Source: Hemerocallis citrina (lineage: Eukaryota; Streptophyta; Magnoliopsida; Asparagales; Asphodelaceae). Taken from it: a DNA stretch of 64,000 nt. The stretch spans positions 87,866,910-87,930,909 of the forward strand of contig CM030367.1 in assembly GCA_017893485.1 (NCBI GenBank), read 5' to 3'. Below are positions 1-64,000 of this stretch, piece after piece. The position numbers were made by a program, and so were the translations under genes. Numbering within the stretch: position 1 is the first letter of the stretch; the number at the start of each line of letters is the position of its first letter. The notes below the pieces were generated by a model, which searched no databases, was not told where the DNA came from, and saw only the letters and a list, made by a program, of their open reading frames with translations.

Positions 1-200
1 GGACTATTATATATCCTACAAGTTGTATTTGATTAAATAAGAAATATGCTTTTTGTAGAAATCGTTTTCATAAAGTAAAATTATGTATCAGATCAAATAT
101 GCAAAACCAAAATCTGTAGTCTGCAGGTCGACAGTCGACTAGTGTGACTTTACAGTCGACCGTCGCGATCGGGCTGCTGTGATTTCTAATTTTTCTTAAA

Positions 201-412
201 ATTTCGTTCTGGACAGTCGACTGATGACCTTTTACAGTCGACTGCTATACTTAGAATTATTTTCTTAAAGATTATTGGATTTATCGCTCTGGACAGTCGA
301 CCTATGATCTTTTTGAGTCGACTTATAATACTTAGAATTCTTTTCTCAAAGCTATTGGATTTTCTCTCTGGACAGTAGACCGATGGCTTTTGTAGTCGAT
401 TGATACTGATAT
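201..412. repeat. About 80-bp tandem repeat with GTCGAC palindromes
   Basis: The motif 'ctggacagt' recurs at about 209, 289 and 368, giving about 80-bp periodicity over roughly 2.5 units. Each unit holds one or two copies of the 6-bp palindrome GTCGAC or a decayed form, followed by 'ttagaatt.ttttct'. More GTCGAC copies lie just upstream at 128-165. It is an internal tandem repeat of the LTR fragment. Confidence 0.75.
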
Positions 413-787
413 ATCTATACATATTTTAATGTTCTTTTAAATAATTTATTCTCTAAATATTTTAATCTATAACCTAATATTCTCTGCTGCTACTGAACAT
501 ATGTTTTCAAGTGGTTTAACCGAGCAATTTATATTGGAAGATTAGTTTGGATATTGGGTGTGAGTCTCTAGATGGTGTGTGTGATCCTACTATACCAGCA
601 GTTGAGATATTTATGTTTGGACCTGTTGAGGCAATTTTAGTTGATCAGTTGTTGAGTTAAGTCCGATAGGGTACACCAACTCTAGGAGATTCGTAAAATA
701 ATCAAATAACCTAAATGATAAGGACAAGCACTAGTGGTGATATGATGAACGAGAACATGGGTTATGGACCTCAGTATGGCTTGCAAT

Positions 788-1022
788 GTGAGACAATCCC
801 CGGAATTATCTAGGTGTGAGCGAAATAGTCTCCGGAATTACTTGTGGTGTGGGATTGATCTTCGAAATTATCGGGGTCGAGGCGACGCACATGTGGTATT
901 CATGTGATGAGGTGCCATTGCTTGCGATGTGGGGTATTCTCGAAGATTCCCAGGTGTGAGTGAAATAGTCTCCGGAATTATCTGTGGATAGAGTTTGATC
1001 TCCGGAATTATCGGGGCATAGG
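788..1022. repeat. Interspersed short repeat (CTCCGGAATTATC type) inside LTR fragment
   Basis: Five variants of (C/T)CGGAATTATC or TCGAAATTATC occur in about 235 bp, alternating with 'ggtgtgag(c/t)gaaatagt'. This is a degenerate local duplication within the LTR and has no coding value. Confidence 0.6.
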
Positions 1023-1698
1023 CTAATATTCACAGTTTATCTTTATCTCGTAGTAGTTATCGTAGTAGGATTAGTTGCATAGCGAGGGGATTGAACCCTA
1101 CAATGTGGAGACGTTAAGGGCTTGCACCGGGCCTATGTAGAGTGGGATGCACAGACTCCGATAAGTACGCATTAGAGAGTCAGCATATAGAATTGTGTTT
1201 TCTTGACTTAGTTTCATGCATATGTTTTCCTGTTTTCTACACTTGACACTTAGTTTAGTTTCACTTGATGTTTCGTGTTTCCTTGCTATGTCATATCTTA
1301 TGTATTCTTATTTATTTCATGTCATTTATGATTCTATGCTTTACTTATGTTGTTTGTTTTTATGTCACTCACACCATTATGGCTGACCCCTTTAGTTTTG
1401 GGGGTTAGGGTTATCTCTAGCCTCATATTTTACGGGTGATTACTTGTAACTTGGATTTTGGATGCATGAGTTAAAGTGGCGTCATGGGTTATGTATTGTT
1501 GTAAAAGAAATTGTTGTAAGGAAAGAAAATTTGTAATTCAAGGTGTATTGTATTCCGCTGTGCTATGTAATGATTAATGTAATGAAAGTCGAAAAATTTT
1601 ATTGGTTTTTGGCTGTGTTTAATATTACATTTGAAGTTGATGCTGGAAATTGTGCCACGTATTTCTAAGATATCATATTAGAAATTCGGGGCGCTACA

Positions 1699-2402
1699 GT
1701 GACCATATTTCACTTTTTCCTTGAAAAAATAAAAAATAAAAAATACATGTTTCCGAGCTACAACGCTATTTATATAAGAGAAAAACACACAAAGTCAACC
1801 TCTAAACCAAACGATTGGAAAATTTTAAAATTATACAAGTTTATAGAACTATATATCATGTAAATAAGGAGCCGCTCAAGTTCCTACATAGATTCCCATT
1901 CTCTACAAACTGTTTCTTGACTTATGGTGGAAAAAATATTAGACGATACTATGTAATAGTAACTTCTCCTTCATGTACGGTGGTATGTTCATTTGAGTTA
2001 AGGTTGGGAATTGTCTATATCCACAGGTACATACAGAACAACTTATGCATACCTCTTTTTTTCCCCTAACAAATCATACCTTTTCTATAGGTAGTATTAT
2101 AATACAGCTTCTTAAAGCCCACACACATTGTGTCCTAATGCCAGTAATCAGTGTCTACAGTAAATATTAAGTAATGTAATACTACCCGAATGTGTCGGAC
2201 AAGGATACGTTGAGTCACTTTGAAGTACTCATCACTCATGTTTCGAAGCTGACAATTAACGCATGCATAGGGCAAACTTATAGAACATTAAATAGGTTCA
2301 AAATATATAAAATAAGAGATTTGCACTTTAGTAATAAGCCAACAGAAAACCAAAGGCCATGATACCAAAATATTTTTAAAAGAGAAGAACATACATCTGA
2401 AT
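1699..2402. other. Unassigned AT-rich sequence
   Basis: No convincing coding region, element terminus or RNA gene was seen. The short open frame at 1815-2069 has no recognisable domain. This is the DNA left of the LINE insertion. Its continuation on the far side of the LINE is at 6537-6591. Confidence 0.5.
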
Positions 2403-2418
2403 AAGTTTGTAATGACAA
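2403..2418. repeat. Left target-site duplication of LINE (16 bp)
   Basis: AAGTTTGTAATGACAA is repeated exactly at 6521-6536, immediately after the LINE's short A tail. The length and position are as expected for L1-type target-primed reverse transcription. Confidence 0.95.
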
Positions 2419-5367
2419 TCTTCGTCAACCTCGTCACTGAATTCCGTTTTGAAAAGTTTTGGCTCCAAGATCAAATCTTCATCAACCTCGTCACTGAATG
2501 CCTGTCGGCTGTCATCGGATCTTCCGGGCTTGGCCGCATCCTGATTAAGCTTCACGCTAATAAATTCGGATGCAAAATTTGGCATAAAGAGAGAGGGGCC
2601 AATTCTAATTTCCTTAAAAATGTCTTCCTCTCGACCACAGAGTCTATCGATCGTATGGAGGAAAACAACCCCATTTCTGATTTCCTTCGTTCGGAACGCG
2701 CTTCTTGTAAAAGAGAATACGCGGCCCTCCTTCATAATGCTCACATTAAATGGGCCCAAAGGGCCAAGTTTAGGTGGTTGAAGGAAGGTGACGGGAATAC
2801 TTCGTTCTTCCATAATTTCGCTTCGCATCGCCAGCGATGCAATCGCATTTCCTTCATCATTGACAATGGCAATGATTTAACCTCGGATTCAGATATCCAT
2901 GCTACGTTTCATCGTTTCTATAAAGAGCTTTTGGGCTCTCATAAGCATCGTTCTATCCACCTTGACTGGACCCAATTATATGGTCAATAGTCGGATGACC
3001 TGTCTAGCCTAGAAGCTCCTTTCCCTTTAGAGGAGAACAGATCGGCAGTGTTTTCTTTAAAAAGTGATTCTGCTCCAGGGCCCGATGGGTTCCCCACTTT
3101 CTTTTTCCAACGTTCTTGGGACTGCCTCAAAGACGGCCTCTTTCAGTTATTTTCCAATCTTCTTCAGGGAAACTTCTCTTTTGACAGGATCAATTACGCT
3201 AACATCATCCTCATTCCCAAATTCTTAGGAGCGAACTCGGTCGCCAGCTTTAAACCTATCAGCCTTCTCAACACAACCTTTAAGATTATTATGAAAGTTC
3301 TCGCCACTCGTCTCAGTGCTATTATTTCTCCTTTGATAGATCCTGCGCAATCGGGGTTCGATCATCAAAGATCGTTTCGTCCTTGACAGCATTGCCTCGG
3401 CCCAAGAAATCATCTCTGACTGTCATAGGTCCAACTCGGAAGGGATCATTTTAAAACTTGATTTTTAAAAAGCTTACGACAATGTGAACTGGGATTTTCT
3501 TCTGGAAATCCTTCTCCATCGTGGTTTTGGTTCTAAATGGATTACCTAGATTAAATCCAGTTTATTCGCTGGTACCTCGTCCATTATTATTAATGGGACT
3601 GAAGGTCACAAATTCAAATGTAAGCGTGGACTCCGTCAAGGAGATCCCATTTCCTCGTTTTTATTTTCTCTTGTTGCTGATGTATTCAGCAAGTTACTGT
3701 GCAATGCTTAGGAAGCTGATGTTATTGAAGGTCTTGGGGGCTCCCAAAGTTTCCGAGGGGTTTTGAACCTTCAATACGCAGACGATGCCATCATTTTTGC
3801 GAAACCCAACGGGTGCACTTTACGGAACCTGAAGTTACTTCTTTATGTTTTTGAATGTGCTTCGGGTTTAGCCATTAACTTTCAAAAGTCGTCGGTTCTC
3901 TAGCTTGGAGGTTCTCAAAACTGCCAGGCCGAAATAGCGTAATTTTTTAACTGCGCGTCTGCATCATTTCCTATTCTGTATCTTGGTATCCCCTTGAGAT
4001 GGGGAAAACTTCATAAAACAAACTGGCTGCCGATGATTGAGAAAGTCGAGTCGAGACTAAACTGCTGGTCTAATAAACATCTCTCGCGATGAGGCAGACT
4101 CATCTTAGTTAACTCCGTTCTCTCCTCTATTCCCTTATATATATGATGTCTTTCTTTTACCTCCCGTCTTGGGTTATTAAGAGGATAGACCAGATCAGAA
4201 GGAACTTTTTCTGCTCTGGTTCTCATTCTTACTATTCGGGCACTCACCTTTGCAACTGGAAGATGATTTGTACTTCTAAGGTTGCACGGGGGTTAGGGGT
4301 GCTGGATCTTAGGCATCAAAATTTAGTGCTTCTGGGCAAATGGTTATGGAGATTCCTTAAGTCTGACCAACTCCCCTGGGTTCGCCTTATCTCGCGTAAT
4401 TGTTTCTCTTATTGTTATCTGTGGAACTTTCCTAATCCCATCTCGCGTAATGCCTCTTATTTTTGGAAAGGCATATGGAAAGCTACCAAGCCGTTCAGTT
4501 GTGGTCTTGCTCATGTGTGCGCTAATGGTTCTAAAACCAAATTTTGGGAGGATTTATGGTTTGGTAATATTAAACACGCGTCAGCTTTCCCTTCTCTCTA
4601 CCAGATGGCTTCAAACTCTTCCGCTTTGGTGGCTGACTATGTTGTCATCATCAATTACCAGAAGTTCTGGTCCATTTCTTTCTCGAGTACTCTTCTGTTG
4701 TCGCTCGTTCTTCAACTCCAAGTTCTTTTCGATGAAATCAACCGTTTCACTTGGCATCCTAAAGAAGACTTCATTTGGCGATGGACTTCTTCTGGTAATT
4801 ATTCAGTAAAATTCTTCTACAACTTTCTAAATTTTGGGGGGACTACCTCCCCTTGCGCTAGGCCTTTGTGGAGTAGTTGCGCACCCCTCAAATCCAAAAT
4901 ATTAACTTGGTTACCCCCTGAATAACAAGCTTCTTACAGTCAACGTTCTTAATAAGAGGAACTTGGCCTTAAGCCAATTATGCCCACTTTGCTCATCCTC
5001 GCACGAAGATGCGGAGCATCTCTACCTCAAGTGTTTCTTTATTCAACTGCTTTGGACTATCACTATCTTCGCTTGGCAAGCGCCTTCTATTCCTGACATT
5101 TTTTCTTCTTGCTGGATGTCGCGAGCCATCAAGAAAGAATTCTGCAAATCGTGGTTCCTCTCCATTATAGCCATCATTTGGGTGTTATGGACGGAACGAA
5201 ACAAGCGTATTTTCACCCAAACCACCTCCACCATTGACAACATAATTGATGATTTCCTTTTGTTCGCTAAATTTTGGCCCTCCACTTTAACTAACGATAA
5301 AGTGGATGCCCTTCATTTATATCGCCTAGATGAGGCGATGTGTATTTTCCGGTCTACTGCTCTTTAA
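2419..5367 (+). pseudogene. LINE ORF2 remnant (reverse transcriptase)
   Basis: This would be the ORF2 protein that nicks target DNA and reverse-transcribes LINE RNA. In order: the pre-RT linker ending in the plant-LINE signature W-L-K-E-G-D-G-N-T-S-F-F-H (about 2774-2815); the RT start S-A-P-G-P-D-G-F-P (3069-3095); L-R-Q-G-D-P (3630-3648); the catalytic box Y-A-D-D (within 3775-3790); and a C-terminal zf-RVT-like segment around 4860-5070 (C-P-L-C ... H-L-Y-L-K-C). It is interrupted by an in-frame TAG (2988-2990), a frameshift near 3358, further stops at about 3465, 3548, 3709 and 3902, and a frame change near 4925. No RNase H domain follows. The YADD catalytic residues survive, but the protein cannot be made whole. 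Confidence 0.93.
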
Positions 5368-6520
5368 TACTTTGTTCACTAAGTCATTTAGCTCTTCTAT
5401 TTCATTCTCATGTTCTTTCCAGGTTTAATGTGGTTGTTGTTTCTTGGCTTTCGTCCTTGGAGGTGCGTCTGTGTTCTGGCCGGCTGGTTGCTGTTGTTTT
5501 CAATGGAGTATACTCCGTTTTTTAGTTGTCTATTCTGACCCTCTGGGTGCTGATGGTGGTTTATTCTCTTCGCTGCTCAGCCTACATGTCTATATTCTGG
5601 TGTTGTTTGCCTTTTTGGGACTATTAGTTCTTCAGGTAGAGGCTTTTTGGTGTTGTTTTTGTTGTTCGCCTCTATGTGGGATGTTCTTGGTTTCTTATTC
5701 TCTGTGATGGAAAGCTCTGTTTGTTCTCTGTTTAGTATGACTGTGTTGTTTTGGCCGCGTTTGTTGCACCATGAATGTGGTGCCTCGTACTTATTGTGTA
5801 CTTCTTTGTTTATTGTTCTATTTGGGGAGTTTTTTGATGGCTGCTCGCCATGAGTGTGTTTATTTTTTTGGGCCTGCGATGGTTTGTAGCCTACTCTCTG
5901 CTCAGTTTCTGCATTCTTTAGTGGGCAGCTCTTTCTGTTCTTCTGTTTGTATTTGTTCGTTTCCGTCCTGTACCTCCTCCTAGTAGATATGGAGGTAGTA
6001 GTACGGGTGGTCTATGTGTTTTTTTATATTATCAATTGTTCTTGTCTGGCTGCTACATTTATTGCCTTACTGTTTTTGGTGCGCATCTTCTGTACTGTTT
6101 GGTAAGGAGGTTGTCCATTTGGTGGTGCGTAGCCTGAGTTTGGTTTCGACGGAGGATGTGCGTTGCCTTCTTCCTTCGGGGACGGATCTTTGCACGGTTG
6201 GGTTGCTCAGCCTTTAGTTGCTTCTGTCGTTCTGGGCTCCGTCTGGTCTCGGTTGCCACGACCGTTTCCTCTTGGCTGATCCGATCACCGTGGTCTCCTC
6301 TCTTGCGGTCTGTGATGGGGCTTAGATAGTGGTCGCTTGGTTGTTGGTTGTAGTTGTTTCGCTTCGGCAAAAACCTCTTTTGTTTTCGTTTCTTTGTCGG
6401 TAGCGTTTTTGTTATTATTGTTTGGGTAATTTTATCCCTTGTAAAATTCACCTTGTACAGACCTCTTTTTTTAATGATTATTTGGCTGGAGTCTTTGGAC
6501 TCTATTCGCGTTATCGAAAA
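2419..6520 (+). mobile_element. 5'-truncated L1-type LINE
   Basis: This 4.1-kb insertion is flanked by perfect 16-bp duplications. It holds an ORF2 remnant (reverse transcriptase and zinc-binding C-terminus), then a T-rich, non-coding 3' region (5368-6480), and ends with 'ggctggagtctttggactct' plus a short A run. The endonuclease domain is absent, so reverse transcription stopped early. The first 24 bases (2419-2442) duplicate 2476-2499 with one mismatch, which suggests a template switch at the 5' junction. The same 3' tail, inverted, ends the small insertion at 28784-29016. Confidence 0.95.
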
Positions 6521-6536
6521 AAGTTTGTAATGACAA
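6521..6536. repeat. Right target-site duplication of LINE (16 bp)
   Basis: Exact copy of 2403-2418 directly after the LINE A tail. It fixes the 3' boundary of the insertion. Confidence 0.95.
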
Positions 6537-6591
6537 CCACAATTGTTTTAATAACTTCCTAATGCCTACATCTTGAAGAACGTAAGAGATA

Positions 6592-9500
6592 CAGGGCCGG
6601 ATCGGAGATCCGGGTTGCCCTAGCCGAACTCATGTTTTGTTGCCTTTTAATAAAAAAAATTTAATACTAACAACAAAAGGTAAAGTAAAAGCAAATAAAA
6701 TAAATTTGCGCAAAACCAAAAAAAGCATCAAATGTACACTATGCCATGGAAACCAATTTATGCAAAAATATTTCCTGATTTAAAATAAAAATCAATCTAG
6801 GAACAGAAAATTTTGTTAACTTAAACAAAGCTATAGAACCCAAAAACTAAATCTAAAAGCATAATTTGAAGCAATTATAGAACCTCAAAACTAAATCTAC
6901 TTACCACACTGTTACATCAATGACGGTATATTCCAGAATCTTTTATATACCCATCGCGTAGTTTCTGTCAATAAAATAAACTTGTTAGTGAAAAAGAAGA
7001 AACATATAATGATAAACTTAAGCAATAATAACAGTAATTGATTAATAAATACTGTGTCTCGAACATAATACCTACTTTGGCTCCCTCATGTAAAATGTCA
7101 TCCATGAACACTAACTTGTGGAGGCCCAGATCCCTTCACAAATGACAATTCAGAAAATTAAGTTTAAGTTGAAGAACAAGATTTGTAGAAATTAATGCAT
7201 ATTAATTAAATATACTCACTTTTTCTGTGAAAATGTCCTCTTATATAGGCCAGCACAAGTGTACCGACAAATCATTCTAAAATATGTTAAGTATGTTGTA
7301 AGGACTTATCTTTATGTTTCAAGAATTTATCTTTGATAAAAACATGATTACATTGTTTTTTAAATCTTGAACTACAACATAAAGCCAAACAAAATATGAT
7401 TACATTTGCAAAATCAAAATTACATTCGGATTACAATTTGGTTCAAAGAAATATGCTCCTTCTTGCATTTCTTGAAGCAAATTCTTCAATTAAGTCATCA
7501 TACTTGAGTTTCTCCAAAAATTCATTCTCGATTGAGATCATAGCCAATCCACTCAATCTTTCTTGTGACATGGTAGTCCAAAGGTAAGTTTTTATCAACT
7601 TTAACTTAGAAAAACTCTTCTCCGCCGAGGCAACTATAACCAGTATAGTCAACAAAATTCGATAAGCAAACCATGCACTTTGGAAACCACCTTCAACCCA
7701 ATAAGATCTTATAAAGTTAAGGATGTCAATTGATTTGATCATCTCCTTTGGCAATATTTTTTTCAACTCTCTAAGATCTTGAAATAACTCTTTCCCATAA
7801 ATATCACATTGTTGGTCATGTTCCAAGAAGCTTTGTAGTTTAGTGCAATGCTCCCTCAATTTCTCTTCACTAACACTTACAAACTTTGCATTAAATAAAA
7901 ATCCAAAGATTTCTTCATTGAGCTCAGATTGTTTAAACCGATCATTTAATGATGTAAGAGCTTGATCTATGATGTAGATGAAGTATGTAACTCTAAAATT
8001 ATCCTCTGGTGAATGGCTTCCTTCGGCATTCGCTTCCATATCCTCATCAAAGTGCTTCTTTCTACGAACAATTCTTTTCATTGGAAAGACCGGATCAATG
8101 CCAACATCATTAACAAGTTCCTTCGCTTCTTTCATCAAGTCTTCAAAATCATCTTCTTTAAACTTTTCAAGAAAATAATGAGTTCCTTTTGAATAGTAAT
8201 TGCATCATCTAAATTCATCTCTTCTTGTTGAATTATTTTGCTAACACGATTAACTTTGTCTAAGATTTTATACCAAACACATAAACTAATCAAGAACTCA
8301 AAATCTTCTAAAGCATTTTTGCACAAACCTTTAGCTTCCGCCATCACAATATCCTCTTTAGAAGTATTGGCAATTTGAATTAAGGCATCTCTCAATTCCG
8401 GTGCTTGATTTCTTATTGCTCTAACACTTTCAATGTGACTTTCCCAACGAGTTACGGATAATGCTTTTGGTGTCAAACCCGTCACATATGTTCTAAGAAT
8501 ATTCCATCGATGTGTGGACCCCGAAAATAAAGTATAAATCTTTTGCACATATGCAAAAAAAAAATCTAGCTTTCACACAAGACTTTGCCATATCACATAA
8601 TGCAAGGTTTAAGCTATGGCATCCACATGTTACATAAAAATCTCTAGGATTTATGTCAAGAAGTCTCTTTTATACTCCTTGATGTTTACCTTTCATGTTT
8701 GACCCATTGTCATAACTTTGACCTCTTATATTATCAATGTCGAGTTTAAGTTCAACCAAAGTATCTTCAAGCCGTTTGAAAAGACCAAGTCCCGATGTAT
8801 CATCAACCTTTAAGAAGCCAAGAAAAAACTCATCCACCTTAACTCCACCTGCATCCTCAACATCCACGCATCTTATGATAATTGACAATTGTTCTTCATG
8901 ATTTAAATCCGGAATACAATCAAGGATAACCGAGAAGTACTTTGCTTTTAAAAAAAATTGGAGAATTTTCTCTTTGATTTCATTAGCTAATAAACTTATC
9001 TACTCATTTTGAATCTTATGACTCAAATAGTGATGTTGCATTTCTTGATCTACCACACGCCGAAGATGGTCTTGCATAACTGAATCAAATTCAGCAAGAA
9101 GCTCAATAAGTTGACAAAAAAAGTCCATTGTTCTTCTCATAAATCTTTTCATTTGATCCACGAAATGGCAAATTATTTCGAGGAAGGGCCTTCACAACCG
9201 CAATAATGCGAATGAGTACATTCTTCCAACGAATTTTCTCCTTGTCGATTTGTGCTTCCATTTTTTTTATCAATTGTTTCCTTTAGGTTTAATCTTCTTT
9301 GCAAGTCAACCCACTTCACAATATTTGCCGAATGCCCCCTATTGCTTTCATGGTCTCTAAGCTTTGTAGGAAGGTTATGCCAATCATCTATCCCATTTTC
9401 GGCCAAGTTACTTGACATTGGTTTATGCTTGAACAACTTGCAACAAAAAACAAAACACCTTATTTAACTCATTTGAATAGACAGTCCACTTCCTTTCGTT

Positions 9501-12309
9501 TTTCTCTCCATTTGGAAAATAACGTGTGTAAAGCTTGGATGAAAAGCACATACCACTCTTTTCGTCTCTTGGAAACTCATCATTTTCCTTTACAATCTTA
9601 ATAGGGGCTCGGTGAACCAACATTACTCTCTTAGAATCATTGATACTTTCCCACAATCCCGGATCGTAATTCACATCAACATCTTTCGTAAAGTCCAGGA
9701 TGGTTTCATTATTCTCCTCCGTAGATTCTTCATTTATTACATGAATACCTTCATTCATAGGCTCCACATGATCTTCATCACTAGCTTGTCCATGAGCGTC
9801 TTCATCTACATCAACATCTTCATGTTCATCAAGAAATCCATCTCTGTCTTCAACACTAGTGCCAATAGCTTCTCCAACTTGACTCGAATGTAGAGATTTT
9901 TGAGATTTTGCATCAAATAATTTAGAAATTGAGCCCACCAGTGATTGTGCAATTACATCTTTGCGTTGCTTGACCCTCCTATTATGAGATCTGGAATTTT
10001 GTTTCCGAAACCTCACTCGGTTCTTGTCATTTTCATCCTTAGTCATTGTACCTATAGGATATCGCAATGAGAATTAAACCTCACTCGGTTCTTGTCATTT
10101 TGAAAAACTTGAATAGTGTATTAAAATAAGTAATATCCCTAAAACAAATAAATAATAGTGTAGTAAGATCATTAATATCCCTAAAACTTGAATAGTGTAG
10201 TAAGATAATTATTTCTTATTGCATGAAAACAGGTGAGGAGGGTATTCGGAATTTCCTCACTCAACATAGCCTGCCTACAAAATACTTTCAGAGTTGTATT
10301 GATACAAAACGTGAAGCTACTTGATAAGTGATAAGTAATTGTATCAAGACTTTGATTTGCGTGAAATTAGTTAAACATGAAACTTGGACAATCTTTGAGG
10401 TTATACAAGCTACAATTTAAAATAGGTATGGACAAAGCAAATTTGTGAATTAGTAGGACATGAGATAGAACCATATATTATATGTCAATCTCATAAATGT
10501 AATCGAAATGACATCCAACAATATAATTTTGAGTAACATAATCAAAACGAAAGATCCGTTTTCCATATAGAAATACCTACAGTACTACAGTTCATACAAA
10601 TTTACAACATACAATAATCTCCATAGTCATGATAAATAACAAGATATATAAGTATTACTAGTATCAAATCAGTACTGAAATCCTAATGGTTCTTCCTTAC
10701 ATGTGTATGATAACAGTGGACAATGTTAGTGATCTCTCTACTTTTCTTCTCTACTTTTCTTCATAAGGTGAAGAGAATAAGCTGAATGCAAGTGAATTAG
10801 TTGATTTGTTTTGGTGTGTAGGGCTCTTGTCACTGTTTTAATATATGTTCTTCCCATGAACAAATAAACGTGCTTCAAACTTTTCCTTTAACAAGCAAAT
10901 TAAAGCAATCCTTTGTCCAAGCATTCCCTACTCTATAAAAAATACAGTTTACATGTTAACATTAATTTCTTGGAACATGCCACTGTCATTACAATAATAA
11001 TATTTAATGTTCTATCAACAGATATTAGGATTACCATCAAAAGAAGATTACTATGTCTGGCAAAAAAAATACATAATTTACAATTTTAGGCAGAACAGAT
11101 TAACAATAAGAACTTAATTACTCGCTTAAATCGATTGGATGTTTTTGCTAAAGGGATATTATATATGCCAAAGTATTAACTAGATACGTTGTTATTCTGT
11201 TTCTATAATTTTAATTTCTCTTATATAATGCGTTGGCGGAATACATTTGCAGTAAGACTTTTCAGTCTTTCAGTATCTACCCCGTGGAACACTAGTTGGT
11301 TATCAATTCCTACATTTGATGTTTTATATATGTACTCAGAAATTGCTATTCTATCACTAGATTTCGGTTTCTTTATATTAAATGTCCATCTTATTTTTAT
11401 GTTAATAGTTGAATTGAATTAAACGTAAAATGAAGTCCAACACTGTGTACCCTAGAAGCTTATGTATCAATCTGACTTCAATGTATATAAAACAATGTTT
11501 TCATTAGAGCATCTAAAGATTTATTATAAATTCTATCATTAGCATTTAGAAATGTGTTACCGTAAGCCACAACACTTTTCTGCTAAGATATTTAATTGAA
11601 CTCAGTTATGGTCAAGATATTTAATTAGTAAGCACACTTGTGCTAAGAATTAAAATTGCTTTCAGAAACAAACTACACAACAGACGACCATCTTTCTGTT
11701 AGTCCGCCCCATTCCTTCTCAAGTAATTCAAAGCTTGGGGATGAAAAAATTGCTCAGAAAATAAGTCCTAACACAACCACAAACAGAGACTTGTGAAAGA
11801 AAAATTCTCTCAGTCATATTCACAAGTTGAGAATTTTACCACAAGAGAAGGGAAAAGATGGAAGCTAGATGAGATCCCAGCAACCACAACAACTTTAACT
11901 CCTGAGTCCTGATCGCAACTTAATCCGACAACAGCTTCTTTGTGAGAGATATCGGATTGATCTACAAGCAAAGGACAAGGATCTACGACTTACGAGCCTG
12001 CGATCGGAGGAGGACCAGAGGAGCGGTGGAGCCGTCAGCCGTGGAGGAAGTCGGGTTTCGGATCGGGGTTGGGAAAAAGAGAAAGAAAAGATAGAGGGGA
12101 ATGGAGCGGTCTAGAAGATGAAAAGAAAGCCAGAGATGAAAAGAGATGAAAGTTTTTTTAAAAAAGTTAAACTTTACACATATGCCCTCATTAAAATTTA
12201 TTTTACTATATAAATATATATATTGAATTTTTTTTAAAATTTTGTTACCCCATCAAAAGGGGTTGCCCAAGCCCATTGGCTTGTTGGGCTTGGGCCTGGG
12301 CCGGGCCTG
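6592..12309 (-). mobile_element. hAT transposon with ZMYM1-like transposase, decayed
   Basis: The left end CAGGGCCGG (6592) and the right end, read inverted, CAGGCCCGG (12309-12301) form short terminal inverted repeats of the type I associate with plant hAT elements encoding 'zinc finger MYM-type protein 1-like' transposases. Both ends have GC-rich subterminal sequence in an otherwise AT-rich element. The transposase remnant lies on minus at 7443-10067. The 10068-12309 part is non-coding and contains a GC-rich stretch (about 11980-12110) that could be the transposase 5' leader. No clean 8-bp target duplication could be assigned: GAGATAC occurs at both junctions but overlaps the termini. Confidence 0.75.
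7443..10067 (-). pseudogene. hAT transposase (ZMYM1-like, TTF zinc finger), broken
   Basis: This encodes a DNA transposase. Read on minus it has an acidic N-terminus (10067-9700), then the TTF-type zinc finger segment around 9520-9410 (Y-F-P-N-G ... R-K-W), a DUF4371-like catalytic region (I-I-R-C-V-D, then N-I-R-G-Q-S-Y-D-N-G at about 8888-8670), C-G-C-H-S-L-N-L-A-L at about 8620-8590, and the C-terminal hAT dimerisation region (about 7640-7470, S-A-E-K-S-F-S-K-L-K). It is interrupted by a frameshift near 9430, multiple stops at 8900-9170, an in-frame TAA at 8670-8672 where a CAA codon would fit, and a frameshift near 8140. Assignment rests on conserved blocks read by eye. Confidence 0.88.
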
Positions 12310-12332
12310 AGATACTAATGAAGTAACCCTAA

Positions 12333-13150
12333 GAGCATCCACAGCGGTTTGCTAAAATTCTCATTTTGCCATTTTTTTAGCAAACGAGCGCTGCAGTGGT
12401 TTGCTAAAATTCTCATATTTGCCATTTTTTAGCAATCGTCTCAGTTCTGTTTCTCAAATATGAGAAACGATTTGAGAATTCTCAAATTATAGAGGACGGG
12501 GAATGATTCCCCGTCTGAGAAATTTTAATATTTTTTTTTTATGAACAGACGGTATATCATATACCGTCTGTCAATTTTTATTATTTTTTTATTAGACACC
12601 GGGGTCAAACGGGATATGTTTCCCCGTCTCACACCCCTTTTTTTGTTTTTTTTTTTTTTTTAAATTAAAATCCTCCTCAAACGGGACATCATGTCCCGTT
12701 TGTCTCAAACGGGATATGATCTCCCGTTTGGGAGGATTTTAATTTTTTTGAAAAAGAACAAGTGTATTACTATAATAAGATTCCAACCAGATCATGAATT
12801 ATTAGCAAAGCCATGAGCATATTTAAGGGTCAGATCTAAGGCACAAATTTAATGGGTACAGTGTATTTAAGGGTCAGATCTAAGCCATGAGCATATTTAA
12901 GGGTCAGATCTAAGGCACAACTATAATACACTGTACCATATACACTTGTTCTTTGAAAAAAATTAACAAACGGTACATCATATACCGTCTCAGAGCTTTT
13001 TTTGAAATAAAAAAAAGAGACGAGATATCATATCCCGTCTCTCCTGTAAATGAGAAAAATATAGCAAATGACAACTGCAGCATCGGTCTCTGTTTGCTAT
13101 TACTGTTCATGCCATATTATAGCATATGAGAATCACCACTGTGGATGCTC
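12333..13150. mobile_element. TAA-flanked foldback MITE (PIF/Harbinger-like)
   Basis: The terminal inverted repeats are GAGCATCCACAG(C/T)GGT, left at 12333 and right (inverted) ending at 13150. A direct TAA lies outside each end (12330-12332 and 13151-13153). The 3-bp TAA duplication and the lack of coding capacity fit a Tourist/PIF-Harbinger type MITE. The interior is dominated by palindromes (separate entry). It also has a 25-bp-scale inverted pair, 12741-12766 against 12940-12964, and a triplicated 'atttaagggtcagatctaag' at about 12820-12915. Confidence 0.8.
12495..13042. repeat. Series of seven related palindromes inside MITE
   Basis: Odd palindromes with 10-13-bp arms and a single central base lie at 12495-12515, 12545-12571, 12607-12629 (imperfect), 12678-12702, 12706-12730, 12968-12990 and 13016-13042. 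The shared pattern is R-ACGG-n-ATAT-c-ATAT-n-CCGT-Y. Three are perfect and the others have one or two mismatches, except the poorer third. Where the arm sequence changes between units (GGGGAAT, GGTATAT, GGGACAT), the opposite arm changes to match. Units four and five are enclosed by a perfect 15-bp inverted repeat (12662-12676 and 12731-12745). Confidence 0.9.
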
Positions 13151-13341
13151 TAACAACTAGCACTGCAGTCTCCAACCTTCATTTGAAGTCATTATAACAA
13201 CGGGTAGATTAATATAATTCTCTCAACTAAAGACTACCAACCGAAAGATACCAGTTTTTGAATTCGAGATCAGCTTCCTCCTCTGTGCCAAAACTTACTA
13301 ATGGCCTACCAAAATTCGAGGAGAGAGTCTGAACTCCCTTT

Positions 13342-14324
13342 TTATAGCCCTTCCAGATTATCATTGTAAACCTTGATCACCTCAGGTAACTGATGCTGAT
13401 ACTTGATCACATATTTGTTTCCAAAATTCTTTTGACTCATTGTAAAAAAACAAGCAGACAAATTCAAGATCACCAAAGCCCCTTGATGCTAAAACATTCA
13501 CAACCGACCACCTTCGCATAACCCTCTTCTCCAAACTCAAATTCAGTATCACCGGACTTGCCGCCACACGTGACGGTTCCCACTGCAATTCCTTCACAAA
13601 GAACTCCATCACCTTCTTGATCTTCTTTACAGATACGTTCATCAACCACGGCTGTCTGATAAATGCAGTACTGATCTCCTCTTCAGACAATCCAAAACTC
13701 TTTATACATCCCCACTTTCCTCTCCCATGCTTCAGTACTTTCCTGACACATCACATTGGCACCATGAGTAAACATGGTTGACTCTGGAATAACCATCTTT
13801 AACTGGTCAGTCGGTATCATCATGGATCTCGGTTTATTTCTAACCAATTTGGCAATGTGGGCATCAGGGATCCCATAAGATTGATGGGTTCTGACATTGG
13901 GCAGGAAACTGGTTTCGAGATTGAGTTGGAGCAGTCTACTATTACGGCGAAGAGCAACGGTTATTTGTTCGACAGCAGGAATGAATGATGAGAGTATACA
14001 GAAGTTGGGTTTGAGTCGATTGTTTAATCTTGAACTGAGTACCAATGGATTAGAGCAGATAGATGATGGTGGTGAGGTCGGAGGGGGTAAAACCGACGGA
14101 AAGAAAGAAAGAAAGAAATCGAGTTTGGGTTTGAAGGTGGTGTCTTGTTTGGAAACGAGAAGGTGTGGGTACTTTGTGATCATGTTTGAGATCTGGGTCT
14201 GAGTAAAATCATAGGATTTCACGAGGGAAGTTAAGGATTCGGATGAAGGGTTATGATTAATATTGGGTTTTCTTGGGTGATCAAGTTGTAGAAGGAACGG
14301 AGAAGATGGATTGAGAATTGACAT
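13342..14324 (-). pseudogene. mTERF-family gene, frameshifted
   Basis: mTERF proteins are helical-repeat nucleic-acid-binding factors of mitochondria and chloroplasts. Read from ATG at 14324, the frame shows mTERF repeats: F-T-Q-T-Q-I-S-N-M-I-T-K-Y-P (about 14220-14180), R-L-N-N-R-L-K-P-N, I-A-K-L-V-R-N-K-P-R (about 13850), and W-E-R-K-V-G-M-Y. An extra T near 13690 shifts the frame. The protein continues as L-S-E-E-E-I-S-T-A-F and S-L-E-K-R-V (13690-13382). A second shift near 13430 moves the usual C-terminal K-Y-V-I-K-Y-Q-H-Q-L-P-E-V into another frame ending with TAA at 13342-13344. The N-terminal organelle-targeting region typical of the family is missing, and the middle is slightly short. 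It is probably a pseudogene copy, although two sequencing errors could mimic this. Confidence 0.85.
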
Positions 14325-14609
14325 TGAGATCGATGATGTTTAAGGAGAAAATGAAACATAATTGCAGGTTAAGTTTGCAATGCAACAATACTTCTTTTGC
14401 TTATCTATTAGGATATTTCCAGGCAATGGATTCGATTATTCAGCTCAAAAATCAACATTCAAGCAGTGAACATGGAAAGGGTAAGATTTATAATTTCTCC
14501 AAAATAACTGATTAGTACTTGCTAGCTCAAATCTTTCAACCCCCAAAAAAAAAAAATCCTAATCACGAATCATTTGCAACAATCCTTCAAAGCAAACAGG
14601 AAAATGGAG
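14325..14609. other. No gene seen
   Basis: AT-rich sequence upstream of the mTERF start. On minus, a stop lies four codons upstream of the ATG in the same frame, so no in-frame N-terminal extension exists here. I saw no convincing promoter element. Confidence 0.5.
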
Positions 14610-14699
14610 ACGAGAGTGCGAAAATGGTCTTTTTTCTTGAAATAGACTTTTTTTTTAACTAATTCACAAAATAGATTATTTTCGAAACTAATTTTCAAA

Positions 14700-15150
14700 A
14701 TAGACCGACGTAGTACCCAACTGCGGCCTCTTTGATTTCGAGGCCGCGGTTCACAATTGCGGTCTAAGTATATATATCATATATATTTAAGTATATATAT
14801 CATAAATATTTGACTAATAGATTCGAAGACTTGAAAAAAAATTGCCCATGCGAAAAATAGGAGGTCGCAGTTAGGTACTGCGGCCTCGATACTATAGAGG
14901 CCGCAGTTCACAACGACGGCCTTAGAATGTTTTAAGAACTGGACCTCATCGACAATATAATTGAGGCCGCAGTTGTGAACAACAGCCTATGTATTATCGA
15001 GGTCGCAGTGCCCAACTGCGGCCTCCTATTTTTTACGTATGTATGATATATACTTGGGCTGCAGTTCACAACTTTCTTAAATTTTTGTTTACTGTCGCTA
15101 TTCTTATTTGCGACCAAAACATATACAAAGTCGCTAATGAGATTAGCGAC
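14700..15150. repeat. Hairpin-rich GAGGCCGCAGTT repeats
   Basis: At least six direct or inverted copies of a (G)AGGCCGCAGTT-type motif and its complement AACTGCGGCCTC lie at 14715-15035. They are followed by 'gtcgctaatgagattagcgac' (15131-15151), a hairpin of the type that dominates 20970-21610. AT-rich spacers with 'tatatatatcat' separate them. This is the subterminal structure of the MULE-like unit. Confidence 0.7.
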
Positions 15151-15195
15151 TTTCAATGAACTGTATTATCCACATTTAGTGAAATGTAGACAACT

Positions 15196-15572
15196 TGTAA
15201 TGCCCCGTACCACACAAATAAATCTTAATCCACTGCCCACCACAGGCTGATCTCACAAAAGGTGTCCGGACTATTCGGTACCTCTTGATCCTTGGCTCAA
15301 TCTATTTATTCTCTCTTTGTCTCTTTTTCTTTGGCGATGTGGGACTAAACCCACGCACACACAGCCACGTCAGCCACCCACTACTCCTTCTCTGTCTTTC
15401 ATTCTTTCTTCATTTAATGCCATCATTTCATAAGCTCCATACTCCTCTTCTATAGGCCTCTTTTATTAATCCAATTAATCCATAGCCCATAGAATCCCGA
15501 TAGACCCACTCCAATAATCCATATATATCTCTAATATTTCTCCTATGCACTCTATAAATTTGGGGTGTTACA
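15196..15572 (-). repeat. TRIM LTR copy A
   Basis: 377 bp, ending with TGTAATGCCCCG on plus at its left edge and GGGGTGTTACA at its right edge. It contains 'gatgtgggactaaaccca', shared with copies B and C. Confidence 0.9.
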
Positions 15573-15774
15573 TTCATCCCCTCTTAAAAATTCAGCGTTC
15601 TCGCTAAATACAGGACGTGCAATCTAGCACAGGATCACCTTTCTAGCGAATGTAGACTATACCCCGATCAACTTTTAGTGTACTGAGCTGGTTTCTCCTC
15701 TTTTACCAGCGTACTACCCTTAGTGCTCTTTCAGGCGTACTTTTCACCAAGATCTACATTCAGTGTCAAAAGTT

Positions 15775-15787
15775 GGCTCTGATACCA
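15775..15787 (-). promoter_or_regulatory. TRIM primer-binding site (initiator Met tRNA type)
   Basis: The minus strand reads TGGTATCAGAGCC, the standard plant PBS complementary to the 3' end of initiator tRNA-Met. It lies 2 bp from LTR B. Confidence 0.9.
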
Positions 15788-15789
15788 TC

Positions 15790-16178
15790 TTTAACGCCCT
15801 GTACCTAACTCGTACGCACACAAATAAATCCTAATCCACTGTCCACCACAGGCTGACCTCATAAAAGGTGTCCAGACTATTCGGTACCTTTTGATCCTTG
15901 GCTCATTCTATTTATTCTATCTTTCTCACTTTTTCTTTGGAGATGTGGGACTAAACCCACGCACACACAACCATGTCAGCCACCCACTACTCCTTCTCTT
16001 TCTTTCATTCTTTCTTCAATTAATGCCATCATTTCATAAGCCCTATACTCCTTTTCTATAGGCCTCTTTTATTAATCCAATTAATCCATGGACCATAGAA
16101 TCCGTATAGGCTCACTCCAATAATCCATATATATCTCTAATATTTATTCTATATACTCTACAAATCTGTGGTGTTACA
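15790..16178 (-). repeat. TRIM LTR copy B (shared middle LTR)
   Basis: 389 bp, aligned with copies A and C along its whole length. The left edge has decayed to TTTAACGCCC. It serves both flanking internal domains. Confidence 0.88.
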
Positions 16179-16396
16179 TTCATCCCCTCTTAAGAATTCA
16201 GCATTCTCGCTAAATACAGAACGTGCAAGCTAGTCATGATCACATTTCTAGTTGAATGTAGACTGCACCCTGATAAACTTTTAGTATACTGCCCTAGTTT
16301 CTCCTCTTTTTACCAGCATAGTACCCTTAGTACTTTTTCTGGTGTACTTTTCACCAAGATCTACATTCGGTGTCAAAAGTTGGCTCTAATACCATC

Positions 16397-16785
16397 TGTA
16401 ACGCTCCGTACCTAACTCGTATGCACAAAAATAAATCATAATCCACTGCCCACTACAGACTGGCCTCACAAAAGGTGTCCGGACTATTCGATACCTTTTG
16501 ATCCTTGGCTCATTCTATTTATTCTCTCGTTCTCTCTTTTTCTTTGGCGATGTGGGACTAAACCCACGCACACACAACCACGCCAGCTAGCCACTACTCC
16601 TTCTCTTTCTTTCATTCTTTCTTCATTTAATGCCATCATTTCATAAGCCCCATAATCCTCTTCTATAGGCATCTTCTATTAATCCAATTAATCCATAGCC
16701 AATAGAATCTCTATAGGCCCACTCCAATAATCCATATATATCTCTAATATTTCTCCTATATACTCTACAAACCTGGAGTGTTAAA
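16397..16785 (-). repeat. TRIM LTR copy C
   Basis: 389 bp. It starts TGTAACGCTCCG and ends GGAGTGTTAAA, one change from the expected ACA end. It is adjacent to the primer-binding site of internal domain 2 (inverted, about 16382-16394). Confidence 0.88.
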
Positions 16786-16910
16786 CAGCTTCTCCTCTCT
16801 ATATAAAAAAAAAAAATTAACTGAGGTCACTATAGGGAACAACGACCTTATGTAATACCGACTATAAGTGGGACCCGACCGCTAATAATGTCGGGCTCCC
16901 AAACTCTCTC

Positions 16911-17731
16911 TCTCTCCACTTCATTTTTTTTTTCGCTTCTTCCCCATCTTCTTCCCCCACTCCAAGTCCAAGTCCCAAAAAATCCTAACCTCCCAATCCT
17001 ACAAAATCTTCACACTTTTTTACTAATTCAATCCCTAGACGTGACTCCTCTCAATTCATCTCTCCCCGATCTCTCCCCTCCAACTTGAGATTCCCACATT
17101 CTTCCAAATATCAAAAGGTCCAAATCCATCTTCCAAATCTTAAACCCCAAAGAGGAATGACTAATATTTACTACTTATAATGTTTGATTCATGTTGTGGG
17201 TTATCATTATTTTACTTGTTGAAAATATGCTTAAATTTTAAAAAGTACTTATTTAGTGTTGATTGTTACTTAGGCACATAGATATCCAAATTTGATACTT
17301 ATTATGTTAGTGATTAGTTAATGACCCACTTTTCATCTTTTTGTAAAATGTTATGGATCACAAAACATCATATTTGTTATATTGATTGTGAATAGACAAT
17401 AAGTAAAGAAACCATCACCTTTGTGTTAGTTATAGGCATGGAGGATTATTTGCACTATAATTGTGATATTTTTTGGTGTAATGTGATGATTGTGATGTGA
17501 TAACTTAGAAGTTGAAGTTGTTGTGTAATGTGATGACTTTGTGCAATAAGGAGATGATTGTACAATAAGGATTCGAATAAATTAACTTTGATGTTGTGTT
17601 ATATTCGTTGATATTGGAAAACTTAGAAGTCTAAGTTGTTGTGTTCGTTGTATGCCATAAATTGTATTATTTGTTTATTCGTTAATCAAACAATATTTTT
17701 GATAATGTTTAGCAAGGTAATCATCGAAAAT
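16911..17731. other. MULE left-arm leader, no gene seen
   Basis: It is pyrimidine-rich (16905-17090), then AT-rich with 'gtgatgattgtgatgtgataa'-like short repeats up to 17700. This is probably the promoter and leader of the PMD gene. No conserved motif was recognised. Confidence 0.4.
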
Positions 17732-20105
17732 ATGGTACAAACGAGGAGAGCAGATGCGGGAGCAGGTGCTAGGCCCCGAGTAAGTAGTATTCTTTGTTCT
17801 TTTAAATAATATATTTGTTCCTATGCTATGCAGTGTTGACTTAATATTACTGTATTTATGTAGGCTACCGACGAAGGACCTAGTAATAGTGGCTGCGGAT
17901 AGGGATGTCAATTGCGGGGTGGCCGAGGCGAGGGAACTTCTTCGTCTGCTGATACTGGCACATTACTTCGTCTACTGTTGCACCTAGAGGACCAGGTCCT
18001 GATGACCCCACCATGTTGATGTTGCAACAGACACAGATCCCAGCGGGTGTGGAATAATACATCCAGGGAGTGCAGTTTTCATATGCACGAGATGTTGCCA
18101 ATGTGCCCAATGACACACAAGCTCCTAGTCGAGGCCGATTTCTGCAGACTAGGATTGACAGGGAAGATGAAGCTCGATCGTCATCTGCTTACAAATTTTC
18201 TCGAACGAAGGAGTTCGGAGACTCATTCGTTACATCTCTTTGTGGGAGTGATGACCATGCCACTTCAGGATATTGCGGTTTTCTCAGGACTTCCAATTGA
18301 TGGGTTGGCCATCACGGGAACCATGACGTTTAATAAGGTGGTACTTGTGGTAGATATTTTTGGTGTTGAGCCAGAAGATCATACATTTGGTGGAATGTCT
18401 ATCCGACTGAGTTGGCTGAAGAATACATTTGTGAACATCTTAAACAACGATTCATCAGAGTATCAAGTCCAGTGTTACACCCTAGCCTATCTGATGACAC
18501 TATTTGGAGGTGTTATCTTCCCCGACTCGACAGGAGATGTCGTGCCTCTCATGTATTTACTGTTGATTGCTGACTTGAGTCGAGCTAGTTAGTACAGCCG
18601 GGGTAGTGTTACAATAGCCTTCTTGTACAAGAGCTTTTGTAATGGAGCATTGAATGCAAAGGACATGATAAGTCCGATGTTAATACTACAAATTTGGTGT
18701 TGGGACGACCACGTATAAGTTGGCAGTCACGGGGTGGTTGATAGATGCAGCGAATATTGCGATTTTGGCTCCCATCGGGGTGTACTGAGCCGGGGGACAC
18801 ACGTGGAGAGATAACACACGTGGGATGGTGACTTACTATAGAGATGAGCTAGGTATGTTGCGAGAGGAGTTCGTCATATGGTAACCATACACAACTGATA
18901 GATTGAAGATGCTACCACCTATTTGTACGACAAATAGTGAGCTATGGTTGACGATAGCCAACTCGTCAACTTCAGTGTCGTTAAGATGTATTATTCGACC
19001 CGAGTGCTTTGTCAGTTTAGTCTTCAGTAGTCCATCCCCGCCCCACGATCATATGACAAGTCTCCTACACAAGGTTAAAGAGTTTAGTCGTGTGCCCGAT
19101 CATAATTGGGCTTCCATCACCATGCTCATGTCAACGCGTGAAACAAGCAAAGATACGATACTATTATTGTAGGTATCCTTCATATGATGGATCACTGCAT
19201 GCCGTATACATGTCATGGTACCGAATAATTACACGTTTATATGTGGCTCCTCGTACTTCTGTGCCTGCAGGGGTTCTCCTATCAGTTCCGAGTACAGAGA
19301 CCAAACCCTGCTCCAGCCTACCTCTCTTTGCAACCCATGTATCAACCAAAGACAGCCTCCACTCGAAGAATCATATGATAATTTATCCTATATTTGTAAA
19401 TATATTGCATTTGTGTTAAAATTTTATCTCGATAATAGTGTACATGGTACGCTCTATGTTCTACTTTGTGCAGATTGACCAAGTTTGGGTGATAGCCTGG
19501 AAATGCGCACAAGTCTTGACGAGCAATGTGGCTCAAGCCACAGAGGATCTCGCACAAGAGATTCTCGCATCGTATTGTTTGCAAATTGAGATGGTGGGTG
19601 AGGTAGCACGATTCGACGCGTTGATGACAACCCCAATTCACGGAACGTCTAGATGTAAAAAGGTAGCACGGCTGTAATACCCCAGATTTCTAGATAGGTT
19701 GTGTGCATACATAGCATGCACATAAGGTGTTTGATGAAATGTCCGTGTAGGAAAAGACGATTAACAAACACTAGGCGCGTGCGGAGCTATAGCACGCTAA
19801 AAGTAGGCCTCCAAATCATGCACAAGATCGGCGGACCTAGGGCACTACAAAGGCGTCCAACACGTGGATGACAATGAGCAGAGCAACTGCGTGAAGAGCA
19901 TGCACCAGAAGAAGAGCAATTAAAAGAGGAGGTCCAAGAAGAAGACCATGCGTGACAAGAGGGTGTGGCACGGGAGGAGTCCGATCTTAATGAAAATGAA
20001 TAATATCCCGACAAAATGCTCATTTCACAGGTTACGCAAGTTGGTCAAAGGAAAGCCAATCGGAAGAGGAGGAAGCCCGACATGTACACCCCGTGGGAGG
20101 TTTAA
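17732..20105 (+). pseudogene. Plant mobile domain (PMD, MAIN-like) gene carried by MULE, broken
   Basis: PMD (PF10536) proteins exist as cellular factors (MAIN family) and as TE-encoded proteins. The start M-V-Q-T-R-R-A-D-A-G is typical of TE-type PMD proteins. It is followed by a donor GTAAGT at 17780 and an acceptor ending at 17863 (84-bp intron, exon 1 of 16 codons). The domain follows: L-V-E-A-D-F (about 18130), D-I-A-V-F-S-G-L-P-I-D-G (18270-18310), I-R-L-S-W-L-K-N-T-F (about 18400), then Y-S-R-G-S-V-T-I-A-F-L-Y-K after an in-frame TAG at 18590, and P-Y-T-T-D-R-L-K-M-L-P (18888-18920). A basic tail K-R-R-K-P-D-M-Y-T-P-W-E-V ends at 20105. Frameshifts at about 17900-18000 and after 18990 make it non-functional. 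It reads inward from the left arm, opposite the transposase. Confidence 0.82.
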
Positions 20106-20458
20106 ATATGCTATAGATCCGTTTGAGGGTACTACTTTGTCATATTGTGTTGTTTTGTGTTTGAATGTTTTAAACATGTTATTTTACATGCACAACAGGA
20201 GGATATTTGTAGTCCTCATAAGGTCGACCAGTATATCTCATCTTTGGTTGAATGTTTGTGGTATTATCTTATTGTGTGGTTGAATGGTTGAATGGTTGAA
20301 TCATATCAATATACTAGATTTGCCCGTGGGCACGTGCCTACGGCACGTCTTTAGAATGATGCAGCATATAAAAAGCCTTGTAAACAGCAAATCAACAATT
20401 ATGTTGCTCAAGTTTGAATAGTATGGCAATAATTAGTTATAAATAAAATTCCATGTTT

Positions 20459-20585
<127 letters not shown>

Positions 20586-20969
20586 ATTAAATAAATGAAG
20601 GAGTTGTTTTGGGGGGATTTGAATTTGAGTTTTGGGGGGAAATTTTTGAAGAGAAAATGTGTTTTGTGAGGTTAGATCTGAGCCTTTGATTTTGGGGGGA
20701 TTGAAAGAGAGCCGCTTGATAGCTTTCTTTGTGTTTTATTATATAGATTTTGTGGTTATATATTCTCATTGTGATTTTTTTGGTTGAAATGGAATCGGAG
20801 ATTCGAATACGAAAATAATGGAATTGGTGGGTATATGGATACTTGAATGTGAATGTGTTTATTGAAACTCAGCTGAAATTTGTTCACTATTGGATGAACT
20901 ATGAATATATGTCTGCAATTACAGTTGTAAATATGGAAGAAATAATCTATAATTTTTTTGATATATCTA

Positions 20970-21610
20970 TCAACCCGAGGTTGCTATTGGGAATAGCGCT
21001 AATCCCAATAACGACCTCAGTTGTAGTCGAAATATTCTAGCTCGCTGGAAATCTCTTAGCTCTCTGGATTCTCTCATCAAATAGGTCGCCAACTAAGGTT
21101 GCTATTCCCAAAAACGACCTTAATATATTAAGGTTGTTATTTCCAATAATGACCTTATTTGTAGTCGAAATATTCTAGCTCTCTGGATTGAGTCATCAAA
21201 TAGGCTGTCAACTGAGGTCAGTTGCTATTGGGATTAGCGACCTCAATATGTTGAGGTCGCTAATCCCAATAGCAACTGACCTCAGTTGTGGTCGAAATCT
21301 CTTAGCTCTTTGGAAATCTCTTAGCTCTCTAGATTGAGTCACCAAATAGGCTGTCAACCGAGGTCGCTATTGGGAATAACAACCTCAATATATTGAGGTC
21401 GCTAATCCCAGTAATGACCTTAGTTGTAGTTGAAATCTCCTAGCTCTCTAGAAATCTCTTAGCTCTCTGGACTGAGTCATGAACTAAGTTGTCAACTGAG
21501 GTCGCTATTGGGAATAGCGACCTCAATATACCGAGATCGCTATTGGTATTAGCCACCTTAGTTATAGACGAAATCTCCTTGCTCTCTGGTTTGAGTAGCC
21601 AAATATGCAG
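20970..21610. repeat. Array of hairpin units (GAGGTCGCTATTGGGA type)
   Basis: About five units of 110-146 bp repeat here. Each joins a foldback (gaggtcgctattgggaatag and its complement facing each other around 'caatat(a/g)') to a spacer 'ttgtagtcgaaat...tagctctctgga...gtcatcaaataggctgtcaac'. The unit at 21209-21288 is a perfect inverted repeat (separate entry). The same core motif occurs in the MULE arms, so this looks like a terminal sequence that was amplified internally between the two genes. Confidence 0.85.
21209..21288. repeat. Perfect 80-bp palindrome (38-bp arms, TATG loop)
   Basis: Arms 21209-21246 and 21251-21288 are exact reverse complements, separated by TATG. Base-by-base comparison shows no mismatch, unlike the decayed neighbouring units. 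Confidence 0.95.
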
Positions 21611-21906
21611 ACTAATGAGGTTGCGATTGGGAATAAAAATCTAAGTAAAAAGCAGTGATAAATGAAAATCAAATATAACAACTTCCCTATTAACAAGAAC
21701 TTATCACATGGCACATCCTTCACAATAAATCGACAACATAATAAACATCGCAGCATGCATCCTTCACAACCTCAAATCTCCATTTCAAATACATCTACCA
21801 TGTATTTCTCATAAACTCAATCTCAAACCCTACATATCTAAACTCAATACTACACTAGCCTCTAATTCTACAACATCACTAAATTTTTACAAGATCATAT
21901 CTAATA

Positions 21907-24788
21907 TTACAAGTTTGTGTGTCCGGCCCCTCCTCCACCGATAATGGAAGTACTTGTGGTGCTTCTCAGAGGGTGTCCACCACACGTGCGTGCTCCCCAT
22001 CCTCGGCCATGTGTACTTGTCATTTGGTTTGTCGTGCCTTGCATAAATCACATTTTTAATTAAATGTATGAAAAATTAGCAACTCAGTGAAACTTTAAAA
22101 CATCTCTATTATCTGTGACATAAACCTATTACTCGAGGGTTGTTTACTCGGCCAACAATGCTTGTTGTGTCCTCTTTGACTGCATGCAGAACAAATTATC
22201 CCCCATGCCCGATGTGTCGCTCATGTCCATGTCAATCCGAATGTGCATAGTTCGTGGCCGACATTTCCTACATCTTTTGAGTGTGTCATCAACTTTGAGT
22301 GTCGGTCCCTATTGGACAGGCCAGTATGATTGGTCTTTAATAGGATTGAATGTGGGCATCCAAGTACGTAATAAGCAATCAATAGAATAGAATGTATCAA
22401 CATAAGGACGGAAATCAACATCCCGATATGCACAAGTCGCCGATACATGAGAACATGGAATGTGGTAAAGCTGGAATTTCTGACAAGTACACACTCGTGC
22501 TCCTAAGTCAACAATATGCAAATTTCAACCCTTTTTGCTAATATTTTTCAACTCTAATACCAGTTCTAACTTGAAATACGCTTGGATTATGGTGAAACAT
22601 TATAGGCTCGTGCAAGTTAGCTCTCTTACGTCGTTTATTGAGAATTTCTTGAACACGTGGAGCCCAAATATTCCCAACACTTATAAGCTTTTGTGTTGCC
22701 TGACGACGTTCGGTAAAGTAACTATTGAGACAATAGAATATTATCTCCACAATAGCTGTCACGGGAAAACGACGAACCCCCTTCAAAATAGAATCATAAC
22801 TTATGAAATATTTGTAGTCATCATGCCATATCGACATCCTCCATCTACAAATGCCCACTTCTCGATAGGCTTCTCCTTAAGCCAATTTGTTGCCTCGAAT
22901 TTTACTGACTCAATCTCTGTCTTTCCTTTTTAAAACTTTTTTGGTGTATTTTGACATGCTACCACCTTCATCTTGTTCTTCAAATCTTTGTTACCAAATT
23001 TTCTTAAAAAGTTGGTAGCAAAATGCCGCATACAATAACGATGATATGTATGTGGCTCATTCCATGGTCCTTTTTCCAGCTCCATGTAAGAAAAATTTCA
23101 GCGTGACGATCAGAGATAACACATAACCCTTGGCGATCGGTAACAGAGTATTGAATACAACTCATGAACCAAGTCCAACTTTGTATACTCCCTCCATCTA
23201 TTATTGCAAACATAAATGGAAATAGCCGATCACTAGCATCGGGTGCAACTACTATCAATAAACAACCCTTATATTTTACATACAAATAAGTTTTATCAAT
23301 ACTTATAATTGGTCTGCAAAACTTAAATCCTTCGATCATAGCCGCAAATGCCCAAAATACTCTTTTGAATGTTTTCTCACCCGGACCGGAACCTTATCCC
23401 ATTTGACATAAGTGTCGATATTTGATTATTGTAGTGCCGATAAAAGAGAAGGCAACTTCGTATACACTTCCTCAAACACAATGAACAACCTCTCGAAAGC
23501 TTTTTGTTTTGCTAACCAAGCCTTGATGTAAGAAATTTTGTAATTGCATTGAAGCAATACTATCTCAATAAATTTGCTTTCAGTGTTAACCCTATTTGTG
23601 CCTTCACAACATTCAAAATCAAACTTGAAACAAATTTAGAATCAACTTTCCTTTGGTCTTGAGTCAATGTGGGTTTGACACATGTATGAGACCTTCCAAT
23701 TTCTTCACAATAAAATATGTCTGTCCAGTTGGAATTATTGCACAAAATCTCCACAAACAACTTGGCTCTACCAAATCAGAATTTGCTGCCTGCTCCTCTT
23801 TTGTACGAACCTTTGGTGCCATTTTACATTTCATGGAATATATGGTTCTCTTCGACCTCACTATGACGAACTCTCAATGTTCCTTAATGGAGAACATCTT
23901 CACCGCATGTATCACATCAGCTTTGGTTGAAAATTTCTGCTCAATGTACAGTTCACGTCGGTCAGATGAACCACATAAATCTTCACCAAAGTGATATACT
24001 TTAGCAATGTTAACCCACTCAACCGATTCGAACTCAGGTACAGTTGCACACAGCCTTTGAGTCGAGGTGACTACCCATTCGACTTCATGTTCCAACTCAT
24101 GAACATCATTAACGTTATCATTTACATCATGTTCATGCACATCTTCTTTTTCTTCGTCGTCTTCTACATCATCCACCTATTTTTTATCTTCTAATAACTC
24201 ATTGTCAACAACAGCATGATCGAATGATTGAATAATATTTTCATTATCGACAAGAGCGCGTATCAAACTGGAAGGACGTGGCAACTCATATTCCGTGGGA
24301 TTTAGTTGTGTTGGAATTGTGAATCTGTCTTCATGTGCAGGAGACAATCATGCAAGTGATTCAATAGGATGATTGAGACTCATCTCAGGAGCCGGTACTT
24401 CGCATACGGGGCTTGACGTACGAGTAACATGTGGATGACCATTAGGAATCTTGATTTGCTCTATATATAACTTCATTGCAGACCAACTAGAGTTCAGATC
24501 AAGTGATCTTGCAATTATGGAAAAAAAGGAATCATCAACAACTATAGGCATCGCTAAGTAATATTGTTCTTTACCTTTTTCAGCTGCATACCTAGCTAGA
24601 ATTTTAACACTCCACTTACCTCTATCCAAGTTAGTTAATTCATAGACCATCTCTACTAGTTCTTGATTTTTGATATTATGATGTGCCCAAACTATTTCCG
24701 ATTCAACACCTCTATAAGAAGCTCCTAGCTTTGGGTCTCTAACTATTTCTCCCTCATAATACAACCAAATAGAAATTTTATAGTCCAT
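21907..24788 (-). pseudogene. MuDR/MULE transposase, broken
   Basis: This transposase excises and reinserts MULEs by a DDE mechanism. On minus: an N-terminal region (24788-24348); an acidic stretch of D/E/V (24176-24060); the MuDR DNA-binding region (E-Q-K-F-S-T-K-A-D-V-I-H-A-V-K, about 23950-23890; then S-H-T-C-V at about 23690-23675); the MULE catalytic domain (I-S-I-D-K-T-Y-L-Y-V-K-Y-K-G-C-L-L at 23310-23260, and V-I-S-D-R-H at about 23120, the likely first two acidic residues); an H-x-Y-C-x-R-H-like block near 23050-23020; the SWIM zinc finger (C-T-C-Q-K-F ... I-P-C-S-H-V, 22500-22440); and a C-terminal knuckle C-S-A-C-S-Q-R-G-H-N-K-H-C (about 22190-22150). The stop is at 21907-21909. Many stops and frame changes separate these blocks, so it is dead. 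Confidence 0.9.
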
Positions 24789-24980
24789 ACTTATACACTA
24801 AGGGATGAATTTTTGGTTCAATATCCAATAATGAAAACAACATAATTATAATTATATTAAGCAACAATTATTTGCAATTAGGAAAACCTAAGTGAAAACT
24901 TATGAATCAAACATTCACAACACCTTACCTATTTTCGTTAATGCATATTCAAACCAGCAAGAATGCAAATTCAATATAAC

Positions 24981-24984
24981 TCTC

Positions 24985-25032
<48 letters not shown>
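24981..25032. repeat. (CT)n microsatellite
   Basis: A CT dinucleotide run with one CC interruption, located upstream (minus sense) of the MuDR-type gene. CT/GA tracts are common in plant 5' leaders. Confidence 0.95.
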
Positions 25033-25035
<3 letters not shown>

Positions 25036-25060
25036 TTCCACATTCAAATCATACCCAACA

Positions 25061-25500
25061 TTCACAAATGTAAGCCTCGATAAACCGATAATTTTGCCAT
25101 AAAACAAACTCAAATTTTATGAAATATTAAAAAGGTGGAGCAGATGATACCTAATATGATGACCAATTGTATTAGAGGGCGCCGAGAGAAGAGGTTAAAA
25201 GGTGAAGGAGCTTAAGTTTTACAAATTGAGATAGGGTTTTGGAAACTCTTGATGGAGATGTGGAAGATGAGTAATAGGGTTTTCTAAGATTTTTTGGTTT
25301 TTGGGGAGTTGGAGTTGGGGTTACAGAATAAATGAAAATAAAATGGGGAGTTGGAGTTGGGGTTACAGAATAATTGAAAATAAAATGAAGGGGGGGGGGG
25401 GGCTTATTAGCGGTCGGGTCCCACTTGTGGTCGCTATTCAAAATATCGACCACAGTTGAATGCAGTCACTATTCCCAATAGTAACCAAAGTTTAAAAAAA
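25061..25500. other. MULE right arm
   Basis: No gene is seen. It contains an imperfect duplication 'ggggagttggagttggggttacagaataa' (25303-25331 and 25345-25373), a G tract (25389-25402), then the inverted-arm block 'gcggtcgggtcccacttgtgg' (25411-25431) that matches 16869-16888 inverted. Confidence 0.6.
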
Positions 25501-25999
25501 TTGTTTGTTATTATTCCAAAAGAGCAAAAGCTCTGTATATTTCACTGAGCGTATAAATACATTCATTTAAGGTTGTTATTCTGATTAGCGACTTCATATA
25601 TGCTTGGTCGCTAATATAATTAACAACAACAAACAAATTTTTTTTTAAAAAATAAAAGATAGACCACTTTCCCATTGGCGACCGTCTGAAGGAAGAGGCC
25701 ACTAATAGAAATAGCAGCCGCTGCTGACGTGACAAGAAGTAGCCCACAAGTGCTAATAGTTTGGAAAGTGGCCCCAAAATGCAAATATTTTCAAAAAGTG
25801 CCTAGTACGGCAAGAAGTTCCGGGGTTTGAGGCTTTGAACGACAACAGCAAATCCTAATATTTTTATATTAATACTTGGATAAATTTCTTTAAACCCTTA
25901 GGTTTCACCTATTTGCAACAAATTGTCTCTAGTTTTTCTAAAAGTGGCGTTTGGATTATAAAATTTTGGAAAATTTTATATTTTTGAAACATTTGTATA

Positions 26000-26419
26000 T
26001 ACCATTTTTTTTCTTTCTATTTGTTGCGTAGGAAAAAGAAAAGTAAGAAAAGCATTACAACTACCCACGCACTCGAGCGACACCCCTCGCATCATCCTCC
26101 ATCATAGTAATCATTTCAACATTACCAATAGAAATCCAAAGAAAGTCATGTGCCGAATTCCTTTCTCTCTTCACAACAGTGTCTGCACTCATATTGCGCT
26201 CTCAAAATATATATTGGATGAAAACATCATGAAGATTAGCCACCAATCTCCGAATATCTTGGAAATTTTTTAATTTGGTTCAGACCGGTGTCATGAGGTT
26301 GATTAACCACGAATTCAGAGTCACCTTTAATGATGTATGACTCATCATGGCCAATAAATATAGATAGACTTCAAGGTAGCCCAAAGACTACGAAATTCTG
26401 CAATGTGGAGACAGGGCCA
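26000..26419 (-). pseudogene. LINE ORF2 C-terminus (RNase H), right portion of split fragment
   Basis: Read on minus from the copia insertion site, this continues the RNase H domain begun at 32760-32619: A-E-F-R-S-L-W-A (about 26395-26370), I-K-G-D-S-E-F-V-V-N-Q (about 26315-26280, the acidic active-site strand), and E-R-N-M-S-A-D-T-V-V-K (about 26205-26170). A stop CTA (plus) lies at 26061-26063. It is frameshifted. A T-rich stretch near 26008-26015 may be the inverted poly(A). This belongs to the RNase H-containing plant L1 type, different from the LINE at 2419. Confidence 0.8.
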
Positions 26420-27026
26420 TGTTAGATTTATGTCTTGTATACTATGTTGGATACGGTTTGGAATTGCCAGTTGTTGGTAGTTGTGGGTTTATGTCTTGTT
26501 GGACGGTCGACCGTTCGCGATGTCGATAAATTTTGAGCTCGGGTCTGGCTGATTCGTGAGAAGCCCAACTTGTTCTTCAAGTCAGATCATGTGGCTCTTA
26601 TCATATGGTTATCTCTTTAGTAACATCCAATGGCTATTGTATCAAGATATTAAACTAGGATTTCTGTATATCTCTATACATTGTTGTTATTGGCCTCTAT
26701 TCAGAGCTAAGAGAGAGAGAGAGAGTACTTTATTGAATGCGAAGTTTGATAAGTTCTCCAATTGTAAACAACTAGTACTTGCTGGTGAGGCTTGAGAGAT
26801 GGTCGTGGTGAGAATTGTAATATTCCTATATATTCTCTAGTTGAATAACATCTTGGGTTCCCCTCCCCCCCCCCCCCCCCCCCCCCCCCCGTACGCGTAT
26901 TAAGGCGGAAGTCCCAACCGGGATAAACTTGTGTGTGCTTGGTGTATTTAGTGTGATCTAATGTGTGCTTGGTGGTTTGCATTGATTGCATCAAATAACT
27001 CAACAAGATCCACAGTTTTCCTAACA
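26420..27026 (+). repeat. copia 5' LTR
   Basis: 607 bp, TGTTAG...CTAACA. It aligns with 31923-32613 from 'gagctcgggtctggctgattcgtg' onward. The first 120 bp differ by a rearrangement: a second copy of 'gtttatgtcttgt' at about 26487. It contains a 26-bp C run (26865-26890) where the 3' LTR has only five C. Confidence 0.93.
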
Positions 27027-27027
27027 A

Positions 27028-27039
27028 GTGGTATCAGAG
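27028..27039 (+). promoter_or_regulatory. copia primer-binding site
   Basis: TGGTATCAGAGT starts 2 bp after the 5' LTR. It matches the plant initiator tRNA-Met PBS except for its last base. Confidence 0.9.
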
Positions 27040-27077
27040 TATTGGGTTCAAGGATTTGTTCGAGTTCCTTGGAGAAG

Positions 27078-27853
27078 ATGGCAAATCAGATCACGAAGAT
27101 CAAGCAGTTTGAAGGTAATATAAACTTTGATCTCCTGAAGGAGGAAGCATCGGTTCAACATGACTTGTATCTAGTCTTAGAAGGAGATAAAGGGAGACCA
27201 ATCGGCACAAAGCAAGATAATTGGTAGGAGATTTATTCAGAAGCCTTGGGTTTAATCCTTATGTCTTTGACGAGCGATGTCAGGTGTAGGAGATCGTCAT
27301 TACAGGGTCGGATGCACCAGAAAGGAAAGTTGTGGGATTTCTCAATGAATAAAAGTACCGCTCTTCTAGATCATATAGTGGAGTTCAATATGGAGTTATC
27401 TGAACTGAGGGCATTCAACGTAGATGATCTAAAAGCTTCCAACTTGATATATTCACGACCAAATTTATCTAACATGATAACCGTGCTAGACGAGAAATCT
27501 ACCAAGGAGAAGTTTTTTATAGCAGATACGATCAAGGGGTTGGAGGATGATACACTTAGGAAGAAGAGTCAGGAATTGACGTCAACTTCTATGAGTTGCT
27601 TGCAGTGGATTATACATCGAAGGGAAGAAAAAGTGTATGTAGGAGTAAGTTCCATGGCCACCAGTGCAAAGGGATTGAGCATTACATGAGAGACTGTTGC
27701 AAACGGGTGAGTCAGAGGGGCACCAAATCCAGTGCCGCTGAATCAAGTGATGGCTTAAATAGTGCTTTTGTTTCAAGTCCTTTAGATGTGAATTCCGGTT
27801 ATTTTTTTTTCATTCGGTTAGTTCTTCTCAAGTTTGCTCCGAGATGGCGTTAG
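27078..27853 (+). pseudogene. copia gag remnant
   Basis: Gag would form the virus-like particle of the retrotransposon. The start M-A-N-Q-I-T-K-I-K-Q-F-E-G-N-I-N-F is typical of copia gag in plants. A TAG follows at 27225. Homology resumes at 27340 (H-I-V-E-F-N-M-E-L-S-E-L, then K-G-L-E-D-D-T-L-R) in another frame and ends with a zinc-knuckle remnant (C-K-G-I-E-H-Y-M-R-D-C, about 27671-27705) whose first cysteine is replaced by glycine. At least two frame changes and a stop disable it. Confidence 0.88.
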
Positions 27854-28465
27854 TTTCTACTTACAAGTTTGCATCAAGTCGTTCTGTGAGAACGAATGTT
27901 ATTCAGATTTGTAAAGTAATGGTTTCTACTTACAAATTTGCCTTAGAACGAAGGTTGACAAGATTTGTGAAGTAAGGGGTGAAAGAACAGTTGTAACATC
28001 CCGTATTGTTTTTTTTATAAAAATACATTTTTTTCTATTTTGCCTGTGCAACGCACGTGCAATTTCATTTCATCTTTCATTCAAAAATATTTTTTTGGTA
28101 TGCATAAGTTCTTTTTTTATTTTTATTTAGTTGGCTACTTCTTATTTAGAACACATAGGCCTAATAGTCCATTGAAATAAATAAAATAAAATAAATAATA
28201 ATAAGAGCCCAATGAGAGGCCCACAAATAAATTCTACATTTATTTTGTGCACTTTTCCTACACTTGTTTTGTAACATACACCTATGATATAACTAGGATC
28301 CATTAATTAATATTAAAAAAAAGGATGTGCTTGTGCACTGCACGTGCACGTGGTTTTGGGCGTGGAGGTAGTGGAGTGAACGTTGTGTTTTCTATGACCA
28401 GGTCGTGGGTCGTGGAGAGGCAGAAGAGAAAAAGTAGGAAGTGGGATTTTAACTACTTTTTGCCT

Positions 28466-28473
28466 TATAAATA
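28466..28473 (+). promoter_or_regulatory. TATA box of solo LTR
   Basis: TATAAATA follows 'ttttgcct' and precedes a C/A-rich start-like region (aaaccccaacaca). This is a plausible LTR promoter, now with no coding region downstream. Confidence 0.6.
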
Positions 28474-28783
28474 AACCCCAACACATAAACCACTCTCACA
28501 CATAATCCAATTTACTTTACCAAGTAACCAACAGTGAGAACAGTGAGGAAACAAAACAAAAAAAATCATCAGAGCGCCAAGGCAGTATTCGGGTGTTTTC
28601 TTGAGTGAGGTTTGCTGTGGATTTCTTGCTGTGAATTCGGGGTGTTTGCGCTTGGCTTTTGGAATTTTGGTGGAGATATTGTGGGCTTGCTTTTAGCTTT
28701 TGGGAGGAAATTACTCTCCTATTAGGTGGGTGGGCCTTTATACTTTCTAATTTATTGAGTAGTTGCATGTGTAGATACTCTAA

Positions 28784-29016
28784 TTTTTTTTTTTGATGAA
28801 ACGGATAGAGTCCAAAGACTCCAGCCATAATATATATTCATAAAAATAACTGTAGCAAGGTCTTACAAGGCGTAAGACAATTAGTACAAAAACAATATAC
28901 TACAATACAGATCCAACTAGAATTACATCCACCGATGAACATACGCTAAGCCGAGAACAACACACCCCAACTAGAAGCCTGCTGATCGATTAAGCCAAAT
29001 CACGCAAGGAAATAGA
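28784..29016 (-). mobile_element. Short 5'-truncated LINE tail (233 bp)
   Basis: On plus it begins with a T run (inverted poly A), then the complement of 'ggctggagtctttggactct', which is the exact 3' tail motif of the LINE at 2419-6520. The 11-bp direct repeat AGATACTCTAA flanks it (28773-28783 and 29017-29027). It represents only the 3' untranslated end of the LINE or a SINE sharing that end. No tRNA-like head was seen, so a truncated LINE is favoured. Confidence 0.88.
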
Positions 29017-29542
29017 AGATACTCTAAAATTTAAATTGTTAATACAGAATGGTTAATTTACTCTCATTGATTGTGATGTGTGTGATAGAAGAAACTCTAA
29101 AATTTTGAGTGAAATGCCTGTTAATTAAAATAGATTTAAGAAATTGAAGTTTAGAAATTGTGTAAATTAACATGTGAAATGTAAATTTGGGTTCCCTTTA
29201 GAGAAGTAGATATTTTTATGAAATACGAATTTAATTGACCCTGAGAAAAATTCTCTTATTACTAATTGTCAGGGAAAAAGGAATTTATTGAAGTAGAATT
29301 GACATTTCATAAGTTATAGTGATAATTGAGTTACTCTTCACGTGATAGAAATTTTAAATTGTGTGAACTTATTGGTGCATTAAAATTCAGTATATTGTTT
29401 TAGATTGCACGTAGATTGACCATATTTAATTGACGGAACGGGTAAAAATTGAATGCATATTTTTTTTTAAAATGAAGAAATGAATCAGTTGAGGTTAAAT
29501 ATTTCAGGATTTAAACTCCATATATGTTAGTGATCTGAGCAA

Positions 29543-29596
29543 TGGCTCAGTGGGTAGGTGTTCAGGCACCTCTTAGTTTGGTGTGGGTTCGAATGT
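29543..29596 (+). other. tRNA-like box A/box B module in solo LTR
   Basis: TGGCTCAGTGG (29543-29553) fits the Pol III box A consensus. GGTTCGAATGT (29586-29596) resembles box B, 32 bp later. The surrounding 'gagc...gctc' is stem-like, but no cloverleaf was established. This is not called as a tRNA gene. Confidence 0.5.
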
Positions 29597-29764
29597 AGGC
29601 GACGCTCAGTTGGTTTTCAAAAAAATAAAAAATTTAACAGAATGAGATAAGGTAAACTTGAGTATTTAAAAAAATATGTCCACTTTACTCATTGGGCCGA
29701 CTCGGCCCATTGGTTTGGGTATTGGGCTTTCTTCTTACCTTATCCCATTGGTGTGGGTTCGATC

Positions 29765-29990
29765 CTGTGTGGAGGCTCTGACTTTATCTCTAAAACCACT
29801 TTTTTTTATTAATGTGTGGTGGCTCTAACTTTATTTCTAAAACCCCCTTTTTTTTATTAATTTGTGGAGGCTCTGACTTTATTTCGAAAACCCCTTTTTT
29901 TATAAATTTGTGGAGGCCCTGACTTTATTTCTAAAACCCCTTTTTTATTAATGTGGGGAGGCTCTGACTTCATTTCTAAAACCTTTTTTT
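29765..29990. repeat. 45-50-bp tandem repeat, about five units
   Basis: Five units of 'gtggaggctctgactttatttctaaaacccc' plus a T run and 'attaat' occur in tandem inside the solo LTR, with small differences between units. Confidence 0.85.
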
Positions 29991-31356
29991 ATGTGTTTCC
30001 ATTGGATATTTTTTTTGAAAGTATTGGAATTGTGAGAAGAACATAATTAAAGTTTGGAGATTTTATTATATGGTTCTAAAAGAAAAATTTTTAATCTAAA
30101 AGGTATGTTTTTCTTTATGACTTGAGTTGGGCTTCAAAATTTAAAAATACAATAAATTGAAGATATGTAAGTTTGGATTTCATGAATGATAGTTACAAGA
30201 GTAAGATGAATTGATTAAGATGTGAATGAATAAAGTTAAGGATATGAGTAAAGTGAAATTTTAATATATGAATATTAAAGGGTATGAGTACCCATGAATT
30301 GTAGAACATGAAAGGTTGTGATCTAGAGGTTTAGTAAGACCCGAGTACCGGCAAATATTGATCTAAATGATTGATTTGAGATATGTCTATATGGGCTATC
30401 TCGATATTTTTGTTTAAGTCCTGTAGGAGGGGAAGCTAACTCTATGTATTATAATTTATTCATGTCTTGAACTTAAGAACTAGGCACTAAGTGAAGATGT
30501 AGTAAACTTGAGTGGAGGGCCTCTATATAGTCGGGCGGTGGATCACTGGGACTATAGATCCAGTCGGGCGATGGATTCCGGGACTGTGGTTGCTTGCGAT
30601 GGAGGCGAGCCTTAATTAAATCCGGTATCATGATTGGTCGGGCGGATAGTAGGCCGCACTCCAGTGTATATGTGTATACCAGAGCTAGAGGGACACTTGC
30701 GGGATGTTCGCACAACGAGGATTTTGTATAGTCGGGCGGTCGATTACAGGACTGGAATCCGTACTCGTGGAATGTTTAAACTTTGTTTTTATTACTGGGT
30801 AGTTATCATGGCGAGGGATTAAACCCTTTAATGTGGAGTACGTAGGTGCTTGCCCTCGGACCTATATAGTACGGGATGCATTGAATCCGAACAAGTATGC
30901 ATTAGTGTCATCTTAGCGTAAAACATCTGTATTAGGCATTAAGGCATCGCATACACTGACATGTTTAGAGTAGTCACTTTTAACACTTTGTTTACATTCA
31001 AGTTTGTGGCTTGTTAAAGTATTAAAGAATCGTTATATTTTCGGCATAACGAGGTGACCGTGTATAATATTGCATCGGTTGTAAGCAACTAATGCGCCCA
31101 CAGTTTTATATGCAGGACTTGGAATTTACAAAAGGATATAAAGATGAATTTGATGCTGATGATTACTTAGATGCTAAAGTTATTGTAGTTGTACATTTAT
31201 CATTGTTGTATTTTATTTATTCCACTGCGTGTTTATGTAAAAAGATTTTGTTGTAATAAAAGTTTTAAATTCCTTATAAAATTGTATGAAGTGAAGTGTA
31301 AAGATCATGTTAAGCTACGAATTACCGTATTTTGGTATTCGGGGCGTTACAACAGT

Positions 31357-31770
31357 AGAGTCGAAGATGACAGACGGAAAGGGACACGCACTAGAGGAGA
31401 GCATGCATATTCCTTTGATGAAACAAAGTCTTTTATCCATGAGAACTCTAGAAGCACGTTACTGTAGGTACACAGATCCAGGTGGAGTTTGTTCAATTTG
31501 AAAAAGTTATTGTAAGGTGATGAAGGGTGAGAGGGGGATTGAGCAAGGTCAGTACAATCTCTACCATATTTGGAGGAATAGGAAAACTTACGCAAGTGTT
31601 TCGAAGCCCAATGTTCCTAAAGCATTATCTAGTTTGTCGTCACTAGAATCATCCAAGCGAGACTGCGATGTTCGAATATTATCGGAAGGTGGAGAGAGCC
31701 TTGAGGTAGGTGGAGTTCATTTGGAAGGTGACACCTCCATGATTATATCTGCTGGGGTGTATCCTTGAGG
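31357..31770 (+). pseudogene. copia pol remnant (GAG-pre-integrase region)
   Basis: After the solo LTR the copia reading resumes with I-P-L-M-K-Q-S-L-L-S-M-R-T-L-E-A (about 31409-31455), matching the 'vP.lk.nLiS...L' block before the GAG-pre-integrase domain. Then comes K-G-E-R-G-I-E-Q-G-Q-Y-N-L-Y (31520-31563). A stop (TGA, 31499-31501) and a frame change lie between them. Everything downstream (integrase, RT, RNase H) is missing up to the purine tract at about 31911. Confidence 0.75.
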
Positions 31771-31922
31771 GGGGTATACAATGAGGAAAAAAAGTTAGAG
31801 ATAGATTCAACTAGCAGAGGAAGCCATCGAAATGAGTTCTGTGTAAGAGGAGAATAAAAAGAGTCTAGAAGGTTTTAAATCACACAGGTGTGGATTCATT
31901 GTATGCAATCCAAGATGGAGAT

Positions 31923-32613
31923 TGTTGGGTTTATGTATTGCATACTATGTTGGATACGAAGACGATGAGACGATAGAAGAATCGAGATGGTTGAAGACAG
32001 AAAAGGAAACAGTCAGCAGCAGCAGTTGTAGAAGGTTGTGTTCGACCAACCTTGGGGTGCGGTCGACCATCCCCTGTACAGGGTCTTTCCGTGAGGAGGA
32101 CAGTCGACCGATCTTGTTAGACTGTCGATCGTTCGCGGCGCTGATGGATTTTGAGCTCGGGTCTGGCTGATTCGTGAGAAGTCTAACTTGCTCTTCAAGT
32201 CAGATTGTGTGGCTCTTATCGTAGGGTTATCTCTTCAGTAACATTCAATGGTTATTGTATCATGATATCAAACTAAGGTTTCTTTAGATCTCTATAAATT
32301 GTTGTTATTGGCCTCTATTGAGAGCCAAGAGAGAGAGTACTTCATTGAAGGCGGAGTTTGATAGGTTCTCCAATTATAAACAACTAGTACTTGCTGGTAA
32401 TGCTTGAGAGATGGTCGTGGTGAGAATTGTAATATTCTTGTATCTTCTCTAATTGAATAACATATCGAAAATCTTCTCCCCCGAATTAAGGCGAAAGCCC
32501 AAACCGGAATAAATTTGTGTGTACTTTAGCGTGTTCAGTATAATCTCATATGTGCTTCATAGTTTGTGTTGATTGTATCGAATAACTTAACAAGATGCTC
32601 AGTTTCCCTAATA
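31923..32613 (+). repeat. copia 3' LTR
   Basis: 691 bp, TGTTGG...CTAATA (the terminal CA has decayed to TA). It carries extra sequence relative to the 5' LTR at about 31965-32120, rich in GTCGAC/GTCGATC motifs. It is followed by the GGCCA duplication. Confidence 0.93.
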
Positions 32614-32618
32614 GGCCA

Positions 32619-33748
32619 CCCCCAACATGCAAAGCATGGCAATTTCAATCTCTTACTACAAATCCATACCCGGTTTCACCCTCCGACAAAGACTCATCAA
32701 ATTACGTTGAGTTTGAAAGTCAATACTAATGGTGCATTCCATTTAATCAAGAGCTCGAGGAGAGACGATCAAATTGAGACCCAATCATTGAATCTCATTA
32801 GAAGAGTTGGTCATGGTAGACATATTTCCGTACACATTGCACCTCTTAGTATGAACAACCACCCTCGGGATGGTACACGCTTCCTCAAAGCAAAGATGAC
32901 ATCATGACACCGAGCCTTCCAGATTTGCCACACCGTAGTAACAAGCAGATCCTGCAACACCTTGTTCTTGCTTCCAATCCCAATCTGACTACCATCAAGC
33001 ATAGTCCACAAATCCTTAGTTGACTGCAAATTAAACACCATACTTGTACATTCTTCTATAATATTCCAAACTTGAGAAAAGAACATGATCTATACTCTCA
33101 TCAGTCATGTTGCTAAACGGGCGGGTGACATTTATACCCTGTCCACGACGAGCTAGTTCAGTCCTTGTAGGGATGACTTTCATCGCTACCTTCCAGATCT
33201 ACACTCGGATCTTGGGGGCTGTTCTGATCTTCCACAAAATACTTGCAGGAAAATCAAGAGGATCAAATTGGCAACTTACTGCTTCACTATTAAGCAATTT
33301 AGGAGACCTTCAAAAGAGGAACATGAAAGCAGGTCAACCTATCTTCAACTGGGTGAAGAGGAAGTGGGATAGTGCAAATTGCCTTGATGATGATGGAGGG
33401 CGGAAACATATGCTCCAAACGTGCCAAATCCCATTTTCTAAACTGGTGATTTGCTCACTCACCTTCAGTCCCACTTCAACGCCTTCATAGGTAGGGCTAG
33501 TTTTTTGAATGGGCCGGGCAGGAACCAAGCATGGATCTCTAATTAAATCAACGGCCTCCCCATTGCCGTTCTCCCAAAGAAGACCCTTACTGAGCATCTC
33601 TTTAATGACCGGCACAACCAAGAGCAATTACTTGAACATTTCACACCCCATGTGAAGCCAGCAAATTTGTACTTAACAGAGAACCATTGAAACAATAGTG
33701 AATTGGGATTACTGAGCTAATTGTTTTGCCATGCGACATTCGTGCAAA
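32619..33748 (-). pseudogene. LINE ORF2 remnant (zf-RVT and RNase H start), left portion of split fragment
   Basis: Read on minus: M-A-K-Q-L-A-Q (about 33735-33715); G-L-L-W-E-N-G-N-G-E-A-V-D-L-I-R-D-P (33580-33530), the plant-LINE 'W.vGnG..i.iw.DPW' block; V-W-Q-I-W-K-A-R-C (32930-32905); then the RNase H start ending G-Y-G-F-V-V-R-D (about 32680-32655). It continues at 26419 on the other side of the copia element. There are several stops and frame changes. Its own 5' side ends at the gypsy insertion (33749), and no obvious continuation is seen beyond 52214. Confidence 0.8.
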
Positions 33749-33753
33749 GTATT

Positions 33754-34236
33754 TGATATGGGTAAAAAGAGCCCAACCTTTCGATCCCCTTAAGATCCGC
33801 TCATCCCAAATCATCAAGTCAACAAGTCAAACGGCTTCTACCAACTCAGGCCCACAGGAACACGGGTCCGATCCGCGCCATTAGGATCTGAGACCCGTTT
33901 GCCCCTGCCTATAAATATCAGACCCCCTCCTCCTTGACCAAGGTAATAAATTTTTCTACACCTGAACCCTAGCTACTGTTACTATTCCAATGAATGACTA
34001 GATCGTCAGAGGGCATGTCGGCGGGATCTCTCCCGGTGTTTCTAGGCATTCTGCAGGTACCAAGATCTGAGCCGAGCCACTAGGATCCGAGCCAACCAAT
34101 CAACTTCGACCCCTCTCCTACTACCCCCGAACCAAACATCGGTCCGAGGCCCAGATTTGTTCCAGTGTCATTCCTTCCACTAAAAATTACAAGAACTCAC
34201 ATATATTGCCCCCACACTAAAAAACAAGCAGCACCA
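33754..34236 (+). repeat. gypsy 5' LTR
   Basis: 483 bp, TGATATGGGT...AGCAGCACCA. A TATA box TATAAATA lies at 33910-33917, with 'aataaa' at about 33945. It aligns throughout with 51735-52209. Confidence 0.95.
33910..33917 (+). promoter_or_regulatory. TATA box of gypsy 5' LTR
   Basis: TATAAATA in 'gcccctgcctataaatatcag', conserved in the 3' LTR at about 51902. This is the likely transcription start region of the element. Confidence 0.75.
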
Positions 34237-34317
34237 GGTTGGCGCTGTTTGTGGGAACTGTCACTGACACCGATCCGATCCCGGCCTAGGACTTCATCTC
34301 CAAGCCGATCCTCACCA

Positions 34318-35552
34318 TGGCTCCCAAAGCCCGAAGAGCGCTCACGACGGGGCGCCACGCCGACCCTCGCCAGTCTCATAGCCAAGCGATCACACAGGGT
34401 CACGCAGGAGACAGGCCGAGGGACAGCGAGAACTAGGCCCGAGCGCATCACGCTCAGTGGCCAATGACCTTCAGCATGTCATTGAGCACCGGCAACTCAA
34501 CCGGTCGAGCGGAGGGGCCGCATAGCATCCAGCCGACCCAAGAAAGGGAACAAGGGCACAACCACTCACCCCCGGGAGAACCCGCCTCTACTTGGCCAGG
34601 ACGAGCAGACCCCGATCACGAGAGCCAAGTTCCAAAACTTTAGGAACGAGGTCCTCCAGGCCATCCGAGGCACCCCCAGGACTGAGGCGCGCAACAACAC
34701 CGGTCCTCAACAAGAAGCGCAGGGCAGTGAATCTCACGGTTCGACTCGCCCATAGAGACAATACGAGGCTGTCCTTCGGTGCCCTAAGGAGATGGAGAAC
34801 TGTCTCGCCCATAACGGCGAGGGCGGACCACAATCTGGGCAAAAGTACCGACCAAACCAACCCCCTTTCTAGAATCAATACTAGCGCCCGAAATTCTGAG
34901 GAATTTCATTCCACCACCATTCGAGACATACAACGAGGAGGGCGATTCCGCTGATCACATGGAAGGGTTTAAAACCCTCATGATGATTTATAGCACCTCA
35001 GATCCTCTCCTCTAACGGGAATAGATTTAGAAAATCTTCCCCTGCTCAGTTTTTTCGTTCGACCAGCTAGAGGGGGACTTATTATCTCACTTCTTGACCA
35101 GCCAGAAGGACGAGAAGATGAGCGCGTCCCTCATGGACCTTAAGAAGAAGGAGGGAGAGTCCCTCCGAGAGTTCGTGCAAAGGTTCACCACCAAGGCAAG
35201 GGTGGTTTCCTCTTTAGATGCGGGCGTCGCTTCCGCGGCTTTTCGGCACAATGTTCGGCACGGCCAGTTAAAGGCCTCATTAGCCAAGAAACCGCCCATC
35301 GACATTCCCGACCTCCTCAACAGGGTCGAGAAGTACATCTGGGCTGAGCAAGCTCTGCACCCCGAAGGCATTAAAGAAATTACTGCCAAGGGAAAGCGAA
35401 AAGCAGACGACATCGAGCCCGCCAAGAAGGCCCTGAAGGACGCGTCTGGTCAGAAGCGGCTGCCTTCGGTCCCCCGTTTTGAAATATACATGCCGCTAAC
35501 CCAGAACGTGTCAACCATCCTCTTGGAGATCGAGGACAAAGGGATCGTATGA
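34318..35552 (+). pseudogene. gypsy gag remnant
   Basis: The start M-A-P-K-A-R-R-A-L-T-T-G-R lies 82 bp after the LTR. The open, recognisable capsid-like part is 35094-35552: S-L-M-D-L-K-K-K-E-G-E-S-L-R-E-F-V-Q-R-F (about 35128-35187), which matches the 'l..ikQ...EsLr.yv.RF' block of plant gypsy Gag. It is followed by I-D-I-P-D-L-L-N-R-V-E-K-Y-I and a lysine-rich tail. Upstream (34430-35090) there are stops and frame changes. It contains no zinc knuckle that I can see. Confidence 0.85.
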
Positions 35553-35885
35553 CACCCTCCCCGACCGATCAACAATAAAAAAGGGACCAAAGGTTCTACT
35601 GCCGATTTCACCGAGACCACGAGCACGAGACGGACAACAGCCACGCATATAAAGACGAGATCGAAGCCCTCATCCAGAGAGGGTACCTAAGGGAGTTCAC
35701 TCAGACTAACCCAACCAGAGGGACTTGAGGAATCTAAGGCCTTTGCCTCCTCCTCGAACGGTCAGTAGACAACCCGAGCAGGAACCTGAGCCAGAAGAAA
35801 TCGGGGGCCGGCCATCCTACACTGTGTCCATGGTGGGCCCATGGGAGGGGAATCCAACACCTCCCGTAAGGCCTTCTTGTGAGAA

Positions 35886-36719
35886 GTGAACTCGGTTCAC
35901 GACCAACCGCCTCCCAGGGTTCAGCAGCAGGCGGTCTCCTTCTCAGGGGAATACTTGGAGGACGTCCGGCTCCTGCATTGCGACGCCCTCGTCATCAGCC
36001 TCGTCATGGCAAACCATGAAGTTTGCCGAATTCTCGTGGACAACGGAAGCTTGGTCAACATTCTCTTTTTTACTGCTTTTGAAAACCTCAAGCTCCCCCG
36101 TGAGAAGTTAAAGCTGGCTAGGTACACTCTTCACGGGTTCTCCGGCGTCCCCATCCAAATTGAGGGGATCGTCACACTTGATGTGACCGCCGGGACGACC
36201 CCGATTATGAGAACCAAATCGATGGACTTCATGGTGGTCAATATCAAGGCCACGTATAATGCCATTCTCGGCCGACCCGGCCTCTGCTCTTTTCAGGAAG
36301 TCCCCTCTACCTACCACCTGAAACTGAAATTCCCCACCAACCTTGGAGTCGGTGTTGTCCGGGGAAACCAGGAGTCTGCACATTCGTGCTATATGACCGC
36401 AGTAGGGGGCAGAGTATTCCCCTTTGATGCAGTGGAACTACTGTCTGAAAGGAACCAGCCCGAGTTGGATCCCGTGGATGAACTGGAAGAGGTCTCTTTC
36501 GGTGTGAAAGACAAATCTAAATGGTTCCACGTGAGCCGATCTCTGTCTCCAGAACTAAGGCTGACCAACATCGAATCTCTGGCATTAGCTTTCATTCTCT
36601 CTAAGTGTAGTTCCGATGACAGAACTACACGAGGGGATCGAAGGATGCCACATGGGTCGCTCGCCAAAAAAGCCCTAAACCACGGCTATTATTGGCCTAC
36701 CATGTTACAAAACGCCTAG
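35886..36719 (+). pseudogene. gypsy protease fused to integrase N-terminus by internal deletion
   Basis: This open frame of 277 codons contains a retropepsin-like region with V-D-N-G-S (36036-36050) in the position of D-T/S-G. Next are I-L-G-R-P (about 36263-36280) and the pre-RT segment S-L-S-P-E-L-R (about 36541-36560). It then jumps at about 36600-36630 to the integrase zinc-binding region's end, N-H-G-Y-Y-W-P-T-M-L-Q-N-A (36678-36716). All of reverse transcriptase and RNase H is missing between them, yet the frame stays open. Its current product, if any, would be a protease-like fusion. Confidence 0.85.
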
Positions 36720-37388
36720 GACCTCGTTAAAAGGTACGGCTCTTACTAGAGATTCTCCTCGGTCAAATGACTTTCATAAGCCAAACTCAAGTCGCTGGTT
36801 AGTCCACCCCCCTTTGCCATGTGGGGGGATGGACTTGGTCGGCCTCTTTCCAAAAGCCACAGGCCAAAGGTGATTCCTGGTGGTAGCCATCAACTACTTC
36901 ACCAAGTGGATCGAGGCGGAACCCCTGGCGATGATCACGGGGCATCAAACCTAACAATTTTCCTAGAAGCATATCATTTGTCGGTTCGGGTTCCCACAAG
37001 TGCTCGTCACTGATAACGAAACCCAATTCGCAGACAAAAATATTCGGAAATTCTGCGGAGACATCGGCATTCAGCAGCGCTTCTCGTCGATATCTCTTTC
37101 CCAGTTAAACGGCCAAGCAGAAAATGCCAAACGCCAAACCTTGATGGGCACAAGAAACGGTTGGATAACTCTCCCAAGGGACTGTGGGTCAATGAGCTAC
37201 CAAGCGTTCTTTGGTCACATAGAAACCCCACAGGCGAATCACCATTCAACCTAACCTACGGAACCGAGGCTGTCATCCCCTTGGAAATTGGGCTCCCTTT
37301 ACCCAGGATCATGTGCTTAAATGAGGAGACGAACTCAGCCGACTTCAGAGAAAATTTGGACCTGATCGACGAACTCAGAGAAAAATCC
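36600..37388 (+). pseudogene. gypsy integrase core, broken
   Basis: The integrase inserts the element's cDNA. Seen here: M-D-L-V-G-L-F-P (36829-36852, first catalytic Asp); F-T-K-W-I-E-A-E-P-L-A (about 36900-36930); V-L-V-T-D-N-E-T-Q-F (36997-37030, second Asp); L-N-G-Q-A-E-N-A (about 37107-37130, Glu region); and P-F-N-L-T-Y-G-T-E-A-V-I-P (37242-37280). Stops and at least two frame changes occur. The frame is cut at 37388 by the inverted solo LTR and resumes at 44846. Confidence 0.9.
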
Positions 37389-38228
37389 TGTCACACCCCA
37401 AATTCCAAATAAGACTAAATTCAAAGTTCCATACGATCTTTACACTTCATTCCGTACAATTTTACAAGGAATTAAAAACTTTTATTACAACAAAGTCTTT
37501 TACATCAACACGCAGTAGAATAAATCAAATACAACAATGATAAATGTACTATTGTAATAACTTTAGCATGTAAGTAATCATCAGCAACAAATTTATCTTT
37601 ATATCTTCTTGTAAACTCCAAGACCTGCATATAAAACTGTGGGCACGTTAGTTGCTTACAATCGACGAAATATTATATACGGCCATCCTCACTATGCAGA
37701 ACCGTATAACGATTCTTAAATACTTTAACAAACCACAAACTTGATCACAAAACAAAGCTAAAGAAGGACTATCCTATTGATGTCGTGTTGTGTTGTGCAC
37801 TTAGTCCTTAATGCAGTTATTTATATTACATGATACTAATGCGCACTTATTCGGATTCTCTGCATCCCATACGACATAGGTCCGAGGGCATGCCCTTAAT
37901 CATTCTTCATCTTGTAGTGTTCAATCCCTCGCTATGACTTAAACTACTACGATAACTACGGTAAGTATTCTAAGTTTTCTATAAATTATGAGTCCATGAC
38001 CAGGCATCCTGGAGAGAAACCCACGCACTGACACTTGACTCATCATGCAGGCATCTTGTGGTTAATTTGCCTCAGCCATGGACCATGACACCACCCGTAG
38101 TCACCAAAACACCCCACAAGTGTCGCCACCGAGATGGTATCCTGGAGTAGTATCCACGCTCTAATCATGACACATCATGAGGACATCCTGTGAACACTCT
38201 CACACCGCCAATCCAATGGCCGTCAAAA

Positions 38229-41200
38229 TAGGGATGGCATTCGGGTCGAACAGGCCAGGCCAGGCCGGACCCGCCCGGGTTGGATGTTGACTTGGGCGGG
38301 TTCGGGCCAGGCCAGGCTGGGTCGAAAAGTAGAACTGGCGACCCGCCCAACTCGAGAACCCTTTCGGGTCCAACCGGGTTGGTTCAGGTCGGGTCGCGGG
38401 TTGGCCCATTTAGATAGGGTTTTTTTTGTTTCTTTTTAACTTAAAAAAATAATAATAAAAATAATAAACACTAAAAATTGTAATAATAATAATAAGATTG
38501 TAAGAGTGAATTTGCCAAAAAAATTTTGAAATATTATTCATATGATTTCAAGTTATACAAGTTTCACAATTTCTAATAAGAAATAAAGAATTCACAAATT
38601 TGTTTTATACACTAACATATTTCTTATATACAATTTCAATTTACTTCAATATTTATAATTTGAAATAACAAGCAAAGATCTAATACAATTTTTTTATCTA
38701 TTTACAATTGTCTTCAAGTTAGTGGTCTTCAATTTGTTGTTGTTAACTTGTTGTTGTTCAGCTGTTGGTATTGAATTCTTCATTGTGGTTGCTATTGTTG
38801 TTGTTGTTGTTGTTTTTCCAGCGAGTTGCTCCCACTTGTGGACGTAGATAATATTTTCCCTTGTGTCCTATCTTCAGCCTTCAGCCAGTCTTCTGTGCAA
38901 ACGAGAATCTCTAACGAGTCGGGCTTCAAGCGATTCCTGTAATCAGTTAGAACCCTGCCACTTGAAGAAAATGCACTTTCAGAAGCAACTGTAGAGACAT
39001 GAGGAGTTAGTAGATCTTTAGCCATATATTTAAGAATACTATAAGTGTGTTCATGGTCTTTCCACCATTGTAAAATATCTAGTGGAGAAGTAGAAGACTC
39101 AGAATCTTGTTGATTATACCAATTTAATTCATTTGGTTGATTAGTCCTAGGTTTTTTGGATTGAATTTGTGCAAGTAAATTAAATGTTCTATCATCAAAT
39201 TTACTCTTACCCTTACCCTTACCTTTGGAACTACCAGAAGAAAAACTAACTACAGAAGTTGTACTATTAGAAGCAAAAGATCTATCATAATAATCATGCA
39301 AGTTATTTAATGTAGATTCAAATTTAACTAAAAAAGAAGCGCAATCAATTACTTGTTCTACTGCTTCGGATTCTTCCCCAAGTAATGCAAAAAATATTTC
39401 AATCAAACTCTTCGTACCTTCTAATTTGATACGAGGATCCATAACGATAGCAACACAAAACAACATAGGAGGAGGATAAAAATACTTAAAAAAAAAATTG
39501 TATGCAGGTTTTACAATATCACCAACAAAAGCATCATTTACCATTTCGTTAAAAATTTGCATCATAGTAACTATTGAAATAAAAATGCTACTAGAAGTAG
39601 ATTCATATGATTTTGAAAATTTTAAAGTTACGGTTTTAAAAGGTTCTAAAAGTCTCAAAGATTCGGCATAAAACCAATCAGTGGGAGTCATTTCAAAATT
39701 TGACATATTTTTTGCGATATAAAAATCATTTATAACTGCTTTATATTCGGTAACAACCTGTAGTAAATCAAAAGTAGAGTTCCATCGGTGTTTAACATCC
39801 TTTAGAAATCTTCTAAAAGGTACATTTGAAATCCTACACCAATTTTTCCATTCTTGAAATACGCTGGGACTTAATGCAATAAAATGTACACAATTTCTAA
39901 TTTTAAGTATATATGGATCGGCTTTTTTTAATGCATCTTGAACAAATAAATTTAAAATATGACATGCACATCTAATATGAAAAATATTGTCAGATGGAGG
40001 GTTTAATGCGGATTTTAAAGTAGTAATTGATGGATTGTTGTTAGATATATTATCAAAACTAATACACATAATTTTATCGTGAATATGAAAAATATCACAA
40101 ATTTGTAAAATACGGTTTGCTATTTCAGCGCCACTATGGGGATAGGGCAACGCGGTAAGTGATATAATTCTTTTTTGAAGAATTCAATCATTGTCGATCC
40201 AATGACAGGTTATTCCCATCATTGGAATATTGTTGACACCCGTTCAACAATCCGAAGTTAAACTAACTCTACAAGTTAAACTCCATAAAATTGCAATAAA
40301 AGCGTCCTTCATTTTATTGTACACTTTAAAACAATCCGATTTGCAAGTATTTCTCGGGATTCTTCTAAAATGAAGGTTTAAGGCCGTTTGATTAATATTT
40401 TTCAAGTCCCTACTCTCGGGATAGGAAAATGGTAACTCTTCCTTTATTACTAATCGGGCCATTTCCCGACGAACAAGATCGGGATCATAAGGGTGGCTAT
40501 CAACTAGACCAGTCCTAGGGTAGATTTTTTGTTGGCCGGGTAGGTCAGCAAGAAGGTCTTTATGGTTATTTAGGATGTGTCTACTAATTGTACCGGTACC
40601 ATCACCCCTCTTGAATTTGTATGCCTTCGAACATGTTTTACAAACTTTCAAACCTATACCCGGAGTTTCTTCGTATAGGATAAAATCGTAAAATTTATGC
40701 CAATCACTACTTTCCCTCTACTATTCCTACCACTACGGGGTTGTGTTGTTTCGGTTGGTTGTTGTTGTTGTTCTTCTTCTTCTAATTGTAAGTCTCCTAC
40801 AACCTCATCGTGTGTACCCCATTGTTGGGTAGGAGGATCATGGTACTCTTCGGTGGGCTCACTAATTGGGACAATTGGTGGCCTACGGGAAGTGTCGGTA
40901 GAATCTTGCCCACTTTGGCTATGACCGCTACCGCGTGATCTAGATATAATGTAGTAATGTATGTAAAAAAAAACTACACAATGTAGGAGAGATGAGTTAT
41001 AAAAAAAATCTAGAAAACAAGATGGTTGAGATAGAGAAGATCAAAAAACCAACAAAAATTATAACTACAACAAAAATTAAATAAGAAGAGAGGTATGAAA
41101 TTTTGATACCGTTCACTGTGGATTTGCGTGTATAAAAAAGTCCGTGAAAATAAGAATTGAAGTAGAAGTAGAAATAAGCGATTCTGAAATTGAAAAGTTG

Positions 41201-41765
41201 AGGAGAGCTTGGAGGAGAGTTGAAGACTTGATCACTTGGAGTTGGACGAGAGTTGAAGAGTTCAAGACTTGCTTGTTCAATACTTCAATTGTTCACAAAT
41301 TGCTTAGAAATGAGTTATAATAGTAGAGAGAGTAAGAGTTTTTTGTGAATTTTTTGATGGGGTTTTTTTTGGGGGGGGGGGAATATTTATAGGGTATTTT
41401 TTTTAAAAAAAAAAACCCAAAACGGCCATTAGAGTCGTTGAGGGCTCTCTGGACAATAGTGCCGTTGGCACAGTTTTGCGACCCGTTCGACCCGCGGGTC
41501 AACGGTCGACCCGGGGCGGGTCGAACGTTTGACCTGTTCGAGTCTAACGGTTCGCGGGTCGACCCACGAGTTGGCGGGCAGGTTGGGTTTTTTAAGCGGG
41601 TTTGCAGGCCGGGTTGAGCGGGTTGGATCCACTAATTTCGAGACCCGGGTCGACCCGTTACTGTTCATGGGTTCGACCCGAACCCGAACCACCGTTTTGC
41701 GGGTCGGTTTATACGGGTGGGTCGCGGGCGGGTCGGCGGTTGACCCGGTCCACTTGCCATCCCTA
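38229..41765 (-). mobile_element. Ac-like hAT transposon (3.5 kb), decayed
   Basis: The terminal inverted repeats start TAGGGATGGCA on both strands (38229 on plus; 41765 inverted). Subterminal 150-300 bp on both sides are GC-rich and full of GGGTCGACCC, ACCCGCCC and CCAGGCC motifs, unlike the AT-rich interior. Flanking octamers CGTCAAAA and CCTCATAC agree at five of eight positions, an eroded or chance target duplication. It encodes a BED/RNase H-fold/hATC transposase remnant. Confidence 0.88.
38792..40945 (-). pseudogene. hAT transposase (BED zinc finger to hATC), broken by nonsense codons
   Basis: This is an Ac/RICESLEEPER-type transposase. On minus: a low-complexity N-terminus with a Q run (about 40945-40720); the BED-type finger (V-C-K-T-C-S-K-A-Y-K-F ... 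I-S-R-H-I-L-N-N-H, 40650-40570); the catalytic region with C-H-I-L-N-L-F-V-Q-D (about 39960) and H-R-W-N-S-T (about 39785); and the hATC dimerisation region (D-I-L-Q-W-W-K-D-H, L-T-P-H-V-S-T-V-A-S-E-S-A-F-S, 39075-38975). A glutamine run precedes the stop at 38792. The long frame is split by TGA at 40244-40246 and another TGA at about 40174. Both fall where tryptophan is expected, and the frame is continuous through both. An additional frame change lies near 40710. Confidence 0.93.
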
Positions 41766-42491
41766 CCTCATACTCATGTTTTTCTCTTACTTTCATCACA
41801 TCTCCACTATAGTGTAGTCCTTACATTTTTAGTTTATTTTATAAGAAAATCATCACAACCTAGAGCTAGCTTACCCTACCGGATTTAAACCAAAATAAAA
41901 GAGACAGTCAGCCTACCTGACTACTTCTTAAGAGATGCTCAACCGACACTGGTTAGCTCTCAATTTCATTAATAAAACTGCCGGTCACTAAGGTCTCGCC
42001 TAGTCTCTAGATTCCAACAACAATTTCTTTCTAGAGATAAACAATATTTCATATTCAATCTCAAAATAATTATATAATTTCTTTATTCATATCTCTTTCT
42101 CAAAAAGAATATTTCTTTATAATGTCATAACATGATAATAATTCAATTCAACCACTTTATCAATTTAATCATCTATAACATTGTACACAATTTAAATCTT
42201 CATTTAATCAATATTAAAATTCATAAAATTTCATTAAAAGAAATTCTAAGTGCATTCCAACTTTCATTTTTCTTAAATTAATTATAGTCACAATTTTATC
42301 GATAAAAATCAAGTTCCTTAACAATATTTAATGTAAAATCTCTTTCAGTTCACACAAAATATATCCAAATATTGTAGAAATAATTTTATAAAGTCCAAAC
42401 AAATTTTAGAAATTTAAATAAGATTTTTCCCAATTTTTTATTTCATTTAAAAATTTAAAAAATCAACAAAACAAAATAAGTGCCAAATTTT

Positions 42492-42595
42492 GGATTCGAA
42501 CCCAGGCTTAACCCACCCAGAAATGAACAGTGCTAGTTCCAAATCGCACCCGCTGACCAGAAAGTCTAAGGCGGCTAATTGATTTGGGTTAAACT

Positions 42596-42660
<65 letters not shown>

Positions 42661-42695
42661 AGACTCGAACCCAGGTACACAGCTCCGCTGAGCTA
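42492..42695 (-). other. Two tRNA-like box A/B motifs in inverted solo LTR
   Basis: On minus: a perfect box B GGTTCGAATCC (42502-42492) after TGGTCAGCGGG (42559-42549); and TAGCTCAGCGG (42695-42685, perfect box A) with GGTTCGAGTCT (42671-42661). A (TA)30 tract separates them. The spacings (46 and 13 bp) and the lack of acceptor stems argue against real tRNA genes. Confidence 0.5.
42598..42658. repeat. (TA)n microsatellite
   Basis: About 30 uninterrupted TA dinucleotides. It creates spurious Tyr-Ile open frames on minus. Confidence 0.97.
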
Positions 42696-44845
42696 CAGTA
42701 ACAGACTTAATTCGCACTCGAAGACCAGTATGGCCAAAGTGGCTAACTGATACGAGATTGGTTAAATAATTTTTGTACATACCGACTGTCATTTAATTTT
42801 CCCTTAATAAACGTGATCTTTCACTTGATTTGTGCTTCTACAAAAATATAAATAATTTTTCAGAATGCGTTTCTTTTAAAAATAAAAAAAAAAACATTAT
42901 CGTACATGTTCTCAAATTCATAAGTTTCTCATTTTTGCAATATAATAAGATCTTTCTTCAAAAATGCATAAAAACACATATACTCAATTTTCCAAGTAAA
43001 ATGTTGTCTTTCATCAAAACTCCTCTATCAAAATTCTATACTCAAAAATATATATATATGAGGCTATTTCCACATTTTTCTATTATAATAGCATTTTAAA
43101 ACTATTTTCATACATATTGCATTATTGTGACTACAATAGAAATTATTATATCATGCACACTTTCTTTTCGTTTCAACAAATTAACATTTTCTTTCTAATT
43201 AATAAGAGCATGTGACTCACAATAATATTTCTACACATCATAGCACAATTATATCAAGATCATGAAATCTACAAATTAACATACCAATCAACATTTAACA
43301 ACCAAAATATATATTATCTACCATGCAAATCTACTCCTACATTCGAAAGAATTTTAGAATCACCCACCCAAAATTGAAGAATTTTGATGTACTCAAATGA
43401 ACTCCTAGAATTAGAAGCTCCTAAAAACTCCGCTTTGGCCTCCTCGAATTCCGCACACCAAGAGAACTCCCCAATATTCCATTCGGCCAAGCACAGCAAG
43501 CATCCCATCACCATTTCGGCAACAACAACAGTGAAGGCATCAACTCCATTCGGTAAGCATCAGCATGAGTATCTCCATCATTTCATATACATATGTGTAC
43601 ATATAAACTTATATATATATATATATATATAGTAGGTGGGGAAAAGCAACAGAGAGCATGCTGAAGTTGGGGGTTCGTAAATGACAGGGGGGGAAAGCAT
43701 TCATCTCAAAACCTTTATATCTATATATGTATATGTCCACATATATGAGTATAAAGGTGGGATGGAGAAGCAACAGATGGGATGGCTTGTTGTGGCTTGC
43801 TTTCGGCAAAGTCGGAGAAGGACAAGAAGGAGGGAAAATGAGAGTAATGAATGGGGGTATATGTATATATACATATATTGCATGATGAGACTGAGTGTAG
43901 AAAAACAAAATGGGGATTGCTTTTGCTGAATGTGGTTTCGAAAGTAAAACAGAGAAGGAAGAAAAATGGGAGAGAGGAGGAGAAGTGAGTTTAGGGGTCA
44001 TTATATAAGACATTAGTGATAGTTGTAATAACTACTCCCACTAATATGCCCACTAACTCCACTCCTAAAATTCAAACTCTATTTATCCCTCCAACCCAAA
44101 GAGAACCAGCCTCTATTCATGTCCAAACACGTGCACGTGCTTCGCACTTGCACACACACTTTATACATATACATATATTTAATTTAAAAACACATGTATA
44201 TAATATATTGTAAATGTTTAAGTAAAAATTAGTTTAATAAAAAGTTATAGATTTTCATGCACAAATAAAATAAATACACACACACTTAAAATATTATTTT
44301 AAAAGACAATGCAACTAATACGTGCATTGCAAACACGTTCGTCGCACGTGAAATATCAAAAATGTGAAATCAACTTTATCAATGGAAAATTATTAAAATA
44401 TAATCTAAAACAACATAAGAAAAATATATTGATTAATTTTACATATTCCACGACGTAATTACTATATATATAGAAAACACATGCATTACACGTATAAAAG
44501 TATTTAAATCGAAATAGCAGAAAAATAAATTTTCGTTTATAAAAAAAATTTGAATACATAAAATAAATAATTGTAACACATAGAAAATATTACACGTAGC
44601 GATGGAAAATACATAATCGATACGTGCATCGATAATATGTAAAAGCACGTAAAACACAAAGATCGGAATTTGTATTTGAGTTGATTCCAATAGGATAAAA
44701 TCAATACGGAAAATGCATAAATAGTCGGAAAACAAAATACGTAGAGAAACATGTTACAAATGTTACCAGTAACGGTACAAAATATACCTGCGTAACACCC
44801 GAGGACAAAATTGGTATTTCCAACTTTGCGGGGTGTTACAAATCC

Positions 44846-45120
44846 GCCGTCAGAAGAAGCATATACCAGCAGCGGATCGAGAGGTTGTACAACAAAAAGG
44901 TCTGTCCCACCAACATCAAGCAAGGTGACCTCGTGCTTAGGAAACTAGCTATTTCCGACCCTAACAAGAAGAGGAAGTTGTCCCTAAACTGGGAGGGCCC
45001 ATATAAGGTCTCCGAGGTGGTACACCCTGGCAATACCGACTTGAAGACTTGGGGGGCAGGATAGTCAAGAGGCCCTGGAACACGGAGCACCTCATCAATT
45101 TTCTCGATGGGGAGGACTAG
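44846..45120 (+). pseudogene. gypsy integrase C-terminal part
   Basis: This is the continuation of the integrase after the inserted LTR: I-E-R-L-Y-N-K-K-V (about 44875-44902), G-D-L-V-L-R-K-L (about 44925-44948), and L-N-W-E-G-P-Y-K-V (44984-45010). Then, one frame shift later, come R-P-W-N-T-E-H-L (about 45071-45094) and a stop at 45118-45120. These are the standard C-terminal motifs of plant gypsy integrases. Confidence 0.92.
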
Positions 45121-45249
45121 ACTTCTTGTGTAATCGGTCTTGTGTAATCGGCACTACGTGCCACCCCATGTATGCAAACATAAATAGTAAAAAGAATTAT
45201 GTGTAACCTTATCCTTCCCCTTTTTGTTCAAATTTCTGTGTAATCTCAC

Positions 45250-45985
45250 AAGCTAGAGATGCTTGATGCTCGTCGTTGACTTCGAGCAAAGCACTAGCTT
45301 TTTCACAAGCTGGCGGGGCTCGACACTCGGCACTAACTTCGAGCAAAGTCCTAGCTTTCTCACAAGCGGGAGATGCTCGACCCTCGCCGTTGACTTCAAG
45401 CAAAGCAATAGTTTTCTCACAAGCTGGTGGGGCTCAACGCTCGGTACTGACCTCGAGCAAAGTCCTAGCTTTCTCACAAGCTGGAGATGCTCGACACTCG
45501 CCGTTGACTTCATGCAAAGCACTAGCTTTCTCACAAGTTGGTGGGGCTCGACGCTCGACACTGACCTCGAGCAAGGGCCTAACTTTCTCACAAGTAGGAG
45601 AGGCTCGACGCTCTGCACTGACCTCGAGAAAAGCACTAGCTTTATCACAAGCTAGTGGGGCTCGACGCTCGGCCCAGACCTCGAGAAAAGTCCTAGCTTT
45701 CTCACAAGCTGGAGATGCTCCACGCTCGCTGTTGACTTCGAGCAAAGACCTAGGTTTCTCACAAGCTGGACAGGCTCGAAACACGGCACTGACCTCTAGC
45801 AAAGACCTAGCTTTCTCACAAGCCGGGCAGGCTCGACGCTTGGTAGAGACTTCGTGCAAAGGCCTAGCTTTCTTACAAGCTGGAGATGCTCGACGATCGC
45901 CACTAACTTTGAGCCAGACACTAGCTTTCTCTCAAGCTGGAGATGCTCGATGCTCGACAGTTACTTCGAGCAAAGTCCAAATTTT
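45250..45985. repeat. 57-bp minisatellite, array 1 (about 13 units)
   Basis: The core 'ctagctttctcacaagctgg' recurs with a period of exactly 57 bp in the units measured (45295, 45352, 45409, 45466). Because 57 is 19 codons, each frame repeats a 19-residue motif and several frames stay open on both strands, including a 300-codon frame at 45276-46175. It alternates two subtypes: '..ggggctcgacgctcgg' and '..gatgctcgacactcgcc'. Confidence 0.95.
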
Positions 45986-46440
45986 CTCGACCCTCAGCTC
46001 GGTTCCTGAGTCAAACGGGGCTTCTCAGCCCTACGTCCTCGCTACTCGGCGGGGACTACGAGCGATAAATGGGAGATTTCTCAATCTTCCAAGTCCTCGA
46101 CCCTCGGCTTGGTTCCTGTGTCAAATGGGGCTTCTCAGCGCCACATCCTCGCTACTCGGCGGGGACTACGGGTGAGAAACGAGAGATTCCTCAATCTCCC
46201 AAGTTCTCGACCCTCGGCTCGGTTCCTGAGTAAAATGGGGCTTCTCAGCCCCACGTCCTCGTTACTCAGTGGGGACTACGAGCGACAAACGGGAGATTTC
46301 TCAATCTCCCAAGTCCTCGACCCTCGGATCAGTTCCTGAGTCAAACGGGATTTCTCAGCCCCACGTCCTCGCTACTCGGCGGGGACTACGAGCGAAAGAC
46401 GAGAGATTTCTTGATCTCTCGCCCTCTCCCAAGTCCTCAA
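45986..46440. repeat. 110-bp tandem repeat (four units)
   Basis: 'ctcgaccctcgg' starts at 45986, 46096, 46206 and 46316, an exact 110-bp period. Each unit includes 'tcctgagtcaaacggggctt' and 'ctactcggcggggactacga'. It abuts array 1 directly. A partial 57-bp-type unit follows at 46440-46530. Confidence 0.95.
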
Positions 46441-46689
46441 CGCACGGTGTTGACTTCGAGCAAAGATCTAGATTTCTCACAAAGTTGGGGACGCTCGATG
46501 CTCGGCATGAATCTCGAGCAAGCTACCATCTTTCTCCCAAACATAGCTTCTCCGTCCCACGTCCTGACAAAACCAGGAATCAAAAGCATGTTAAGGCGGA
46601 TCGAAAAGATCATTTTTATTATAGCGTCCTAGGTGGCCATGGTACAATAAGGTTTATTACAATGGCTATGACCTCAAACTAAGTTTTTC

Positions 46690-49340
46690 TCAGTCGCCCT
46701 TTGGACTAACACAGATCAACTCAAGCCTCACCGAGCACGTTTGCTCCCCGACGAGCCCACCTGGCCCCGTCGGTGTCGCCAAGATAGACACTCCAGCAAC
46801 GGAGCTCTGGACGTCACCCGGCCTCGCCATTTCCACGCAAAGAGTTGGGGATGGACCCATGACGGAGGGTCGACCTCCCTTAAGAGAATGGAGTCGAGAT
46901 CTGCCTGCACCTAGCTTAACCCTCATCTGAATCTCCAACTCCTTTTCCACTATGACCTCACGAAGGAAGGACTTTGAGGCGACCACCTGGAGGAGGCATC
47001 GGACATCGACCACCTCGTCTCAGCGCTCCCTAGTCACGATCGACAATCGCCTTCTTTAGACGTGCAGCCTCCAAGCTCAACTCCTTAGACTTATTCATGA
47101 AGTAGGAAATGGTGGCTTCCCAATCACGGGCCTGTTTGCGATAGCTAATCAAGACAGACTCCTTGGACTCTAGCCTACCTCGAAGGTGCTTCACCTTGGC
47201 TGAACTGTGGTCGGCTCTGAGGGTCTCGTTCATCTGACACAAAAGAGGAAATAAGAGTTCACTCCAAGCTTTTAAAAGATCGAGACCAAGTATGTTAACT
47301 CAAAAAACCAACAAGTCAAAAATTTCTGCCAAAAATGTATTCACTATCCCAAAAAAATTCTTACAAAAAACAGTGGCCAGTACGCACTTGGCAAATACAA
47401 AAAGGAAAAGGGGGGAGGAGATTATTAAAACAACTTTTTGGAAGGAATCGACACCTCTTCGTCGGCCGCCCCCTGAACATCGACGTCCGCCGCCCCTCCC
47501 ACGCCCTTTTCAAGGGCCGGCCCTAACTCCGTGTGCTCGCCGTTCCCCCGAGGCATCTTCGGATGGTCTGGAAGCTTCATGCCATTGTGAAAATCATCAA
47601 TCTTAGACCCGGGGTAATGGAACAAGAAGTGCTCCATTGCGCGATCATATGCCTCATCCTGGGCCGCGATTACCTCGTCCATGGCAGCGGCCTCCAGCTC
47701 CTGGTACCGCAGGGCCGCCGCCCCCTTGACCTCCGCCACGACACGGAGCTGCTCGTTGGCTTGAGTTGCGAGGTAGGCTTGAAGGTCCTGTTCACGCCCC
47801 TTGGACACTTCCAGCTCTAGCTTCAGCTCCTTCATTTCATGCTCATATCGCTGAGCATTCCTCACCTCCCTTTTGAGCTCCCGGGTGTGACACCTCTTCA
47901 GCTGAGCCTTAGCCATAGATGCCTGCGAACGAGGATCCAAGAGTTTTTATTTTCAAGATAAAACAATGCCACTAAGGATAAAGCCAGCAGACAAGCAGAA
48001 CCTTACCATCACATGGGCCTGAGCCCACCTCATGTAGCACGTCTTGGTGGTCTCAGTCGTCAAAGACTTCCGATCATGCGGCATGGCGAGGCAGTCCACC
48101 ACCTAGACTGCCACTAGCCCCTCGTCCAGAGTGTCGGCCGTTTTCACTGACCAGTCAAGGGCCCACAGCCTCAGCCCCTCCTCACCTACCATCTCCCGAG
48201 CGTCAGGGCGAACTGGGGGGACCCCACTATTCAGAGCCTCGGTCACCCTGCGGCTACTAGTGCTCGGTTTCCACTCCCGCGCCCCTCCAATAGAGAGGTT
48301 CTTCGCCCTCTTGGGATTCCATTCTGAAGGGCCTTTGGAGCCTCCCTGAGTGGGCCCTGCTTTCTGCTTAGGCTGCTCAGCCCCCCTCTTCTTGGCCTAG
48401 TCCCTCAGAACCCTCCTCGCGTCAATTTTGGCATTGTCCATCACTGCAGAGGAAAGAGAAGACTGTTAACACGAAGACAAAAAGTTAAAAAAAGAAACGA
48501 AAACGTACAAGGGTCAAGGGGTCAGTCCGATCCGAGCCAAGTGCAACTCGGTCACATTAGGCCAGCCAATGTTGTGGCTACTTACAATCTGGTCGACATC
48601 TGCCCACTCCTCTTCTGTCGACTCTCTTCGCTTCGGGGGCTTGTGGTTCGGCTTGTAAAAATTCTAAGCGGTGGGAATTCCCCAAGGCACCGAGCTTTGG
48701 ATGATGAAGTATTTTTCCTTCCACCCTTTTATAGAGTCTGGATGTTCGTGCACCACCTTCTTGTGAGGGCGAGGCGATATGTAATATATGCCTTCCTGCT
48801 CTCCCAACGAGCTTACCTCCAGGACGACCCGGAAGTACTTAAACTTCAAAGGCACACCCATATCCTCGCAAAGAAGCATAAAGCAAACTAACTGCTTCCA
48901 GAAGTTGGGACCATTCCGCATCGGGCAGAGGGCCCCCCAGTTTAGCACCTTCTTAATGAACGGGTGCAATGACAGCCTTAGCCCCGAGCTAAAAGCATCT
49001 TCAGGAAAAATACAATAGCAGGGTGCCAACTCGGTCGTCGGGCGGAGGCCAGGGCTGGGGATCATCAGCTCGTACTCCATCCCAATGAAATAATTGCCTC
49101 TTATCACGGGGAGGTAGTCGGTAGCCAAAACACACTGAATCTTGTCCATTTGGATCTAGGTTCGACTCGGCGATGAGATTTCCGCTCCGTAAGGAACCAA
49201 ATCATTGACGTCATCCGGATACATCCTAATAGATCTGGGTTACTTGAAGTACGGGACGTCGAGCCCGTGCTTGGGCATAAACTCGTCTGGTGTTTCCGAA
49301 CTGTTTGGGAGACACCATTTTCTCCTCCTCCTTCGAACAC
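46690..49340 (-). pseudogene. Antisense gene of Tat-like element (Transposase_28-like plus coiled coils)
   Basis: Tat-lineage elements often carry an antisense ORF between pol and the 3' LTR. Here, on minus, the first block (49149-48664) resembles the 'putative gypsy type transposon' domain (PF04195): G-L-R-L-S-L-H-P-F-I-K-K-V-L-N (about 48990-48950), M-R-N-G-P-N-F-W-K-Q-L, G-W-K-E-K-Y-F-I-I (about 48735-48700). Next come a charged linker (48440-48010), a coiled coil (47920-47640), Y-D-R-A-M-E-H-F-L-F-H-Y-P (about 47660-47620), and another coiled coil (47242-47030). A consensus intron fits at 48006-47923 (GTAAGG...TTCGCAG), and an acceptor-like 'tttcctctgcag' at 48454-48443. A few stops suggest decay. 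Function unknown. Confidence 0.72.
47923..48006 (-). other. Predicted intron of antisense gene
   Basis: On minus it runs GTAAGG ... TTCGCAG (84 bp). Joining its ends links two frames that are otherwise separate. It is inferred from splice consensus only. Confidence 0.6.
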
Positions 49341-49920
49341 GAGGACCCCTCAAAGGAGGCAATGTCACCAAAAGCGGAAGAGTGGGGCCAACTTCCACAG
49401 CATCGTCCCTACTATCCCCATGAAGGGCACTCTCAGCTCATTCATCCACTATGCCTTCCTCGACTTCCTCATCCGCTACCTCCACCTCATCATCAGAATA
49501 GCTCGACTCCACCACAAACTGCATGCGACTGTAGAGCAGTGCTACGTCATAAACCTTTTCACTCGTATCCTAGGATGTGGAGGCTAAAAGGCGACCCTCA
49601 TCATCCCGACTAGAGGCCCTCGCTACAGAACTAGACTGAGACCGCAACATAACAATAAAAATACTAACCTGGTTTTCATCAACTTAATGGTTCACCAGAA
49701 AGGCATCGCCGGCCAATAGAGAGAGAAGCTCCAAGGGTCAGAGAAATAAAGTAAAGTGAAGAAATGAGAAGGGGTTGAGGGATTTATAGAAAAGCTATTG
49801 ATGCCTCGAATTCCTCAAAAAGATCCCAAACCTTCCAAACTTGATCATCAAAATCTAACGGTTGATAAGATTCTGACGCCTTGATTCCCCCCTTGACGTC
49901 AGCACCACACATGCAATACA
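49341..49920. other. gypsy 3' region, no domain recognised
   Basis: GC-rich. It may hold the promoter and first exon of the antisense gene. Open frames on plus (49205-49613) overlap each other and carry no known motif. Confidence 0.4.
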
Positions 49921-51565
49921 CGTGTCCCCCACAAGCTTGGCAGGCTTGATGCTCGGTAGTGACTTCGAGCAAAGGCCTAGCTTTCTCACAAGCTGGAGAG
50001 GCTCGATGCTTGTCGTTGACTTCAAGCAAAGACCTAGCTTTCTCACAAGCTGGGCAGGCTCGATGCTCGGTAGTGGCTTCGAGCAAAGGCATAGCTTTCT
50101 CACAAGCTGGAGAGACTCGACGGTCGGCACTGACCTCGAGCAAAGCACTAGCTCTCTAAGCTGGAAATGCTCAATGCTCATCGTTGACTTCGAGCAAAGT
50201 CTTAGCTTTCCCATAAGCTGGAGAGGCTCGACGCTCGGCACATATCTCGAGCAAAGCACTAGCTTTCTCACAAGTTGGAGATGCTCGACGCTCGCCATTG
50301 ACTTCAAGCAAAGTCCTAGCTTTCGCACAAGCTGGGAAGGCTCGACACTCGGTATTGACTTCGAGCAAAGACCTAGCTTTCTCACAAGCTGGACAGGCTC
50401 GACACTCGGTATTGACTTCGAGCAAAGCACTAGCTTTCTCACAAGCTGGTGGGGCTCGACGCTCGGCACTAACCTCGAGCAAAGGCCTAGCTTTCTCTCA
50501 AGCTGAAGATGCTCAACTCTTGGCACTGACCTCGAGCAAAGTACTAGATTTCTCACAAGCTGGAGAGGCTCGACGCTCGGCACTGACCTTGAGCAAAGTA
50601 CTAGCTTTCTAACAAGCTGGTGGGGCTCGATGCTCTCCATTAACCTTGAGCAAATTCCTAGCTTTCTTATAAGCCGGAGATGCTCGACGCTAGACAGTTA
50701 CATCTCGACACTCGGCACTGACCTCGTGCAAAGTCCTAGCTTTCTCCCAAGCTGGTGGGGCTCGACGCTCACCATTGACTTCGAGCAAAGGCCTAGCTTT
50801 CTCGCAAGGCTGAAAGGGCTCGACGCTCGATGCTCGACATAAACTTCAAGCAAAGTCCTAGCTTTCTCACAAGCTGAAGGGGCTCACGCTCGACGCTCGA
50901 AGCTTGGCATAGACCTCGAGCAAAGTCCTAGCTTTCTCACAAGGCTGAAGGGGCTCGACGCTCGACAGTTACATCTCAACGCTCGGTGCTGACCTCGAGC
51001 AAAGTCCTAGCTTTCTCACAAGCTAGTAGGGCTAGACGCTCGCCATTGACTTCAAGCAAAGTCCTAGCTTTTTCACAAGGCTGAAGGGGCTCGACGCTTG
51101 ATGCTCGACGCACAGCATAAACTTCAAGCAAAGTCCTAGCTTTCTCACAGACTAAAGGGGTTCGATGCTCGACGCTCAATGCTCGACGCTCGGCATAGAC
51201 TTCGCGTAAAGTCCTAGCTTTCTCGCAAGGCTGAAGGGGCTCGACGCTCGACGCTCGGCACTGACCTCATGTAAAGTCCTAGCTTTCTCACAAGCTGGTG
51301 GGGCTCGACGCTCGCCATTGACTTTGAGCAAAGGCCTAGCTTTCTCGCAAGGCTGAAGGGGCTCGACGCTCAGCATAGACTTCGAGAAAAGTCCTAGCTT
51401 TCTCACAAGCTGAAGGGGCTCAATGCTTGACGCTCAGCATAGACTTCGAGCAAAGTCCTAGCTTTCTCACAAGCTGAAGGGGCTCGACGCTAGATGCTTA
51501 GCATAGACTTCAAGAAAAGTCCTAGCTTTCTCGCAAGACTGAAGGGGCTCGACACTCGATGCTCG
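49921..51565. repeat. 57-bp minisatellite, array 2 (about 28 units)
   Basis: Same family as array 1 ('cctagctttctcacaagctgg' core), lying on the other side of the antisense gene. The first half is regular. From about 50800 the units gain insertions of 'gaaggggctcgacgctcgatgctcgac' that lengthen the spacing, with local higher-order repetition of CTCGACG. Frames stay open on both strands for hundreds of bases. Confidence 0.95.
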
Positions 51566-51734
51566 ACGCTCGGAGGCCGGGGGTCTGACTCCATAAAGCT
51601 CGGCCTCGGCCCATTTTTTGCTCGCCAAGGGATCTTCCATCCTACCCCCGTAACCACTCCCTACTGATCTTCCTACATGGACGAACTACTCTTCGATGGC
51701 TGATACATACAACTCTCCAATAGTGGGGGGGCTG

Positions 51735-52209
51735 TGATACGAGTAAAAAGAGCCCAACCTAATTAGAACTGTTCGATCCCCTCAAGATCCACTCATCCCA
51801 AATCATCAAGTCAACAAGTCCAATGGGCTTCTACCAACTCAGGCCCACAGGCAAATGGGTCCGACCCAGTCCATTAGGGTATGAAACCTGTTTGCCCCTG
51901 CCTATAAATACCAAACCCACTTATCCTTTTCCAAGGTAATAAATTTTTCTCAACCTGAAACCTAGCTACTGATATTATTCCAGTGACTAACTAGATCGTC
52001 GGAGGGCCTGTCGCTGGGATCTCTTTCGGTGTTTCTAGGCATTATGCAGGTACCAAGATCCGAGCCAAACAGTCAACTTCGACCCCTCTTCTGCTATCCC
52101 CGAACCAAACATCGGTCTGAGGCCCATATCTGTTCCAGTATCATTCCTTCCACTACAAATTACAAGAACTCACATCTGTTGCCCCCACACTAAAAAACAA
52201 GCAGCACCA
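51735..52209 (+). repeat. gypsy 3' LTR
   Basis: 475 bp, TGATACGAGT...AGCAGCACCA, preceded by a purine tract 'atagtgggggggctg' and followed by the GTATT duplication. Confidence 0.95.
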
Positions 52210-52214
52210 GTATT

Positions 52215-52873
52215 CATATTTTCAAAAGTGATTAAAAAAATAATAAATTTCAGACATAAGTATAACATTATATAAATTCTGATCCATTAAGTTAATTTTG
52301 GAGAATTTTTTTACTAGAATGATCTAGAAAAGTATAAGATCGTAAGGATAAAAAGATTATTTTGAAATAATGGCACCCTTATACAATAAGATAGTTCTCG
52401 ATAGTAGCTTCAATGAATCAAAACTTTATAATGTTGCAAATGATGCATTAATTGATCACTTTTTGGAGTTTATCAAGGAACTATTAATTTGTAATTTTTA
52501 TATTTTTTGGGTACCTTTGTGAAAAAATTACCTTCTTTTTTTCCCCTATTTCTACTACTTTTTAAAGGGTTATTTTTCCCAAATAACCTACTCACAAATG
52601 TGCCAATTTTATATAATTCACTCATAAATTTTTATTTCCATATAACTGACAATGTGAATTACATTCAAAAAGCTTTGTATGGTTAATAACTATTAATATT
52701 CATGAAATATTTTATTAACTTTAACTGAATGAGAATAAAATGAAAAAATTAAACTCATCTTAAATCTCTTAACCCTAACACCACTTTATGGGTTAAAGAA
52801 TGGAAAGAGAGGCGAGGGAGGTGGTGGAGGAGGAAAAGGACGAGGTAGTGAAGCAGGAGAGTGTGGAGGGGAG
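52215..52873. other. Unassigned AT-rich sequence
   Basis: No gene or element terminus recognised. A purine-rich stretch (52795-52870) immediately precedes the hAT terminus. Confidence 0.5.
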
Positions 52874-53812
52874 TAGGGATGGCAATTGGGTAGGCCTAAC
52901 CCAAAGCCGGCCTGTACCAGCCTGGCTTGGGCTCAAACCAAACCCTTTATCAGCCTAGTTTGAACCAGACCACTAAGGACCCGAGCCAGCCGGGTTTTGA
53001 CCCAAACCGGTCCAGTTCAGGCCAGCCCGGTGGGCTTAACGGTCGGTCTAGGCGGGTCAACCGTCGGAAATGTTTTTTGTTTTTTTTTGTTTTCAAAATT
53101 TTAGATTACTAAAATACCACTCCAACAGCTAAAAACAACTAGTTTTTCAGGGTAAAATAGAAAAAAAAATTGGAATTCCATAATAAAGCTCGTTTCTGTA
53201 CAATCTTCTTCATACCAAATCTTCCAAAAAATTCTCTCATCTCTCTCAACTCTCTCAACTCTCTCAATTTATTTCAGACCGCTCTCCCAGCTCTCAAATC
53301 TCTCAAATTTTGGATTCTCAAAGTGTGAAGAAGTAAAGAAGTGCAAATCAACAAACATTCACAACTTAAATTTGAGAGTTCTTCTAATACGGTATCTTTT
53401 TTAAGTTCAATATTTGTTACATGTTAATTTTTCGCTTGTTAATTTCTTACTTGTTTCATATCAATTTTATAATTTTCACACAATAATGATATCATTGCGT
53501 TTACATAGTCAAAGTGCACAAGAATCCACCAATACATCTCACCCTAATTATGTTCCACATTTAGATGATGTAAGAGAGTTTGATAGTATTCCCGAGTTTG
53601 ACCATTCCGACTGTCCCCACAATACGGATAAAATTCATTGTGAAGAAACCGAAAACCTATCTTCTTCCCGATAATCTAAAGAACAGACTTTCGAAGTCCA
53701 CAAACATTATACATATTTTTCATCTCCAAACAATCTGAAAGAATAAACTATGGTATGTAAGAAGTGTCAAACCATTTACAAATGGAAGTGGGCAGCGGGA
53801 TGGGTACACTTA
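52874..53812 (+). mobile_element. 5' part of second Ac-like hAT element, truncated
   Basis: It starts TAGGGATGGCAATTGGG, the same terminus type as 38229 and 41765. GC-rich subterminal repeats follow to 53065 (ccagcctgg, ggcgggtcaacc). A leader has repeated 'ctctcaa' (53230-53310). A coding start follows (about 53488-53810) with D-V-R-E-F-D-S-I-P-E-F-D and, after a stop, M-V-C-K-K-C-Q-T-I-Y-K-W-K, the beginning of a BED finger parallel to V-C-K-T-C-S-K-A-Y-K-F in the other copy. It is cut at 53813 by an inverted LTR, and its rest lies outside the window. Confidence 0.85.
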
Positions 53813-54734
53813 TGTAACGCCCCGATTTTCGTATACTGGGAAACCGTGACATAAGCCATAATCTTTTCTTCAATTAGTCACAATACACAGAAAAAAAGGA
53901 GAATTTAAAACTTTTTATTCAACACCAATGTATTACAAGTCTGAATATTATACAACATTATAATAGTGTTACAATAATACCTTTACATTCCCAAGTATTA
54001 CAACTTCCAACAACCTACATCATAGTATAAGGAATGACGAACAACACTTGGTAACTCTCACTTGAGTACTTTTCAACAATAGATAATCTACATAATTATT
54101 ACAGCGGAAACTAAACATGACATTGACTCCTCGCCTTCCTTGCCTTGAGTCCTCCTGAATCTCGCACCTGTACTTCTGCGATCCAGTACCTATTGAAGTG
54201 GGGACGTCAGTATTCACTGACACTTTAAGGCTGATAACATAGCAGCGAATCTTCCAAACAACATACAATCATGGCAAATGTGTCGGTGTAGTTTAAGTAT
54301 TCATGAGTGTTATGACTAGAATCTAATGCAATATTAACTAAAGCTAAGATGCTCTTATTCTAATGCCAGCAAGTCTCCGAATCAACATGCAGCCCATACT
54401 ACATGCGCCCTTCTCAAGCTGTCTCTTCATTATAGGGATTTGAACCCGCGTTATGAATTTCTATTTGTACACAACCTGTTCCTGACAATACCACGTGACT
54501 AGTGAGGTTGCAGAAGGGGTCAAGTCCCCCTATGCAGTTTGCTTATGGTGTCTCCGTTTGCCACTACTGCCCGGCATGCCGGACCTCACTCATAACAAGG
54601 TTGCAGGTGCGGTCTAGTTTCGTTACTGCAATCATATAGTGGTGGTCCATGTTTGCCACTATCGCCCAGTATATCGGGCCTCATTCCAAAATCAAAAGAA
54701 CAGAGTGTCTCACAAGCGCAGGTTAGTGTGATGC
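53813..54734 (-). mobile_element. Inverted LTR fragment (chromovirus-type termini)
   Basis: It begins TGTAACGCCCCG on plus, which is the inverse of the GGGGCGTTACA end seen elsewhere. It contains a duplicated block 'gtttgccactactgcccgg.atgccgg' and 'gtttgccactatcgcccagtatatcggg' (about 54555-54680), plus 'tagggatttgaacccgc'. It is interrupted at 54735 by the LARD-like element, and the remainder is beyond the window. Confidence 0.8.
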
Positions 54735-55030
54735 TGTAATACCCCTCAAAAATAGCATATGGCTATTTTGCATTGTAATCCGTACGCAATTGAGAATTGC
54801 ACACAATTATGTATTTCCTAATAATAATTGATTGTTATTGAGAAATATCAGATATACTGTCTATCTTAGTTTATGCTTTTGGAGGGTTATTATGAGACGA
54901 TTTTATGTATGTTTGATTGTTAGTATTTTAAAGAGTGAGAGTTGGGGTTTATTTGAAATGTTTTGGGACTTTGGGGCTTATATGTAATATTCTCCTTATA
55001 TTATTTATTTATCTATTATATATTTTTTAA

Positions 55031-55037
55031 TATAAAA
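55031..55037 (+). promoter_or_regulatory. TATA box of LARD LTR
   Basis: TATAAAA followed by 'cccc' and a pyrimidine-rich leader. It is conserved in the 3' LTR at 61251-61257. Confidence 0.65.
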
Positions 55038-55681
55038 CCCCACCCCACCACACCTTCTCCTCCTCCTTCTTCCTTCTCTTTTCTTCTTCCCGTCCATTTC
55101 CCAAACCGACCCAAAAGAAAAATCCTCCCTTCTCCTTCTCCTCCCTTCCTCCTCCCGTTCGCGCCAGTCGAAGGAAACGAAGCCCGCCCCTCCATCTTCT
55201 TCCTTCTCCATCTTCTTTCCATCCTGTTTCTTTCCTGACCCCCAAAACCGAGAACCCATCGCCGACAATTACCTGCTCAAATCCCCCCCGATCCTTCGTC
55301 AAATCCAAATTAAATCGAAGGGTAGACTAATGGAGGGATTCTCTACATCGTAGTAGCGTCGGATTTTCGATTGGATTTCGGGAAGGTAAACCCTATTTTA
55401 TTTTATTGTATAAAATAAAGTATTTTCAATTCCTATTAAGTAGGATTTTGGTAGTAGGGAGATTAGGAGGAGTTGGGTGTTATAGATACGAGAAGTTAGC
55501 AAATTGATAGAGGATTTGCAAGTTGTTAATAAATTAGAATTTTGGGTTTGTAAAATGGAATTATATATGTAAGAATTAGTCCTCGTATGGTAGTAGAAAT
55601 TGTAGTAGGACTATTAGAATAATTTTGGAGTGCTTTTAGTAATTGTTTGAAAATAAGAATCTCGTCGGAATTCGAATGATT

Positions 55682-55728
55682 ACGTGCAAAGCACGTGTGC
55701 ATCATAGGCGTTCAATAGAATGCCTATG
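55682..55728. repeat. Two adjacent hairpins in LARD LTR
   Basis: ACGTGC-AAA-GCACGT (55682-55696, 6-bp stem with G-box-like ends) is followed by an 11-bp stem (one G-T pair) with loop AATA at 55703-55728. Both are conserved in the 3' LTR (about 61902-61948). Confidence 0.8.
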
Positions 55729-56600
55729 TGATATTGGAGTTAGTATTATTATTTTCCCGTAACTGGTTTGGATGCTTGAGCCTTGATTGCTTTGAACTCT
55801 GATGATAGGATATACTGGCGGCTTTGGAGGCGTGGTGGCCCTTCGAGTCTTCGCGGGACAATTTGTGAGTATGATATCTTTTATTTTACGCACATAGCGT
55901 GTTGTGAAAATTTTAAATTATGAATTGTTGCGTATTTCCATTTTTGTATCTTAAGTGTAGCATGGGTGTTTGAACTAAGGATTGGTGTGAACACTCTTGT
56001 ATGTGTCCACACTATAGGTTAAAATTCATAAATTATCGAGGTTGGTTGATACCTCAAAATAAATTGTGGAGTGCAGCTGGTCTGAAAGGACAGAGCTGAA
56101 GCCGACTGCTTTTGGACCAAAGTCCGAAAGGTCATAACCAATTGTATATGTATAATCTTGCTATGAACATTGAGAGAAGTTGTTGGTATGGGTTATTTGA
56201 TGATTCTCAAGTTTAGAAATTCTAGAGTTTGTTTGGTAAAGGGTAGTAAACGCTCTGCTGAAGGAGTGATTGAATTTGTGTGCTATGTTGGAAGAGTCGT
56301 AGCTCATGGTGTGAGATGAATCTAAATGTGAATTGGGAACTTGAGCTCTTAAATATTGAGAGAGTCGCCCACTAGGGAATTGTTGTGGATCTCCTTACCC
56401 TTCTAGAAATCTGAGTGTGTTGAATTCCGATGAGCGTAGCTTGGGTCACAGCTACTGCTAATTCTTGAGTTATTTTATCAGACAATCGATGAGGAGCCCT
56501 CTGCATACCGCAGTGTGGTGATCATGAGCTATCGGGTCTTAATGATGTCTTAGCATTTCATTTGGGACTTAGATAAGTTCCTGTACTTAGTACTCATCGT

Positions 56601-57512
56601 GTTGAATGGGATCTAGGTATATGCTAGTGGACACGAACGGGTCGTACGGACTGCGGTCCGGTGAAATACGATGCTATAGGTATACTGCGGTATATCTTTA
56701 AGTTTGTCACGGCTGTTAAATGGGATCCACATATATGCTAGTGGACACGAACGGGTCGTACGGACTGCGGTTCGGTAAAATACGATGCTATAGGTATACT
56801 GCGGTATATCTTTAAGTTCGTCACGGCTGTTAAATGGGATCCGGGTATATGCTAGTGGACACGAATGGGTCGTACGGACTGCGGTCCGGTGAAATACGAT
56901 GCTATAGGTATACTGCGGTATATCTTTAAGTTCGTCACGGCTGTTGAATGAGATCCGGGTATATGCTAGTAGACACGAACGGATCGTACGGACTGCGGTC
57001 CGGTAAAATACGATGCTATAGGTATACTGCGGTATATCTTTAAGTTCGTCACGGCTGTTAAATGGGATCCAGGTATATGCTAGTGGACACGAACGGGTCG
57101 TACGGACTGCGGTCCGGTAAAATACGATGCTATAGGTATACTGCGGTATATCTTTAAGTTCGTCACGGCTGTTAAATGGGATCCGGGTATATGCTAGTGA
57201 ACACGAACGGGTCGTACGGACTGCGGTCCGGTGAAATACGATGCTATAGGTATACTGCAGTATATCTTTAAGTTCGTCACGGCTATTAAATGGGATCCAG
57301 GTATATGCTAGTGGACACGATTGGGTCGTACGGACTGCGGTCCGGTGAAATACGATGCTATAGGTATACTGCGGTATATCTTTAAGTTCGTCACGGCTGT
57401 TGAATGGGATCCAGGTATATGCTAGTGGACACGAACGGGTCGTACGGACTGCGGTCCGGTGAAATACGATGTTATAGATATACTGCGGTATATCTTTAAG
57501 TTCGTCACGGCT
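56601..57512 (+). repeat. 114-bp tandem array, 8 units (5' LTR)
   Basis: Unit starts fall at 56601, 56715, 56829, 56943, 57057, 57171, 57285 and 57399, an exact 114-bp period. Each unit contains CGGAC-TGCG-GTCCG and AGGTATAC-TGCG-GTATATCT foldbacks. Units differ by only a few substitutions. Confidence 0.98.
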
Positions 57513-59091
57513 TTGAACCCAACCATGTCATACTATCAGGAACAGGAAGTAGACCAAATTAGAATGCATTGCATAGCGAGGGTTCGAATATCTAAACTTA
57601 GAGACAACGGCTTGATTTGGAAAGTATGTACTATGGGATGCATACATTTCCAAGGTCTCGCTTGCATTAGACTAAGTATGTTGGCTTGACCTGGGTCACA
57701 TGTAGTATGGGATGCATGTGCATCCAGAATCTTGCTGACATTAGATTAAGTGCATCTGTTCTATATTCTGTATTGTTGCATTAGACTCAGGTCATGGCAT
57801 ACACAAACACTAGGAAATTAGGATACACGTTTATTTTCCATTTAAGATGAAGTATGAGTGTGGAAGTGATGTATTGCGAGACGTGATGATATATGTTGTA
57901 AGGAATGAATGAATGCGGTGTTATATGATATGAGATTGGGAAAGAAGATAAGTTGTAAGTCTGTATTTGCAATGAATGGTAAATATGGTGCAGTTACGTG
58001 ATAGTAGAGTGTTTGTGAATCTAAAGCTTTATGGAAAAATAAGGCTATAAGAATGGTTGCTTAAGGCATAAAGTGATGTGCCTTAAGCGACAAATTGGAA
58101 TGATTTCCGAACTTATGATAAGTATGCTGCGAGCAGGTATGGATACGCATACAGGAAGTGATGCAGTGAGTATTTAATGTGAAATTTCATTTATAATATT
58201 TACATGTTCAGGTTTACCTTGGTATTCGTAAGTTCATTCTGTTTTACTAATAAAATTAATTTATTTGCTTTTTAATAAATTATACTCACACTAGAAATGG
58301 CTAACCCCTTAGTGTTTGGGGGGGGGGGGGTTAGGAGTCTCTGGACTACCTAGGCCCCTACTGTTACAGGTCCTCAGCGGTGCAGAGGTGAGGTGTAGAC
58401 TCTGTGGACGGAGCTTCATTTTACCATGGTCGCTTAAGGTTTAATTGTGTGAATAGTGCATTTTATGATTTAAATTGTATTCTTGCTGTATAAGTATGTG
58501 GATGATGATGATGAGTATAGTGTGGAGTGGTATGCTATGTTGTTGACCCGTACCCATCTCGTTGTGGAGTACCGGGCCCTGTGGTATGTTTTATGAATTA
58601 TTTTCTAAAAACCTTACTATGTTTTCAAAGGAAATTATGGTTTTTATTTGATATTTGATATTCTAGTATGAGTTTGGCCCCCAGAGCATATATATATATT
58701 GCCTGTGTGATTCTGCTCATTTTGGCATGGGGAGCCCGTGATATAATTGCCTGTGATGTGAGCTACGGAATTTAGAGCAGAATTCCGTAAGCTTTTTGTG
58801 TTTCGGGGTAGAAATTTCAGGAGAGACTCTGCCCGATTTTTCTTTGAAATATAACTATCTCAGTTTATGATTAAAGTGTTATAGAAATTGAAAGAATTGA
58901 GTTTGGAGTCAAAATGGGGGCGTTACGGCTTGATACGGATAATCGATGTTCGTAACTATTGATGTATTAACTCTGTTGGCAATAAAGTGTTTTAAATTTC
59001 CGTACTATTTACTTTGTTGAGATGCATTTGAAGGCAAAGATTCTGGTTGTGTCACGGATGTCCGATGATGGGGATCCGGGGCGTTACAGAG

Positions 59092-59103
59092 TGGTATCAG
59101 AGC
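59092..59103 (+). promoter_or_regulatory. LARD primer-binding site
   Basis: TGGTATCAGAGC lies 3 bp after the 5' LTR, complementary to the initiator tRNA-Met 3' end. Confidence 0.93.
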
Positions 59104-59210
59104 TGACTTCAAATTGCATTCTAACACAGTAGGAAATTAAAATCTTAAAGTGCCAGGTTAGAGGCAGGATTGTGATCAGATAGTTCGAGCAATCGATATA
59201 TATCTGAGAT

Positions 59211-59840
59211 TCCTCTCTAACCAAGACTGAACTCGTTTGCAATTTGTAGAATGGTGTTGAAGATATCTTCGTCAGTGATGTGTCAGTGGCAACAGATGAA
59301 CCAATACCCACGAATGGACTAATGTCAGTGGAGGGAGAGATAATGGAAGTCCTACAACAGATTGAGAGCGTAGGGGACTCACTCCCACCATCATCAAGCC
59401 GGACCGTGGAGCAACAGATAAAAGCTGACATATATCTGAGAAAGAAAATGTTAAAGGAAATTAAGGACAAGGAGGTTCGCCAGGCCGAGCAGCAGATTAC
59501 ACACCTAAGGAAAGAGCAAATGCAACTTCAATCCTATATGATACACTTACAGAATCATTGGTGTGAAATCCAGGAAGACACCAACTGCTAAGGAGATTAC
59601 CAAACCAAGGGGAACTGGAAAAAGAACCGAACATTCTAAAAGAGAACGCTCCAAGAAGGCAATTACCACCAAGGGTTGTTTGAATGTGGGAAAAACGGAC
59701 ATCTCAAGTCAAGATGCCCGACAATTATAGCCAAGAACTGTTACCACTGTGGAAAATTTGGACTTATCAAGCCGAATTGCCCACAACTACAAGGAGGATG
59801 CTCATCAAGCAAGAAACAGAACGTCAGTAACAAAGATTAA
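59211..59840 (+). pseudogene. LARD gag remnant with two decayed zinc knuckles
   Basis: The 59280-59591 frame is a charged, Gln/Glu/Lys-rich helix (L-R-K-E-Q-M-Q-L-Q-S-Y-M), likely coiled coil. After a stop and frame changes, 59680-59842 reads F-E-C-G-K-N-G-H-L-K-S-R-C-P and C-Y-H-C-G-K-F-G-L-I-K-P-N-C-P. These are two CX2CX4HX4C knuckles. The first has lost its first Cys through a probable one-base deletion, and the second has Leu for His. A TAA follows (59840-59842). It resembles the nucleocapsid end of chromovirus Gag. Nothing after it resembles protease or pol. Confidence 0.8.
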
Positions 59841-59842
59841 GA

Positions 59843-60953
59843 TCATGCGGACCAACCATATTTTGAAATGTTTTGAAAGTTGAAGGAAGATGTATTCTAC
59901 CTTGTACTATGAGTGTTCAACTCAGTTATGAGTGATATGACATTTTGGAAGGCCTTTTCATTGTGCTACTTTTTAGATGAGTGATTTTTCTTCTGATTAA
60001 AGCTTAGTTCGGCAGATATAACGATCATAAATCATATGGTAGCGCTTTACAACTATGATTATGATCTTTCATATATCTGAACCAGTCTCAGTGAATGTCA
60101 TTTATTTAATGAGCTTGGCGCAGTTGTGCTCAGTAGCGGCTAGTCTGTAACCTGACATCAATGGAGGCGCCAGCAACTGGACATCGGAAGGTAAATCTGC
60201 AACCAGACGCCGGGAAAAAGCCAATTCGTAACTTGATGTGCAGGTAACAAGTCTGCAGTCAAATGACAAGTGAGGGCGAGTGGTATCACAAAAGTTGGAA
60301 AAGAATGATAACGCCACATCGACAAGCTCAATACCGAGACTAGAATTCGAGACATACCAAGGAAGGCCCTGGTAGAGATTAGCGTAAACTAGATGCCATC
60401 ACCAGGAACCAATCAAGACGGAGCTCGAGGAAGGATCTGTCAATGATCAACCCAATCATTCTCAGAAGCGACAGAGTTCTCCAAGATCAGCTTATGATTA
60501 AACAACCACCAGGAGCACGCCAAGGAGGAAATCTCGCTCAGACAGAGGGCAATCATGTTAACATTTCAGTCAGGTCACCAAGAGGAGCTGCTCAGGGGCT
60601 GAAGCGGCAATGTGTGACTTCGTCCTTTCTAAGGAGGGAGTGGTCACCAACCAATAGGAATCGTAATCAAGGAGTAAACCAACGTCGCTCGTAGACAAGA
60701 ATAGAGCAAGGTAATGCAGCCATTGTCTACTCCAGAGCAGGAGCAGAAGAATGTCAACATCAAATTCATGATGGGTCTGTCCAGAAGGCTGAATGACAAC
60801 AGTTCAACCTGGTAGAAGACCAGTTTTTCGAGAATATCACTCGAGAAACTGGAGATGGTTCAGGAAATGTCTCGTGAACCATTGATGGTTGTGTTTTGTT
60901 TACCTCTCCACTAGCAGCGTTCTGAGGACAGAACGATTCTAAGGAGGGAGTGG
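59843..60953 (+). other. LARD internal tail, no pol
   Basis: It contains an 83-codon open frame (60443-60694) of low complexity and no known domain, and 'ctgcaacc.gac.ccgg' short repeats (60130-60250). A purine tract 'aaggagggagtgg' occurs twice: internally (60631-60643) and as the true tract just before the 3' LTR (60941-60953). Confidence 0.6.
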
Positions 60954-63900
60954 TGTAATACCCCGCAAAAATAGCATATGGCTATTTTGCATTGTAATCC
61001 GTACGCAATTGAGAATTGCACACAATTATGTATTTTCTAATAATGATTGATTGTTATTGAGAAATATCAGATATACTGTCTATCTTAGTTTATGCTTTTG
61101 GAGGGTTATTATGAGACGATTTTATGTATGTTTGATTGTTAGTATTTTAAAGAGTGAGAGTTGGGGTTTATTTGAAATGTTTTGGGACTTTGGGGTTTAT
61201 ATGTAATATTCCCCTTATATTATTTATTTATCTATTATATTTTTTTTTTATATAAAACCCCACCCCACCCCATCTTCTCCTCCTCCTTCTCCCTTCTCTT
61301 TTCTTCTTCCCGTCCATTTCCCAAACCGACCCAAAAAAAAATCCTCCCATCTCCTTCTCCTCCCTTCCTCCTCCCGTTCGCGCCAGTCGAAGGAAACGAA
61401 GCCCGCCCCTCCATCTTCTTCCTTCTCCATCTTCTTTCCATCCCGTTTCTTTTCCGACCCCCAAAACCGAGAACCCATCGCCGACGATTACCTCGCTCAA
61501 ATTCCCCCCGATCCTTCGTCAAATCCAAATTAAATCAAAGGGTAGACTAATGGAAGGATTCTCTACATCGTAGTAGCGTCGGATTTTCGATTGGATTTCG
61601 GGAAGGTAAACCCTACTTTATTTTATTGTATAAAATAAAGTATTTTCAATTCCTATTAAGTAGGATTTTTGTAGTAGGGAGATTAGGAGGAGTTGGGTGT
61701 TATAGATATGAGAAATTAGCAAATTGATAGAGGATTTGCAAGTTGTTAATAAATTAGAGTTTTGGGTTCGTAAAATGGAATTATATATGTAAGAATTAGT
61801 CCTCGTATGGTAGTAGAAATTGTAGTAGGACTATTAGAATAATTTTGGAGTGCTTTTAGTAATTGTTTGAAAATAAGAATCTCGTCGGAATTCGAATGAT
61901 TACGTGCAAAGCACGTGTGCATCATAGGCGTTCAATAGAATGCCTATGTGATATTGGAGTTAGTATTATTATTTTCCCGTAACTGGTTTGGATGCTTGAG
62001 CCTTGATTGCTTTGAACTCTGATGATAGGATATACTGGCGGCTTTGGAGGCGTGGTGGCCCTTCGAGGGACAATTTGTGAGTATGATATCTTTTATTTTA
62101 CGCACATAGCGTGTTGTGAAAATTTTAAATTATGAATTGTTGCGTATTTCCGTTTTTGTATCTTAAGTGTAGCATGGGTGTTTGAACTAAGGATTGGTGT
62201 GAACACTCTTGTATGTGTCCACACTATAGGTTAAAATTCATAAATTATCGAGGTTGGTTGATACCTCAAAATAAATTGTGGAGTGCAGCTGGTCTGAAAG
62301 GACAGAGCTGAAGCCGACTGCTTTTGGACCAAAGTCCGAGAGGTCATAACCAATTGTATATGTATAATCTTACTATGAACATTGAGAGAAGTTGTTGGTA
62401 TGGGTTATTTGATGATTCTCAAGTTTAGAAATTCTAGAGTTTGTTTGGTAAAGGGTAGTAAATGCTCTGCTGAAGGAGTGATTGAATTTGTGTGCTATGT
62501 TGGAAGAGTCGTAGCTCATGGTGCGAGATGAATCTAAATGTGAATTAGGAACTTGAGCTCTTAAATATTGAGAGAGTCGCCCACTAGGGAATTGTTGCGG
62601 ATCTCCCTACCCTTCTAGAAATTTAAGTGTGTTGAATTTCGATGAGCGCAGCTTGGGTCACAGCTACTGCTAATTCTTGAGTTATTTTATCGGACAATCG
62701 ATGAGGAGCCCTCTGCATACCGCAGTGTGGTGATCATGAGCTATCGGGTTTTAATGATGTCTTAGCATTTCATTTGGGACTTAGATAAGTTTCTGTGCTT
62801 AGTACTCATCGTGTTGAATGGGATCCAGGTATATGCTAGTGGACACGAACGAGTCGTACGGACTGCGGTCCGGTGAAATACGATGCTATTGGTATACTGC
62901 GGTATATCTTTAAGTTTGTCACGGCTGTTAAATGGGATCCAGGTATATGCTAGTGGACACGAACGGGTCGTACCGACTGCGGTCCGATAAAATATGATGC
63001 TATAGGTATACTGCGGTATATCTTCAAGTTCGTCACGGCTATTGAATGGGATCCGGGTATATGCTAGTAGACACGAACGGGTCGTACGTACTGCGGTCCG
63101 ACGAATTACGATGCTATAGGTATACTGCGGTATATCTTTAAGTTCGTCACGGCTATTGAATGGGATCTAGGTATATGCTAGTGGACACGAAAGGGTCGTA
63201 CGGACTGCGGTCCGGTAAAATACGATGCTATAGGTATACTGCGGTATACTTTAAGTTCGTCACGGCTGTTGAATGGGATCCGGGTATATGCTAGTGGACA
63301 CGAACGGGTCGTACGGACTACGGTCCGGCGAAATAAGATGCTATAGGTATACTGCGGTATATCTTTAAGTTCGTCACGGCTGTTGAATGGGATCCAGGTA
63401 TATGCTAGTGGACACGAACGGGTCGTACGGACTGCGGTCCGGTGAAATACGATGCTATAGGTATACTGCGGTATATCTTTAAGTTCGTCACGGCTGTTGA
63501 ATGGGATCCAGGTATATGCTAGTGGACACGAACGGGTCGTACGGACTGCGGTCCGGTGAAATACGATGCTATAGGTATACTGCGGTATATCTTTAAGTTC
63601 GTCACGGCTTTGAACCCAACCATGTCATACTATCAGGAATAGGAAGTAGACCAAATTAGAATGCATTGTATAGCGAGGGTTCGAATCCCTAAACTTAGAG
63701 ACAACAGCTTGATTTGTAAAGTATGTAGTATGGGATGCATACATTTCCAAGGTCTCGCTTGCATTAGACTAAGTATGTTGGCTTGACCTGGGTCACATGT
63801 AGTATGGGATGCATGTGCATCCAGAATCTTGCTGACATTAGATTAAGTGCATCTGTTCTATATTTTGTATTGTTGCATTAGACTCAGGTCATGGCATACA

Positions 63901-64000
63901 CAAATACTAGGAAATTAGGATACGCATTTATTTTCCATTTAAGATGAAGTATGAGTGTGGAAGTGATGTATTGCGAGACGTGATGATATATGTTGTAAGG
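60954..64000 (+). repeat. LARD 3' LTR (truncated by window)
   Basis: It aligns with the 5' LTR from its first base. Differences include a 9-bp deletion near 62067 relative to the 5' copy (tcttcgcgg) and one fewer 114-bp unit. Confidence 0.95.
62813..63609 (+). repeat. 114-bp tandem array, 7 units (3' LTR)
   Basis: Unit starts are at 62813, 62927, 63041, 63155, 63268, 63382 and 63496. One unit is 113 bp because of a T deletion near 63248. It is homologous to 56601-57512 but with seven units instead of eight. Confidence 0.97.

Follow-up and report, generated by a model that had tools for sequence, protein, structure and literature searches.

How can a series of related palindromes drift apart in sequence and still keep the two arms of each one alike? 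The question is raised by a small transposable element in a plant, for which a first-pass annotation had described seven related odd palindromes whose arm sequences differ from unit to unit, the partner arm changing along with them. We have analysed the element within its window, by which we mean the whole 64-kb stretch of DNA under study, delimiting the element, comparing the arms of its palindromes within and between units, and weighing the processes by which the symmetry could have been kept.

Boundaries and class of the element

The element spans 818 bp (12333–13150), nested insertion included. The interval 12495..13042 given by the first-pass annotation does hold all seven palindromes, which lie at 12495–13039, but the element itself is wider. 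Its termini read GAGCATCCACAGCGG and CCACTGTGGATGCTC, with the consensus end GAGCATCCACAG(C/T)GG; the features are collected in Table 1. When the pair of TIRs was scored it came out at 17 nt and 94%, a figure into which one base of the TAA duplication has been counted. The 45-bp subterminal repeat represents a doubling on the left side of the element. Among the 27 ORFs listed for the window, none of at least 130 aa falls within the element. It is short and non-coding, with TIRs and target-site duplications, the combination by which a MITE is recognised, and its designation as a MITE is supported by this structure.

Table 1. Features of the element and of its immediate borders, in window coordinates
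Feature	Position	Strand	Detail
Left target-site duplication	12330..12332		TAA
Left TIR	12333..12348	+	16 bp, one mismatch against right TIR
Subterminal direct repeat, 45 bp	12342..12438	+	two copies, 12342–12386 and 12394–12438, 84% identical
U1	12495..12515		perfect odd palindrome, 10-bp arms, centre G
U2	12545..12571		perfect odd palindrome, 13-bp arms, centre C
U3	12608..12628		degraded or chimeric, 4/10 pairs mismatched, centre G
Inverted repeat around U4 and U5, left arm	12662..12676	+	perfect, 15 bp
U4	12678..12702		perfect odd palindrome, 12-bp arms, centre C
U5	12706..12730		12-bp arms with one mismatched pair, centre G
Inverted repeat around U4 and U5, right arm	12731..12745	-	perfect, 15 bp
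9-bp duplication, left copy	12747..12755		TTTGAAAAA
Nested insertion, 196 bp	12756..12951		perfect 12-bp ends GAACAAGTGTAT / ATACACTTGTTC
9-bp duplication, right copy	12952..12960		TTTGAAAAA
U6	12969..12989		2/10 pairs mismatched, centre C
U7	13019..13039		1/10 pairs mismatched, centre C
Right TIR	13135..13150	-	
Right target-site duplication	13151..13153		TAA

Because it combines TAA duplications with short TIRs, the element is, judged by its structure, a Tourist-like (PIF/Harbinger-type) MITE. The hallmarks of PIF/Harbinger elements are a 3-bp duplication of TAA or TTA and a TIR of ∼14–50 bp (PMC10741241), and mPing, too, duplicates TAA (PMC4561436). The element has TAA on both sides and a TIR of 16 bp with one mismatch. 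The motif G(N)5GTT, which defines PIF-like elements of Medicago (PMC2213677), is missing at the start of the TIR, which opens GAGCATCCA, and the element is therefore not placed in the PIF subgroup. Compared by eye with the mPing end GGCCAGTCACAATGG (PMC2836001), the TIR is alike at 10 of 15 positions, a closer resemblance than to the PIF motif. Its 11-base start, GAGCATCCACA, occurs in 12 papers, including one on mPing (PMC3480845); the full 15-base TIRs matched none of the papers searched. mPing and the Tourist-like elements share with this MITE the 3-bp TAA duplication and the short TIR, but they differ from it in that it carries an internal array of covarying palindromes. Coral MITEs (PMC2872659) were considered as a counterpart and are not similar. 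No Harbinger-type domain was detected in the nine ORFs scanned among the 27 listed for the window. The MITE is degenerate and apparently dead.

Further copies of the MITE were found in the 64-kb window neither by the pattern of the palindromic unit nor by that of the TIR; a TIR-pattern match with three mismatches, at 29764, is within chance. In two contig collections, both of them viral or prokaryotic and uninformative on plant copies, the unit pattern matched 56 stretches of viral contigs, each with a single palindromic site and judged to be chance, the TIR pattern matched no viral contig, and a looser TIR pattern matched six contigs with bacterial titles, which were likewise put down to chance.

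The 205 bp between U5 and U6 consist of a 196-bp insertion and one copy of its 9-bp duplication. The insertion holds three copies of a 46-nt repeat containing GGGTCAGATCTAAG. The target duplication of Mutator-like elements (MULEs) is 7–12 bp long (PMC10741241), a range that includes the perfect 9-bp duplication seen here, by which the nested insertion is probably a MULE-type MITE. It is probably younger than the MITE that hosts it.

The seven units and the agreement of their arms

The units, U1 to U7, are 21-bp odd quasi-palindromes that share sequence and architecture, each centred on a single C (four units) or G (three units) and never on A or T; the centres lie at 12505, 12558, 12618, 12690, 12718, 12979 and 13029. 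When up to three mismatches were allowed, the unit pattern had seven matches in 64 kb, all of them at 12495–13039, as compared with a mean of 0.08 matches in 100 shuffles, none of which reached seven. That there are seven related odd palindromes here, and no others like them in the window, is confirmed by this search. The arm length of 10–13 bp ascribed to them applies to the only three perfect units, U1 (10 bp), U2 (13 bp) and U4 (12 bp); the other four contain mismatched pairs, of which there are, within the inner 10 pairs, one each in U5 and U7, two in U6 and four in U3. The arm variants GGGGAAT (U1), GGTATAT (U2) and GGGACAT (U4) are indeed each matched by the partner arm. Arm columns −9 to −7 and −2 are invariant in all arms. 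Exchange between units has probably occurred as well, because the left 10 bp of U3 are identical to the left arm of U5, and its right arm is like that of U1 at 9 of 10 positions.

The window contains four further odd palindromes, with perfect 8-bp arms, which by eye look unrelated to the units. An even palindrome, ATTTGAGAATTCTCAAAT, with 9-bp arms (12470–12487), lies within the MITE and is unrelated to the seven.

If each unit is taken to extend 12 bp to either side of its centre, the spacers between units measure 28, 35, 47, 3, 236 and 25 bp, and the first three linkers are 51–60% T. The perfect inverted repeat reported to wrap U4 and U5 is present, and the same two units also form a direct 28-bp tandem repeat with 88% matches (Tandem Repeats Finder). 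U2 with its flank resembles U6 in inverted (33 nt, 88%) and in direct orientation (42 nt, 79%). Unit repeats within the element are both direct and inverted, and the orientation of a given unit is hard to tell because each is nearly its own reverse complement.

With the nested insertion excluded, the left half of the element and the reverse-complemented right half aligned locally with a score of 115.6, part of which comes from the palindromes themselves; the highest score among 300 mononucleotide shuffles was 39.0. The alignment pairs U2 with U7, U3 with U6 and U4 with U5, and leaves the TIRs outside. An interpretation as an old large inverted repeat is weakened by the fact that such units align either way round, the best alignment pairing U2 with U7 and U3 with U6, and by the direct 28-bp repeat of U4 and U5. 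Long-range pairing across the whole element was ranked lower as a source of the symmetry, since agreement is lower between mirror units than between own arms: with U1–U7, U2–U6 and U4–U5 paired, own arms matched at 56 of 60 positions and mirror arms at 51, and with U2–U7, U3–U6 and U4–U5 paired, as in the alignment, the figures were 52 and 48 of 60 (sums made by hand).

Own arms matched at 62 of 70 positions, as against a mean of 54.3 when arms were re-paired among units, and only 16 of the 5040 permutations matched or beat the observed value. With 12-bp arms, own-arm matches numbered 72 of 84, and 44 of 5040 permutations were as good. The earlier statement that symmetry is kept is upheld to the extent that partner arms agree beyond what re-pairing gives; it is too strong in that 8 of 70 arm pairs mismatch, with U3 the worst. 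Mismatch between own arms (0.114; 8/70) was lower than that between left arms (0.229) or right arms (0.252) of different units, that is, the two arms of a unit are more alike than the corresponding arms of related units. If a palindrome had come first and its arms had then mutated independently, own arms would be at least as different as the units; the reverse was observed.

Consistent with the claim that independent mutation would break the symmetry, at least seven paired cells were reached in a fraction of only 0.0003 (0.03%) of 20,000 simulations of independent mutation on random unit trees. In the same runs, five distinct paired changes were reached in a fraction of 0.0002 and the observed difference between own-arm and cross-unit mismatch in 0.0001; cross-unit mismatch was set to 0.24 in these simulations, and 0.223 was obtained. 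On a star tree, none of 20,000 runs gave seven paired cells, and eight or fewer own-arm mismatches arose in 0.6%.

A covariation table of 12 pairs in seven units (84 cells) was compared with 500 shuffles, which ignore the relatedness of the units. Paired cells made up 86.9%, as compared with 79.5% in shuffles (1/500 as extreme); eight cells were changed on both sides, compared with 3.1 (0/500), and five pairs showed change on both sides, compared with 2.6 (8/500). The covariation score was 0.254 against 0.123 (0/500), and it fell to between 0.014 and 0.182 when the partner was slid by one to three columns. The number of further pair types, seven against 5.6, was not unusual (101/500).

Five paired changes are involved: in U1 at −4 and at −3, in U2 and U6 at −5, in U4 at −3, and in U4 and U5 at −10; the two in U1 are adjacent. 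When any one unit was left out, between 2 and 16 of 720 permutations were as good as the observed pairing. When U1 and U2 were both dropped, own-arm mismatch was 0.160, near the left–left value (0.180) and below the right–right value (0.270), and 4 of 120 permutations were as good. Within this single copy the covariation and the symmetry are real, though their depth is modest: some five paired changes carry the signal, which is weaker without U1 and U2.

Re-copying of arms as a candidate explanation

We favour, with a probability of about 55%, a history in which duplicated palindromes had their arms re-copied from each other by replication template switching, within a degenerate, non-coding Tourist-like MITE. 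A palindromic unit would have multiplied in the body of the MITE, in direct and partly inverted order and with T-rich linkers between the copies. After the units had separated, one arm would occasionally have been copied afresh from the other arm of the same unit through short-range template switching during replication. Such conversion of a quasi-palindrome to a palindrome would leave several substitutions present in both arms, and unpaired differences would mark units that escaped correction, or that, like U3 and U6, may have been damaged by subsequent mutation or unit-to-unit exchange. The boundaries of the element, its duplications, the relationship of its units and the paired changes in excess of independent mutation are observed here; the replication mechanism, correction within the element's own lineage and the death of the element are inferred, and so is the plant host, the last on the strength of the element type and of a plant mobile domain in the window.

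The adjacent paired changes in U1 are of the multi-base kind that is enriched in ribosomal RNA (PMC8794818). Several findings count against correction: a single copy carries the evidence, 8 of the 70 arm pairs do not match, about five distinct paired changes make up a signal that is weaker without U1 and U2, and the number of further pair types is ordinary. The comparison, moreover, is between paralogous units of one element. The split of the centre bases between C and G is also expected from inverted duplication; flipping of a hairpin core would give the same, but paired changes combined with loop inversion are extremely rare in ribosomal RNA (PMC8794818).

No local correction would be needed if the units had been assembled from palindrome variants that already existed, supplied by other members of a palindromic-repeat or MITE family through insertion, recombination or unit exchange, the symmetry being inherited ready-made. 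U3, with its U5-like left arm and U1-like right arm, does resemble a chimera, and the element contains duplications in both orientations. Nevertheless, such assembly merely relocates the paired changes, because the source variants would still be related by paired differences, and the unit pattern finds no extra copy in the window; we consider this origin unlikely. Somewhat more doubtful still is selection for a hairpin, whereby a transcript or single strand must fold and a mutation in one arm is followed by a compensating mutation in the other. The region 12332–13151 folds as RNA with a z of −13.7 (20 shuffles), and the seven units as DNA hairpins have z values of −2.35 to −7.39 and energies of −4.1 to −11.5 kcal/mol. 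However, sequence rich in inverted repeats folds well whatever maintains the repeats, and the units are uneven: U3 and U6 form weak hairpins (−4.1 and −4.3 kcal/mol), while shuffles folded as well in 6/200 cases for U3, 3/200 for U7 and 1/200 for U5. G–U intermediates, moreover, are rare (1 of 84 cells), and the element is interrupted by the nested insertion. No Rfam family reached its gathering score in the window, a result that would say nothing for or against a hairpin of an unknown kind.

Units kept symmetric by selection because a dimeric protein binds them, for instance a transposase or its Myb-like partner, could present seven spaced copies with columns −9 to −7 and −2 invariant in every arm, as is seen here. 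Yet selection fixes the bases that are contacted and does not predict joint change at the free columns −5, −4 and −3; and the nine ORFs scanned, of the 27 listed, held no Harbinger-type domain. Among the mechanisms offered by the first-pass annotation, arm-to-arm correction fits best, whereas a dimeric site fits poorly because the covarying columns, −5, −4 and −3, are variable positions and not the fixed CG/A; we regard such sites as very unlikely and, like hairpin selection, less likely than template switching. Slightly less likely again is that the pattern reflects ascertainment or chance, palindromes having been chosen for their symmetry and a few events over-read. The small number of distinct paired changes, about five, and the weakening of the signal when U1 and U2 are dropped are compatible with this. 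However, the permutation result survives the omission of each unit, and no hidden, non-symmetric half-sites were found in the element: all six ACGG and all seven CCGT words fall within units, and only three of the 19 matches in a loose scan lie outside them, each with the maximum of three mismatches; at that tolerance, 607 matches occur in the remainder of the window.

Template switching of the kind we favour is documented elsewhere. In yeast rad27 strains, the conversion of quasi-palindromes to palindromes by template switching has been demonstrated directly, in 10 events; of the 502 Saccharomyces genes in which palindromes take two or more perfect forms, 431 exceed a simulation without switching, and orthologous loci carry perfect palindromes of different sequence (PMC5677150). 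In reconstructed histories of ribosomal RNA, multi-base paired changes and loop inversions are enriched, single paired changes are not, and paired changes combined with loop inversion are extremely rare and unenriched; for the maintenance of short stems, the evidence is there termed circumstantial (PMC8794818). As in the MITE, symmetry in these cases is kept while sequence differs, and multi-base paired changes occur, but they compare strains, orthologs or dated branches, whereas the MITE offers paralogous units only (PMC5677150; PMC8794818).

Sponge mitochondria contain two related types of hairpin element with ‘few complementary substitutions’, often in tandem (PMC2800124). Like the units of the MITE, these are related hairpins that differ by complementary substitutions; unlike them, they are mitochondrial and dispersed between genes, rather than gathered within one MITE. 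In mitochondrial inverted repeats of Nematomorpha, two individuals show a matching pair of substitutions by which the arms stay identical, and template switching is proposed by the authors as one mechanism (PMC6649704); these repeats are long, up to 284 bp, and lie in protein-coding mitochondrial genes, in contrast to the short units of the MITE. Among the literature matches listed, in several cases the best 10–15 papers, there was no MITE whose internal palindromes covary. The process is already known, and what differs is its setting, here a single plant MITE with seven paralogous units. We believe it likely that a published replication process has acted in an ordinary type of plant MITE.

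The question of how inverted repeats keep their symmetry when selection does not act concerns hairpin-forming elements and, by extension, the plant microRNA genes born from MITEs. It is a tentative thought, which we hold to be possible rather than probable, that a plant MITE family could serve as a natural recorder of arm-to-arm correction, MITEs of this type being grown and kept in hairpin form by replication errors and not by selection. A single copy is a hint only, of a mechanism that has itself been published. If the idea were right, seven paralogous palindromes per element would yield a per-unit rate of template-switch correction across copies, in nuclear DNA that is neutral. Should the same paired changes turn up in other copies, these would supply many replicate palindromes for measuring how frequently arms are re-copied.

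Surroundings of the element

Some 530 bp from the MITE lies a reading frame of 213 aa with an mTERF domain (13683–14324, minus strand), which matches positions 3–156 of the 314 in the Pfam profile with an E of 8.5e-10. No relative of this frame was found at E ≤0.001 among 109 candidates, and it is perhaps a gene fragment. Dimerisation domains of hAT transposases occur in two reading frames of the window, 7443–8138 and 38792–40150, both on the minus strand, and a plant mobile domain (PF10536, E 1.1e-21) occurs in a third, on the plus strand at 18047–18592. At 45253–46175 and 49855–50640, both strands are open and specify a short recurrent peptide, as from a tandem-like DNA repeat; an example from the plus strand of 45253–46175 is TSSKALAFSQAGGAR.
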